From contig JAQIBN010000085.1 in NCBI GenBank assembly GCA_027859095.1, positions 1 through 56,128 of the forward strand: DNA of 56,128 bases, in the 5' to 3' direction. Below are positions 1 to 56,128 of the stretch, piece by piece. Each line of letters opens with the position of its first letter. Positions within the stretch are counted from its first letter, which is position 1. The notes beneath the pieces were generated by a model that had not been told where the DNA came from, ran no database searches, and saw only the letters and a program-made list of their open reading frames with translations. Position numbers and translations under genes: made by a program. The stretch is from Spirochaetia bacterium. GTDB lineage: Bacteria > Spirochaetota > Spirochaetia > B11-G9.

Positions 1-19
1 CTTGCAGTCATTATCGCCT

Positions 20-1435
20 CTACACACTCCAGATTTTCATTTTAAATATAAATTCCTGAGATAAAGATCCATCTGGTCCTTTAAGAATGGAACCATCAAC
101 ATAATGAATGGAAATGATACAGTTATTATCTTTGATTTTCACCTTTGCATAGTGCAATGTATTCTCTCCATACATATAACCAAACCACTTACTTTCGGTA
201 TTATAGGATATCCCAGGGTTATCCAAATAGTTCCCCTGCTTATCACATGGCAGATGAAAATAGTGATGATCATCCTTTTTAAACTGATCAATCCCCATTT
301 TTCCCTCAAAGAACATTTCTCTATTCCAGGGATACTGAATAGTAGTTTTCTTTTCAACTACTCCCCTTTCCAGATTAAACCATTTAAGTATTTTTCTCTT
401 AAATGGTTTATGAGAAAAAAGTCTAAAATTACTCTCCGGGCTTGCTCCTGAAGAACCTATACAAAAAAAATCTATAGGATTGTCTCCAATAATATCATCA
501 CTATTTATTACAAAACCATTTTTTCCATACTGATACTGCCAGTGTTCATATAAATGAGCATGCCCCCAAAAAACAGCATCTACATCAAATTTGGATACTA
601 TGGGTAATATCCATTCCTGCAGTTTTATATCTCCGGAATATTCACCATTACTTAAAACAGCATGATGTAAAATTACAAAAATCCACCCTGCTCCATCTTT
701 AACTGCTTTTTCAAGATCTTTAACAAACCACTTTTTTTGTTTATTACTAATTTTAGAGTTCATCCCTGCAAAACCACCATCATAGGGATCAAGAAAAGTA
801 AGATGAAGATTCCCAATATTTTTTGAATAGTACGAACCTTTCCCTCCAAAAAACCTATAGGGGAAAAACATACGAAACGTTTTATTTCTGTGAAACAAAT
901 AGTATTCATGATTACCAATAGCCGGAAGTATTGGTCTTGATGAGGCCATCAAAGGTAAAGACTTCATTAGGAAATGCCAATATTTTAATATACTTCCAAT
1001 TTGAACCAGATCTCCCAACTGAATGATAAAATTAGGATTTTCCTTATTTATTTGCTGTGCCATAATATTATTCGTATTTAACGTAACCTGATTTTTTGGT
1101 TGAAGATCTCCTGCAATTATAAATTCTAAATTATTATTGTCCACTTTAGCAGTACGGAAACTAAAAACTGTTACAATTGAGTAAAGTGAAAAACTTTCTT
1201 TAATGGTATAAAAATAGGTTGAATCTGAAGATAAATTATCAATAGTGATAGAATGAAATCTTTTTTTTATGGAGAGTTCAGTCTGATTCAAATTAGATTC
1301 TATGTCACCCCAGAGAAGTATTGAGTTTTTATTTTTCGCTGTTAACCAGCATATAGTAATTGAAGTTTCGGGAATGCCTTTAAGAATTAGATAAGGACCA
1401 TCATTCCATTTATATTTTTTATTAAAAAACACCAC
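20..1435 (-). CDS. Metallophosphoesterase (purple acid phosphatase-like, N-terminal Fn3-like domain)
   Basis: 471 aa ORF; motifs GDLQ, QLGDLVQIG, IGNHEYY, ILHHAVLS, WGHAHLYEHW typical of calcineurin-like phosphoesterases. Confidence 0.85.
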   Translation of the reverse strand: MVFFNKKYKWNDGPYLILKGIPETSITICWLTAKNKNSILLWGDIESNLNQTELSIKKRFHSITIDNLSSDSTYFYTIKESFSLYSIVTVFSFRTAKVDNNNLEFIIAGDLQPKNQVTLNTNNIMAQQINKENPNFIIQLGDLVQIGSILKYWHFLMKSLPLMASSRPILPAIGNHEYYLFHRNKTFRMFFPYRFFGGKGSYYSKNIGNLHLTFLDPYDGGFAGMNSKISNKQKKWFVKDLEKAVKDGAGWIFVILHHAVLSNGEYSGDIKLQEWILPIVSKFDVDAVFWGHAHLYEHWQYQYGKNGFVINSDDIIGDNPIDFFCIGSSGASPESNFRLFSHKPFKRKILKWFNLERGVVEKKTTIQYPWNREMFFEGKMGIDQFKKDDHHYFHLPCDKQGNYLDNPGISYNTESKWFGYMYGENTLHYAKVKIKDNNCIISIHYVDGSILKGPDGSLSQEFIFKMKIWSV

Positions 1436-1536
1436 TCATATCTCTATTGTCTATTTTTTACTGGTGTATAGTATGGTTTTATTAGATTTATAACAAGGAT
1501 ATTATTATCTCACAGTCAATTAAAAAGAGAGTATAT

Positions 1537-2496
1537 TTATCCCTTTTTCTTCTCTTTTTTTGTATAAATATCAAACATTACTGCTAATATAAAAATAATA
1601 CCCTTTATTACTCTTTGATAGTCAGCAGTTATTTCAAGTAGATTTAACCCGTTTGCAAGAACACCCATAATAAAAGCACCAACGACAGTACCTCCTGTTC
1701 CTCCATATCCTCCCATAAGGGATGTTCCTCCAAGAACAGTTGCTGCTATAGCTTCCAGTTCAAGGCCTACACCTGCGTTGGGTTGAGCAGACCATAGACG
1801 TGCTGTTAAAAGAATACCTGCCAGAGCTGCAGTAAAACTGCTGATCATATAAACAAATATTTTACTTTTATCATTATTGATTCCCGCAAGCCGTGCAGTT
1901 TCTTCATTTCCGCCAATGGCATAGATGTGTAATCCAAAACGGGTATGACGAAGTATTATGTAAGAAATTAAAAATATTATAAACAGAATAATTACTGGGA
2001 CTGGAAGAACCCCAATTTTGCCAGATCCCCAATATACGAAATCATCTCCCATCCCGGATATTGGTCGTCCCTGTGTATAAACAAGGGTAAGGCCACGACT
2101 AATTGCCATAACAGCAAGGGTTGCTACAAAGGGAGGAATGTTTCCTTTTACTATTAGTAAACCATTTAAAAAACCAATGCCAACTCCAATAATTAAAGCT
2201 AAAAGGATAGCAGTATAAATTGGAAATCCATTTCTTACAATACAACCGGAAGCAAGAGCACCACATAGAGCCATAACAGATCCAACAGAAAGATCTATAC
2301 CACCTGTTAAAATAGTAAATGTCATTCCTATAGCTACAATTGCAACTATAGAAGTCTGAAGTGAAATATTAATTAAATTTGCAGGTCTTAAAAATCTCCA
2401 GGAAAAAAGAGATAGGGAAATAACCATGATCAAAAGAATCATTGCTACACTATATCTCCTTAAAAAATCTTTTATATCTGTCTCCTTAAGATTCAT
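1537..2496 (-). CDS. rbsC: Ribose/sugar ABC transporter permease (RbsC family), copy 1
   Basis: 319 aa; GIDLSVGSVMAL, ATLAVMAISRGL, GGTSLMGGYGG motifs of the BPD_transp_2 family. Confidence 0.88.
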   Translation of the reverse strand: MNLKETDIKDFLRRYSVAMILLIMVISLSLFSWRFLRPANLINISLQTSIVAIVAIGMTFTILTGGIDLSVGSVMALCGALASGCIVRNGFPIYTAILLALIIGVGIGFLNGLLIVKGNIPPFVATLAVMAISRGLTLVYTQGRPISGMGDDFVYWGSGKIGVLPVPVIILFIIFLISYIILRHTRFGLHIYAIGGNEETARLAGINNDKSKIFVYMISSFTAALAGILLTARLWSAQPNAGVGLELEAIAATVLGGTSLMGGYGGTGGTVVGAFIMGVLANGLNLLEITADYQRVIKGIIFILAVMFDIYTKKEKKKG

Positions 2497-4000
2497 CTAT
2501 TCCTCCAGTGGCTGCACATTGCATAATTTTATCCTGTGACAGTTCTTCCCGGCTAAACTCTCCGGTAATAGATCCCTCTCGAATAACTATCACCCGGTCA
2601 CTTATTCCTATAATTTCGGGCAATTCCGATGAGATCATAATAATGCCAACTCCATCTCCGGCAAGACGGTCAATTAGTGTATAAATTTCTGCTTTAGCCC
2701 CAACATCTATGCCTCTGGTAGGTTCATCTAGTATTAGTACTCGTGGATTTAAATTAAGCCATCGGGCAATTAATACTTTCTGCTGATTTCCACCTGAAAG
2801 ATTTTTAACTTTTTGATGAATATTGGGAGTACGAATATTCATCTGCTTAATAAATTTTTCTGTAAGAGTTTTTAACTTGGAAAAAAACGGAAATCCAAAA
2901 GAGGAGAACTCCTTTAAAACACTAATCGTAATATTTTCCCTCACAGACATCCCCAAAAAAAGTCCCTGCTCTTTTCTGTCTTCTGTAAGAAAACCAAGAC
3001 CCATACTTATAGCTTCCCGGGGAGATCTTATTCTAACAGAATCACCATTAATAAATATCTCTCCATGATCAAAAGTATCAATTCCAAAAAGTGCCCTTGC
3101 AAGTTCAGTCCTTCCCGCACCAATTAAACCTGAAATACCAAGGACCTCACCTTTGTTAAGATGAAAGCTGATATTATTTAGCAATTTTCCAGAACTCAAA
3201 CCTTTAACTTCCAGGACACATTCATTTTGAGGAACATTTTTTTTAGGATATAAATCACCCAGTTCTCTTCCTACCATCATTTTTACAATATCATCAGAAC
3301 TGATATCAGAAATTATTGATGTAGAGATGTGAAATCCATCACGTAATACCGTAACCCTATCCGCAATTTCAAATATTTCTTCCAGACGATGTGAAATATA
3401 CAGAATTGTAATTCCCTGATCTTTAAGATGGCGCATTACACGAAAAAGAATCTTAGTTTCTTTATCTGTTAATGCAGAAGTCGGTTCATCCATTACAATA
3501 ATTTTTGCATTAATTGAAAGGGCCTTGGCTACTTCGACCATTTGCTGCTGGGCAATAGGAATATTCACAACAAGAGTTTTTGGATCAATATCCATATCCA
3601 GTCTGGAAAGCTGGACTTTTGCTTGTTTATATAGCTTTTTCCAATCAATAAAAGTTTTAATTTTTCTGTGTGGTTCACGACCAAGATATATATTCTGACC
3701 AACTGTCAGGTAGGGGATAAGAGCAAGTTCCTGATGAATCATACTGATACCCAATGATTGTGCTTTCCCAGGAGAACCAATTTCAACTATTTCAGAATCC
3801 AGGTTAATACTTCCACTATCTGGTGAATTAATCCCTGCAAGAACTTTCATAAGTGTAGATTTACCAGCTCCATTTTCTCCTACCAAAGCATGGATCTCTC
3901 CAAATTCTGCTCTAAAAGTAACATCATCCAATGCAGTTACTCCGGGAAATATTTTTATAATATTTTCCATGGAAAGAATAAAATTATTTTGCTCTATCAC
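2486..4000 (-). CDS. rbsA: Ribose/sugar ABC transporter ATPase with two ABC domains (RbsA family)
   Basis: 504 aa; GENGAGKSTLMK, VMDEPTSALT, LSGGNQQKVLIARWL, LILDEPTRGIDVGAK. Confidence 0.93.
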   Translation of the reverse strand: MIEQNNFILSMENIIKIFPGVTALDDVTFRAEFGEIHALVGENGAGKSTLMKVLAGINSPDSGSINLDSEIVEIGSPGKAQSLGISMIHQELALIPYLTVGQNIYLGREPHRKIKTFIDWKKLYKQAKVQLSRLDMDIDPKTLVVNIPIAQQQMVEVAKALSINAKIIVMDEPTSALTDKETKILFRVMRHLKDQGITILYISHRLEEIFEIADRVTVLRDGFHISTSIISDISSDDIVKMMVGRELGDLYPKKNVPQNECVLEVKGLSSGKLLNNISFHLNKGEVLGISGLIGAGRTELARALFGIDTFDHGEIFINGDSVRIRSPREAISMGLGFLTEDRKEQGLFLGMSVRENITISVLKEFSSFGFPFFSKLKTLTEKFIKQMNIRTPNIHQKVKNLSGGNQQKVLIARWLNLNPRVLILDEPTRGIDVGAKAEIYTLIDRLAGDGVGIIMISSELPEIIGISDRVIVIREGSITGEFSREELSQDKIMQCAATGGIDES

Positions 4001-4070
4001 TTTCTATCTCCAAATTCTATAAAGCAAGGTGACAGGAAAATAAATCCCCACCACCTGCAATCTAAAGAGA

Positions 4071-4973
4071 TTATTTTGTAACCAATGCAAGTGGTACTGG
4101 TATGGATGATTCTACAGAACCTCCAGACAGACTTTTTACAGCGGCATCAACCCCTAAACTACCGATTTCAGCAGGCTGCTGAGCAACAGTAGCAGCAAGT
4201 TTTCCACTTTTAACTGCATTGACAGCATCATCTACAGCATCAAATCCAATAAAAATAATTCCAGTTCTTCCAGCTGCTTCAGCAGCCTGTACAGCACCCA
4301 GGATCATTTCATCATTATGAGCAAATACAGCACTTATCTCTGACTGAGCCTGAAGAATATTTTCAAAAACGCTTAAACCTTCTGCTCTATTAAAATTAGC
4401 AGTCTGTCGTGCAACAACAGAAAGTCCTGAGTTTCCAGATACAACAGAATTAAATCCTTTTCCCCTATCTCTTGCAGCAGAAGTTCCTGCAATACCTTCC
4501 AGCTCTACAACATTACCTTTTCCACCCAGAAGTTCAACCATATATTCAGCAGCCATTTTACCTCCGGCTACATTATCAGAAGCAATATGTGAAACTACAT
4601 CACCACCAGCAGCACCTCTGTCTATTGTAAAAACAGGAATCCCAGCAGCATTTGCTTTTTTAATACTGGGCACAATAGCATCAGCATCTGTTGGATTAAT
4701 TAAAAGGGCATCAACACCTTTCTGAATTAAATCTTCAATATTAGTCGCTTCTTTTGATGGATCATCCTGGGAATCAACAATTATCAATTTAGCTCCAAGT
4801 TCCGCTGCCTTTGCTTCTGCACCTTCTTTAAGTGTAACAAAAAATGGATTGTTCAGAGTTGAGAGAGAAAGCCCAAGTGTAAGACCATCAGACTCTTCTT
4901 TATTACCACCTGCAAAACTAACAGTACTTATTACCAGTAAAAGTATCAGTAAAAAACTTAAATTTTTCTTCAT
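4071..4973 (-). CDS. rbsB: Ribose/sugar ABC transporter substrate-binding protein (RbsB family)
   Basis: 300 aa with signal peptide; Peripla_BP_4-like sequence (LSTLNNPFFVTLKEGAEAKA, DAVDDAVNAVKSGKLAATVAQQP). Confidence 0.92.
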   Translation of the reverse strand: MKKNLSFLLILLLVISTVSFAGGNKEESDGLTLGLSLSTLNNPFFVTLKEGAEAKAAELGAKLIIVDSQDDPSKEATNIEDLIQKGVDALLINPTDADAIVPSIKKANAAGIPVFTIDRGAAGGDVVSHIASDNVAGGKMAAEYMVELLGGKGNVVELEGIAGTSAARDRGKGFNSVVSGNSGLSVVARQTANFNRAEGLSVFENILQAQSEISAVFAHNDEMILGAVQAAEAAGRTGIIFIGFDAVDDAVNAVKSGKLAATVAQQPAEIGSLGVDAAVKSLSGGSVESSIPVPLALVTK

Positions 4974-5048
4974 TTTTTTCTCCTATATTTTTCAATCTGT
5001 CATAATATCCAACTTATCTATTTCCCTGCTAAAACAACCTCCTTTATT

Positions 5049-6050
5049 TTAATTTTTCTTTTGTGCTAAACGGTGAAGTAGAAGTGCTATTGCAATTACA
5101 ACACCTTTGACTACCTGTTCATAGAAAGAAGAAACATCTAACAAATTTAATCCATTATTAATAACTGCAATAATAAGAACACCAATAAGTGTTCCCCAAA
5201 CAGAGCCATGACCTCCAGTAAAACTTGTACCCCCAACTACTACAGCGGCAATTGCATCGAACTCATAACCCTGCCCGATAATGGGTTGTGCCGAATCAAG
5301 TCTTCCTATAAGAATCATTCCTGCAAGAGCAGACAAAAACCCGGATAATGCATAGACCAGGCTTATATATCGTTTAACAGGAATCCCTGAAAATTCTGCT
5401 GCTGTTTCATTATTACCCAGGGCGTATATATTTTCACCATGCCTGGATCTTTTTAAAAAAAGGTAGCCAAGAAAAAAAACAAGTGCTGCAATAATAACCG
5501 GCAGAGGGATAGAACCAATCATACCTGTACCAATTACCCGGAAACTTTCATTAAGTCCGGTAATAGGTTTTCCCTGGGTGTATGTGAATGCAAGACCCCT
5601 TGCCAGAGTCATCATCCCAAGAGTGGCAATAAACGGTGGTATTTTAAATTTTGTAATAAGTAGGCCATTGACAAATCCAATACAAAACCCTAAAAGTAAA
5701 CCTAATAAAATTGCCAAGAAGACAGGGATTCCACTGTGAAGCAAGTCCGCAGTAATGACAGCTGTTAGACCAAGAATTGATCCAACAGAAAGATCAATTC
5801 CTGCAGTAAGAATGACCATAGTCATTCCAACTGCAATTATCCCGTTTATTGAAGATTGTCTGAGAATATTAAGAATATTAGGAAGTGTCAAAAAACGATC
5901 TGAAAGAAAGGAGATTGTGATTATCATAATAAAAAATGCTATTATTAATCCAAATCGCTCACCATAACCATTAATTTTCTCACTCTTTTTCATTTTCACC
6001 TCTAAAAAGTAACACCGGAAATAAGTACTATATTTGCAAAAGGAGAACAT
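5049..6050 (-). CDS. rbsC: Ribose/sugar ABC transporter permease (RbsC family), copy 2; start may be internal (MKKSEKING)
   Basis: 333 aa; GIDLSVGSILGL, ATLGMMTLARGLAFTYTQGKPI, GGTSFTGGHGS motifs. Confidence 0.9.
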   Translation of the reverse strand: MFSFCKYSTYFRCYFLEVKMKKSEKINGYGERFGLIIAFFIMIITISFLSDRFLTLPNILNILRQSSINGIIAVGMTMVILTAGIDLSVGSILGLTAVITADLLHSGIPVFLAILLGLLLGFCIGFVNGLLITKFKIPPFIATLGMMTLARGLAFTYTQGKPITGLNESFRVIGTGMIGSIPLPVIIAALVFFLGYLFLKRSRHGENIYALGNNETAAEFSGIPVKRYISLVYALSGFLSALAGMILIGRLDSAQPIIGQGYEFDAIAAVVVGGTSFTGGHGSVWGTLIGVLIIAVINNGLNLLDVSSFYEQVVKGVVIAIALLLHRLAQKKN

Positions 6051-6397
6051 TCTCCTGTACGAATAATACCTGAAGAATTACAGGATTGTTCTTTTAACTC
6101 ATTATGGGAAATAGAAACTATAGGAATATCCCCTATAACATCCTGCAACTGATTATATAATTTCGGATTTTTTTCTGACATTTCATGCGCAATAATGACA
6201 CTTTCAACCTGTAGGTCCTTAAGAGCAGCTTTTAATGTATCCAAAAATGTTGGTATCCCGCAGACAAGAGCAAGATCTATTCGTCCGGATTCAATTGGAA
6301 TTGGAAAACCGGCATCTACAATCAAAACCCTTTGACCATGCCCCATACTGGCCACCAACTCGGAAATGTCCTTGTTTAGTATGCCTTCCTTTTTCAT
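6002..6397 (-). CDS. rbsD: D-ribose pyranase (RbsD)
   Basis: 131 aa; MKKEGILNKDISELVASMGHGQRVLIVDAGFPIP matches the RbsD family signature. Confidence 0.93.
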   Translation of the reverse strand: MKKEGILNKDISELVASMGHGQRVLIVDAGFPIPIESGRIDLALVCGIPTFLDTLKAALKDLQVESVIIAHEMSEKNPKLYNQLQDVIGDIPIVSISHNELKEQSCNSSGIIRTGECSPFANIVLISGVTF

Positions 6398-6431
6398 GCC
6401 AGCCCCTCACATCCATATATAACTGATATTC

Positions 6432-7445
6432 TCATTCTTTATTCCTTAAAGATGAACAGGAATCTCTAATTGTTAAAACTGGTTTAAATAATTCCATCTG
6501 AATAGGTAAATCTCTATTTTTAATCCTATCTATCAGTAAGTTAGCAGCTGTTTTACCAATCTCATATTTGGGCTGCATTACTGTTGTAAGACGGGGGGTC
6601 ATAAAAGAAGCAAGAGAAATATCATCAAACCCAATTATGGAGAGATCTTCAGGGACTTTAAAGCCCATCTCGATTGCTCCATACATTGCACCAATAGCAA
6701 TAAGGTCATTGCAGGCAAAAATTGCTGTTGGTGGATTAGTTTGGGAAAGAAGTTTTTTTATTCCTTCATATCCTGAATCGCTATGAAAGGAACCACTCTG
6801 GATAAGCATTTTATCAAGAGTGATGTTTGCCTTTTTAAAGGCATCATTATATCCAAGCTCACGTTCCAGACTGGAGGATAGTTTTGAAGGTCCTGTTATA
6901 CATGCTATTCGTCTATGCCCCAGTTTGATTAAATAATCGGTAGCAAGAAAACCACCAAGCCTATTATCAACAAGAACAGAATCTATCTGCATTCCAGGTA
7001 TATCCCTATCAAGAAGAACCTTTGGGACTCTCTTTTTTCCAAAAATATCAGTGGCTTTTTTATCATCACCAACAGAAACAAATGCTATTCCGTCTACCCC
7101 TTTTTCCATTAGTAATTCAAGGTAATTTATCTCTTTTTCCATTTTCCTGTCAGAATTGCAAAGGATAACACTGTAACCACGCTCAAAACATGCATCTTCT
7201 ACACCTCTTGCAACCTCTGCAAAATAAGGATTTGTATTATCGGGAATTATCAGGCCTAAAGTTTTTGTTCTCTTTTTTCTAAAACTCCTTGCCAGACCAT
7301 TGGGTTGATAGTCGAGTTCTTTAATTGCCTCAAGTACACGCTCTTTTTTTTCAGGACTTACAAAACGTGTCTTATTTATTACATGAGATACAGTAGTTGT
7401 GGAAACATCTGCTTTTTCAGCAACAGCTTTCATTGAAACAGTAAT
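6432..7445 (-). CDS. rbsR: LacI-family transcriptional regulator (RbsR-like); proposed ATT start at 7445
   Basis: HTH VSMKAVAEKADVSTTTVSHVINKTRFV closely resembles RbsR/PurR; GGAGG at 7451-7455 is 5 nt from in-frame ATT (7445). The ORF track uses an upstream TTG (7472) with no SD. Confidence 0.85.
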   Translation of the reverse strand: MTVSMKAVAEKADVSTTTVSHVINKTRFVSPEKKERVLEAIKELDYQPNGLARSFRKKRTKTLGLIIPDNTNPYFAEVARGVEDACFERGYSVILCNSDRKMEKEINYLELLMEKGVDGIAFVSVGDDKKATDIFGKKRVPKVLLDRDIPGMQIDSVLVDNRLGGFLATDYLIKLGHRRIACITGPSKLSSSLERELGYNDAFKKANITLDKMLIQSGSFHSDSGYEGIKKLLSQTNPPTAIFACNDLIAIGAMYGAIEMGFKVPEDLSIIGFDDISLASFMTPRLTTVMQPKYEIGKTAANLLIDRIKNRDLPIQMELFKPVLTIRDSCSSLRNKE

Positions 7446-7477
7446 AATGACCTCCAATTGTAAGATGTGCAAAATGT

Positions 7478-7527
7478 ATCATAATTAAACGATTGCGCAA
7501 TCGTTTGCTCAATCGTTTAATTATGAT
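7478..7527. promoter_or_regulatory. Nested palindromic operator, probable RbsR site
   Basis: Perfect 20-bp palindrome AAACGATTGCGCAATCGTTT (7487-7506) nested in 17-bp perfect arms ATCATAATTAAACGATT (7478-7494) / AATCGTTTAATTATGAT (7511-7527). Confidence 0.85.
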
Positions 7528-7551
7528 AACACTGAATATTTCACAGGTCAA
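7523..7551 (-). promoter_or_regulatory. Sigma-70-like promoter for the ribose operon
   Basis: Minus strand TTGACC-17 nt-TATCAT; the -10 overlaps the outer operator arm. Confidence 0.6.
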
Positions 7552-7646
7552 GAGAAAATATTTAGGAATTAACACTAAACTTGTTCCTAAGCGACTTTAT
7601 CCCAATAAGATTAAAAATTATTAAATAACCACGAATCCCTACATCT

Positions 7647-8921
7647 CTATAGTATATTCAAATAAACTGTTCCAATTTGACGTATTTGTAAAACCTGAAC
7701 ACTATTTTTCCCAAATACATTTTCCATTATCTTTTTATATTTTTCTATACTACTGTCAGGTAAAAAGATCTGAATGGTCCCTGCAAATCCACCACCATGA
7801 ACCCGGCAGGCTCCTTCACCAATCTCCTCAATAAATTTCTCACTTAATGCTAATGCAAGACTGATACCCTGTCCTTTTATATTTTTAGTTGTAAAAATAT
7901 TCTGAAGCCACTTAAAAGAGGAATCACCCGAAGCTTTAACCAGCTTTAGAAATCCAGAAAAATCACCGGATTCCAAGGCTAGCACCTCTTCTTTTACACG
8001 ATTATTTTCCTGTAAAAAATGCAGTGTTCGTAATACGACCCTGTCTCCAAGTTGTTTTCTGATATAAGGTATTTTCTCAATAAAAAAATTCATACTAATT
8101 TCTCTAAGAATACTGGCTCCTAATAAACTAGCTACAGATTTCATTTCACCAGGTATGGAGGAATAATCATCAGTAAGATCCGCATGACTGCCTCCTGTAT
8201 CCAGAACAAGAAGTTTATAATTTTGTTTATTAAAATCAAAGTTAACTTTTTTAAAAACAGGATTTTGAGAATCTTTGAAATCAATTGATATAATACCACC
8301 AACAGCACAAGCCATTTGATCCATTAAGCCACAAGGTTTCCCAAGATAATTATTTTCCGAAAACTGACCTATCTGTGCAAGTATCTCCGGCGCTATACTA
8401 TTTTCATTAAATAAAGCATTAAAAATTGTTCCTAATAATACTTCAATAGAGGCTGATGAACTTAAACCTGAACCAGGTAATACATCACTGGAAATAAATG
8501 CTTTGAATCCTGCAATTTCATATCCTAATTGCTTTAGCCTTGCTGCTACTCCTCTAATTAGTGCATGAGTAGTTCCCTTCTCTTCAGGTAATGGTTTCAG
8601 ATAATTAAGATCTACCACAAAAGGAGTTTCGTAACCTTCAGAAGATAATTCTACTACATAATCACTGGATGTTGAAACAACTGCTATTGAATCAAGATTA
8701 ATACTCCCGGCAAGAACAAGTCCATTGTTATGGTCTGTATGATTTCCCCCTAATTCTGTACGACCAGGGGTGCTGAAAAAATGTAAGCTGTCCAAATTAA
8801 AATAATTTTTAAAATCATCGGACAGCTTTTTATATCGTTTTACCTGCTTATCAATAATAAATTTATCATTCCCATATATGTTACAAATAGAGTTCTTTAA
8901 TTCCATTTCACCAAATATCAT
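7647..8921 (-). CDS. galK: Galactokinase-like GHMP kinase
   Basis: 424 aa; GRTELGGNHTDHNNGLVLAGSI, LPGSGLSSSASIEVLLG, GGGFAGTIQIF. Confidence 0.88.
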   Translation of the reverse strand: MIFGEMELKNSICNIYGNDKFIIDKQVKRYKKLSDDFKNYFNLDSLHFFSTPGRTELGGNHTDHNNGLVLAGSINLDSIAVVSTSSDYVVELSSEGYETPFVVDLNYLKPLPEEKGTTHALIRGVAARLKQLGYEIAGFKAFISSDVLPGSGLSSSASIEVLLGTIFNALFNENSIAPEILAQIGQFSENNYLGKPCGLMDQMACAVGGIISIDFKDSQNPVFKKVNFDFNKQNYKLLVLDTGGSHADLTDDYSSIPGEMKSVASLLGASILREISMNFFIEKIPYIRKQLGDRVVLRTLHFLQENNRVKEEVLALESGDFSGFLKLVKASGDSSFKWLQNIFTTKNIKGQGISLALALSEKFIEEIGEGACRVHGGGFAGTIQIFLPDSSIEKYKKIMENVFGKNSVQVLQIRQIGTVYLNIL

Positions 8922-9034
8922 ATAAATGCCTCTTCATAAATGTGTAGGCAGATGATAGGATTTTATCAAGATAATGGCAAGGACAAGCTGTTACCATCGA
9001 CATCGCAAAACCTCAAGGAGAGGATGAATTCAAC

Positions 9035-10117
9035 CTATCCCTCAAAAAACTCCTTCAGCAGCGGCTGCAGTTTTTTCCTGGAAATTCCAAGGTTCTTCTG
9101 ATTATAAAAGGTACAACCATCTGAAGATGAATTGATTTCAAGTTTTTCCAGTCCAAGATCAGAACCTTCAAGGAAGGTAACAGTCTTTGATCGTAAGTTG
9201 CCATCAGGAACATAAACTACCAGCTGTCTGGTAAAGCCCGGAGATGTAAAGGCATTCATAGCCAGAAGAACATCCAATTTATGCTCTTTTAGATATCTAT
9301 CGCATTCATTCGCAATATCAGGATCTTTTGCAGCCCAGTCGCTGGCAGGGAGAAGAACCGAACCAATACCAAGTTTAACTGACCCCATCTGCCATTCTTT
9401 ATAATCTTTTCTTAATAAATCATAACTCCCCAGAGACGATACATTAAACTTCTCAAATTGAAGTTTATCAAATAACTTTTTACTATCCAGACCGGATATT
9501 TCAATAATCTTATTTGCTGCTTTAGAATCATCATTAGTAACCCTTCCTGCCTCAGGATCCAAATTTACAGTATCAAGTAGAATAGTTCCAAGAAGAAGCG
9601 TTCCCAAAGATTTTTCAATAGTGTCTTGCTGATCTTTTAAGAAGTTTTCTGCAACAATTGTTGCACAGGAACCTACTGGCTTGATATCTGTCACAGCTGC
9701 CGGAGGATAAGCTGCTTCATCAGCATGATGATCAATAATGCCAGTTATCAATCTTTCCAATCCGGTCTGACTGGATGCGAGCTTATTATGATCAACAAGG
9801 ACAAGTTTTAATGTCCCTGCAGCTTTCAATTTTTCAAGATCTATATCCTCAGTAAATAACAAATCATCAATATTTACTCCAGCTTCCTGAAAAAGATATA
9901 CAGCCTCAGTTCTTAGTTTAAAATCTGCTCTTGGTATATTAATTAATGGAAAGGAATTTTGACTAGGATCATCCAAATGAAGATACCATGCATAACATAC
10001 AGCTGAAGCCATTGAATCCAGATCTGCAGCTTCATTCCCCATAACTATGCTTACCTGTTTTTGTTTAGAAAAATTGTTCTTAAGTCCCTGCAGCCAGGAC
10101 ATCATATCATTACCCAT
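9035..10117 (-). CDS. DHH/DHHA2 family phosphoesterase (Mn-dependent PPase/exopolyphosphatase-like)
   Basis: 360 aa; GNEAADLDSMASA, LVDHNK, IIDHHADEAAYPP, GSCATIVAE, DTVNLDPEAGRVTNDD. Confidence 0.85.
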   Translation of the reverse strand: MGNDMMSWLQGLKNNFSKQKQVSIVMGNEAADLDSMASAVCYAWYLHLDDPSQNSFPLINIPRADFKLRTEAVYLFQEAGVNIDDLLFTEDIDLEKLKAAGTLKLVLVDHNKLASSQTGLERLITGIIDHHADEAAYPPAAVTDIKPVGSCATIVAENFLKDQQDTIEKSLGTLLLGTILLDTVNLDPEAGRVTNDDSKAANKIIEISGLDSKKLFDKLQFEKFNVSSLGSYDLLRKDYKEWQMGSVKLGIGSVLLPASDWAAKDPDIANECDRYLKEHKLDVLLAMNAFTSPGFTRQLVVYVPDGNLRSKTVTFLEGSDLGLEKLEINSSSDGCTFYNQKNLGISRKKLQPLLKEFFEG

Positions 10118-10204
10118 TTTTTACTCCTAAATATTATATAAACTTAGAACTATTATCATAGCATTTCCAAATTTTTGAAAGGTATATAACCATCAAACAT
10201 TCTA

Positions 10205-10801
10205 ATGGAATATATAATAAAGATTGATCCAGAAGCTGTAATTACAAATAATAAAACAGGTGTTGTTACCTGGGAACAGATTGTAGCAGATGCAAAAGCC
10301 AAAGGCGGCGATCAGTTATGGTTAGGCCCTGCAGCTGGTGGTCTTGACCATGTAACAGCTCAGATGATCTGGAAAGCAGCCGAAATTGAAGCTAAATGGG
10401 TTCCTTTTGCAAGTGGCGGAAAGGCAAAAGCAGCTCTTCTTGGAGAACAGGGTATTACTTATACAGGTAACCCCGGAGAAATAATTGGAAAACCGAATTT
10501 TTCCGTAGCTGCAGTTTGTGCAGCAGAAAGACTTCCCCAGTTCCCTGATGTACCAACCTTTAAAGAACTTGGTATAGATGGACTGGAAAATGAAATTATG
10601 TGGAGAGGTTTTGCAGTTAAAGCAGGAACTCCGGACAGCATTATTGCGTGGTACGATGATATTTTTGAGAAAGTTACCAACGATCCTGATTGGATTGCAA
10701 CATACGCACCTATGGGCAACATGCTTGTACACAAAACCAGAGATGAGTTCAATAAAATTGTTCAGGCAGACTATGATGCTTACAAGGCAGCTCGTCAGTA
10801 A
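10205..10801 (+). pseudogene. Tripartite tricarboxylate transporter substrate-binding protein (TctC), 5'-truncated
   Basis: 198 aa matching only the C-terminal part of a TctC family protein (GGLDHVTAQMIWKAAEIEAKWVPFASGGKAKAALLGEQ); no signal peptide or N-terminal lobe; upstream sequence abuts the divergent DHH gene. Confidence 0.75.
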
Positions 10802-10823
10802 TAATAATATTTTAAAGTATCTT

Positions 10824-10854
10824 TGTAGAGACGTTGCAGTGCAACGTCTCTACA
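10824..10854. repeat. Perfect inverted repeat (REP-like palindrome)
   Basis: TGTAGAGACGTTGCA-G-TGCAACGTCTCTACA: 15-bp perfect arms around one central base. Confidence 0.85.
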
Positions 10855-10887
10855 TGTGTCAGAGGGTACAAATTAAGCAGGCAAAAA

Positions 10888-11451
10888 ATGGAAATAATTA
10901 AATTTTTAGGAAAAGGCCCTGGATTTTGGGTTTTATTGACAGTATTAACAGTTATATTTTTAAGTATTGTACTAATCATATTAAAGTCATCAAAAAAACA
11001 ATTTGCAGGAAGATTAATTATTCCTGTATTTTTTATGGAGTTTGCAATTTTTTTTGGGATTCTGGCACTTGGATTTCCTGACAGGGGAGATGAAGTGGGT
11101 CCCGGAGTTGTTCCTCTCCTATGGATAATTGGAATCTTTGGATTTGGCATCATCCTTCTTATCAGGGGTGTTATTGGTCATGAGAAAGAAGATCCGACAT
11201 GGGGACGTATTGGAAAAGTTTCAATCTTTATCGCTTTGACCATACTATATCTGTTAATTATGCAGATAATTGGTTATTATCTGGCAACCACTATCTATCT
11301 TATTTCCGGAATGTACTATCTGGCATACCGGGACTGGAAGGTAATGATATCTATATCAGCAGGGTGGATTCTTTTTTCCTACTTTGCTTTCTACCGACTT
11401 CTCTATGTGCCTCTTCCAAAAGGGTTACTTATAGAGTGGATTTTTGGTTAA
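10888..11451 (+). CDS. Tripartite tricarboxylate transporter small membrane subunit TctB
   Basis: Hydrophobic about 190 aa protein directly upstream of and overlapping TctA; start taken at ATG 10888 (MEIIKFLGKG). Confidence 0.75.
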   Translation: MEIIKFLGKGPGFWVLLTVLTVIFLSIVLIILKSSKKQFAGRLIIPVFFMEFAIFFGILALGFPDRGDEVGPGVVPLLWIIGIFGFGIILLIRGVIGHEKEDPTWGRIGKVSIFIALTILYLLIMQIIGYYLATTIYLISGMYYLAYRDWKVMISISAGWILFSYFAFYRLLYVPLPKGLLIEWIFG

Positions 11452-12946
11452 GGAACTATTATCCAATCTTTTTGAAGGGTTTGGATACCTTGCTGGTATC
11501 GGACCTATAATTGCAATAGTGGCCGGTGTTATTCTTGGAATACTTGCAGGTGCAATGCCCGGATTATCACCATCTATGGGAGTGGCGCTTCTGGTACCGT
11601 TCACATACGGAATGTCACCACAGATAGCACTAATTCTTCTTGTGTCTATCTATATAGCAGCAAATTATGGCGGATCAATTACTGCTGTTACAATAAATAC
11701 TCCCGGAACACCTTCGGCAGTTGTTACATCCTTTGACGGATACCCCCTTACACAGCAGGGAAAAGCCGGAATAGGTCTTGGAATATCTCTGGTGTCCTCC
11801 ACTGTAGGTGGAATAATGGGAACAATAATACTGATTTTCTTTTCAGTTCCCCTTGCCCGTATGGCAGTAAGGCTTCACCCGGCAGAATACTTTGCATTAG
11901 CTATTTTTGGTCTGACAACAGTTGCATCTCTTGGGGGGAAAAACTGGCCAAAAGCCTTTCTGGCCGCAATGCTGGGGCTATTAATCAATACAATAGGTAT
12001 TGATCCAATTTCCGGTGTTAAACGATTTACTTTTGGAACTTACAGACTTTTTGACGGATTTGCACTTATACCAGCACTAATCGGTCTTTTTGCTTTAAGT
12101 GAAGTATTCACCAGAATTGAAGAATTTAAACTGGAGAAAGGCGAAGAGACAAAATATGAAAAAACACAATGGCCGACTTTCCTTGATTATTGGAAATTAA
12201 AAATCACAATTGTAAGATCTTCTATTCTGGGAACTCTTATTGGAATATTCCCCGGAGCTGGTGCTACAATTGCAGCGTTTTTATCTTACGATCTTGCAAA
12301 AAAATTCAGCAAGAAACCTGAGACATTTGGTAAAGGTAATCCGAAAGGAGTTGCGGCTGCAGAAGCTGCTAATTCAAGTTCAGTAGGTGGCGCCCTTGTG
12401 CCTCTTCTTGCCCTGGGTATACCCGAAAGTGCGTCGACTGCCGTACTTGTAGGAGCATTGATGATACATGACCTTGTTCCTGGTCCAATGCTTTTTGTTG
12501 AAAGACCGGATATCATTTATTCCCTTTTTGCAGCACTACTGATTGCAAACATTGTAATGCTTGGATTAGGACTATTTGGTGCAAGGCTCTGGGTAAAAGT
12601 AACTGTTATACCGAAAAAAGTTCTTATGCCTGCCATTCTTGCTATCTCTATTATTGGTAGTTTCGCTGTACATTACTCTTTCTTTGATGTAGCTACCTGT
12701 ATTGGGTTTGGTATTGCTGGATGGATATTAAAGAAATATGGTTATCCGGGAGCTCCTATTGTATTGGGGATGGTTCTTGGAAAACTTGCAGAAACAAACT
12801 TTAGAAGGGCTGTTATTATGGGAGGATATGATATATTCTTTACCAGACCTGTAAGTTTGATTCTTTTAGTTCTGGCACTTCTTTCTTTTGGAGTACCTTT
12901 GTATCAAACATATAAGGCAAATAAAAGAGAAAAGGCAGGAATATAG
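11444..12946 (+). CDS. Tripartite tricarboxylate transporter large permease TctA
   Basis: 500 aa; GAMPGLSPSMGVALLVPFTYGMSP, GSITAVTINTPGTPSAVVTSFDGYPL, GIFPGAGATIAAFLSY. Confidence 0.93.
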   Translation: MVKELLSNLFEGFGYLAGIGPIIAIVAGVILGILAGAMPGLSPSMGVALLVPFTYGMSPQIALILLVSIYIAANYGGSITAVTINTPGTPSAVVTSFDGYPLTQQGKAGIGLGISLVSSTVGGIMGTIILIFFSVPLARMAVRLHPAEYFALAIFGLTTVASLGGKNWPKAFLAAMLGLLINTIGIDPISGVKRFTFGTYRLFDGFALIPALIGLFALSEVFTRIEEFKLEKGEETKYEKTQWPTFLDYWKLKITIVRSSILGTLIGIFPGAGATIAAFLSYDLAKKFSKKPETFGKGNPKGVAAAEAANSSSVGGALVPLLALGIPESASTAVLVGALMIHDLVPGPMLFVERPDIIYSLFAALLIANIVMLGLGLFGARLWVKVTVIPKKVLMPAILAISIIGSFAVHYSFFDVATCIGFGIAGWILKKYGYPGAPIVLGMVLGKLAETNFRRAVIMGGYDIFFTRPVSLILLVLALLSFGVPLYQTYKANKREKAGI

Positions 12947-12947
12947 T

Positions 12948-13760
12948 ATGAGTTTATCACCTTCTAATTTTGAAAATATACTTGTTATGGGAAAGAGTGG
13001 AGCAGGGAAGCAACCCCGAATCGATGTTTTTACTGCAGATTTTGGATTAAAACAGCTTTCCACAGGTAATATTTTCCGGTCATTTATGAAAATATTTAAT
13101 GATGCAGCTTATGAAGGTGATATAGATCAATTTTACAATATTGACAAAAATGAGTTTATAGAAGATAAAAAAATGAAAGAAACACTTGGATCCAGTATTA
13201 ATAATTCCCTTATGGATGATTTTATACTGGGTCTTAAGGCTCACTATTATGTAAGTAATGGGAAATATGTTCCAGACAGTCTTACAAATAGGCTATTTGA
13301 ATCTTACTTTAGCAGATCAGACTACAAAGGGATGGTACTTGATGGATATCCCCGAACTGTTACCCAGGCAGAATACCTCTTCAAATTAACATCAGAAAAA
13401 GGTACAAAAATTGATGCTGTTGTTCTTGTGGAGAACGAGGATGATGCCATCATTAAGCGAACTATGGGACGAAGAATATGCCCTTCCTGCGGAGCTGTAT
13501 ATCATCTTGAATTCAAACCTCCAAAAGATGGGAAGTTGTGTACAAAATGCGGAACTGAGGTAATACTCAGATCTGATGATACAGAAGAGAAACTACGTAC
13601 CAGACTCAAGGAATTTCATGAAAAGACTCAGCCGACAATAAATTTTCTTTCAGAAAAAGGAATACCAGTAGTTAAAGCAGAAGGTAATCTACCTGTTTTT
13701 ACAGAAGAGGCTGTTAAACAAAGTGTTGTTGACGGTTTAAAGGAAGCAGGTCTGCTTTAA
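12948..13760 (+). CDS. Adenylate-kinase-like nucleoside monophosphate kinase with zinc lid
   Basis: GKSGAGKQPRID P-loop, LSTGNIFR, GMVLDGYPRT, CPSCGAVYHLEFKPPKDGKLCTKCG lid, ATG start at 12948. Confidence 0.82.
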   Translation: MSLSPSNFENILVMGKSGAGKQPRIDVFTADFGLKQLSTGNIFRSFMKIFNDAAYEGDIDQFYNIDKNEFIEDKKMKETLGSSINNSLMDDFILGLKAHYYVSNGKYVPDSLTNRLFESYFSRSDYKGMVLDGYPRTVTQAEYLFKLTSEKGTKIDAVVLVENEDDAIIKRTMGRRICPSCGAVYHLEFKPPKDGKLCTKCGTEVILRSDDTEEKLRTRLKEFHEKTQPTINFLSEKGIPVVKAEGNLPVFTEEAVKQSVVDGLKEAGLL

Positions 13761-13768
13761 GGATAGAT

Positions 13769-14410
13769 ATGTCTCATTCAAAACTCTTTACAGAAACTGA
13801 AATATCCGAAACTCTTAATATCCTGCATACTCCAGCTGTAGCATCACAGATGAAGCAATTGACTGTTGGTATTGCAGGGTTGGGAGGATTAGGTTCCAAT
13901 GCAGCAGTTTCTCTTGCCAGAGCTGGTATAGGAAAACTGGTATTAGTAGATTTTGACAGGGTTGAACTGTCAAATCTAAATCGCCAGGCATATTTACTGG
14001 AACATGTTGAGATGCTAAAAACAGAAGCTATTGCTGACATCATACGGAGAATTAATCCTTTTATATCAATTAAACTTAAACAAAACACTATTACAGAACA
14101 AAACTGCATGAGTTTATTTAAGAATGTAGATATTGTAATAGAAGCTGTTGATGGTGCAGAAACAAAAGCCATAATAATAGAGACCATTCTTACACAGTCT
14201 GAGACAATCCCTGTTATTGCAGGTTCTGGAATGGCAGGATATGGTAAAAATAGTATTATTAAAGAAATTAAAATGAAAAGACTAATATTATTGGGAGATA
14301 ACATTTCTGAGGTTGCCCCTGGAGTACCTCTTATGGCCCCCAGAGTTTGTATTGTTGCCAATATGCAGGCAAATGCAGCTCTGGAAATATTACTGGGAGA
14401 ATGGAAATGA
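13769..14410 (+). CDS. ThiF/E1-like adenylyltransferase (minimal, 213 aa)
   Basis: VGIAGLGGLGSNAAVSLARAGIGKLVLVDFDRVELSNLNRQAY; no CxxC zinc pair seen. Confidence 0.88.
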   Translation: MSHSKLFTETEISETLNILHTPAVASQMKQLTVGIAGLGGLGSNAAVSLARAGIGKLVLVDFDRVELSNLNRQAYLLEHVEMLKTEAIADIIRRINPFISIKLKQNTITEQNCMSLFKNVDIVIEAVDGAETKAIIIETILTQSETIPVIAGSGMAGYGKNSIIKEIKMKRLILLGDNISEVAPGVPLMAPRVCIVANMQANAALEILLGEWK

Positions 14411-14610
14411 TTGAAGTAAATGATACACCCTATGACTGGTTTACAAATATGAATATGTACAATTTGCTAAAAATAATGGGCTATACCCTAAAAAACCCAT
14501 CTGTTTTGATAAATATAAATAATGAAGTAATACCAAAGTCAAAATGGGATACCTATATAATTCCTGATAATGCTGAAATAACTGTTGTGAACCTTCTAAG
14601 AGGTGGGTGA
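14401..14610 (+). CDS. ThiS/MoaD-like sulfur-carrier (ubiquitin-like) protein
   Basis: Small protein ending LLRGG at the stop codon, overlapping the ThiF stop; candidate starts ATG 14401/14407. Confidence 0.8.
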   Translation: MEMIEVNDTPYDWFTNMNMYNLLKIMGYTLKNPSVLININNEVIPKSKWDTYIIPDNAEITVVNLLRGG

Positions 14611-14691
14611 AACCGTAGGGGGGAGAACGGCCTGGTCGCAACTTTGTTGCTGCTCGGCTATGCAACCTTAGCCATTCGCCCCTACAGTTTT
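14611..14691. repeat. Composite REP/MITE-like imperfect palindrome carrying an inner hairpin module
   Basis: GTAGGGGGGAGAACGGC ... GCCATTCGCCCCTAC outer arms flank CTGGTCGCAACTTTGTTGCTGCTCGGCTATGCAACC. Confidence 0.7.
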
Positions 14692-14754
14692 TAATTCTCA
14701 ATTATATTGATTTTCTCCATTACTACTGTTATACTCTCCTTAAGGAGGGCTGCT

Positions 14755-15663
14755 TTGATTGATCTATCTTTACTAAATGAAACAACTGAAATTCTCGCAA
14801 ACAACTTTACACCAGGAGAGATAGAAAGCCTTGGCAAGATTATTTATTCCAAATATGACGGACATAAAGCTGCAGGAGTAAAAAATCACATTACAATGTC
14901 TCCACGAAAATGTGCCAATGCCCTGGTTCAGTTTCTTAACGAAAGTAAAAAAACTTTCCAGCTAATTAAACTGATTATTGAAATGGATGACAGTGCATTA
15001 AATGGAAAAGCAAAAAATATTGAAGGCCTGGAAGCTTATTTAAATAAGCTGGTTAAAAGTGATATTTACTACGACTTTAAAAAACGTAAATTACATCATT
15101 CTAAAAAAGATGCTCATAAAATGATAAACTGGGGCATTTTAAATGATGGGAAAACTTACAGTATAACTGTTATGAGCCTGGATATAGTTGGAAACTCTAT
15201 GCTTGTTAAAAAACACGGTACAAAAACTATGGAAAAAGTATATTTTCGTCTTCGAAATTTTATTGAAAAGAAAGTTCTGGATTACGATGGGCGGATTTGG
15301 AATTTTGCAGGGGATGGAGGTCTTATTGCATTTACTTTGAAAGAGCACCCTACCAGAGCAGCACTCTGTGCACTGGATATAAGAGCTGCCCTTGCTGTAT
15401 TTAATATACGTCCTGATCTTCCTATAAAGGAACACATATCCCTGCGACTTGCTCTGGATACAGGAAAAATAAAATTTTCCTCCAACACAGGCCACATTGT
15501 TTCAGATATTATAAACTATGCAGCACATCTCGAAAAAGCAGGAACTCTTCCAGGAGAAATCTCTATCTCGGAAAATGTAAAAAAAGATCTGGCCATAAAA
15601 GTTGCCAAAGTTTTCAGTGATAAAAATGTATTTGAGAATATGAATTGTTACAGTACTGTTTAA
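14755..15663 (+). CDS. Class III adenylate/guanylate cyclase with N-terminal helical domain
   Basis: VMSLDIVGNSMLVKKHG, WNFAGDGGLIAF, DIINYAAHLEKAG; strong SD TAAGGAGGG upstream of TTG 14755. Confidence 0.8.
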   Translation: MIDLSLLNETTEILANNFTPGEIESLGKIIYSKYDGHKAAGVKNHITMSPRKCANALVQFLNESKKTFQLIKLIIEMDDSALNGKAKNIEGLEAYLNKLVKSDIYYDFKKRKLHHSKKDAHKMINWGILNDGKTYSITVMSLDIVGNSMLVKKHGTKTMEKVYFRLRNFIEKKVLDYDGRIWNFAGDGGLIAFTLKEHPTRAALCALDIRAALAVFNIRPDLPIKEHISLRLALDTGKIKFSSNTGHIVSDIINYAAHLEKAGTLPGEISISENVKKDLAIKVAKVFSDKNVFENMNCYSTV

Positions 15664-18600
15664 AATATACCAATTCTTGTTCCTATACTGTAAGTTGGAA
15701 CTACGCCAGCCTGAATATCTGAAGAGATAAACCACAGAGCAGCTTCTGCATATAATGAATAGGTATTGAGCATTTTTAAATCCTTAAGTTCAAATTTTGC
15801 AAACTCAAACTGTGTTAATACTGATCCTAAAACAACACCCTTATCAGTAAATGAAATACGGTCTTCGGACATTGTAAAATAATTAAAATTTGCACCTACT
15901 GCAACTGACATTGAAAAGAAATCCCAATCATAACCAAAAAAATAACTAAATGGCAGATCTATAATACTTGCCAGTAACTTTCCACCTACAACCAGTCCAT
16001 TAAAACGGCCTGGAGGCGCCATCCCAATTTGTGCCTGAATCTTAACTACATCATCAAAGAAACTAAGACCAACTCCAAGCTCTCCATATGTAGCACCAAG
16101 AGCATGCATATCAATATACAATCCCTGAACAAAGGAAGGCACCTGGTATTTTTCTTTTCTTCCTTCCCTTATAAGAACTTCCACACTTTCAAGTCCATTT
16201 GAATCTCCAGCAGTTCCAACAAGTGTCACTGATCCATTAAATTTTTTATTTTCTTCTGGAATAAAAAGGCTAATCCCAGGTGATGTTTCATCTACATTAA
16301 CAAATATTTTGATAATATTCGATTGACCATCTTCAAGAAAGGATCGAATTATTAATTGATTTTCACCTTCATTCAGATCATATGTCTCAAGCCGGAATTC
16401 CCAGCTTTCCCGGCCCTTTGCATCTACAAAACTTCTTCCATTATCAAGACTGACTTCAACCTTTTTAACTCTTTTAGTTTTATCATCCTGTTCCGGACCA
16501 TCATATCCGGCTGTTCCTGTTATCAATGGACGGTCGGATACAAATTGTCCACTAATTATATTTTCAACTTTTAACCATGGTCCATCTGAAATAAATGATA
16601 TATTTCTTAGTTCAGATGTAATACTATTTTCAGCATCAGCACTTTCAACAGACAAAGTATGTAATCCATCAATTAATTCTTCTTTACCTAATGAAAAACT
16701 GAATAATCCATTAGTTTTAATATCTGTCGTTTGAATTATATTACCATCAATTTTAAGTACAGCTTTTTTTACATCTTCAAGATGATTCATACGACCTTCA
16801 ACTACGAAATTTCCAACAACATCTTTGCCTTCTTCAGGAAAAAATAAATCTATAGATTTTTGTTCTTCTAAAGGCATTATTAGTAAATTCCGGGTTTCAC
16901 TTATACTGTTAGCTGCATGATCAGTAACTGTTATAGTAAGATTATACCAGCCTGGATTGTATTCCTTTATATCAATAATATCCCTAAAAACGTCCTCAGT
17001 TATTATTTCCCTAATTACAGGTTCACCTTCACCATCCAGATATTTTAATTCTGTAATTACAGATTTTATCTTTGTACTGTCATAAACTTTACCATCAACT
17101 ACAAGAGTACCTGCTACAGAATCACTTTCACCAGGATAATCAAGTTTAATCTCCGGAGATGTATTATCAATATTTAAAATAGTTGAAGCTATACCAACTG
17201 TTCCAGCATTATCAACAGCTTTAATTAATATTGAATGCGTACCATCTCCAGAAAGTCGGGTATTAAAATTATAAGTCCATGTAAATGTTGTAGATTCTTC
17301 ATTACTTTCTTCAATAAAAACTTCTTTTTCTAAAATAGCTTTATTAAATGTCACTCCATTATCATATGAAATAAATACAGAATCTACGCCATTCTCATCA
17401 TAGGTTTGACCTTTCAGGGTAATATTATTTTTAGCATAAAATTCAATAACAGGAGAAAGCAATAAACTAACAGGTTCAGCTTTTGATACAATAAAATTTA
17501 CAGTTACATCTTCACTCATAAACCCACCTGAGTCAGATGCTCTTACAGTTACAGTATGCTCGCCATCAATTAAATTATCTAAAGAATAGGGGATATTAAA
17601 GTATTTATCTCCCAGAAGTTCTGTAAATTCTTCAGTATCCATTGAATAATAAATAGAGCCAACTTCATCATCATCAAAAACCAATCCCGTTATTTCAAAG
17701 TCATCACGAATAGTAGCATTACTTGCGGGTATTTCTATGGAAACAGTAGGTCTGTCTGATTCACGATCAACTATAAATTGAGGTTTTAATTCAGTAATAT
17801 TCCCAGCTCTGTCACTAAGCTTCAATATAAAATCTTCTGATATTACTTCTTCTCTGGATAAATCAATGTTAAGAAAAAAACCATTATCCTCTGCAATAGG
17901 GATTTCGATAAAATCCACACCATTTTCGGAAAAAAACAGTAGACCACCATCAGTAAAATCTTTGATTTCACCAACTACTGTTATAATTCCCTCAACAGAA
18001 ACATCAGGCTCAGGGATAATTACAGCAAGAACTGCAGATGTTCTATCAATAACAAATGGAATAGTCTCTGAATAAATATTGCCAAAAATATCTGTAATAA
18101 TTACTGTATAAAAATGATTACCTTCCTCCAGGCTTAACAGATCAATTTCCATATCAAATACTTCAGAATTATCATCTTTTCCATTTGTCAATTCACGACT
18201 GGAACCATAACTGACAGCAGATCCTGAAAACTCAATATTTGTTTTTTCGATACCAGTTCCATCTGAGTATGTTCCCGATAGAAGCAGCTTATCTGTTAAA
18301 ACAGAATTATTGGTATTACTAATATTTAAAACAGGTATAGTATTATCACTTCCAACCTTTATATCTTCACTTGTATATTCTTTTCCCTGGGATGTTTCTA
18401 TTTTTACGGTAAAAGAAACAGGTATAGATTCAGATACAGGTACAATTGAAAAACGACTGCCCTCATATTCAATTTTAAAGCTTTCCTGTTCTGGAACTAA
18501 AACAGCAGATTTAATTGTATCTTCTGTTACAAAAATGTCCATTACGGCTTCTTTGGAATTTTTTGGATTATCTGAATCCACAACTGCAGGACTTATCATT

Positions 18601-20477
18601 TTTTCTGTAACCTTATGCCCTGTTATATATCCTGTCAGGGGTTTCTTTTTTGAGATATTAGCAGTCTGTCCCCTGCTTAAACGAGAATCTTCAATAAATA
18701 TACTGTCATTTTTTTCAGCTTGAAAAGGTTTATATTCTTTATCTTTTTCAGGCTGAGGTGAAATATAAATACGGGTACTGAAATTATCAGATCTTTCTAA
18801 CCCGTCAGTAACTGTCAGGGTTAGATTGTACCCACCTTCTTCAAAATCTTTTGGAAGCAGGATTGAAAACTTTCCATTCGATACTTTTACAATCTCTTCT
18901 GACCGACTGCCAATAGTATATACAGCAGATAGAGAACCCTCTCCACCTGAAACCAATCCCTCAATTTTAGATGTCTTTCCCTGCATAAGAACTGCTCCAT
19001 CATAAAAGGGTTCAAGAACTAGTTTATCTGAATTATAAGTATCTACTGATAATTCAGGAACAACATTTATAATATTAAATGAATACTTAATACTTTTACC
19101 TTTTAAACCAAACATATCCACAGCATACAAATCTACTGTATGTTTACCTGGCTCCAGATCTTTTACTGGAATTAAAAAAGGACCATTTGAATCAATAGAT
19201 TTAAATTCTGTTTTATCAATAGAGAATTCTATAGACTTTACACCATCATCATCATTTGCCAGACCCTTTAAATAACCAGTAAACGGATCAATATTTTCAA
19301 TAACATTTTTTTCACTGGAATTAATTAATTTTAACAATGGAAGATCAGCTTCATTATCCATCTTTAAATCCAGTTTATAATTTCGTGTATTTCCAGATAG
19401 ATCGACTGCAATAAATGTTATAGATGCAGATTTTCTTCCACTTACATCAAAGGTATGGCTCCAATAAGGGTTACCAGTAATTAGGGGAATAGAAACTTCT
19501 TCCTTGTCATAAACAAATGAGAATCCTGCAAGACCAACTTCATCATGAACGGTTCCGGAAACTGTAACAAATCCATTTAATATTTTATCCTCAGTGGGTG
19601 ACTTTATTACAATTTCCGGCTTTTTATTATCTGAATAATAAACAAATACAGTACTGCTTTCAGATCCAGTTCCATCGCTGGTTCTTAACCAGATATAATC
19701 AGTACCACCTTCGCTGTCTCTTGTATCAATTTTTAAGGAAAATTCACGTTCAATATGTTTAGGTTTTCCCGAAAGCTTTAAAGTTAAATAATTTTCACCA
19801 TCTAAACTATACTCAAGATTTTCTACTCCATTAGCATCAAATACAGTACCCGTAATAGTTATTTTTCCGGATAATATTTCTCCGTTACTATGAGAATCTA
19901 TTTTAATTTCCGGTTTTGTTTTATCAATATTAAATGATACTAAAACCTCATTTCCTTTAAGTCCGTTTATATCAGTAACTCTGGAAGAAATTGTATGTAC
20001 TCCGTCGGAAAAAGTTTTAACACTAAAAAAGGAGGACCAGAACTCTTTACCTTCTGCGCGAACAAAGGGTTCCTCATCAAGACGAACTTCAACAAAATCA
20101 ATTCCGTCGTCGTCTGTTGCAGTACCTATAACTGTAAAGTCACCTCCAACTCTCATATTTTCTGTAGGGCTGGATATTGAGGCTACAGGAAGATCAGATT
20201 CAGAATCAATAAATATATTTATGGGATCTGCTATAGAAATATTACCGGCTTTATCGGTACTTCTAATTATAAGGTTATATTCACCATCCGGGTAGTCGGA
20301 GATATCGTAGTTGTATGTCCAGTTTTCCAGGCCGTCTACCGTTTTGTATTCAGTACTTATTGTCTCTTTTTCAATTGCTGCTGGAAGGGGTGTTGCCTCC
20401 TGGGATGAAAGCGCTGTTGAGATCGTGAAAAAAATGATTACCAGTAATAAATTTTTATTAATTATTCTCCTTTTCAT
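15660..20477 (-). CDS. Giant Ig-like repeat surface protein with predicted C-terminal outer-membrane beta-barrel-like region
   Basis: About 1605 aa from ATG 20477 with signal peptide MKRRIINKNLLLVIIFFTISTALSSQ; many repeats of the G-x-V-x-D-xx-G-(V/L)-xx-(V/I) Ig type; aromatic-rich alternating C-terminus ending TRIGIF. Confidence 0.8.
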   Translation of the reverse strand: MKRRIINKNLLLVIIFFTISTALSSQEATPLPAAIEKETISTEYKTVDGLENWTYNYDISDYPDGEYNLIIRSTDKAGNISIADPINIFIDSESDLPVASISSPTENMRVGGDFTVIGTATDDDGIDFVEVRLDEEPFVRAEGKEFWSSFFSVKTFSDGVHTISSRVTDINGLKGNEVLVSFNIDKTKPEIKIDSHSNGEILSGKITITGTVFDANGVENLEYSLDGENYLTLKLSGKPKHIEREFSLKIDTRDSEGGTDYIWLRTSDGTGSESSTVFVYYSDNKKPEIVIKSPTEDKILNGFVTVSGTVHDEVGLAGFSFVYDKEEVSIPLITGNPYWSHTFDVSGRKSASITFIAVDLSGNTRNYKLDLKMDNEADLPLLKLINSSEKNVIENIDPFTGYLKGLANDDDGVKSIEFSIDKTEFKSIDSNGPFLIPVKDLEPGKHTVDLYAVDMFGLKGKSIKYSFNIINVVPELSVDTYNSDKLVLEPFYDGAVLMQGKTSKIEGLVSGGEGSLSAVYTIGSRSEEIVKVSNGKFSILLPKDFEEGGYNLTLTVTDGLERSDNFSTRIYISPQPEKDKEYKPFQAEKNDSIFIEDSRLSRGQTANISKKKPLTGYITGHKVTEKMISPAVVDSDNPKNSKEAVMDIFVTEDTIKSAVLVPEQESFKIEYEGSRFSIVPVSESIPVSFTVKIETSQGKEYTSEDIKVGSDNTIPVLNISNTNNSVLTDKLLLSGTYSDGTGIEKTNIEFSGSAVSYGSSRELTNGKDDNSEVFDMEIDLLSLEEGNHFYTVIITDIFGNIYSETIPFVIDRTSAVLAVIIPEPDVSVEGIITVVGEIKDFTDGGLLFFSENGVDFIEIPIAEDNGFFLNIDLSREEVISEDFILKLSDRAGNITELKPQFIVDRESDRPTVSIEIPASNATIRDDFEITGLVFDDDEVGSIYYSMDTEEFTELLGDKYFNIPYSLDNLIDGEHTVTVRASDSGGFMSEDVTVNFIVSKAEPVSLLLSPVIEFYAKNNITLKGQTYDENGVDSVFISYDNGVTFNKAILEKEVFIEESNEESTTFTWTYNFNTRLSGDGTHSILIKAVDNAGTVGIASTILNIDNTSPEIKLDYPGESDSVAGTLVVDGKVYDSTKIKSVITELKYLDGEGEPVIREIITEDVFRDIIDIKEYNPGWYNLTITVTDHAANSISETRNLLIMPLEEQKSIDLFFPEEGKDVVGNFVVEGRMNHLEDVKKAVLKIDGNIIQTTDIKTNGLFSFSLGKEELIDGLHTLSVESADAENSITSELRNISFISDGPWLKVENIISGQFVSDRPLITGTAGYDGPEQDDKTKRVKKVEVSLDNGRSFVDAKGRESWEFRLETYDLNEGENQLIIRSFLEDGQSNIIKIFVNVDETSPGISLFIPEENKKFNGSVTLVGTAGDSNGLESVEVLIREGRKEKYQVPSFVQGLYIDMHALGATYGELGVGLSFFDDVVKIQAQIGMAPPGRFNGLVVGGKLLASIIDLPFSYFFGYDWDFFSMSVAVGANFNYFTMSEDRISFTDKGVVLGSVLTQFEFAKFELKDLKMLNTYSLYAEAALWFISSDIQAGVVPTYSIGTRIGIF

Positions 20478-20520
20478 ATTCCACTTACCCCGTATTAAAT
20501 AATTATAGTTTTTATAAATT

Positions 20521-23500
20521 TTATTCTTCAAGGAGCGTAGCCTCCTCTAGAAATGATCCATTGTATCCAATTACAAGAGGTCCTTCGGTTCTTCGATCTA
20601 TTATATCAAGAGGATCTGATGTATCCCGTGTACTGTTAATTCCAATGTAAGCATTGCTTTCGGAAGGAGCTGTAGAAGCAGATACAGAGGTTACCTCCCA
20701 GGCTCCAGTGTACTGCCCGGTTACATAACTGGCTCCATTAGCAAAGTTAACATCGCCAAGTGGATATACAGGCCATGCTGCTCGCAGTGCATATTTTGTT
20801 CCACTGAATGAGAGGGAATAGTTAGAAATTACTGGACGGTAATCTGCACCCACAGTTTCATCAAAATCTTTTATTGCTATAGAGTTATACATGCCATTTG
20901 TAAATAGCGCATCTATAGTGTAAGTCTCAATTTCAGAATCAAGGCAGTCGAAGGAAGGCAGGTATGTATATTTCAAATTACTGTTGGATCCATCATAATA
21001 TGATAAATGAACACCATGATCAGGATCTACAATCATATCAACATAGAGCCCAGCACCAGTATCAAGTGGAGTTGCTCTAGAAAGCCATGCTGAAGGATTA
21101 TTTACAGGGTCAGAATTATACATAAATTTTAGCTCAGACGCAGATCCATCATAGTAGGCCATATAAATATTTGATCCAACGCCATTTTCATCCCAGGCAA
21201 TATCAAAGTGTTCTGAATCTGCTCCACCGGAAGTTAGCTCTATCCTAGTTGGTAAGCCTGTTCCTGTATAACCAACACCGTCATTATAAGGAGTTATCAA
21301 TCCAACATTATAACTGGTACCTGGATAATTTGTATCTGCAGATGGTGTATATTTACTTAAATTTGTTGTCCAGCCTCCTGCCATATTAGTTATCTGATCC
21401 CCTGCACTCAGAGCCGATCCAGTTTTAAAAGCAAAGAAAACAATGCTCTGCGATTCACCGGCCACATCATAATACGCGATATAGTTATCTGTATTTGTAT
21501 CCCCACCATCTGTTATTATTTGCAGGTTGTGGTTACGATTCATAACAACAGAGTTATATGCATAATTTGCGTCACCATTAAATGATAGGTTACCTATACC
21601 TAGTCGATTCTGATTTAGTCGATGCCAATTGAAAGCTTCTGACTCATAGGTTTCATCTTTACCCCATTGCACTGAGCCATAATATGCATAATTTGTTTGC
21701 CCACTATTCCAGTTCATATTGTGCAAATATATATAAATCGGAGTTCCATCTTCATTGATATAAAAATCTCCACCCATAGTACTCCATGAATTTGCTAATT
21801 GCGTTGAATTCAGGTTTACACTTTGTCCATTTTCAACATAATACCAATTCATATCTGTCGATTCTGTATTAGCTACCTCAGAAAAAACCGGTCTCATAAC
21901 AGCTTCTGTTTTACCAGCAATAGCTGTTTTCGAATCAAGCTGCCAAAAATACATATATCTATCGTCAGTCATTCCAGGTTTGTACGCAGAAGCTTCACTG
22001 TTGTAATCTTTACTATTGTCATTAATATTGTTTATAGAACTTATTCCATGGGTGATAACAGTAAGTTCTCCAGATTTTGTGGAATCCTTGATTACATCAA
22101 CATAAGAATAATTTACAGCATCTCTTGCTGTAATAGCTACTGAGTTTGAGCCAATTGTTACCAAATCAGATGGATATGCTACTGTATCAGGGTCAGGATA
22201 AAGGTTGTAACCTGAAATACGTATTGTATTTGAAGCACTGTAACTGACTGGGTATCGCCCCAAAGCACTCCTCTTAATAAAAGAAAGAGTTCCATTCTCC
22301 ATGCCTGTAGTAATATCAGTTATATACGGAACAACATCCACAGTCATAGAATCTGAGGCAGTATTTGGAGTCAAGGCATAATCTTCAATAGAAAAAGTTA
22401 TGGGAACATTGTTTTGAGCTACACCTGCAACAGTTGCAGAATTCCAGGCATATGTCCATGTAATCAGAAGACCTGTATATTCCGAGAAATTATATGTATC
22501 GATTACAAAATTACCATCCTGGGAAACTAATGCGTTACCAACCCAGGAAGCAAGAATATGATCAGTTCCAACACCATCAAGTGTTAATTTAATATTTTTA
22601 ATTCTCTGGTTATCCCATGCATTTCCTGTTATTGTCATTTGACCACTTACATCGGGATCAGTTCCATTGTGCAGACTGCTTCCTGATTCCTCAAGATGCC
22701 CTGCTATTACATTCCCCTGTGTCAGCGCATCAATGCTGATTGTGGGATAGATATCATCAGTATTATCAATAATTACGTTTATTAGCTGAGATGTAGTTAT
22801 CCCATCTGAATCTGTAACTTCATAATAAAAGGATTCCGAACCGTCAACATATGGGGGTACAGATATATCAATTGTTGATGAAGGATTTGTAGATAATAAT
22901 GTACCAGTGTTATTAATCCCCTGAAAAAGTTTATAGCTCAGACCAGGTATATAATTATCATTTACTGTTATTGAAAGGTAGAGTCTATTCTGAGCATTAA
23001 AACTTGCTGTATATCCAAACTGTTCTCCAGCTTCAACAATGCCGCTCCAATCAAGGTCAGTTCCTACTGTTGTTGCAGTAATTACAGGTTTATGATTCTT
23101 GATAAAACCACTTGCCAGGTAGTGATGGGCATTCCCGGCCTTATCCCACACCACATAATGAAGATCAATAGTACCATCGGGTATATTTTCCGAATTAAGT
23201 TCTGCCCACCATGAATAGGTCGAGCCGGACAATGTCAATGACTCATTATATCCATCAAGGTCTCCGTTAACACCTGAATCATTTCCCAGTTCATCAGGAT
23301 CATTAATTATTATCTTATAACTGTCAGAGGAGGGATAAGGAACAGATCCGTTTCCATCTCCAAAGTTATTTGCGCCCACTGCTACAGATATATCTGCTAA
23401 TGCAGAATTATACACATTTCCAGCTCTAACAAAATAGACCTCTATCTTATCTATACCACTGACTGTGCCCGAATCTATGGCCTGACCCTGAACATTAAAA

Positions 23501-26019
23501 GTTGTTCCATTTATATCTTCCAAAACACCTGTCCAGGTTCCAGTCGGAAGAATATTATCCACATTAAGATTGATAGAAGTATCTGTAGAGTTACTGGCAT
23601 TATCTACAACCTTCAGTTTTATAGGCAGAACACCACTCATAGGAATATAACTTGTTGTATTGATACTTTGTGAAATACTATAGTCTTTACCGTCCATGGC
23701 TCCAATAAGGGTACTTGAACCTGTAATATCAGTATAACTGGTACCTCCGTTGTAACTTATAAGTATTTGATTTACCAGCTGGGGGTCATGAGCCTGACCT
23801 GTCAAAGTAAAAGTACCTTTTGCATAATCAAATGAACTGTGTGAGAAATTATCAAAATAGGGATAAGAATTGTCAAATTCAACATCAATAGATACATCGT
23901 CCCCAATTACTCCAGGATTGGCACCATCTTTTGTATCGACAGCCCGCACCTGAATAGTAACTGTCCCTGTTCCTCCGGTAGTTGCCGCAAAGAGTTCACC
24001 ATTTGTATTCAGTTCCTGCTGCCAGTTCAATGTTCCACTTACAGTATTCCATAATGACTCATCCTCAAAAGGATCTGAAGTATTACCATCTCCATCTAGG
24101 ATAATTTGATCAAGAAAATCATGATCTCCATTAAGATCCAATCGCATTTCTACTCTTAGAACCTGTTGTTCGTCATAGGATGTACCACGAATAGTAACTG
24201 GTCCCCCAGTCTTAAACCCATCCTCTGGATATGTAAATGAAACTTCAGGTTTATCAAGGGCTGAATTGATTAAAAAGTAATAATAGGATTCAGTTGTTTC
24301 ATAAGTGTTACCAGCAATATCTGTAACTTTAAATGTAATTGGCAGCTGCCATACTCCACCTCCAAGATCATCTGCTGAACCAATATTTGTGTAAGTACCT
24401 TCCACATCTGTTAGTGCCTTTGACCAATGGCTAAGATCAAATAACTCTTCCCAGGCTCCATCTTTACCTATTTTTATAAACCCTTCCAGGAAGGCATTAG
24501 AATTATCTTCACATATCCCCTGTACAGTAACGTCACCGTACACCTCGGAACTTTTCACTGGGTAATTAAAGGTGACAGATGGATTTGTAATATCAACATA
24601 AAAAGAAATATTATAAGATGATATTTTTCCTGTTCCATCTTCAGCATAAACCTTTACACTATGCATTCCTTCTGATAAAGCAGGACTTGTATACGTCCAA
24701 TCTGCAAAACCATTAGCAGTTGATGCATCCCTCCAGTCTACTTCAGCCTCTCCATCCAGTTGAACCTTTACAGAAAGAACGGATTGATCATCATATGCAG
24801 TTCCGACTAATCCTGCTGTAGAAGAATTGAGATAATCACCTTGTGCGGGGTTGGTAATAGCAATCTGTGGTGCTCCAAGATCAATTGTAAAAGAAACTAC
24901 ATCAGATACTTTCTGAGTACCATGATCATCTTCAGCACGTATTTGAATAGTATGAGTACCATTCCCCAAAGACGAAATATCGTATTTAAAATTGACTGCT
25001 TGTCCGGAACCAGTAATTTCAGTTCCAGGGAGTGCTGAGTTCCATTCCCAGACAGTATCATTTATATTTATTTCAATAGTTGATGTATCTACTGCATCAT
25101 CATCCTCAACACGGCCAATGACTATTGCATTACCTCCAAGCTGAGCTCCAACCTCAGGATTACTAATAGTTATTACAGGAACATCATCATTCATATCAAC
25201 ATTAAGAGGCAGCTCAGTTATTTCTATTCCTTCCAGAGATAATTCTGTAATAACAGCTCCTGGAACAGATTCACCATTCTCAATTTTATAAAGATTTTCT
25301 ATGGTTAAGTAAGTTCCACCATTAAGACTGTTTACATCATTATAATGAAAAAAATGTGTATTTTGATTTCCGGCAAAATCTTCTGCAGTGATCTCCAGTG
25401 AGTACGAGCCGGTTACTGCGTTTGATAAAACACAACTCCATGAATTAGTTCCCTCAACAGTACTCAGAGTACCGGAACCTGAGACTAAGGCAACAGATAC
25501 CTGTCGTATTCTAAAAGGGTCTGTTGCTTCCCCTTTTATTGAAAACTGGGAGTCCGATGCGGCAGAAGCAAATCCGGGAGAAACCGTTACCATAACTATA
25601 GGTGCTGTATTATCAAAATATAACAAAAGTCTTTCTTCACTTGTTTTTGGAGTTGAGGAAGTATCACTGACAAGAACTACAATATCCTTTTCACCATCTT
25701 CAACAGTTGCAGTATCAATAGTATAGAACCAGGATAGCTGATCGGTTGCTACAGTTGCATCTAAAAAGGTAAGACCTCCATCAAAGGATAACTTCACAGA
25801 TTTTATTCCAATATCATCACTGGTAGTACCAGTAAGAGTAATTTCACCTTTAACATAGTCTCCATTAACTATAACAGTACCATCACCATAGCTTCCAATA
25901 GAAAGTTCAGGAGCTTCTATATCAACCTTATCACCAAGACCAATCATGGTATTGGGACAACCTGCTATAACTACTATCGATAGTATAAATAAATATTTCA
26001 AAATTTTATTAACTGTCAT
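20521..26019 (-). CDS. Giant Ig-like repeat lipoprotein with C-terminal IPT/TIG and propeller-like region
   Basis: Lipobox MTVNKILKYLFILSIVVIAGC from ATG 26019 with SD AAGGAG; tandem Ig-like repeats; YDGSASELKFMYN / YDGSNSNLKYTYL repeats. Confidence 0.8.
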   Translation of the reverse strand: MTVNKILKYLFILSIVVIAGCPNTMIGLGDKVDIEAPELSIGSYGDGTVIVNGDYVKGEITLTGTTSDDIGIKSVKLSFDGGLTFLDATVATDQLSWFYTIDTATVEDGEKDIVVLVSDTSSTPKTSEERLLLYFDNTAPIVMVTVSPGFASAASDSQFSIKGEATDPFRIRQVSVALVSGSGTLSTVEGTNSWSCVLSNAVTGSYSLEITAEDFAGNQNTHFFHYNDVNSLNGGTYLTIENLYKIENGESVPGAVITELSLEGIEITELPLNVDMNDDVPVITISNPEVGAQLGGNAIVIGRVEDDDAVDTSTIEININDTVWEWNSALPGTEITGSGQAVNFKYDISSLGNGTHTIQIRAEDDHGTQKVSDVVSFTIDLGAPQIAITNPAQGDYLNSSTAGLVGTAYDDQSVLSVKVQLDGEAEVDWRDASTANGFADWTYTSPALSEGMHSVKVYAEDGTGKISSYNISFYVDITNPSVTFNYPVKSSEVYGDVTVQGICEDNSNAFLEGFIKIGKDGAWEELFDLSHWSKALTDVEGTYTNIGSADDLGGGVWQLPITFKVTDIAGNTYETTESYYYFLINSALDKPEVSFTYPEDGFKTGGPVTIRGTSYDEQQVLRVEMRLDLNGDHDFLDQIILDGDGNTSDPFEDESLWNTVSGTLNWQQELNTNGELFAATTGGTGTVTIQVRAVDTKDGANPGVIGDDVSIDVEFDNSYPYFDNFSHSSFDYAKGTFTLTGQAHDPQLVNQILISYNGGTSYTDITGSSTLIGAMDGKDYSISQSINTTSYIPMSGVLPIKLKVVDNASNSTDTSINLNVDNILPTGTWTGVLEDINGTTFNVQGQAIDSGTVSGIDKIEVYFVRAGNVYNSALADISVAVGANNFGDGNGSVPYPSSDSYKIIINDPDELGNDSGVNGDLDGYNESLTLSGSTYSWWAELNSENIPDGTIDLHYVVWDKAGNAHHYLASGFIKNHKPVITATTVGTDLDWSGIVEAGEQFGYTASFNAQNRLYLSITVNDNYIPGLSYKLFQGINNTGTLLSTNPSSTIDISVPPYVDGSESFYYEVTDSDGITTSQLINVIIDNTDDIYPTISIDALTQGNVIAGHLEESGSSLHNGTDPDVSGQMTITGNAWDNQRIKNIKLTLDGVGTDHILASWVGNALVSQDGNFVIDTYNFSEYTGLLITWTYAWNSATVAGVAQNNVPITFSIEDYALTPNTASDSMTVDVVPYITDITTGMENGTLSFIKRSALGRYPVSYSASNTIRISGYNLYPDPDTVAYPSDLVTIGSNSVAITARDAVNYSYVDVIKDSTKSGELTVITHGISSINNINDNSKDYNSEASAYKPGMTDDRYMYFWQLDSKTAIAGKTEAVMRPVFSEVANTESTDMNWYYVENGQSVNLNSTQLANSWSTMGGDFYINEDGTPIYIYLHNMNWNSGQTNYAYYGSVQWGKDETYESEAFNWHRLNQNRLGIGNLSFNGDANYAYNSVVMNRNHNLQIITDGGDTNTDNYIAYYDVAGESQSIVFFAFKTGSALSAGDQITNMAGGWTTNLSKYTPSADTNYPGTSYNVGLITPYNDGVGYTGTGLPTRIELTSGGADSEHFDIAWDENGVGSNIYMAYYDGSASELKFMYNSDPVNNPSAWLSRATPLDTGAGLYVDMIVDPDHGVHLSYYDGSNSNLKYTYLPSFDCLDSEIETYTIDALFTNGMYNSIAIKDFDETVGADYRPVISNYSLSFSGTKYALRAAWPVYPLGDVNFANGASYVTGQYTGAWEVTSVSASTAPSESNAYIGINSTRDTSDPLDIIDRRTEGPLVIGYNGSFLEEATLLEE

Positions 26020-26126
26020 TGTTAACTCCTTCATAAACAAGATCGTATTACCATTTCCAAAAAAAAAAATACCACCCCACCTATTTATCGGCAAATTTAG
26101 TACTTTCATTTAAAATCCGGTAATTC

Positions 26127-26510
26127 CTAACCCAGAAAAACCTCTTCATCGTCACAAACAATATCAGCAGAACCAATATCTAAATTTATTTTAAAAACTC
26201 CAGAAAACCCTGGTAATTGAAATACTTCCAGAACATGGGGCTGTAACCTATCCAAAACAATACTACCGTCACTTTCTTTAACCCTATTCAATAAATTAAT
26301 TAAAGAACCTATTCCCATTGCTGAGATATATTTGATATTACTCATATCAAATACTAATTGGGTATATCCCTGGTCAATAAGTAAATTTATTCTTTCCTCA
26401 AAGTAGATAGAATTGTAGCTGTTAATGGATCCAATGGGCTCAATTATGATTGTACCCACAGATTCCTTTACAGTCTGAAAAGAAAACTCAAGATCTTTAT
26501 ATACATCCAT
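26127..26510 (-). CDS. STAS-domain protein (anti-sigma factor antagonist-like)
   Basis: 127 aa; FDMSNIKYISAMGIGSLINLLNRVKESDGSIVL. Confidence 0.88.
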   Translation of the reverse strand: MDVYKDLEFSFQTVKESVGTIIIEPIGSINSYNSIYFEERINLLIDQGYTQLVFDMSNIKYISAMGIGSLINLLNRVKESDGSIVLDRLQPHVLEVFQLPGFSGVFKINLDIGSADIVCDDEEVFLG

Positions 26511-26552
26511 ATCAACCCCCTATATAAATAAATTTACTTCTACAGCCATTAA

Positions 26553-26568
26553 AGCAATAACTATGCCA
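26553..26568 (-). promoter_or_regulatory. Sigma-54 promoter upstream of the STAS gene
   Basis: Minus strand TGGCATAGTTATTGCT matches TGGCAYR-N4-TTGCW exactly; 43 nt upstream of the STAS start codon. Confidence 0.75.
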
Positions 26569-26629
26569 ACTTCAAATCAGAGCTACTTTATATAAAATCT
26601 TATAGATAGAACATAAAACCATTATTTAA

Positions 26630-26667
26630 TCGACCTCAAGGTCGAGCTATATCGACTAAAAGGACGA
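26630..26667. promoter_or_regulatory. Two tandem enhancer-like (UAS) sites
   Basis: TCGACCTCAAGGTCGA (26630-26645, palindrome) and TCGACTAAAAGGACGA (26652-26667, 12/16 identical), centres 22 bp apart. Confidence 0.6.
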
Positions 26668-26674
26668 ATAAATA

Positions 26675-26703
26675 TTGTATAAGCGCAGTTTAACTGGTAC
26701 AAT
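26675..26703 (+). promoter_or_regulatory. Sigma-70-like promoter for the response regulator gene
   Basis: TTGTAT-17 nt-TACAAT, 40 nt upstream of ATG 26744. Confidence 0.5.
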
Positions 26704-26743
26704 GAAGGGAATAAATAAAAATTGTGTTATGAAGAAGGGCTAA

Positions 26744-28135
26744 ATGAAAATATTAAACATTCTTATACTTGATGATGATCCTACTCAACTGGAACTATTA
26801 AAGTTAATGTTTGAAAAAATAGAATATCCTCCATGTAATCCTGTTTTTACATCAAATGAAAAAGATTTTTTCTCAGAACTCTCCCAGGCTCCATATGATC
26901 TGGTTATTAGTGATTATTTTATGCCTGATATAACAGGAAGAGAAGTATTAGATAAGGTGAAAATTGAGAAACCCTGTTGCGAAGTAATAATACTAACTTC
27001 AGGAACTACTACCAAAGAAGCAATTGAGCTGATGAAGATGGGTGCCTACGATTTCTTACTTAAACCAATTAGTTTTGAAATTCTAAAGAATCGTTTGAAT
27101 AAAATATTTGAACTCAAAAATCTTATTCAGGAAAATGGAAGCCTTCTAGAACAGGTTAAGATTAAAGATGTAAGTTTTTCAAGTGATATTATTTTCAAAA
27201 GCCATAAAATGGAGGAAGTAATAAACATTGCAGCCCGGTCTGCCGGTACTGATTCAAATGTTCTTATAAGAGGTGAGAGCGGTACAGGGAAGGAACTTGT
27301 TGCCAGAGCCATACATTTCTCAAGTCCAAGAAAAGACAAACCTTTTATAACTATTAATATAGCTACTTTACCGGAAACACTTGTTGAAAGCGAATTGTTC
27401 GGCCATATTAAAGGATCATATACCGGAGCAGAATCCGAACGTATCGGACGATTTGAAGAAGCAAAAGATGGAACAATTTTTATAGATGAAGCCGGAGATA
27501 TTCCCCTTACAATTCAAATAAAGTTATTACGCTTAATTCAATTTGGAGAATTTCAAAAAGTAGGCTCCAATATTACTAATAAAGTAAGTGTCCGCATTAT
27601 TGCGGCTACAAGTAGAAATCTCGAAGAAATGATACAAACTGGAAGTTTCAGAGAAGATCTTTTTTACAGACTAAACGTAATTCCTATTAATATCCCACCA
27701 CTCAGAAAAAGAAAAGAGGATATTTCTCTGCTTATTAATTATTTTCTAAAAATAAAAAGTGAAAAACAAAACAAAGAAACTGCGCTTTTAACTGATGAAA
27801 CTAATGACCTTTTAATGAACTACTCATATCCTGGAAATATTAGGGAACTGGAAAATATTATTGAATATTCAATAGCAATTGCGAGGGGCAAGTATATTAC
27901 AAGTAAAGAACTACCTGCAATTTTACAAAGTGAAAAAAAATTCCAGGAAGATACTCTACAAATTAAAACTACTGATTATACTGCAAATATGGCTCTATTC
28001 GAAACAAACCTGGTGAATGAAGCCTTAAATACTGCAGAAGGAAATCAGAGTGCTGCAGCAAGATCTCTGGGCATTTCTGAGAGAAAGCTTCGATCACGAA
28101 TGGAAATTTTGGAGATTCAAAATACATTTCGCTAA
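26744..28135 (+). CDS. Sigma-54-dependent response regulator (NtrC/AtoC family)
   Basis: Receiver (LDDDPTQ, DLVISDYFMP), AAA+ (GESGTGKELVARAIH, ELFGHIKGSYTGAE), Fis-type HTH (NQSAAARSLGISERKLRSRM). Confidence 0.94.
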   Translation: MKILNILILDDDPTQLELLKLMFEKIEYPPCNPVFTSNEKDFFSELSQAPYDLVISDYFMPDITGREVLDKVKIEKPCCEVIILTSGTTTKEAIELMKMGAYDFLLKPISFEILKNRLNKIFELKNLIQENGSLLEQVKIKDVSFSSDIIFKSHKMEEVINIAARSAGTDSNVLIRGESGTGKELVARAIHFSSPRKDKPFITINIATLPETLVESELFGHIKGSYTGAESERIGRFEEAKDGTIFIDEAGDIPLTIQIKLLRLIQFGEFQKVGSNITNKVSVRIIAATSRNLEEMIQTGSFREDLFYRLNVIPINIPPLRKRKEDISLLINYFLKIKSEKQNKETALLTDETNDLLMNYSYPGNIRELENIIEYSIAIARGKYITSKELPAILQSEKKFQEDTLQIKTTDYTANMALFETNLVNEALNTAEGNQSAAARSLGISERKLRSRMEILEIQNTFR

Positions 28136-28186
28136 AGAGATAACTACTAAAACTCACCCTACTTTAATTTCACCGGTTTAGGCAAC

Positions 28187-28330
28187 TTCAAAGTAAAGAC
28201 TGCACAAGATGTTCTCCTGTACTCCACAGAACTATTAGAGTAATTGCGGCTCTCCTTGCTTCCAGAGCAAAAGCAAGACCAGCCATTCCAAGAAGGGAAA
28301 TAAAGAATGCTATTTCAGCCAAAGCATACC
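28187..28330 (-). other. Short unlisted reading frame, hydrophobic peptide overlapping the GH13 3' end
   Basis: Frame-shifted reading LAEIAFFISLLGMAGLAFALEARRAAITLIVLWSTGEHLVQSLL*; no clear SD. Confidence 0.35.
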
Positions 28331-30946
28331 ATAAGGAGGCAGCTCCAAATCTATAGAACCCTGATCATTAATCAGAATTTTTGCTCCTGTAAATCCATTC
28401 ACAAAATGGGTATCCTTTTTTGAATTCAGCCAATTATTATCTGCTCCCTGTAAAGTTGAAAGATCAAGATTAAAAGTAACTGCTTTTTCAGAAATATTTC
28501 CAAGGATCAAAGAATGATCTCTTTTATGAAACGGATGATTTAGAAAAAGTGTATCTGTAAGAGCAATAAACTCAAAGTCTTCACTCCCCGGATAGAATGC
28601 ATTATCAGTACACCGAAGTTCAGTTATTTTATTGATCAATGGGAAAAATGCTTTTTGAAAAGGATCAACAGGATCTGATAATTTCATATTTGGTAAATAA
28701 TTTTTATGTCTGTTAAGATCCCGGGGTTTACCGGATATTTCAAATCCATGCTGATCATTCTTTATTCCCAATAAATCATTAAAATAAATTGCAGGAACAG
28801 ATTGCCCAATGGTCAGGACAAAGGCCTGAGCCAGTGCCAAACGTGAAGCTTCTAAAGAAGGATCAATTACTAATCCGGAGATATCATTTGACGTTAATGA
28901 ACTTCTGGTTGTTGCACAAAGCTCATATATAGTTTTACCGTCAATTATCCAATTCAGGAAATAATCAATTGAAGGATCAGCGATTAGAATTTTATAATTA
29001 AGACCGGATATCTCTGCTATTTTTTTCAAAAGATTATCCCTGTTCAACATATCTTTTTTCAGAATAAAAATATTATCGGTAGTCACTGAATCAGCTGTAA
29101 AGAGACCAAGCAATTCATCTTTATAATTAACAAGCCCTGATTCAATAATTATTTTATTAAATGTGTCTGCCGGAATTTCTCCAATTGGAACTGAACGAAA
29201 CTTTGCTCTACCTCCCTGTTTTTCAATTCTATTCTTTAGATTATAAAACTGCCCAATACTCACATGACCATCTGTTCTATGGACACCAAGGCCCTGAACA
29301 GATCGCCCATCATGAGTGGACAGCATCACAAAGGGAACAAAATTATCCGGAACTTTCTTTTTAAATAGTTCATAGTAATTTATTAAGGGCTGCAGTGTGC
29401 ACTCATTAAAGGCAGTAACTGTTGAATTGACAGGACCGAATACATAGGCAAATACTCCCCCTTTACTCATTTCATAAACTATCGCGTCTGGTGAGTTGAT
29501 CTCATCCAGAGGGAGAACTCCCGGGGAAGTTAAAGCCATAAGTTTTCTCATAAAATCTATAAACTTATTTCCTTCTTCCATATCAAAATTTTTCTTGCCC
29601 TTCTCCTTCCATAGATATTTTATAGCATCCATTCTCATCATTGATAATTTACCACTGGAAAGGAGATGGTAAAGGTCATCAATTATCATCTTAAAACCAT
29701 CTCTGGTCATGGGATTTATATCTGCCTGGGATTCACTGAAAGTTGTGTAAACAAAAAATTTCTCTCCAAAAACAGCATCATCATTCCTGTTAAATATTTC
29801 CATGTATTCAGAATTAATTCCTATAGCCTTAAGGAATTCACCCATAGATCCAATTTCATCGACCCATATAATTTTTTGATTTGCCTGAAGTTGTGAATCA
29901 TTGAATAGTAATTTATCATCTATTTTATTATCCCTGAGCCATTGCTGGAAAGCAGCAAAAGTTCTTTTATCCTCTGCTGTAAGCCCCTGGTCATTTTCCA
30001 CCTTAAAATATATAGATAGAAATCTGACAACCCGGTCGTCCAGAGCTTTTAATCCCTTATCTAAAAATAGGTTATTCATTTCAATTTCTTGTTTTGTATA
30101 TTTGCGCATTCCAGTATACAAAGGAAAAGGTCTTGGTCTAAAAGTTTTATAAAGAGAACCATCACTTTTCATAGCCACATATTCTTCTGGAGTTATAATT
30201 ATAAAAGCATCACCTGAGTTTTTACCCTCTTTATATGATTCAAGAATATCGCTATCTATATCTACATGATTAACTACATAATCAAGCATTACTGAATAGT
30301 TTTTTGTTAAATTCCTTATATCTTCCACAGTTCCAAAACGAGGATCGACCTTTGCCCGTGTGGCCTGGGAGAACCCCCCATCGTTGAAGTGAGAATTAAA
30401 TGCTTTATCCAGAACTTCCACTACTTCTTCCGGAAGGTTAGTTTTAAAACTTTCAGCATTATCCTGATATATTGAAGTAATATAACGATCTTTATCTAAT
30501 ACTTCTGATTTCTGCAAATTATGTACAAGTTCCAAAGCATTTTCCTTTGGCATAAAAGAGAAAAAATCCTGGGGCCAGACATCACCATGACTCATTATTC
30601 GCTCAGGTAATATGTGGATTCCATTTATATAAGGAAAATACTCTGAAAGTATAGTACCCAGGGTTTGAAGAGTTGGTGATTTATCATCATAAATATTATC
30701 AGGATAGGATATGGCAAAAATTTTCCCTTTCAGGTGTTCATATGGCTTAGATGAATTAAACGAGGCGTAATTAGAAATTTCATTTTTACTTAGTGATTCA
30801 AGGAAGCTACCAGCAGCTGTAATCAGGTAATTATAATTACCAAGTCCCTGCTCTCTTCCATAAAGATTAAGAAGTATATCCTTTATTTCATCCAGGGTTT
30901 TATCAATATACTCAGTAGTGTGAAATTTATTCAGAACCTCTTTCAT
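28310..30946 (-). CDS. GH13 family enzyme, sucrose-phosphorylase-like, unusually long
   Basis: FNDGGFSQ, MLDYVVNHVD, TFSESQADIN, MMRMDAIKYLWKEKG, FVMLSTHDG; start ATG 30946 with SD GGAGGG. Confidence 0.8.
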   Translation of the reverse strand: MKEVLNKFHTTEYIDKTLDEIKDILLNLYGREQGLGNYNYLITAAGSFLESLSKNEISNYASFNSSKPYEHLKGKIFAISYPDNIYDDKSPTLQTLGTILSEYFPYINGIHILPERIMSHGDVWPQDFFSFMPKENALELVHNLQKSEVLDKDRYITSIYQDNAESFKTNLPEEVVEVLDKAFNSHFNDGGFSQATRAKVDPRFGTVEDIRNLTKNYSVMLDYVVNHVDIDSDILESYKEGKNSGDAFIIITPEEYVAMKSDGSLYKTFRPRPFPLYTGMRKYTKQEIEMNNLFLDKGLKALDDRVVRFLSIYFKVENDQGLTAEDKRTFAAFQQWLRDNKIDDKLLFNDSQLQANQKIIWVDEIGSMGEFLKAIGINSEYMEIFNRNDDAVFGEKFFVYTTFSESQADINPMTRDGFKMIIDDLYHLLSSGKLSMMRMDAIKYLWKEKGKKNFDMEEGNKFIDFMRKLMALTSPGVLPLDEINSPDAIVYEMSKGGVFAYVFGPVNSTVTAFNECTLQPLINYYELFKKKVPDNFVPFVMLSTHDGRSVQGLGVHRTDGHVSIGQFYNLKNRIEKQGGRAKFRSVPIGEIPADTFNKIIIESGLVNYKDELLGLFTADSVTTDNIFILKKDMLNRDNLLKKIAEISGLNYKILIADPSIDYFLNWIIDGKTIYELCATTRSSLTSNDISGLVIDPSLEASRLALAQAFVLTIGQSVPAIYFNDLLGIKNDQHGFEISGKPRDLNRHKNYLPNMKLSDPVDPFQKAFFPLINKITELRCTDNAFYPGSEDFEFIALTDTLFLNHPFHKRDHSLILGNISEKAVTFNLDLSTLQGADNNWLNSKKDTHFVNGFTGAKILINDQGSIDLELPPYGMLWLK

Positions 30947-31058
30947 TTCTCCCTCCAAAATATCGACATAAGCTATATGATCTAATTTAATAATTAATTA
31001 CAGATAGCTTTTCTTATTCTAATAGCATTAATAAATAATTACCAATATAATAATCATT

Positions 31059-32423
31059 ATGACACGAAAAATAAAAGCGAACCTTACAGAAGGTAATATT
31101 ACAAAACTTTTAATAAGACTTACCCTCCCTATGATGGCAGGGATGATAAGCATGATAATATTCAACCTGGTGGATACATTTTACATAGGACAACTGGGAA
31201 AAAATGAACTGGCTGCCATGAGCTTTACCTTCCCTGTAGTAATGATAGTTCAGAGCATTGCCCTGGGATTGGGAATGGGGACATCCTCTGTAGTCTCCAG
31301 AGCAATTGGAAAGGGAGATAGTTCTAAAGTAAGGCGTCTTTCAACAGATGCCCTGTTTCTTGCTGCAATAATTGTTGCTGTTGCTGCAATAACCGGGGAA
31401 TTAACCATAGAACCACTTTTTACACTTATGGGTGCGGATTCAGTTACTCTTCCTCTAATAAAAGAGTATATGCGTATATGGTATATAGGAGTAATTTTTG
31501 TAGTATTTCCAATGGTGGGAAATAATATTATCAGAGCTACAGGTGATATGAAAACACCTGCCCTACTAATGGCCTTTGCAGCAATTGCAAATATGATTTT
31601 GGACCCATTTCTTATATTTGGTATTGGACCATTTCCGGCTATGGGTCTTGCAGGTGGAGCCTTGGCAACTGTTATAGGAAGGGCCTTCACACTTATTTTT
31701 TCTTTGACTATTCTTATAAAGAGAGAGCTGATATCTATTAAAAAAATATCTCTGGGCGAATTATTTATTTCATGGAAACAAATTCTGTTTATTGGTATCC
31801 CCGCCGCACTTACAAATATTATAACTCCACTCACTATGGGTGTAATTACAAGAATGGTCTCCAGTTTTGGAACTGCTGCAGTTGCAGGGTTTGGAGTTGC
31901 CACACGTTTGGAAATGATTGTCCTTATGATAGTTCACTCTCTGGCATCAGTTATGGTCCCATTCACAGGTCAAAATTGGGGCAAAGGAAATATTGCAAGG
32001 GTCTCAGAAGCAGTAATAAAGGGATTTAAATTTTCACTTATATGGAGTGTTATAGCTTTTGGGGGCTTCATGTTTACTGGATCATTTATGGCTGGATTAT
32101 TTAATAAAGATCCTGTTGTTATAACTACAGTTGTCTCATATCTTAGAATTATAGCCCTCACATATGGTTTTCAGGGAATGCTGCTGTTAGCTTCCTCGGT
32201 TCTGAATGCCATGGGTAAACCATTCCATGCTATCCTGCTTTCCCTATTCAGATTGCTGGGTCTTTATATTCCACTGGCTCTTCTGGGTTCAAATATTTTT
32301 GGTCTTTCTGGAATATTTGCTGGCGGAGCTATTGCAAATTTTCTAACAGGGATTCTAGCGGCTGTGGTTATTATCAAGATGATAGGTAAATCATTAAAGC
32401 AAGAAACTATTGACCTCCAGTAA
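31059..32423 (+). CDS. MATE-family multidrug efflux protein
   Basis: 454 aa; ITKLLIRLTLPMMAGMISMIIFNLVDTFYIGQLGKNELAAMSFTFPV. Confidence 0.93.
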   Translation: MTRKIKANLTEGNITKLLIRLTLPMMAGMISMIIFNLVDTFYIGQLGKNELAAMSFTFPVVMIVQSIALGLGMGTSSVVSRAIGKGDSSKVRRLSTDALFLAAIIVAVAAITGELTIEPLFTLMGADSVTLPLIKEYMRIWYIGVIFVVFPMVGNNIIRATGDMKTPALLMAFAAIANMILDPFLIFGIGPFPAMGLAGGALATVIGRAFTLIFSLTILIKRELISIKKISLGELFISWKQILFIGIPAALTNIITPLTMGVITRMVSSFGTAAVAGFGVATRLEMIVLMIVHSLASVMVPFTGQNWGKGNIARVSEAVIKGFKFSLIWSVIAFGGFMFTGSFMAGLFNKDPVVITTVVSYLRIIALTYGFQGMLLLASSVLNAMGKPFHAILLSLFRLLGLYIPLALLGSNIFGLSGIFAGGAIANFLTGILAAVVIIKMIGKSLKQETIDLQ

Positions 32424-32444
32424 AGTCTGGCATAAACTTTACTC

Positions 32445-34244
32445 ATGAAAAGAAACAAACTAACCCAAATTTTTATATTGATTTTTATTATGCTCCTGTC
32501 AGTTGGAGTCGAATTGTTATTTGCAAGGGCAGGAGGCGGTGGAAGCAGTTCCAGCAGCTCTGGTGGTGGAGATCTTGGGATAATCTATCTTATATTTTAT
32601 TTAATGAGAATTATTCCTTTCCCTTTTAATATTATAATTCTGGGAATAGTAATAGTTGTATATATATCTGCAAATAAAAAGCAAAAGAAAAATAAATCAG
32701 CATTTAAAGATTTTCCGATACAAAATCAGGGAGGCAATGCAGCTTCAGGAAATGTGAGCGGTTATTCTACTTTTCAAAAAGCAAATTCTAATTTTGATGA
32801 ATCTGAATTCCTTCATAAAGTTAATACTGCATTTATGGGTATCCAAAAAGCCTGGAGTGAAAAAAATATATCTAAAGCAAGAAGATTTATTTCAGATGGT
32901 GTTAATCAAAGATTTCTTACCCAGATAGAAATGATGGGTATTTTAAAACAAACTAATATTATAAGTGATATAGAAATAGATAATATATGGATAGATAAAA
33001 TAGAAAGTGATGGTGAGTTTGATATTATACATGCAGGAATCAGTGCATATGCAAATGATATTTTCAAATCAGAGTTATCCAAAAGCCTAAATACTGATGT
33101 TTCAGAAGATTTTATTGAATACTGGTCATTTATAAGAAAAAAAAGCAGCAAAAATAAAGATCTATATGGAACAGTTGAATGTCCAAACTGCAAGGCTCCA
33201 CTGGATGGAAAAAACTCAGATGTTGTAAAATGTACTTTCTGTGGAACACTCCTGAACAATGGAGACTACGATTGGATTCTATCTGAAATAACCCAGGCTA
33301 ATGATTATGCAGCCTCCCGCACCAGTAAACGTAAGCTTGATCATGTAGCATCGGAAATTGCAAAAAAAGCCTTTGAAGAAGAATCATCTATTCAGCTTAT
33401 AGAGGACAAAGCAAGTAATGCATACCTACAGATTATCTCTGCAGAAAGTACAAATTCCTATGACAGGGTTAAAAGATTTATCAGTGATGCATATTCCAAC
33501 AAACTAAGTTCTTTAAAAACTAATGAAACAACTGCATATAACAGATTATTTCTTAATGATGTGTCTTTAATAGGAGCAGGAAAAACTGATACAGATAATC
33601 TTCTATATATATCTATCCGATCCTCATTTCAACGCATAAAAATACTGGAAAAAAATCGTATATCCAAAATTGATCCCTTTGTTGTGTCCAAAACAGAAGT
33701 ACTTATTTTTAAGAAAGAAATTAATGGTGGTAAATCAAAAGGCTCTCTCTATGCCGGCTCATGTCCTGCTTGTGGTGGTGCTGTAGAAGACGAACTGGCA
33801 ACAAAATGTTCCTATTGCGGAACAGCCTACAACAGAGGGAGTAAAGACTGGGTTGTTAAAGATATTATCTCTATGGAAGAATATGCTGGTATTTCAAGTA
33901 AAGAAATGACCAATTCTGTAAAAGCAGCTGTTCTGGATGGTGTCTATGACATTAAAGATTATGCAATGAATAATATTATGATGATCATTGCAGCAGATGG
34001 GAAATTTGATAATAGAGAAAAACAACTTGCAGAGGCTTTAGCAAAGAAATTTGGTTATAAGTCTGCAATTTTAGATCCTCTCTTTAAACAGGCTGCATCC
34101 GGAAGATTATCTATTAAAATGCCGGAAGACAGAAAAAAGCGGGAGAAAATATACAGCCTAATGTTCAAAGCAGCAATGGCAGATAACGATCTGAGTGCTG
34201 AAGAAAGCAGGCTTCTGGATGAGGTTAAGAAGGTTTATTTGTAA
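32445..34244 (+). CDS. Tim44-like / zinc-ribbon / TerB-like membrane protein
   Basis: Signal/TM plus Gly-Ser linker; two CPxC...CxFC/CxYC ribbons; C-terminal TerB-like IIAADGKFDNREKQLAEALAKKFG / AMADNDLSAEESRLLDEV. Confidence 0.7.
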   Translation: MKRNKLTQIFILIFIMLLSVGVELLFARAGGGGSSSSSSGGGDLGIIYLIFYLMRIIPFPFNIIILGIVIVVYISANKKQKKNKSAFKDFPIQNQGGNAASGNVSGYSTFQKANSNFDESEFLHKVNTAFMGIQKAWSEKNISKARRFISDGVNQRFLTQIEMMGILKQTNIISDIEIDNIWIDKIESDGEFDIIHAGISAYANDIFKSELSKSLNTDVSEDFIEYWSFIRKKSSKNKDLYGTVECPNCKAPLDGKNSDVVKCTFCGTLLNNGDYDWILSEITQANDYAASRTSKRKLDHVASEIAKKAFEEESSIQLIEDKASNAYLQIISAESTNSYDRVKRFISDAYSNKLSSLKTNETTAYNRLFLNDVSLIGAGKTDTDNLLYISIRSSFQRIKILEKNRISKIDPFVVSKTEVLIFKKEINGGKSKGSLYAGSCPACGGAVEDELATKCSYCGTAYNRGSKDWVVKDIISMEEYAGISSKEMTNSVKAAVLDGVYDIKDYAMNNIMMIIAADGKFDNREKQLAEALAKKFGYKSAILDPLFKQAASGRLSIKMPEDRKKREKIYSLMFKAAMADNDLSAEESRLLDEVKKVYL

Positions 34245-34292
34245 TATCAATTGAAACTATTTGAATTACTTACTATATTATAGGTATATAAA

Positions 34293-34319
34293 ATGTATGT
34301 TACTTGTAATGACATACAT
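34293..34319. promoter_or_regulatory. Imperfect palindrome upstream of the antitoxin relic
   Basis: ATGTATGT-TACTTGTAATG-ACATACAT. Confidence 0.45.
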
Positions 34320-34341
34320 CATATATTCCAGGAGTATAAAT

Positions 34342-34602
34342 ATGGCCAGAACTGCTACAATCCAGGCAAGAATTGATCCGGAAATTAAAAGCAAAGCACA
34401 GGATATTTGAAATAGGCTGCATATTTCAATGTCTGATGCAATTTCCATTTATTTAACTCAAGTAACTCTACAAAACGGAATTCCATTTGATTTAAAAATT
34501 CCAAATGAACTTACAACTGAAACTATAAAAAAATCCGAACGAGGTGAAGAACTTCATCATGTAAATACTGTAGATGCACTTTTGAAAGAGCTGGATAGTT
34601 GA
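34342..34602 (+). pseudogene. RelB/DinJ-type antitoxin interrupted by in-frame TGA
   Basis: MARTATIQARIDPEIKSKAQDI*NRLHISMSDAISIYLTQVTLQNGIPFDLKIPNELTTE...; TGA at 34408-34410; SD AGGAG. Confidence 0.8.
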
Positions 34603-34709
34603 AAATAGTATATACAACACAATTTAAAAAAGATTACAAAAGAATTCATAAACAAAGTAAGGAAGTTAGTAAATTAAAAGTAGTTATTGAAAAAATAGAA
34701 ATATTCTGA
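34599..34709 (+). pseudogene. YafQ/RelE-type toxin, truncated after about 36 codons
   Basis: MKIVYTTQFKKDYKRIHKQSKEVSKLKVVIEKIEIF*; overlaps antitoxin stop; catalytic C-terminal half absent. Confidence 0.75.
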
Positions 34710-34727
34710 ATAGCTCACCAGGGAAAA

Positions 34728-35555
34728 CTAAATTAAACTCTTTAGCTCTTCTCTATTTTTATTTAAAAATGATAATAGATAATATTGAATATCACCAAAA
34801 TAATCTTTCTGTAATTTTGCTGCTTCCGGAGTAATGTAACGAAAATGCCAGCACTCATATCTGTACCCAGTCAAATACTCATATCCATTAGGATACGATA
34901 GTGAAAAACCATACTCCCATGCGTTTTCAAGGAGCCACAGTCCTGGAGGTGTAAAAGCATATTCATCTGTTATAGATCCAAAATCAATAGCAGTTCCCAG
35001 TTGATGCTGACTGGTTCCCGGGCGGGCAGATTCCCGTTCCGCAGTTTCCAGGCCATTTTGCTCCACGTTCCATGTAAATAGTTTATCCTGATATTCGTAA
35101 GTTCTAAAAGTAGAGGAAATAAGTAAGTCAAGGCCTTCATTCCGGGCATCCACAACCATCCGAAGCAAATCCGGTATAAGTATTTCCCTTAAAGAATGAT
35201 TATTTCTGGACAAGCTTAGTTCGGGGTAATCAGTAAGCATAACTATATCATCCGGAGAGTAATCAGCTCCAAGAAAATTCTGTTTATCTGCCTGAAGAAA
35301 GGTATCCTCAGTTAATTCCAGAACAGGAGAAATCTGCAATATAAACCCGTCAATATCAGCAAGTATTACATTTCTCATTTCCTCAGGTAGATCCATAGTA
35401 ATATTTTCCAATATTTCCATATTTTTATCTCCAGGAAACTCTATTTTGGGTGGGGTTTTATCAATTATTTTTTTTCCTGCTTTACCACTGCATGATGTAG
35501 TAAGAATTAACAGAATAAAAAAAATAATAAGAAATTTTTTATAAATCAACACCAA
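34728..35555 (-). CDS. D-alanyl-D-alanine carboxypeptidase, VanY/peptidase M15B family, lipoprotein
   Basis: SSTFRTYEYQDKLF, ARPGTSQHQLGTAIDF, YECWHFRYI; lipobox LTTSCSG. Confidence 0.9.
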   Translation of the reverse strand: MVLIYKKFLIIFFILLILTTSCSGKAGKKIIDKTPPKIEFPGDKNMEILENITMDLPEEMRNVILADIDGFILQISPVLELTEDTFLQADKQNFLGADYSPDDIVMLTDYPELSLSRNNHSLREILIPDLLRMVVDARNEGLDLLISSTFRTYEYQDKLFTWNVEQNGLETAERESARPGTSQHQLGTAIDFGSITDEYAFTPPGLWLLENAWEYGFSLSYPNGYEYLTGYRYECWHFRYITPEAAKLQKDYFGDIQYYLLSFLNKNREELKSLI

Positions 35556-35722
35556 GAGCTCCTCTAACTAATATACCTATCCCAAAAGAAAATAATGAGA
35601 CCCCAAGACTAATAGAAATTATTTCTAAAAATCTTAAATCGATCCAACTTTAAATATATATTATATTCAGCTATTTCACGTTTTAAGGATGAAAGCATTA
35701 TATTTAATAATTTTGTTTCCAT
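35539..35722 (-). pseudogene. Small membrane protein split by a frameshift
   Basis: Frame 1 METKLLNIMLSSLKREIAEYNIYLKLD.. continues in frame 2 as DLRFLEIISISLGVSLFSFGIGILVRGALGVDL*. Confidence 0.45.
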
Positions 35723-35756
35723 AAACGGGTCCTTTATTGGTATTATATACTATAAG

Positions 35757-35834
35757 GCTGGTCGCCAACAAGTTGACCTGGTCGGGACTTTGTCCCCTGG
35801 TCATAGACTTCGTCTATTGCTCGGGTATGCAACC
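35757..35834. repeat. Modular tandem-hairpin repeat related to the 14632-14667 core
   Basis: CTGGTCGCCAACAAGTTGACCTGGTCGGGACTTTGTCCCCTGGTCATAGACTTCGTCTATTGCTCGGGTATGCAACC: successive hairpins with shared CTGGTCG and TGCTCGGSTATGCAACC modules. Confidence 0.7.
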
Positions 35835-35846
35835 ACAGGAGATATT

Positions 35847-36257
35847 ATGAAAGCTCATTCTGAAATACCTAAAACCCTAAAAGCCTGGTTTGTGGTACAT
35901 TTTATTGCAGACACATTATTTGCTATCCCACTTTTTGTTGCCCCGGTTTTTCTATTAAAACTACTCAATTGGCAGAGTGTAGATCCGCTTATGGCCAGAA
36001 TGGTAGCAGCTGCCCTATTTGGCATAGGGATAGAATCCTTATTATGCATCAAACTGGGCAGGGATGCCTTTATAGCCATGTTGAATTTAAAGATAATCTG
36101 GTCCTTTGCTGCAATAGCAGGTTTTATAATTGGACTTAGTCAGGGATTATTTGGCTATACGCTTGTAGGGGTAGCACTACTTATAATTTTTACTGCATTT
36201 AATATTCTATGGATTTACTGGCGACTTTATTTTAAAAAGCTGGATAGGATTACTTAA
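35847..36257 (+). CDS. Conserved hypothetical membrane protein (4 TM)
   Basis: MKAHSEIPKTLKAWFVVHFIADTLFAIPLFVAPVFLL; SD AGGAG directly before ATG 35847. The listed upstream start lies inside the repeat. Confidence 0.75.
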   Translation: MKAHSEIPKTLKAWFVVHFIADTLFAIPLFVAPVFLLKLLNWQSVDPLMARMVAAALFGIGIESLLCIKLGRDAFIAMLNLKIIWSFAAIAGFIIGLSQGLFGYTLVGVALLIIFTAFNILWIYWRLYFKKLDRIT

Positions 36258-36949
36258 TCCAGGATTTCGCCATTCAGAAGGTATTTCAATGCTGTTGTTT
36301 TAAGTAGACGAATTTTTTTGCCCTCAACAAGAATAATTCCAGCTCCTGCCATTCTGGAAAACTCACGTGAAAGAGATGGTCGGGCTATACCGAATGAATC
36401 TGCCAGCTGTTCTCTTGTGTATGGGATATTTAGGAAATCTGATTTTTGTTTGGATCTGAGATTGAGTAAGTAACCAGCTATTTTCTGCTGAATGGAACTG
36501 AACTTAAATAACCTGATTTTTTCCGCCAAAATGTTCACTTTATTACCCACGAGAGCCAGATAATTTTCCAGACAGATCCTTTTGCTCATAAGAACACTAA
36601 GTACAGCTTCCTTTGGGATACTCAGTAGTGTACAAAAGCCGACTGCTGTGATAGTCACAGGCAGGGTGTTATCAATGGAAAATAGTATGCCAGGAGCTAT
36701 TACTGCGGATTCATGAAAATTCTCCAGCCTGATACGCTTTCCTGTGGGATCACTGATTTCGGATATAACTGTTCCATGAAGGACTATCAATAATTCTTTA
36801 TAAAGATCCCCCTGAAGGGCAACTATCTCACCTTTAATAAAATCTACCTTATTTAGAGAATATTCATCCAGAACTGATCTTATTTCCAGAAGATCTAATC
36901 CCTTAAACAACTCAGATTCTGCAAGAATATTCAGTTCAGTATTATTCAT
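36254..36949 (-). CDS. Crp/Fnr-family transcriptional regulator
   Basis: cNMP-binding fold followed by HTH IPYTREQLADSFGIARPSLSREFSRM. Confidence 0.88.
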   Translation of the reverse strand: MNNTELNILAESELFKGLDLLEIRSVLDEYSLNKVDFIKGEIVALQGDLYKELLIVLHGTVISEISDPTGKRIRLENFHESAVIAPGILFSIDNTLPVTITAVGFCTLLSIPKEAVLSVLMSKRICLENYLALVGNKVNILAEKIRLFKFSSIQQKIAGYLLNLRSKQKSDFLNIPYTREQLADSFGIARPSLSREFSRMAGAGIILVEGKKIRLLKTTALKYLLNGEILD

Positions 36950-36981
36950 ATAATCTCCAAATTAATACAGGATTTATTCTT

Positions 36982-37287
36982 TTAAAAAATAGTCTGCAGC
37001 CCCCAGGCAGCAAGAACAGATATTACAAAAGCCATAATCACACTATTTTTATACCATGAAACCACTGCTGCTATGGCAAGAACAGTAACTGAAATCCATG
37101 GACTGCCGGGAATACCTGAAAGGCCATCAGGTATTATCAATCCTCCCAGAACAGCATAGGGAATGTATGAAAGAAATAATTTAAATTTAGCCGGTAATCT
37201 ATCTGCTTTCACAAAGACAAGAGGAAGTAGTCTTGGAATAAATGTTACAGCAGCCATCAACAATACAAGCATCAGAATATTATTCAC
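36982..37287 (-). CDS. azlD: AzlD-family branched-chain amino acid export subunit
   Basis: 101 aa; AAVTFIPRLLPLVFV...LPAKFKLFLSYIPYAVLGGLIIPD, overlapping AzlC. Confidence 0.85.
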   Translation of the reverse strand: MNNILMLVLLMAAVTFIPRLLPLVFVKADRLPAKFKLFLSYIPYAVLGGLIIPDGLSGIPGSPWISVTVLAIAAVVSWYKNSVIMAFVISVLAAWGLQTIF

Positions 37288-38017
37288 TTACAACCTCCTG
37301 TAAGGAAGGCATTAAGAATGTGAAAATAAGTGAAGAAATTATTACTCCAAGAACCAGGGACCAGCTGCTTCCAATTAATGGAACATAGCTCAAAGCAGTG
37401 TTCAGAATTCCGGCTGTCAGTGCGATCCAAATGATCTGCGGGGCTTTCCTGATCTCAGGAACCAGAAGGGACATAAAAAGGACATAGAGTCCCATTCCAA
37501 GGCTGCCCCCTAATGCATCAGGAATAAAAGTTCCAAGAAGGAATCCAGCTGCTGTTCCACTGCCCCAGGAAATATACGATAACAAACTTACTGTAAAAAC
37601 ATAGCCCACAGGCAGCCTCCCCTCTCGGGCCATGACAACAGAAAAGGTTTCATCTGTTACTCCGAAGGCTATAAAGGGTATCTGCCACCAGCGGGGAGTT
37701 ACCAGTCTGCTGCCAAGGGATGCGCTCATAATAAAATGACGAAAGTTAACCAGAAATGTTGCAGCCACAATACTTAATGGGGAAATACCGGCAATTAGCA
37801 TATTAAGTGCCATAAACTGGCTGGCTCCTGCAAAAACTATTGTGGAAAACATAACAGCATCTGTTAAATAAAGATTTGCACTTTTTACAAGAAGGCCGAA
37901 TGCCATGGCAACAGAGAAGTAACCCAGCATTATGGGAAATGCATCTTTGAAACCCATAATAATATAATCTATGAGATGTTTATCGGTTTTTGTTAACTCT
38001 TGTGATTCCATCATCAT
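37280..38017 (-). CDS. azlC: AzlC-family branched-chain amino acid export permease
   Basis: GFKDAFPIMLGYFSVAMAFGLL, FAGASQFMALNMLIAG, FGVTDETFSV. Confidence 0.9.
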   Translation of the reverse strand: MMMESQELTKTDKHLIDYIIMGFKDAFPIMLGYFSVAMAFGLLVKSANLYLTDAVMFSTIVFAGASQFMALNMLIAGISPLSIVAATFLVNFRHFIMSASLGSRLVTPRWWQIPFIAFGVTDETFSVVMAREGRLPVGYVFTVSLLSYISWGSGTAAGFLLGTFIPDALGGSLGMGLYVLFMSLLVPEIRKAPQIIWIALTAGILNTALSYVPLIGSSWSLVLGVIISSLIFTFLMPSLQEVVSE

Positions 38018-38187
38018 GTATACTTATATCAGGAGATAAAAGTATGTGCAATATTTGAAAAAACAAATTGAAGATACTGCTCTTTTTAAATTTTCTGCTT
38101 AATTTTAGACATCTATCTTCTGCATCTTCAATTCAGTAAGATCATCTATTAAAAATTCCCGGCAGAAAGAAGAATAATCAGAATTTT

Positions 38188-39450
38188 CTATACCATGTTC
38201 TTTACTGTATTTTCCAATCGGGCCTTCTCTGCAGCAAAAATCACTTCATGGCTCAAACATGATTCTTCAATATTTCTCTTTATAAAGGAATGGTCTCCTG
38301 TTTCCCAGGCCTTGATATATGCAGTCATCAGGCCAAAATCACCACCGCCGTGCCCCTCAGAAGCACTGGCACCACTGGAATCCACTTCTATCTTTTCCCA
38401 GGTATCACTCAGAAAATCATACAATTGTATTTTATTTCCATCTGTATCCAGCATTCCCCGGGTACCGAAGATTCGTGTTTTTCTGTGAGAAACATCTGTA
38501 AAAGCAAGCACTGATAAGGAGGCTGTCCTATTTTCTGAAAAGTTTAGATTGACCACCTGGTTATCAACCACATTATTGTCACAGGAATATACACAACGCC
38601 CATAAGGGCCTGATTGAAGGGCAATATCAAGAGCTTCAATACTCAACTCATCTATCACCGTATCCAGGGGCCATATCAAATTCCCTTCCTTGAGAATTTT
38701 ACTGTAAAAACGTGGTGCTGAAAAAGGACAGGAAGCTTCAATACTGCAATTAAAACAACGGGATGACGCACCTTCAGGTTTATTCTCTTTACGAAAATGA
38801 TTCAACGAGCCGAAAGAGGATACAGAGCTCACTTCACCTCCCATAACATGTAAAATCCAGTCTATATCATGACAGGACTTTGCCAGAAGCATGGAACTGC
38901 TGGTATCTTCCCTCCTCCAGTTACCACGCACATATGAATGAACATAATGCCAGTAACCAACAGGTTCAAGTCTCTGAAGAGATACAACATCTCCTATCCG
39001 GTCAGTTCCAAGGAGTTTTTTAATGAGTTGGGTATGGGGAGTATAAAGAAGGACATGGCAAATTCCGAATAATATCCGGTTTCGTTTTACAGCCTCAGAA
39101 ATTTTTACACACCCTTCATGATCCACCGACATGGGTTTTTCAAGGAGAATGTTATAACCCAAATCAGAAAATGCAACCACAGGCTCAACATGGTCTCTGT
39201 CCGGGGTGGCAATAAGAACAGCATCAGCTGAAGGCTTATCCTGCAGAAGAGCCCTCCAGGAAGAATATCTGTATTTTTCAGGGACTCCAAATTTTTCTCC
39301 GAACAAGTTTCTTCTAAACTCATTTGGTTCTGCTACAGCACATATCACTAATTTATCAGGATTTAACAGAGAAAACTCACTGTAAGCCCGTCCCCGGCTC
39401 CCTGCTCCCAGTACTGCAAGTCTCATCTTTTTGCTGTTCTTTTTACTCAT
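38188..39450 (-). CDS. Gfo/Idh/MocA-family oxidoreductase
   Basis: LAVLGAGSRGRAYSEFSL, VLIATPDRDHVEPVVAFSDLGYNILLEKPMSVDHEGC. Confidence 0.9.
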   Translation of the reverse strand: MSKKNSKKMRLAVLGAGSRGRAYSEFSLLNPDKLVICAVAEPNEFRRNLFGEKFGVPEKYRYSSWRALLQDKPSADAVLIATPDRDHVEPVVAFSDLGYNILLEKPMSVDHEGCVKISEAVKRNRILFGICHVLLYTPHTQLIKKLLGTDRIGDVVSLQRLEPVGYWHYVHSYVRGNWRREDTSSSMLLAKSCHDIDWILHVMGGEVSSVSSFGSLNHFRKENKPEGASSRCFNCSIEASCPFSAPRFYSKILKEGNLIWPLDTVIDELSIEALDIALQSGPYGRCVYSCDNNVVDNQVVNLNFSENRTASLSVLAFTDVSHRKTRIFGTRGMLDTDGNKIQLYDFLSDTWEKIEVDSSGASASEGHGGGDFGLMTAYIKAWETGDHSFIKRNIEESCLSHEVIFAAEKARLENTVKNMV

Positions 39451-39453
39451 TAA

Positions 39454-40287
39454 TTATCCTTTAACTGAACCGGAACGTACTCCGGCTATTACATATTTTT
39501 GCATAAATAGAAAAAATATCACAATTGGAAACATACCCAGTACCAGAGTAGCAAGAGCATAATCCCAACGGTTAGTGTACTGCCCGAAAAAACTGAAAAC
39601 GGCAAGAGGAATTGTATGAAGAGATCGTTTTGACAGAATTAAAAGAGGCAGCAGAAAATCATTCCAAATCAGCAGAGTCTGGAGAATTATGACTGTTATG
39701 GTCATAGAACGAATCATTGGAATTACTATATATAAAAAAATCTGAAAGATGTTACAGCCATCAATTAAAGCTGCTTCTTCCATCTGGATAGGCACTGATT
39801 TAATAAATCCATGATATAGAAACACAGTGAAGGGTGTGCTGTATCCAAGATAAACCAGAATCAGACCAATCCGGCTGTTTAAGAGATGGAAATCGGTAAC
39901 AACCCTCATCAGGGGGATCATTATTGATTGAAAAGGGGTAACCATGGCAGCAACAAAGGCAAAAAACATTAATCCATTAAATTTTGTATTTTTTCTAACC
40001 ATCCACCATGATGCCATAGAGCCGATAATTACAAGAAATAGAATAGATAATGATGTGATGAATATTGAATTGGAAAACACCGAAAGAAATTTTATTTTAC
40101 TAAAAGCATTTGTATAATTACTCCAGGCAATAATTCTGGGCAATGAGGCAGCGTTTTTTAGAATTTCTCCGAATGGTTTAAGGGAATTTACCACAACAAA
40201 GTAGAATGGAGCCAGAAATAACATAGCAATAAGCACCATGCCAAGCTCCATTACTCCTACAATAGTCCTTCTTCTAACCTGGATCAT
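39454..40287 (-). CDS. Carbohydrate ABC transporter permease (CUT1, MalG-type)
   Basis: EEAALIDGCNIFQIFLYIVIPMIRSMTITVII EAA motif. Confidence 0.9.
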   Translation of the reverse strand: MIQVRRRTIVGVMELGMVLIAMLFLAPFYFVVVNSLKPFGEILKNAASLPRIIAWSNYTNAFSKIKFLSVFSNSIFITSLSILFLVIIGSMASWWMVRKNTKFNGLMFFAFVAAMVTPFQSIMIPLMRVVTDFHLLNSRIGLILVYLGYSTPFTVFLYHGFIKSVPIQMEEAALIDGCNIFQIFLYIVIPMIRSMTITVIILQTLLIWNDFLLPLLILSKRSLHTIPLAVFSFFGQYTNRWDYALATLVLGMFPIVIFFLFMQKYVIAGVRSGSVKG

Positions 40288-41171
40288 GCTTCAACCTCCA
40301 TTTTTTTGGTTTGGCGTACCTGAAAAAGAGTAATTACACCAACCACCAGAAAATAGAGAATAGATTTCGCTGATCCGACTCCATAATTACCGTATCTAAA
40401 AGCTTCGAGATAGATATTCAGTGCAACGGTCTCAGTAGAACGGAAAGGCCCTCCTGAAGTTAGAGATAAAACTATATCAAAACTCTTAAAAGTCCATGAT
40501 AGAGCTAAAAACAGACAAACAGTAATTGCCGGCATAGACAAAGGTACAATTATACGGGTGAACATATAGACACCACCGGCTCCGTCCATATGTGCTGCTT
40601 CCATAAGTTCTGTATCAATATTTAGAAGATGGGCAATATAAATAATCATTAGATACCCAACCGATCTCCAGGTATATACAATTACTAGACCCCAGAACCC
40701 GGTCTCAGGAGAACCTAACCAGGGAAGTGCAAAAAAACTGAGTTTTGTAATTTCTCCAATAGTAGAGAAGCCATTCACCAGGATAAATCGCCAGATAAAT
40801 CCAAGAAGTACTCCTCCGATGACGTTGGGAAGGAAAAAAATGGTCCTGAGCAACACCTTGGTCCTTAATGGTTGAATCAGAACCATGGCAAATCCAAATG
40901 CCAGAACGTTTGTAATTACCAATGTGGTTACAGTAAAACGAAAAGTAAACCATAATGATGTAAAAAATTGTGTATCATGAAATAAAATCTGTTGAAAATT
41001 ATTAATTCCTACCCAAATTGGAGTGGCATTTACTCCATTCCACTCTGTAAAACTATAATAAATTCCGGAAATAAATGGGAATACGATGATAAGTATGAAA
41101 AAAAACACTGCCGGTCCGAGAAAAACTGTTGCTAATCCCGCCTGTTTTATACGATTTCCTGATTCAGACAT
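40284..41171 (-). CDS. Carbohydrate ABC transporter permease (CUT1, MalF-type)
   Basis: EAAHMDGAGGVYMFTRIIVPLSMPAITVC EAA motif. Confidence 0.9.
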   Translation of the reverse strand: MSESGNRIKQAGLATVFLGPAVFFFILIIVFPFISGIYYSFTEWNGVNATPIWVGINNFQQILFHDTQFFTSLWFTFRFTVTTLVITNVLAFGFAMVLIQPLRTKVLLRTIFFLPNVIGGVLLGFIWRFILVNGFSTIGEITKLSFFALPWLGSPETGFWGLVIVYTWRSVGYLMIIYIAHLLNIDTELMEAAHMDGAGGVYMFTRIIVPLSMPAITVCLFLALSWTFKSFDIVLSLTSGGPFRSTETVALNIYLEAFRYGNYGVGSAKSILYFLVVGVITLFQVRQTKKMEVEA

Positions 41172-41193
41172 ATTTCCTCCAGGCGGAAAAAAA

Positions 41194-41223
41194 ACAGTTC
41201 CCCGGAAAAAATCAGGGAACTGT
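41194..41223 (-). other. Intercistronic stem-loop after the substrate-binding protein gene
   Basis: ACAGTTCCC-12 nt-GGGAACTGT, 9-bp perfect stem, between the SBP stop and the permease start. Confidence 0.75.
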
Positions 41224-41231
41224 ATCTATTA

Positions 41232-42482
41232 TTATTCAGCAAGCTTAACCCATGATTCCTGCATTCGTTTCAGCATTTCACTATAAGAAATTTTATCTGC
41301 AACATATCGCTGTGCATGTTCTGAGAATTCGTTATACATACCATCATGCCATGTTGTAAATGACCAGGGAACAGTTTTTCCTTTTGAAGCATAAGTTAAT
41401 ATATCCTGACTTAATCCCCCTAATGAATCTGATTTTATATTATCAAAAGCAGGGATATAGCCAAACTCCTCTGTAATATATCTTTGTCCAACCTCAGAAC
41501 TAACCATCCAGTTCAGGAACTTTTTGGCATCATCCTTCATATCTGATTCTTTGTTTACGACCCAATAAAAGGGAACCCCTACAGGTATTCTGCCGGAAAC
41601 AGCCGGATCATTATTCACTGGAATCGGTAGGAGTCCTACTTCTGCATCAGGATTTGCTTCATAGATCCCGACCTCTTTCCAGTTTCCCTGCTGAACCATG
41701 GCTACCTGTCCGGTATTAAACAAGGTCATTTGAGCATTATGATCAGTAGTTAGGGGGTTTTTATTTCCATATTTAATTGTCAAATCAAAAGTTTCTTTAA
41801 AACTGTTAAAAATTGCGTTATCTGCAATTGATGCTGTTCCATTATCCAGGGCAGTAGAAAAGGAGGCTGGATCCTGAAGAGTAGCAAAAGGAATATTCAT
41901 AAGATGCATACCTATAACCCACCATTCTGAGTATCCATTTCCAAATGGCGTTATCCCCATGGCTTCTATCTTTTCTGCTGCATCTCTTAGTTCCTGTACA
42001 GTCCCTGGTGTTTTGGTTATACCTGCATCCCTAAATATCTTTTTGTTGTAGATGAATCCGTATCCTTCAAGGTTGAAAGGCATTCCCATCAGTTTACCTT
42101 CAAAGGTCATAGGTCTCTTTGCCGACTCAACTGCATGGCTTACCCAAGGCTGATCAGATAGATCGGACAGGTATTCTGAAAAAGTATTTGCCAGAGCTGG
42201 TCCATCCACTACAAAAATATCAGGTCCGTTTCCAGATGCAAATTTTGTTTTCAATGTTGTTGTCCAATCAGCTGCACCACCTACAGTCTCAACTACAAGT
42301 TTTACACCCGGCTCCACTTTAGCATATTCCTTGACTAATTGATCCCATTGCTCAACCTGACTCACCTTAAAATGATACAAGTTTAATTCTCTGGGTGTGG
42401 TTTTCTGCTCTTCCTTATTACCTGCTGCGAATAAAAAGCCAATTGACAATAAGAATATCAATCCCAATAACATTTTTTTCAT
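41232..42482 (-). CDS. Carbohydrate ABC transporter substrate-binding protein
   Basis: Signal peptide FLFAAGNKEE; SBP_bac_1 features (GPDIFVVDGPALANTF, FNTGQVAMVQQGNW). Confidence 0.9.
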   Translation of the reverse strand: MKKMLLGLIFLLSIGFLFAAGNKEEQKTTPRELNLYHFKVSQVEQWDQLVKEYAKVEPGVKLVVETVGGAADWTTTLKTKFASGNGPDIFVVDGPALANTFSEYLSDLSDQPWVSHAVESAKRPMTFEGKLMGMPFNLEGYGFIYNKKIFRDAGITKTPGTVQELRDAAEKIEAMGITPFGNGYSEWWVIGMHLMNIPFATLQDPASFSTALDNGTASIADNAIFNSFKETFDLTIKYGNKNPLTTDHNAQMTLFNTGQVAMVQQGNWKEVGIYEANPDAEVGLLPIPVNNDPAVSGRIPVGVPFYWVVNKESDMKDDAKKFLNWMVSSEVGQRYITEEFGYIPAFDNIKSDSLGGLSQDILTYASKGKTVPWSFTTWHDGMYNEFSEHAQRYVADKISYSEMLKRMQESWVKLAE

Positions 42483-42518
42483 AAAAACCTCCTCGGTTTT
42501 TTAAAGAGAAATTATTAT

Positions 42519-42557
42519 CACCTATAATGTTTGTTGTGACAACAATCATTATAGGTG
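42519..42557. promoter_or_regulatory. 39-bp near-perfect palindromic operator between sugar ABC operon and ROK gene
   Basis: CACCTATAATGTTTGTTGT-G-ACAACAATCATTATAGGTG; 18/19 arm positions complementary. Confidence 0.8.
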
Positions 42558-42683
42558 TCTTTCTTTACTTTTGTCAAGTTTTTTTATAGTTTATTATTTG
42601 TCCTTGACCAAAGGGCTAACTCTAAACAATAATTGTTTATTGAAAGAACAAAGTAGTTATTCTATATCTAAAAGGAGGAGCTT

Positions 42684-43850
42684 ACGGGATATCAACAGGA
42701 ACAAAAGAAAAAAAACATCTCAAAAATACTTGAAATCATCCACAGTTCACAGGGAATCAGCAGGATTGATATAGCCAGAGAACTTGAAATTGATCGTTCA
42801 ACAGTTACAACAATCGTACCCGAACTTTTAAAATATGAAATTCTGAAGGAAATTCAGATAAAACCAACTGGTAAAGGAGGAAGACCTCCAATTCTCTTAC
42901 AAATAAATATGAACTTTGGTAATACTATAGGGGTAGCTATCCATCTAAAAAGTTACCAGGCTGCAGTTCTGAATCTTTCCGGAGAAATTGTTTTTATCCT
43001 CCAGGAAAAACTTCCGCACCCTTTAGAGGAGTTCGGAAATAACTGTAAAACAATCCTGAATCGAATTGAAAACAAATTGAAATACACCGGGATTCCGATT
43101 ATTGGTGCTGCAATTGCAATATCTGGCACTATTAACTCATTAAATAACAGTGTAGACCGTTCCTTTGTTTTTCAATTGGAAGATTACGATTTCCAAAAGG
43201 AGATATCCGAACAGTTTCCATACCCTGTTTTTGTAGAAAATGATGCAAATGCAGGGGCATGGGGAGAGCTTTTCCCCCCCTGGAATAAACACTACACATC
43301 TTTTCTATATCTATTGGCGAGAACTACAGCATATAATACAGATACTAACATTGATACAGGGATGGCTATTGGAATAGGAGTGGTGGCAGACGGTCGTATA
43401 CTTTATGGCGCCCACAACCAGGCAGGAGAACTTCGTAGTGCTTACTGGAAAAAATCAAGGGATTCAAAAAAGCAAGTATCCATACCTCTTAGCAGGTTGG
43501 TAAATATTCAGAATGACAAGGTTGTGCTTCAGGAATTTATAGAAGAAATTCTTGTAACTCTGGGACCAGTAGTCTCCGTCATAGATCCGGAAGCAATAAT
43601 TTTTGGAGGTGATTTAAAAGATCAAATACCACTTATTATGGAAATACTGAGAGGCTCTCTGGTTGAAAATTATCTGAGTATGGAACAGGAGAAATATTCA
43701 ATTGCTCCGCCGGTCAAAGGAGAGGAAGAGATCTGTGCAGGGGCAGCATGTATGTTTTTACACCGTTTATTCAAACAAAACTATGAACATCCCCAAAAAA
43801 AAGATGTTGTTGCATGGGAAAATATTTTTCAATTGGTATCAGCCAGGTAA
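42684..43850 (+). CDS. ROK-family transcriptional regulator (HTH plus ROK domain); proposed ACG start
   Basis: In-frame extension of listed ORF: TGYQQEQKKKNISKILEIIHSSQGISRIDIARELEIDRSTVTTIVPELLKYEILKEI...; GGAGG 5 nt before ACG 42684; in-frame TAA at 42669. Confidence 0.8.
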   Translation, partial: TGYQQEQKKKNISKILEIIHSSQGISRIDIARELEIDRSTVTTIVPELLKYEILKEIQIKPTGKGGRPPILLQINMNFGNTIGVAIHLKSYQAAVLNLSGEIVFILQEKLPHPLEEFGNNCKTILNRIENKLKYTGIPIIGAAIAISGTINSLNNSVDRSFVFQLEDYDFQKEISEQFPYPVFVENDANAGAWGELFPPWNKHYTSFLYLLARTTAYNTDTNIDTGMAIGIGVVADGRILYGAHNQAGELRSAYWKKSRDSKKQVSIPLSRLVNIQNDKVVLQEFIEEILVTLGPVVSVIDPEAIIFGGDLKDQIPLIMEILRGSLVENYLSMEQEKYSIAPPVKGEEEICAGAACMFLHRLFKQNYEHPQKKDVVAWENIFQLVSAR

Positions 43851-43929
43851 TGAATAAATTATAGCAGTTAAATAGGTTTTGATTATTTATATAAAGCCTC
43901 GTAAAATTTTCGTGAAAAAATCATCCTTC

Positions 43930-44532
43930 TTAAGTATTAATACCAAGCAGATCGAGATCCTTCTGCAAAGTAACAGGACTAGCTAAATGAATAGTCTCAA
44001 ATCCCAGATTGGAGGCTGTTAAAATATTATTTTTTGTATCATCAATAAATATGGATTCACCAGGATCAATTTTATACTTATTAATCAATCTAATATAGAT
44101 ATCAGTATCCGGTTTCATCATATTTACTTTCGCAGAAATAATTCCACCATTAAAATTATTAAAGAAATCATATTTTTCAAAAATGCAGGAATAAATTTGA
44201 TGACTGATATTGGAAAGATATAATAGATTATACTCATGGATTTTAAGAAGTTTAAGAATCTCTACTGTGCTTTCAATAGGTGTAAATATGCTGCATAAAT
44301 CCGACATAACCTCACGAAGAATAAGTTCCCTTTCCGGATTTCTATCTATAAATATTCTTAAAACCTCACTTTCAGTTTTTGTTCCCTTATCAAGATCCAG
44401 CCACTCCTGTGTATCGAAAATAGCTGAAAACAGGAAGAGGACATCCTCCTCCGGGTATTTTTTACTCAAAAATTCAATAGGTCTATAATATACAAGCACA
44501 TTTCCAATATCAAAAATTATATTTTTTATCAC
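43930..44532 (-). CDS. HAD-superfamily hydrolase (HAD-IA, YihX-like)
   Basis: IIFDIGNVLVYYRP, LLYLSNIS, MMKPDTDIY, ESIFIDDTKNN. Confidence 0.88.
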   Translation of the reverse strand: MIKNIIFDIGNVLVYYRPIEFLSKKYPEEDVLFLFSAIFDTQEWLDLDKGTKTESEVLRIFIDRNPERELILREVMSDLCSIFTPIESTVEILKLLKIHEYNLLYLSNISHQIYSCIFEKYDFFNNFNGGIISAKVNMMKPDTDIYIRLINKYKIDPGESIFIDDTKNNILTASNLGFETIHLASPVTLQKDLDLLGINT

Positions 44533-44647
44533 TTCCCTTCCTGTTTTACAGAATTCAATTGAAAACTGTTTCTTATTTTATTTCCCGGATCCACAAAAGG
44601 GAATTTAATATCAATCCAATAACAGATTATTCTATTGTAAATACCAT

Positions 44648-46315
44648 TTAACCAGCAATAGTTTCTTTCCCTACACCTAAGAATTTATTAACTATAAACA
44701 GAGCTAATCCAGTGCATACCAACAGTATTGTTGCCAGTGCTGAAGCAGTCCCGAATAAGCCGTCAAGAACACTCAAGTATATTCTTACAGGCATTGTCAT
44801 GGTTTTACCTACATATAATACAATAGAAGAAGACAGTTCATTAACTGCAGTAACCCAACTCATTATGGCACCGGAAATTATACCCGGAATCATCAGTGGC
44901 AATGTGACCTTTCGGAAGGTTCTACCAGGAGGTGAACCGAGATTAATGCCTGCTTCCTCCAGAGAAGGATCAATCTGCTGAAGAATTGAAGCACTGGATC
45001 TGATTGAGTAAGGCAGTCTACGGATAAAATAGGACATGATGATGATCGTAGCAGTACCTGCCAGATACAATGGTTTTCCATTGAAAGCAACAATGAATCC
45101 TATTCCCAATACAGTTCCCGGAATTATGTAAGGAATCATCAGAAGAGGGTCAAGTAATCTTGCCGGAAGATTTTTCTTTCTCGACATGACGAAACCTAAC
45201 AAGGTTCCCACTATTACAATAAAAATTACAGCTGTTATGGAAAAGACAAGACTGTTGGTGATAGCTACCGGAACATCATGCAATATTTTCTGATAACTCT
45301 GCAGGCCAAAACCAGGCTGGAACACCGGTCCCTTTGTTTTTCGAAAGGAAAAAATAACTACTACTGCCAAAGGAAGTGTACTGATAAAAACGATCAGATA
45401 ACTTACCAGATGAGCTGCTAGGTTTGCAATTCCATGCAGAGATTTGACTTCCTGCTTATTGAGCATATTACTGGAGTATTTACGCCTGGAAGATGCATAT
45501 CTCTGAAAGAATATGACAAGAGTGGAAACAAGAATTAAAAGAATACTTACAGTAGAGGCAAGTCCGGGATTCTCCCCTACTTCACTGGTAAAAAGATTGT
45601 ATGCCATGGTAGGGAGAACATGAAAGTTTCTTCCAATTATCATGGGAGTTCCAAAATTTGCCAGGGACATCATAAAGGCCATAAGTCCGCCTGCACTTAC
45701 TGATGGAAGAACCAGAGGCAGAGTTACTCTAAAAAACCTTGTTACAGAATTGGCTCCCATATTCTCAGCAGCTTCTTCCAGTGATCGGTCAACAGCAGTC
45801 AATGCTCCGGATGTTAAAAGGAAAACAAAAGGATAATACTGCAATGTATATACCAGAATTATGCCTCCGGGTCCGAATATCGTAGGTAAATTAATACCCA
45901 GGGTCATTAGAAAATTACGGAGAAAACCGTTATTTCCCATCATCATTATCCAGGAATAAGCACCGATGAAGGGAGGCGAAAGAAGAGACAAAACCGCAAA
46001 TGTTGCCAGGACCGTTTTACCCCGAATTTTAAACCTTGAAGTAAAAAAAGCAAGGGGTATTCCAAACAGCAGGGCGCCTATGGTTCCACCAAAGGATACG
46101 AATAAACTATTCATAATAGTACGGGTATAATAGACTTTGGAGAAAAATTCTCTATAATTCGAAAGTGAAAGTCTTCCTGTTTCATTACTGATAAAACTAG
46201 CCTTGAATATATTGAAGAGTGGAAAGATAAGAAGAACAAATACTGTTAAGTAACCAAAAACTGTTACCAGTGTCCAGAAATCAAAACTGGAATTACGAAG
46301 CCTTCCAATTTTCAT
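44648..46315 (-). CDS. Iron(III)-type ABC transporter permease (two fused permease modules, FbpB/AfuB-like)
   Basis: 555 aa; two EAA motifs (EEAAENMGANSVTRFFRVTLPLVLPS; EEAGINLGSPPGRTFRKVTLPLMIPG). Confidence 0.88.
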   Translation of the reverse strand: MKIGRLRNSSFDFWTLVTVFGYLTVFVLLIFPLFNIFKASFISNETGRLSLSNYREFFSKVYYTRTIMNSLFVSFGGTIGALLFGIPLAFFTSRFKIRGKTVLATFAVLSLLSPPFIGAYSWIMMMGNNGFLRNFLMTLGINLPTIFGPGGIILVYTLQYYPFVFLLTSGALTAVDRSLEEAAENMGANSVTRFFRVTLPLVLPSVSAGGLMAFMMSLANFGTPMIIGRNFHVLPTMAYNLFTSEVGENPGLASTVSILLILVSTLVIFFQRYASSRRKYSSNMLNKQEVKSLHGIANLAAHLVSYLIVFISTLPLAVVVIFSFRKTKGPVFQPGFGLQSYQKILHDVPVAITNSLVFSITAVIFIVIVGTLLGFVMSRKKNLPARLLDPLLMIPYIIPGTVLGIGFIVAFNGKPLYLAGTATIIIMSYFIRRLPYSIRSSASILQQIDPSLEEAGINLGSPPGRTFRKVTLPLMIPGIISGAIMSWVTAVNELSSSIVLYVGKTMTMPVRIYLSVLDGLFGTASALATILLVCTGLALFIVNKFLGVGKETIAG

Positions 46316-47402
46316 ATCCTGACTCCTGTTTCCGTATGAAAATTCATAATTGCATCTACAGGTATTTTTACAAAAACAGAAGTACCATTGGGCATCAAGG
46401 CTTCACTCTGAGGCTTATGCCGTTCAACAACCAGGGTCTGTTTATCTCCGCATTTAATGGTGTATCTTATCAGGGAACCTATGAATGAACTTTTTTCAAC
46501 TATGCCAGGGAGACTGGAAAAATCATCGTTGTTAATTTCTTCTTTAACAATACTTACATCTTCAGGTCTGACTGCCATACGGGTTCTCTTAACATCAGAA
46601 ACGGCCAGGACTGCAGCTCTGATCTTGATATTATTTATCAATATTACAGTAGAATTATTTTCTGATTTTATTACATCTCCTTCAAGAAAATTCATATCTC
46701 CTACAAAAGAGGCAACAAAGGCGTTAACCGGGTTCTTATAAATTTCCCATGGGGTACCCACCTGCTGAATTCCCCCTTCATTCATTACAGCGATATTATC
46801 AGAAATTGCCAGAGCCTCTTCCTGATCATGAGTAACATATATTGTTGTAATTCCCAGAAGTTTCTGCATATTACGAATTTCATCTCTCATATCTACACGC
46901 AGCTTAGCATCCAGATTGGACAGAGGTTCATCCATCAACAGAACCTTGGGCTCTATAACCATGGCTCTTGCAAGTCCTACCCTCTGCTGCTGCCCTCCGC
47001 TTAACTGGTCAGGAGTACGTGTTTCATAACCTGTTAAGTGGACCTGTGCCAATGCACTTGCAACTTTCTTCTTTATTTCCGAGGCATCAACTTTCCTGGT
47101 TTTAAGCCCGAATGCAACATTCTCATAAACAGTCATATGAGGAAACACAGCATAACTTTGAAAAACCATCCCAGTGTCTCTTTTATAAGCAGGAATATCA
47201 TCAATCAGCTGATCATCTATGCGAATATGACCATTATCCTGTTTATAAAACCCGGCTATGGTTCGTAACAAAGTAGTCTTTCCACAACCCGAAGGACCAA
47301 GGAGAGTAAAAAAGTTCCAGTTTCTATTTTCTGATTGATATTTTTTAATGCTTTAACACCTGGAAAGCTCTTACTGATCCCTTCCAACAAAATTGAAGCC
47401 AT
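46312..47402 (-). pseudogene. FbpC/PotA-like ABC ATPase with a frameshift before the Walker A motif
   Basis: ATG 47402 frame reads MASILLEGISKSFPGVKALKNINQKIETGTF then shifts; the downstream frame reads TLLGPSGCGKTTLLRTIAGFYKQDNG.... Break lies at the A6 tract 47308-47313. Confidence 0.8.
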
Positions 47403-47428
47403 GTACTCCTCCGTTCTTTACAAATTCA

Positions 47429-47458
47429 AAATACGATCCCCTTACAGGGATCGTATTT
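47429..47458 (-). other. Intercistronic stem-loop after the substrate-binding protein gene
   Basis: AAATACGATCCC-CTTACA-GGGATCGTATTT, 12-bp perfect stem, 6-nt loop. Confidence 0.8.
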
Positions 47459-47467
47459 CAATACAGA

Positions 47468-48373
47468 TTAAAGGCCCAGATCCTGAACCATTTCTGTCCA
47501 TTTTTTTACAAATTCTGTTTTACTGCCTGCTGACCAGGCAAAATCATAGGGAACAGTTTTAATTTTACTCATTGGTGGAAGATCCGGAGATATGGGAACA
47601 TCGGATCGAATTGGTCTTCTGCCCATCTCTTCTACAAGAAAGCTCTGGGTTTCCAGGGAAAGAGCCCAATCGATGAATTTCTTTGCTGCTGCTGCATTAG
47701 GACCGTTCTTCACCAATGCTATTCCATCCGGAGCAGCAGTTGTTCCATCTTCTGGATAAACAATCTTTACTGGGCCTCCGCCTGCAACATAAAGATAGGC
47801 ATTATCTTCCAGAGTAAGACCGACAGCTGCTTCACCATCGTTAACAAATCTGGAGACAGCTGAAGAACTTCCTGATAGTACAAAGTTTCCAAGAATTCCT
47901 TTATAAGTATCCCAGCCCTTATCCTTATAAATATTAAGTACAGTCGCAAGCTGCATATAAGATGAACCGGACTTGTCGGCTCTGGCAGATGATATCCAGC
48001 CTTTTAGTCTCGGATCACTCAGATCTGTCCATTTTCGGGGCATTTCAGAAGCTGAAACCATGTCAGTGTTTACAATAAAAACCATGACTATACCTGTATA
48101 AGGAAGCCAGTTGGTCCCTACTTTGAATACATCATCCACCTTGTCCCAGTCTGCAGGTGTATAATTTGCAAGAAGATCAGAGTTTGCTTCAAGCTGTTCA
48201 CCACCGATACTCCAGATAACATCCGCCTGAGGATTTTCCTTTTCTGCTTTTACTCTTGCTACTATATCTCCCGAACCGAGCTTCACCACCTCCGCATTAA
48301 TTCCTGTAGCGGCTTCAAAACGTGGAACAAGAGCATCGATAATCTCCTGATTATGTGCTGAGTATAATACCAC
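47468..48373 (-). CDS. Iron-type ABC transporter substrate-binding protein lacking an intact signal peptide
   Basis: VVLYSAHNQEIIDALVPRFEAATGINAEVVKLGSGDIVARVKAEKENPQADVIW is mature-protein sequence; upstream in-frame sequence is AESAAGEQT preceded by non-signal sequence and a stop. Confidence 0.75.
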   Translation of the reverse strand: MVLYSAHNQEIIDALVPRFEAATGINAEVVKLGSGDIVARVKAEKENPQADVIWSIGGEQLEANSDLLANYTPADWDKVDDVFKVGTNWLPYTGIVMVFIVNTDMVSASEMPRKWTDLSDPRLKGWISSARADKSGSSYMQLATVLNIYKDKGWDTYKGILGNFVLSGSSSAVSRFVNDGEAAVGLTLEDNAYLYVAGGGPVKIVYPEDGTTAAPDGIALVKNGPNAAAAKKFIDWALSLETQSFLVEEMGRRPIRSDVPISPDLPPMSKIKTVPYDFAWSAGSKTEFVKKWTEMVQDLGL

Positions 48374-48693
48374 TGTCTGTTCTCCAGCAGCTGATTCGGC
48401 CTTTCCTGGGAACCTCCTGAAAATATTTTTTTACCGTTCAATAATAAACGGTATATGAACCGATTTTGAACAAAAAAGATAACTTCACACCAGTTTGACA
48501 AATAAACTATCCCATCAGTATCATCCGATGCTGAGTCGTAAAAAGTTGTAATATAATATTATAACAGGTCACCTGCACGGTCAATCATTTAATTAATATT
48601 GTTTGGGACTAAGTAGTTTTCGATTGACATTGAATATATAAAATACAAATTCATCATTGACAATATTTAGAGCTTACTGCTATATAGAATTAG

Positions 48694-49721
48694 TGAGTAA
48701 AATAAAGATAGTCAATAATACAAACCAGGCATTTCAAAAAACACTTATACAGGAAAACAGATCTGCTTCTTTTATTTCTGCAGTTCTCACAGCAATTATC
48801 ATGTTTATAAGCAGATACAAAGGGCCGGAGGGCATACTTCTCCTGGACAGGTTTCTTCCTGGTCTGGGGTGGCTGCAAATTATAATTATAGCAGTATATG
48901 CAGGGTTCATTACACAATTTTTATTAAAACAAAAAAACATTGCAAAAATACGAATAAGAATTTGGACCCTATTTTCGATAGTATTTTTCTCCCAGTTTAT
49001 AGCTGGTATTCTAATATCTGATACCTTCCTCATGACAGGGAAACTTCATATTCCTATTCCTGCAGTAATCCTTGCCGGGCCAATATACAGAGGATCAGGA
49101 TTCTTTATGCCTATACTTTTCCTGGCAACAATACTATTAACCGGTCCTGCATGGTGCAGTTATCTATGCTATTTTGGAGCTATAGATGGTGTGGCCGCTT
49201 CCAGAAAAAAACAGCCTTCTTTTCCTAAAGAGGGCTGGAAAACTCTTCGATTTTTTACAACTATACTAGTAATTGTTACAGCAATTATATTTAGAATATT
49301 TGATACATCTCCAAATTTTGCAATTGTCGGAGCTCTTATTTTTGGAGCACTAGGTATAATTGCAACAATTATAATTTCCCGTTCAAGAGGAATAATGGCT
49401 CACTGCTCATACTACTGTCCTATTGGATTAATTAGTAATTTATTAGGTAAAATATCACCTTTCCGAATAAAAATTAACAACAGTTGTAACAACTGTATGG
49501 CCTGTATTCCAGCATGCAGATACAATGCTCTTTCACCAAAAAATATAGCATCCGGCAGCCCTGGATTTAGCTGCACCCTGTGTGGAGACTGCATTGACAC
49601 CTGCAGCAGCCAATCCATTAATTATAGTTTTTTTAATCTGTCATCAAAAAAATCCAGAGTTCCGTTTACGGTAGTAATTGCAGTTGTACACTCTGTATTT
49701 ATAGGAATTGCAAGAATCTAA
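48694..49721 (+). CDS. 4Fe-4S membrane ferredoxin-like protein (NapH/CcoG-like)
   Basis: PAWCSYLCYFGAIDG, HCSYYCPIGLI, CNNCMACIPACRYNAL, CTLCGDCIDTC; start uncertain. Confidence 0.8.
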
Positions 49722-49724
49722 TAT

Positions 49725-50417
49725 CTATTTAACACCCCATGTAAAGGGGGTCCAAAGGTGAGTATTTATTCCTGCCTGATTTAATCCTTTTGATGTCCAG
49801 TTATTACATGTATTAAAAAGACTGTAGGAACCATTTGCTTCAAAAAAAATACTACCTTGAAAAGCCTGATCAATTTCTTCAAATAATATTTGCTCGGGCA
49901 TCTTTTCAGATTCCATAATTGCAGCTTTTATATACTGATAAAGATTTTTCAGTTCATCATTAGTCACCACCAAGGAAGTAACTCCAGGAAGTTCAGGTGA
50001 TATAGTATGAAGATACAAAACCTCCAGAACTGATGAAGAAGGGATAAAAAGTGCTTTAACAGCCATAGACCAGTCAATATTAAGGACTGTTGGAGTTCCA
50101 AGATAAAACTGCCGGTCTCCCCAGCCAAAATAGAAATATCCTCCCTTACCGGTTAGATTCAGAGGGGTATCAAAAGTCTCGGGATAAGGACAACTGTCTC
50201 TGGGAAGAACCAAAGCAATATGATAACCATTATTTACCAGATAAATAAATTTTCCCTCAGAAGGAGTTCTTCGACCCTGATTTACTGGAATTACAGCACC
50301 AAGTAAAGTCATTAAACCATAAATTAAAGCAATACCAAGAAACAATAGGATAGATAAAATGAATATCCGACCCAGTATTACAATATGATTTAATTTCAAT
50401 TTTTTTATTATATTCAT
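49725..50417 (-). CDS. DUF2459/TIGR02117-like conserved protein
   Basis: NNGYHIALVLP, FYFGWGDRQFYLGTPTVLNIDWSMAVKALF. Confidence 0.7.
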   Translation of the reverse strand: MNIIKKLKLNHIVILGRIFILSILLFLGIALIYGLMTLLGAVIPVNQGRRTPSEGKFIYLVNNGYHIALVLPRDSCPYPETFDTPLNLTGKGGYFYFGWGDRQFYLGTPTVLNIDWSMAVKALFIPSSSVLEVLYLHTISPELPGVTSLVVTNDELKNLYQYIKAAIMESEKMPEQILFEEIDQAFQGSIFFEANGSYSLFNTCNNWTSKGLNQAGINTHLWTPFTWGVK

Positions 50418-50529
50418 TTAATTTTAAAATCCTGAAAATTATTTTTATTGACAGTAATAATAACATATCCTAACTTAAAAGAGTGTAATACTACATTTAA
50501 TAAAAATTTAGACAAGGAGTACATTATAT

Positions 50530-50807
50530 ATGAAAATTCAAGTACAAATATCTATCGATGATACAAAAGAGAACGTATGGAAGGTAATTACGGATATTAA
50601 TGGGTCTGTAAACAACATTAAAGGTATTGAAAAAATAGAAATATTGGAAAAAATGGAAAATCTACAGATCTTATTATGAGTTTTGATGCAGAACTGGTTA
50701 CTTTTATGGCAAAGATAATGTCTATTATGGGATTTTTGTTTATTAGTGCAACTAAAAAAGCTCTTAATGAAGATTTAAAAGATATAAAAATCGCAGTCGA
50801 AGGGTAA
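50530..50807 (+). pseudogene. SRPBCC/polyketide-cyclase-like protein with internal deletion and frameshift
   Basis: MKIQVQISIDDTKENVWKVITDINGSVNNIKGIEKIEILEKME.. then GKSTDLIMSFDAELVTFMAKIMSIMGFLFISATKKALNEDLKDIKIAVEG* in another frame; central strand region absent. Confidence 0.75.
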
Positions 50808-50880
50808 TAATAATCTTTCAAAAGTAGTTTTTCTCCTGTCATTACATATCCGAAAAACAAGAGAATCACACGCCACGATT

Positions 50881-51105
50881 TTATTTCTTAGCAATTTTTA
50901 TCAGATAATTGTCACCCGATTCTTCGATACTGATAATTTTATGCCCTTCTTCCTGGGCACTCTTAGGCACATTCTCCAGGGGTTCTCCACCTGAAAGTGT
51001 AACTTCCAATACATCTCCACTGCTTATCTTTGCCAGAGCAAGCTTTGCCTTTACAAATGTCATAGGACAATGATCTTTTGTTATATCTAATGTTTCTACA
51101 GTCAT
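50881..51105 (-). CDS. TusA-family sulfurtransferase-like protein
   Basis: LDITKDHCPMTFVKAKLALAKISSGDVLEVTLSGGEPLENVPKSAQEEGH. Confidence 0.85.
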   Translation of the reverse strand: MTVETLDITKDHCPMTFVKAKLALAKISSGDVLEVTLSGGEPLENVPKSAQEEGHKIISIEESGDNYLIKIAKK

Positions 51106-51132
51106 TTTTTTCCTCCGCCTACGCTGATATTG

Positions 51133-51612
51133 TTAGATAAAAAGCGTTTCACCACCTTCTGAATACTTTAAAAAAGAAGGGACCCCTATAACTTCTTTTA
51201 CAGCAGGATCAAGATCCTCTCTTTTCATTCCAAAAATATTCATGGACATTTCACATGCAAACAAATTCACACCAAGGTCCTTTGCTGCCTGGTAAAGCTC
51301 CTCCAAAGTTGCCACATTCTGTTTTTTCATCATACCAGTCATAAGTTTTGGAGATACACCTGCAAAATTCAAACGACTAAGAGGGGCACTTTTTCTTCCT
51401 CCCATTAATAGATTAAAAACCTTTGCAAGGAATCCTGTTCCCACAGGAGTATGTCCACCCTTCTTTTTAATAATGTTAAAGCCCCAGAAAGTAAAAAAAA
51501 GATTCACTTCCCAGTTTACAGCTGCTGCTCCTGTTGCCATAGTCAGTGCTGCTACTGCTTTATCGAATTCTCCACTAAAACATATTATTGAAAGCTTTTT
51601 ATTATTATCCAT
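51133..51612 (-). CDS. DsrE/DsrF-like family protein
   Basis: SIICFSGEFDKAVAALTMATGAAAVNWEVNLFFTFWGFNIIKK; LFACEMSMNIFGM. Confidence 0.85.
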   Translation of the reverse strand: MDNNKKLSIICFSGEFDKAVAALTMATGAAAVNWEVNLFFTFWGFNIIKKKGGHTPVGTGFLAKVFNLLMGGRKSAPLSRLNFAGVSPKLMTGMMKKQNVATLEELYQAAKDLGVNLFACEMSMNIFGMKREDLDPAVKEVIGVPSFLKYSEGGETLFI

Positions 51613-51634
51613 ATTCTTTCTCCTTAGGTTGTAT

Positions 51635-52045
51635 TTAAACTATTTCAATCTCTTCCAGAGTCACACTCAAATTCTTAATCCTGAAGGATTTTACAACCGG
51701 TTTGCTCTCTGCAAGGGACACAATTATGTAACTCACATTGGGATCATAGGCTAGCCGAATATCCTCCTCAGATGGCCGGGAAGGTGTTTCAGGATGACTG
51801 TGATATACAACTGATGCCCTATGGCCATCTTTACGAATTTTTTTTACCACCTCAAACTGCTCTGCAGGATCAAAGGTAAAATGTTCATTTGATTCATCTG
51901 TATTCTGCATTTTGCAAATAAGTGAAACAATACCGTCCTTTTCACCCAGATAACCACATACCTCAAGAGGAAACCCATCTTTTGCATGGGTTATCATGTC
52001 GTCGTACACATCCTTTTTCATCTTCAGCATATCAATCTTCTCCAT
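51635..52045 (-). CDS. JAMM/Mov34-family metalloprotease (HcyD/Mec+-like)
   Basis: PLEVCGYLG, VYHSHPETPSRPSEEDI (HxHPx6SxxD JAMM motif). Confidence 0.9.
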   Translation of the reverse strand: MEKIDMLKMKKDVYDDMITHAKDGFPLEVCGYLGEKDGIVSLICKMQNTDESNEHFTFDPAEQFEVVKKIRKDGHRASVVYHSHPETPSRPSEEDIRLAYDPNVSYIIVSLAESKPVVKSFRIKNLSVTLEEIEIV

Positions 52046-52098
52046 TCCAGGGAAACATAATGTATTACATCTTCGTACAGGCTGAACATATTCAGCCC

Positions 52099-52905
52099 TT
52101 ACTTCAGATCACAGACCGCCTGTTCGGCATCCACAAGTTCTGTAATTGTCGGATTATGACCACATATGGGGCAATTCTCATTTTTATTGACAGTTATTGT
52201 TCTAAACTGCATATCAAGAGCATTGAAGGTCAGGAGTTTATTATTAAGAAGTTCTCCTGCACCAGTTAGAAACTTTAAAGCTTCTGCAGCCTGGATAGTA
52301 CCAAGCATTCCTGCTATTGCTCCCAGCACACCTGCTTCAGAGCAGGTGGGAACCAGGTTCGGAGGCGGTGGCTTGTCGAACAGACAACGTAAGCAGGCAC
52401 TCTCATTAGGGTTGATTGTAAATGTCTGACCATCAAAACGTAGAATACCACCGTGGCTGAAAGGTATATTACCCAAAATACAAGCATCATTAATAAGGAA
52501 TTTTGCAGCAAAATTATCAGTTCCGTCAATTACAAAATCATATTTTCCGATGATCTCCTTTATGTTTGAAGCAAAAAGATATTTGTTATAAGGGATAACA
52601 TTGACATCGGGATTAATAGCACGCATTTTCTCCGCAGCAGAATCTGCTTTCCACACACCTACATCCTTTGTAAAATGAGCTATCTGCCTTTGAAGATTTG
52701 AAATATCAACCCTGTCTCCATCAACTATACCAATGGTTCCAACTCCTGCGGCAGCGAGATATAGCGCTGCTGGAGAACCAAGACCACCAGCACCTATAAT
52801 AAGAACCTTTCCGTCAAGAAGCCTCTCCTGACCTTCCACACCCACATCGTTCAGCAGAATATGCCGGGAATAACGTTCCAGCTGTTCTTCTGTATAATCT
52901 CTCAC
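52099..52905 (-). CDS. ThiF/MoeB-family adenylyltransferase (HcyF-like)
   Basis: VLIIGAGGLGSPAALYLAAAGVGTIGIVDGDRVDISNLQRQI; CLRCLF, VPTCSEAGVLG, CPICG. Confidence 0.93.
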   Translation of the reverse strand: MRDYTEEQLERYSRHILLNDVGVEGQERLLDGKVLIIGAGGLGSPAALYLAAAGVGTIGIVDGDRVDISNLQRQIAHFTKDVGVWKADSAAEKMRAINPDVNVIPYNKYLFASNIKEIIGKYDFVIDGTDNFAAKFLINDACILGNIPFSHGGILRFDGQTFTINPNESACLRCLFDKPPPPNLVPTCSEAGVLGAIAGMLGTIQAAEALKFLTGAGELLNNKLLTFNALDMQFRTITVNKNENCPICGHNPTITELVDAEQAVCDLK

Positions 52906-54134
52906 AATTCCTCCAGGGCCTGTTCTATATCTCTTAGCAAATCTTTGTAATTTTCAATACCGACAGACAGCCTTATCAGAGTTTCTCTAACACCCATCTC
53001 TTCACATTCCTCCAGGGAATATTCACTGAATATTGTAGATGCAGGATGGATGATAAGTGACTTATTATCATTCAGATTCGTTGCTCTTCTTATCAGCTTC
53101 AATGAATCCATAAAACGATACGCTGTCTCTTTATCTCTAAGATCAAATGTAAGAATCCCTCCGAACTTATCTCCGAACTGCTCTGCTGATATTGTATGAA
53201 ATTCATTACTTTTTAATCCGGGATAATCGACCCTTTTTACTTTATTATTTTTATTCAACCATTCACTGATAGCCATTGCATTTTCACAGGACCTGTCTAT
53301 CCTTAAACTCAGTGTTTCGAGTCCAAGAATCTGCAGCCATGCATTATGGGGAGAAAGACAAGCCCCGACGTTTCTATAAACTTCTCTTCGGAGCTTAACC
53401 ATGAGAGCAAGAGGGCCATAGGCTTTCGACCATTTTTCCATACCTGGTATTTTCTTCCAATCGTAGTTTCCATAATCCAGTATCAGACCACCCGTTGATG
53501 TAGCCCCTCCGGATATATACTTGGTACTGCTAATTACCTCTAAAGCTACTCCCGCATCCTTTGCATTGAAGATATAAGGTGTAGTGAGTGTTCCATCCAG
53601 AATTACAGGTACATTGTATTTATTGCCAATATCTACAAGCTTTCTGATATTGGCAACTTCCATCTGAGGATTGCTGATTATCTCCAGGAAAATGAATCGG
53701 GTATTTTTATCAATACGGGATTCAACAGCTTCCATATCTGTAATATCCACAAACCGGCTTTCAAATCCCCAGGGGCCAAGAGTTTCTTTAAACAGGGAAA
53801 CACTGTTACCAAACAGCGTTTTTGCAATTACCCCGTTTGTGCCTGCTCCGGCAAGAGCCAACACAGTATTGCTGATAGCCGCCATTCCAGACGAAAGAGC
53901 AAGTACGCCAATACTTCCACTAAGATCTTTAATTCTATTTTCAAACTCCGATACAGTTGGGTTTGATACCCTGCTATAGGCAAATGCACTCTTACGCCCC
54001 TCAAAGGCAAGTTGTATATCTTTACTGCTCTCAAATTCAAAGGCTACACTATCATAAAGCGGTGGACGAAGTGCTTTGTATCCAGCTTCCATTGCTCCTG
54101 TTGGATTACTTGCTCTGGTACTAAAATCATGCAT
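52902..54134 (-). CDS. O-acetylhomoserine sulfhydrylase / Cys-Met metabolism PLP enzyme (MetY-like)
   Basis: SRVSNPTVSEFENRI, SSTKYISGGATSTGG PLP-lysine region; start ATG 54134 with SD GGAGGG. Confidence 0.9.
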   Translation of the reverse strand: MHDFSTRASNPTGAMEAGYKALRPPLYDSVAFEFESSKDIQLAFEGRKSAFAYSRVSNPTVSEFENRIKDLSGSIGVLALSSGMAAISNTVLALAGAGTNGVIAKTLFGNSVSLFKETLGPWGFESRFVDITDMEAVESRIDKNTRFIFLEIISNPQMEVANIRKLVDIGNKYNVPVILDGTLTTPYIFNAKDAGVALEVISSTKYISGGATSTGGLILDYGNYDWKKIPGMEKWSKAYGPLALMVKLRREVYRNVGACLSPHNAWLQILGLETLSLRIDRSCENAMAISEWLNKNNKVKRVDYPGLKSNEFHTISAEQFGDKFGGILTFDLRDKETAYRFMDSLKLIRRATNLNDNKSLIIHPASTIFSEYSLEECEEMGVRETLIRLSVGIENYKDLLRDIEQALEEL

Positions 54135-54135
54135 T

Positions 54136-54345
54136 TTATCTCCCTCCACCCATAAAATAAAGAAAATCCAGCTCATCTCCACTCTTAATGGTAGTTTCAG
54201 AGAATTTAGCTCTTTCCACAAATTCCCCATTTAACTGAACAGATACCATATCAGGGGATTTAACATTCTCGGAGGAGAGGAGCTGCACTACTGTCAATTT
54301 GCTTTCTACCAGAACTTTCACTTCACCATTAATTGTTAATTCCAT
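54136..54345 (-). CDS. ThiS/MoaD-family sulfur-carrier protein with C-terminal GGGR (HcyS-like)
   Basis: MELTINGEVKVLVESKLTVVQLLSSENVKSPDMVSVQLNGEFVERAKFSETTIKSGDELDFLYFMGGGR*; ATG 54345 with SD AGGAG. Confidence 0.88.
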   Translation of the reverse strand: MELTINGEVKVLVESKLTVVQLLSSENVKSPDMVSVQLNGEFVERAKFSETTIKSGDELDFLYFMGGGR

Positions 54346-54505
54346 ATAGAATTCTCCTATTACAGCTTTTTGCGCTGTGTCACATTTTGGATTAAATAAG
54401 CACCTCTTCTCTAATAGAGGGCTACAACCTGGCGCAAAATAGCCAGGCAATCGTAAAAATAAACTACATCACTAAAGCCTGTATTATCTTTATTAAGACA
54501 CCTCT
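54346..54505 (-). other. Candidate structured 5' leader of the sulfur operon
   Basis: Minus-strand hairpins CCUGGC..GCCAGG, CCUCU..AGAGG, ACAGC-GCAAAAA-GCUGU upstream of the HcyS SD. Confidence 0.4.
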
Positions 54506-54533
54506 ATCCTAATAATGTTTATAAACTTTGTCA
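54503..54533 (-). promoter_or_regulatory. Sigma-70-like promoter for the sulfur operon
   Basis: Minus strand TTGACA-17 nt (contains GTTTATAAAC)-TAGGAT. Confidence 0.55.
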
Positions 54534-54572
54534 ACTTTATTTTAAAATTATCTTGAATTATCTTCAAACAGC

Positions 54573-54623
54573 TTGACATCTCCTTCATCAAAACTTATAG
54601 TTGACTATGTTGATAAACTATAA
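54573..54623 (+). promoter_or_regulatory. Sigma-70 promoter with overlapping palindrome for the Rrf2-cysK operon
   Basis: TTGACA-17 nt-TATAGT, with inverted repeat TTATAGTT...AACTATAA (54595-54623) over the -10/+1. Confidence 0.65.
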
Positions 54624-54641
54624 ATAATACGGAGAAAGATC

Positions 54642-55076
54642 TTGAAGATTTCAACAAAAAGTAGATATGGGACCAGGGCCGTCCTAGAGATTGCACTCAA
54701 TCTGAATAAAAAAAATCTGACCAGAAAACAGATTAGCAAGAATCAGGAAATACCATCTGCTTATCTTGAGAATATCCTTATTAGTCTTAAAACCAAGGGT
54801 ATTATAAGAACAATAAGGGGTCCAAAGGGCGGTTACGAACTGGCAAAGGATCCTGGAGATATTACAGTTTTTCAAATTGTTGATATCCTGGAAGGAAGCA
54901 CTGATTTAGTTCCCTGCCTGGAAAATAGTAATGTATGTGCAAGAAACAGCATCTGTGTTACAAGAGGAGTATGGAGTAAACTTCAGAAAGTGCAGGAAGA
55001 TTTATTAAACACTATTACAATTAAGGACCTGGTTGAGGAAACAAAAGAACTCTACAGTTCTAATTTTTCAATATAA
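54642..55076 (+). CDS. Rrf2-family transcriptional regulator (CymR/IscR-like)
   Basis: MKISTKSRYGTRAVLEIALN, QISKNQEIPSAYLENILISLKTKGIIRTIRGPKGGYELAKDP. Confidence 0.93.
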   Translation: MKISTKSRYGTRAVLEIALNLNKKNLTRKQISKNQEIPSAYLENILISLKTKGIIRTIRGPKGGYELAKDPGDITVFQIVDILEGSTDLVPCLENSNVCARNSICVTRGVWSKLQKVQEDLLNTITIKDLVEETKELYSSNFSI

Positions 55077-55085
55077 GGAGCATTC

Positions 55086-56006
55086 ATGAAGATAGCAGAA
55101 AATATTACAGAATTAATAGGAAACACACCCCTCTTGAGAATCAGATCTCTGTCTGAATCCACCGGAGCAGATATTCTGGGAAAAATGGAGTCCTTTAATC
55201 CCATGTCCAGTGTTAAAGATAGAATTGCTCTGGCAATGATAAGGGATGCTGAAAAAAATGGAAAATTAAAAAAAGGTGATTTAATTGTAGAGGCAACAAG
55301 TGGAAATACTGGTGTAGGGCTTGCCTACATTGCAGCAAGCAGAGGCTACAGATGTATTTTAACCATGCCCGACTCCATGAGCATTGAAAGAAGAAAGATC
55401 CTGACAACTCTTGGAGCTGAACTGGTTCTTACTCCTGCTCAGGAAGGGATGAAAGGATCCATAGAGAAGGCAGAGGAGATTCTAAAAGAAAATTCCGGCA
55501 GCTACAGCCCCAGACAGTTTTCAAACCCTGCAAATCCGGAAATTCACAGACAGACAACAGCAAAAGAAATTATCCATGATACTGATGGAGAGATAGATAT
55601 CTTTATTGCAGGTATTGGAACAGGGGGAACAATTACCGGTTGCGGTGAGACTCTGAAAGCCCATGACAGCAGTATAAAGATTATCGCAGTCGAACCCTCA
55701 GAATCTGCAGTTTTATCTGGAAATAAACCCGGAGCACACAGAATACAGGGTATAGGCGCTGGCTTTACTCCGGATGTGCTTAATACAAAAATATATGATG
55801 AAATCATAAAGATTGATTCTGAGGAGGCGGCTGATACAGCCCGCAAAATGGCTAAGAACAATGGTATTTTTCTAGGGATTTCCTCTGGTGCAGCATTAAA
55901 AGCTGCAGAGATTGTTGGAAAACGCCCGGAAAATAAAGGGAAGAGGATTGTTGCTATACTACCGGATGCAGGTGAACGATATCTATCAACATGGATATTT
56001 GAATAA
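55086..56006 (+). CDS. cysK: Cysteine synthase
   Basis: IGNTPLLRI, NPMSSVKDRIALAMI, EATSGNTGVGLAY, GIGTGGTITGCGE, GISSGAALKAA. Confidence 0.95.
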   Translation: MKIAENITELIGNTPLLRIRSLSESTGADILGKMESFNPMSSVKDRIALAMIRDAEKNGKLKKGDLIVEATSGNTGVGLAYIAASRGYRCILTMPDSMSIERRKILTTLGAELVLTPAQEGMKGSIEKAEEILKENSGSYSPRQFSNPANPEIHRQTTAKEIIHDTDGEIDIFIAGIGTGGTITGCGETLKAHDSSIKIIAVEPSESAVLSGNKPGAHRIQGIGAGFTPDVLNTKIYDEIIKIDSEEAADTARKMAKNNGIFLGISSGAALKAAEIVGKRPENKGKRIVAILPDAGERYLSTWIFE

Positions 56007-56074
56007 TAAAGGCTCTTTTCGAATATATAAGTGATCTTACTATACAGATAGAGAATCCTTTGGTATAATAAATT

Positions 56075-56128
56075 ATGAGCGAGAAGGAAAAAGAACAAAA
56101 GGCATTGGAAATATATCAGCAGCTGATG
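56075..56128 (+). CDS. 5' end of an unidentified CDS, truncated by the window edge
   Basis: ATG then MSEKEKEQKALEIYQQLM running off the end. Confidence 0.4.
   Translation, partial: MSEKEKEQKALEIYQQLM

Follow-up and report, generated by a model that had tools for sequence, protein, structure and literature searches.

A predicted dedicated sigma-54 switch upstream of a STAS and giant Ig-like protein operon, and its regulator clade in Spirochaetia

In the genome of an uncultured member of the Spirochaetia (G000; 4.2 Mb, 314 contigs) a response regulator gene lies divergent from a STAS gene that heads an operon with two genes for giant Ig-like proteins. This arrangement raises the question of how the giants are controlled, and whether that control belongs to these genes in particular. 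The window analysed here is a 56,128-nucleotide stretch of this genome. A preliminary description had proposed a complete sigma-54 unit for the locus, and all of its coordinates were correct on re-check. Judged from the sequence, it is very probable that the locus forms a complete, dedicated sigma-54 switch made up of the divergent regulator, two palindromes and an RpoN promoter of the STAS-giants operon. The features concerned are:

15660-20531, minus strand: giant 2, with a signal peptide, Ig-like repeats and a C-terminal predicted 8-stranded OmpA-like outer-membrane barrel (Pfam, orthologues, AlphaFold2, Foldseek)
20521-26109, minus strand: giant 1, an Ig-like repeat lipoprotein (Pfam Big_7/Big_13, translation, orthologues)
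26127-26510, minus strand: STAS (SpoIIAA-like) protein, first gene of the operon (PF01740, 8.5e-17), with Ala in place of the phosphoacceptor Ser
26553-26568, minus strand: predicted sigma-54 (-24/-12) promoter of the STAS-giant operon, TGGCATAGTTATTGCT, an exact consensus match conserved in 5 orthologous loci
26630-26645, no strand assigned: putative promoter-proximal upstream activating palindrome, TCGACCTCAAGGTCGA, conserved in relatives
26652-26667, no strand assigned: putative second upstream activating palindrome, TCGACTAAAAGGACGA, 22 bp from the first
26675-26703, plus strand: weak sigma-70-like promoter of the regulator gene, TTGTAT-N17-TACAAT
26744-28135, plus strand: orphan NtrC-type response regulator (receiver, AAA+ with a GSYTGA loop, Fis-type HTH), divergent from the operon

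An 882-aa protein (28310-30958) with weak similarity to alpha-amylase/sucrose phosphorylase, well under the NCBIfam family cut-offs, is also encoded in the window, and proteins of similar length were found near the regulator in relatives.

The window contains a single exact match to the sigma-54 consensus (TGGCAYR-N4-TTGCW), which was confirmed at this position with a gap of 42 nt to the STAS start codon (ATG at 26510). A genome-wide scan of G000 returned 20 exact matches compared to 0 for the reversed pattern, and each of the other 19 lies upstream of an open reading frame with none inside one, indicating that the consensus is a real signal in the host organism. The genome also encodes rpoN. 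In the predicted regulon of these 20 sites, Pfam identified a type III glutamine synthetase; small heat-shock proteins, two sigma-70-type factors, transporter binding proteins and receiver-domain regulators were assigned from inspection of the sequences alone. Another exact sigma-54 promoter (L215:346-2743) precedes proteins of 170-260 aa without a Pfam match, the first of which starts with a signal-peptide-like sequence; a divergent gene next to them encodes a receiver-domain regulator and has a sigma-54 site of its own. This is possibly a second sigma-54 surface locus in the genome.

Upstream of the promoter, the two 16-mers described previously as sharing 12 of 16 bases at a distance of 22 bp were both present and both fit the pattern TCGNC-N6-GNCGA; their centres precede the predicted start site by ~96 and ~118 bp. 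This pattern occurs twice in the window, compared to an average of 0.07 in shuffled windows, which never contained two. It was found at 10 places across the 4.2 Mb of G000, and the window holds the only pair in the genome. The count was below that of the reversed control (62 per strand), so the palindrome shows no general enrichment. With a single paired operator in G000, the genome-wide scan for it revealed no further targets of the regulator.

Conservation of the 16-mers in relatives had been set beforehand as a check capable of refuting the proposal; the tandem sites and the -24/-12 element were retained in five orthologous loci from three genera. The order regulator, STAS, giant 1 recurs in G002, G004 and G005 (the window's genus; the G005 contig stops after STAS) and in G006 and G007 (two other genera of the window's family, f1). 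Four of these five loci have an exact promoter, and that of G004 carries one mismatch. Spacing of the site pair is 22 bp in the window, G002, G005 and G006, 33 bp in G007, and 21 bp, with weaker sites, in G004. A search for the pair pattern across the genomes of seven relatives gave three matches, all at the orthologous locus, and when the three closest intergenic regions were aligned, identity peaked at the two palindromes and the -24/-12 element. In G006, added sequence including an inverted repeat separates the sites from the promoter and places them at about -236 and -258; action at such a distance is normal for enhancer-type activation. In G004 (L041:3727-5065) the gene for a 425-aa lipoprotein has been inserted between regulator and STAS, and the weakened pair and the promoter remained with STAS despite the insertion. 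An additional palindrome (TCGACAATATTGTCGA) lies upstream of both the inserted gene and the regulator in this genome, as if the inserted gene had been given a site too.

The divergent gene was confirmed as a sigma-54-type response regulator, with receiver, Sigma54_activat (AAA+) and HTH_8 (Fis-type HTH) domains by Pfam. The usual acidic, Asp, Thr/Ser and Lys residues of a receiver are present by eye. The activator loop reads GSYTGA in the window, a departure from GAFTGA that speaks against the switch, and GAYTGA or GAFTGA in orthologues; we counted it as a GAFTGA loop, and Ser and Tyr at those positions each occur singly in validated activators (PMC3162934). The regulator resembles NtrC/AtoC-type proteins in its three domains and in its best NCBIfam scores, which were to AtoC and NtrC. 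It differs from them in being an orphan with its own operator and in falling under the equivalog cut-offs of the named members among the matches listed (ntrC, 374 of 558.6 bits; AtoC, 378 of 714). The sigma-70-like promoter ascribed to it is weak in the window and was unreported by a promoter scanner, whereas better versions stand in orthologues (TTGGCA-N16-TATAAT and TTGAAA-N16-TATAAT). As had been noted, no histidine kinase is nearby: a pattern search detected none in the window and no cognate kinase near the regulator within f1, and none stands beside nearly all relatives. One relative outside this family (G111, f23; L269:7179-7347) carries small unrelated genes behind its tandem sites and exact sigma-54 promoter; a HisKA_2 kinase 2.3 kb from its regulator is a lead for the missing kinase.

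Among 395 Spirochaetia genomes searched across the class, 36, representing 21 genera, encode the regulator at E <= 1e-103. We compared 38 collected regulator loci with control regulators (49 for sites, 77 for cargo and 16 in the tree). With the exception of L298, all collected regulators formed one clade apart from the 16 controls (support 100/99). Strict tandem palindromes were found at 19 of the 38 family regulator genes compared to none of the 49 controls, and at 23 compared to one when one flanking base was relaxed. At four f26 loci one site alone stands ahead of an obvious promoter, and the pair of one f43 locus is spaced at 43 bp. Palindromes were found at 29 of the 38 loci, and the other nine lack both sites and cargo. 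When all spacings from 16 to 80 bp were searched, the 24 pairs fell only at 20-22, 30-33 and 43 bp, corresponding to two, three and four helical turns, with a phase coherence at 10.5 bp of 0.88; the pairs are non-independent, and the pattern holds over 13 lineage groups. Site-bearing regulators mostly have the recognition helix ERxLRSR or ERRIRSR, and two site-less subclades have ERKMRFRM or ERRLRYRL. The f42 regulators keep an ERHLRSRL helix yet have no sites, so helix and site match imperfectly. In most relatives the regulator lies upstream of its cargo and co-directional with it, with the sites behind the regulator gene and before the sigma-54 promoter.

The proposed link between the regulator and STAS plus Ig-like giants holds in f1, but the regulator system is not specific to either, since most of its relatives sit over chaperone-usher pilus operons. 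Cargo was found beside 27 of the 29 site-bearing regulators (19 with chaperone-usher pili, eight with the Ig-giant system) compared to none of the nine site-less ones, and none of the 77 control loci had either cargo; many of the compared genomes are metagenome-assembled and some cargo is hidden by contig ends. The 19 pilus loci were assigned on a gene that resembles a pilin, chaperone or usher and matches a chaperone-usher operon; Pfam identified PapD_N, Usher and SCPU domains in these operons, and the sigma-54 promoter, where visible, is upstream of the first, pilin-like gene. These sister loci resemble archaic (Csu-type) chaperone-usher operons in their domains, and f1 differs in having STAS and Ig giants in place of the pilus cargo. 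An Ig-like giant lipoprotein is present at seven loci (five of f1 and two f36 genomes). At both f36 loci the giant stands directly behind the promoter, without STAS, and the eighth locus of the system (L039) shows STAS and then a contig end. Sites without either cargo occur at two loci (L270, where the contig ends, and L269 of G111, with other genes). In f8 (G057, G014, G039) the two giants are encoded at separated positions with neither STAS nor the regulator beside them. An exact sigma-54 promoter precedes each giant in G057 (L200:1274, L200:17143), with weaker upstream matches in G014 and G039 (L199, L244). Outside f1, a sigma-54 promoter directly before the giants was seen in f8 only and not in G041, G033, G053, G019, G030 and others. 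The f8 promoters, standing without the regulator, suggest that the giants may have been under sigma-54 control before this regulator was involved, or may be so independently of it.

Relatives of giant 1 and giant 2 were found in 22 and 24 of 59 sampled genomes, respectively. Giant 1 has a lipobox (...VVIAGC) and a likely start near 26019. The C-terminal domain of giant 2 is conserved in 17 aligned proteins and was modelled as eight antiparallel strands (AlphaFold2, pLDDT 79), with Foldseek matches to OmpA (E 3.8e-4) and OprF (7.1e-4) at TM-scores (by query) of only about 0.4. The model thus predicts an OmpA-type 8-stranded outer-membrane barrel at this end of the protein.

The STAS protein is single-domain, and in addition to its Pfam match it is just over the cut-off of TIGR00377. 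The phosphorylatable Ser of SpoIIAA/RsbV is absent: the equivalent of SpoIIAA Ser58 is Ala in all six STAS orthologues, in an alignment that used a SpoIIAA reference sequence. A class-wide 190-aa STAS family was rejected as orthologous because it is a distinct paralogue that keeps the phosphoserine, and a terminator-like match inside the STAS gene was weak and was discounted. A close parallel is the syp locus of Vibrio fischeri, in which a sigma-54 response regulator, SypG, also turns on a surface/biofilm locus with a single-domain STAS gene (sypA), whose promoter requires SypG (PMC10162802). The non-phosphorylatable SypA-S56A is active despite its inhibitor (PMC10120452), and the Ala of that active form is the residue naturally present here. 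By this analogy the STAS protein of the window may be permanently active. The syp system differs in its cargo (polysaccharide synthesis, compared to Ig giants or pili here), in its regulator site (TTCTCANNNTGMDWN, compared to TCGNC-N6-GNCGA) and in having a known partner kinase, SypE, where none was seen at the window locus.

The mechanism is most likely ordinary sigma-54 enhancer activation. The weak promoter of the regulator would keep it at a basal level, and we infer that its dimers bind both palindromes. Activation would presumably occur through phosphorylation of the receiver Asp by a kinase encoded elsewhere, after which dimers on the two sites could nucleate the AAA+ ring, and the ring would loop onto RpoN-RNA polymerase at 26553-26568 and open the promoter. 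The output of this predicted RpoN-dependent step would be an operon of STAS, a giant lipoprotein and a barrel-anchored giant. Across the clade the operator (TCGNC-N6-GNCGA, tandem, on one helical face) appears to be retained and the surface cargo to vary, with archaic chaperone-usher pili in most families and giant Ig-like proteins in f1 and some members of f36.

The palindromes could instead serve mainly the regulator's own sigma-70 promoter, through autoregulation by the regulator or by another protein, with their distance from the sigma-54 promoter being incidental. The distal palindrome does end 7 nt before the -35-like element of the regulator, and after the insertion in G004 the palindrome TCGACAATATTGTCGA is found upstream of the regulator. 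We nevertheless judge this unlikely, as the weakened pair in G004 stayed by the STAS promoter and in most relatives the sites follow the regulator gene and precede the sigma-54 promoter. It is also quite improbable that the sigma-54 promoter works under another enhancer-binding protein while the adjacent regulator acts elsewhere. Candidates exist, since G000 encodes many AAA+ regulators (tens at first look) and the f8 giants have sigma-54-like promoters without this regulator beside them, but sites, regulator clade and cargo occur together in 27 of 29 cases and the site-less subclades, some with an altered recognition helix, have no cargo. Consensus scans by themselves are weak evidence, and the matches could in principle be functionless products of chance; the genome-wide counts against the control, the shuffles, the helical spacing and above all the cross-genus conservation, which in the main refutes chance, leave this reading a negligible probability.

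Most work on sigma-54 control in spirochaetes concerns Borrelia (Rrp2-RpoN-RpoS) and Leptospira. The present regulator family, together with its operator and exchangeable surface cargo, appears undescribed in the open-access literature, in which we found no link of sigma-54 in spirochaetes to chaperone-usher systems or Ig giants. The dedicated switch proposed for the window fits the general theme of sigma-54 as a controller of the bacterial exterior (Francke et al., 2011; PMC3162934); that survey gives an average of only 1-2 activators per spirochaete genome, and a term search of its text returned no mention of fimbriae or STAS.

We lean, with some reserve, towards a broader reading in which a regulator clade found throughout the spirochaetes and so far undescribed, with every member tied to a tandem operator of its own, forms an exchangeable control cassette for surface structures. 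In this reading archaic chaperone-usher pili and giant Ig-like/OmpA-barrel proteins have replaced one another as cargo, and one family has added a locked STAS protein that cannot be phosphorylated and would act post-transcriptionally as a constitutively active helper. For a regulator clade distributed across many spirochaete families, this would provide an operator and a regulon open to testing, and it would indicate how two widespread but uncharacterised giant proteins are controlled and where they are likely to be located. A further prediction is that one switch has pili and giant Ig-like outer-membrane proteins as its alternative outputs, which suggests that they probably share a job, with surface attachment as the example we infer.
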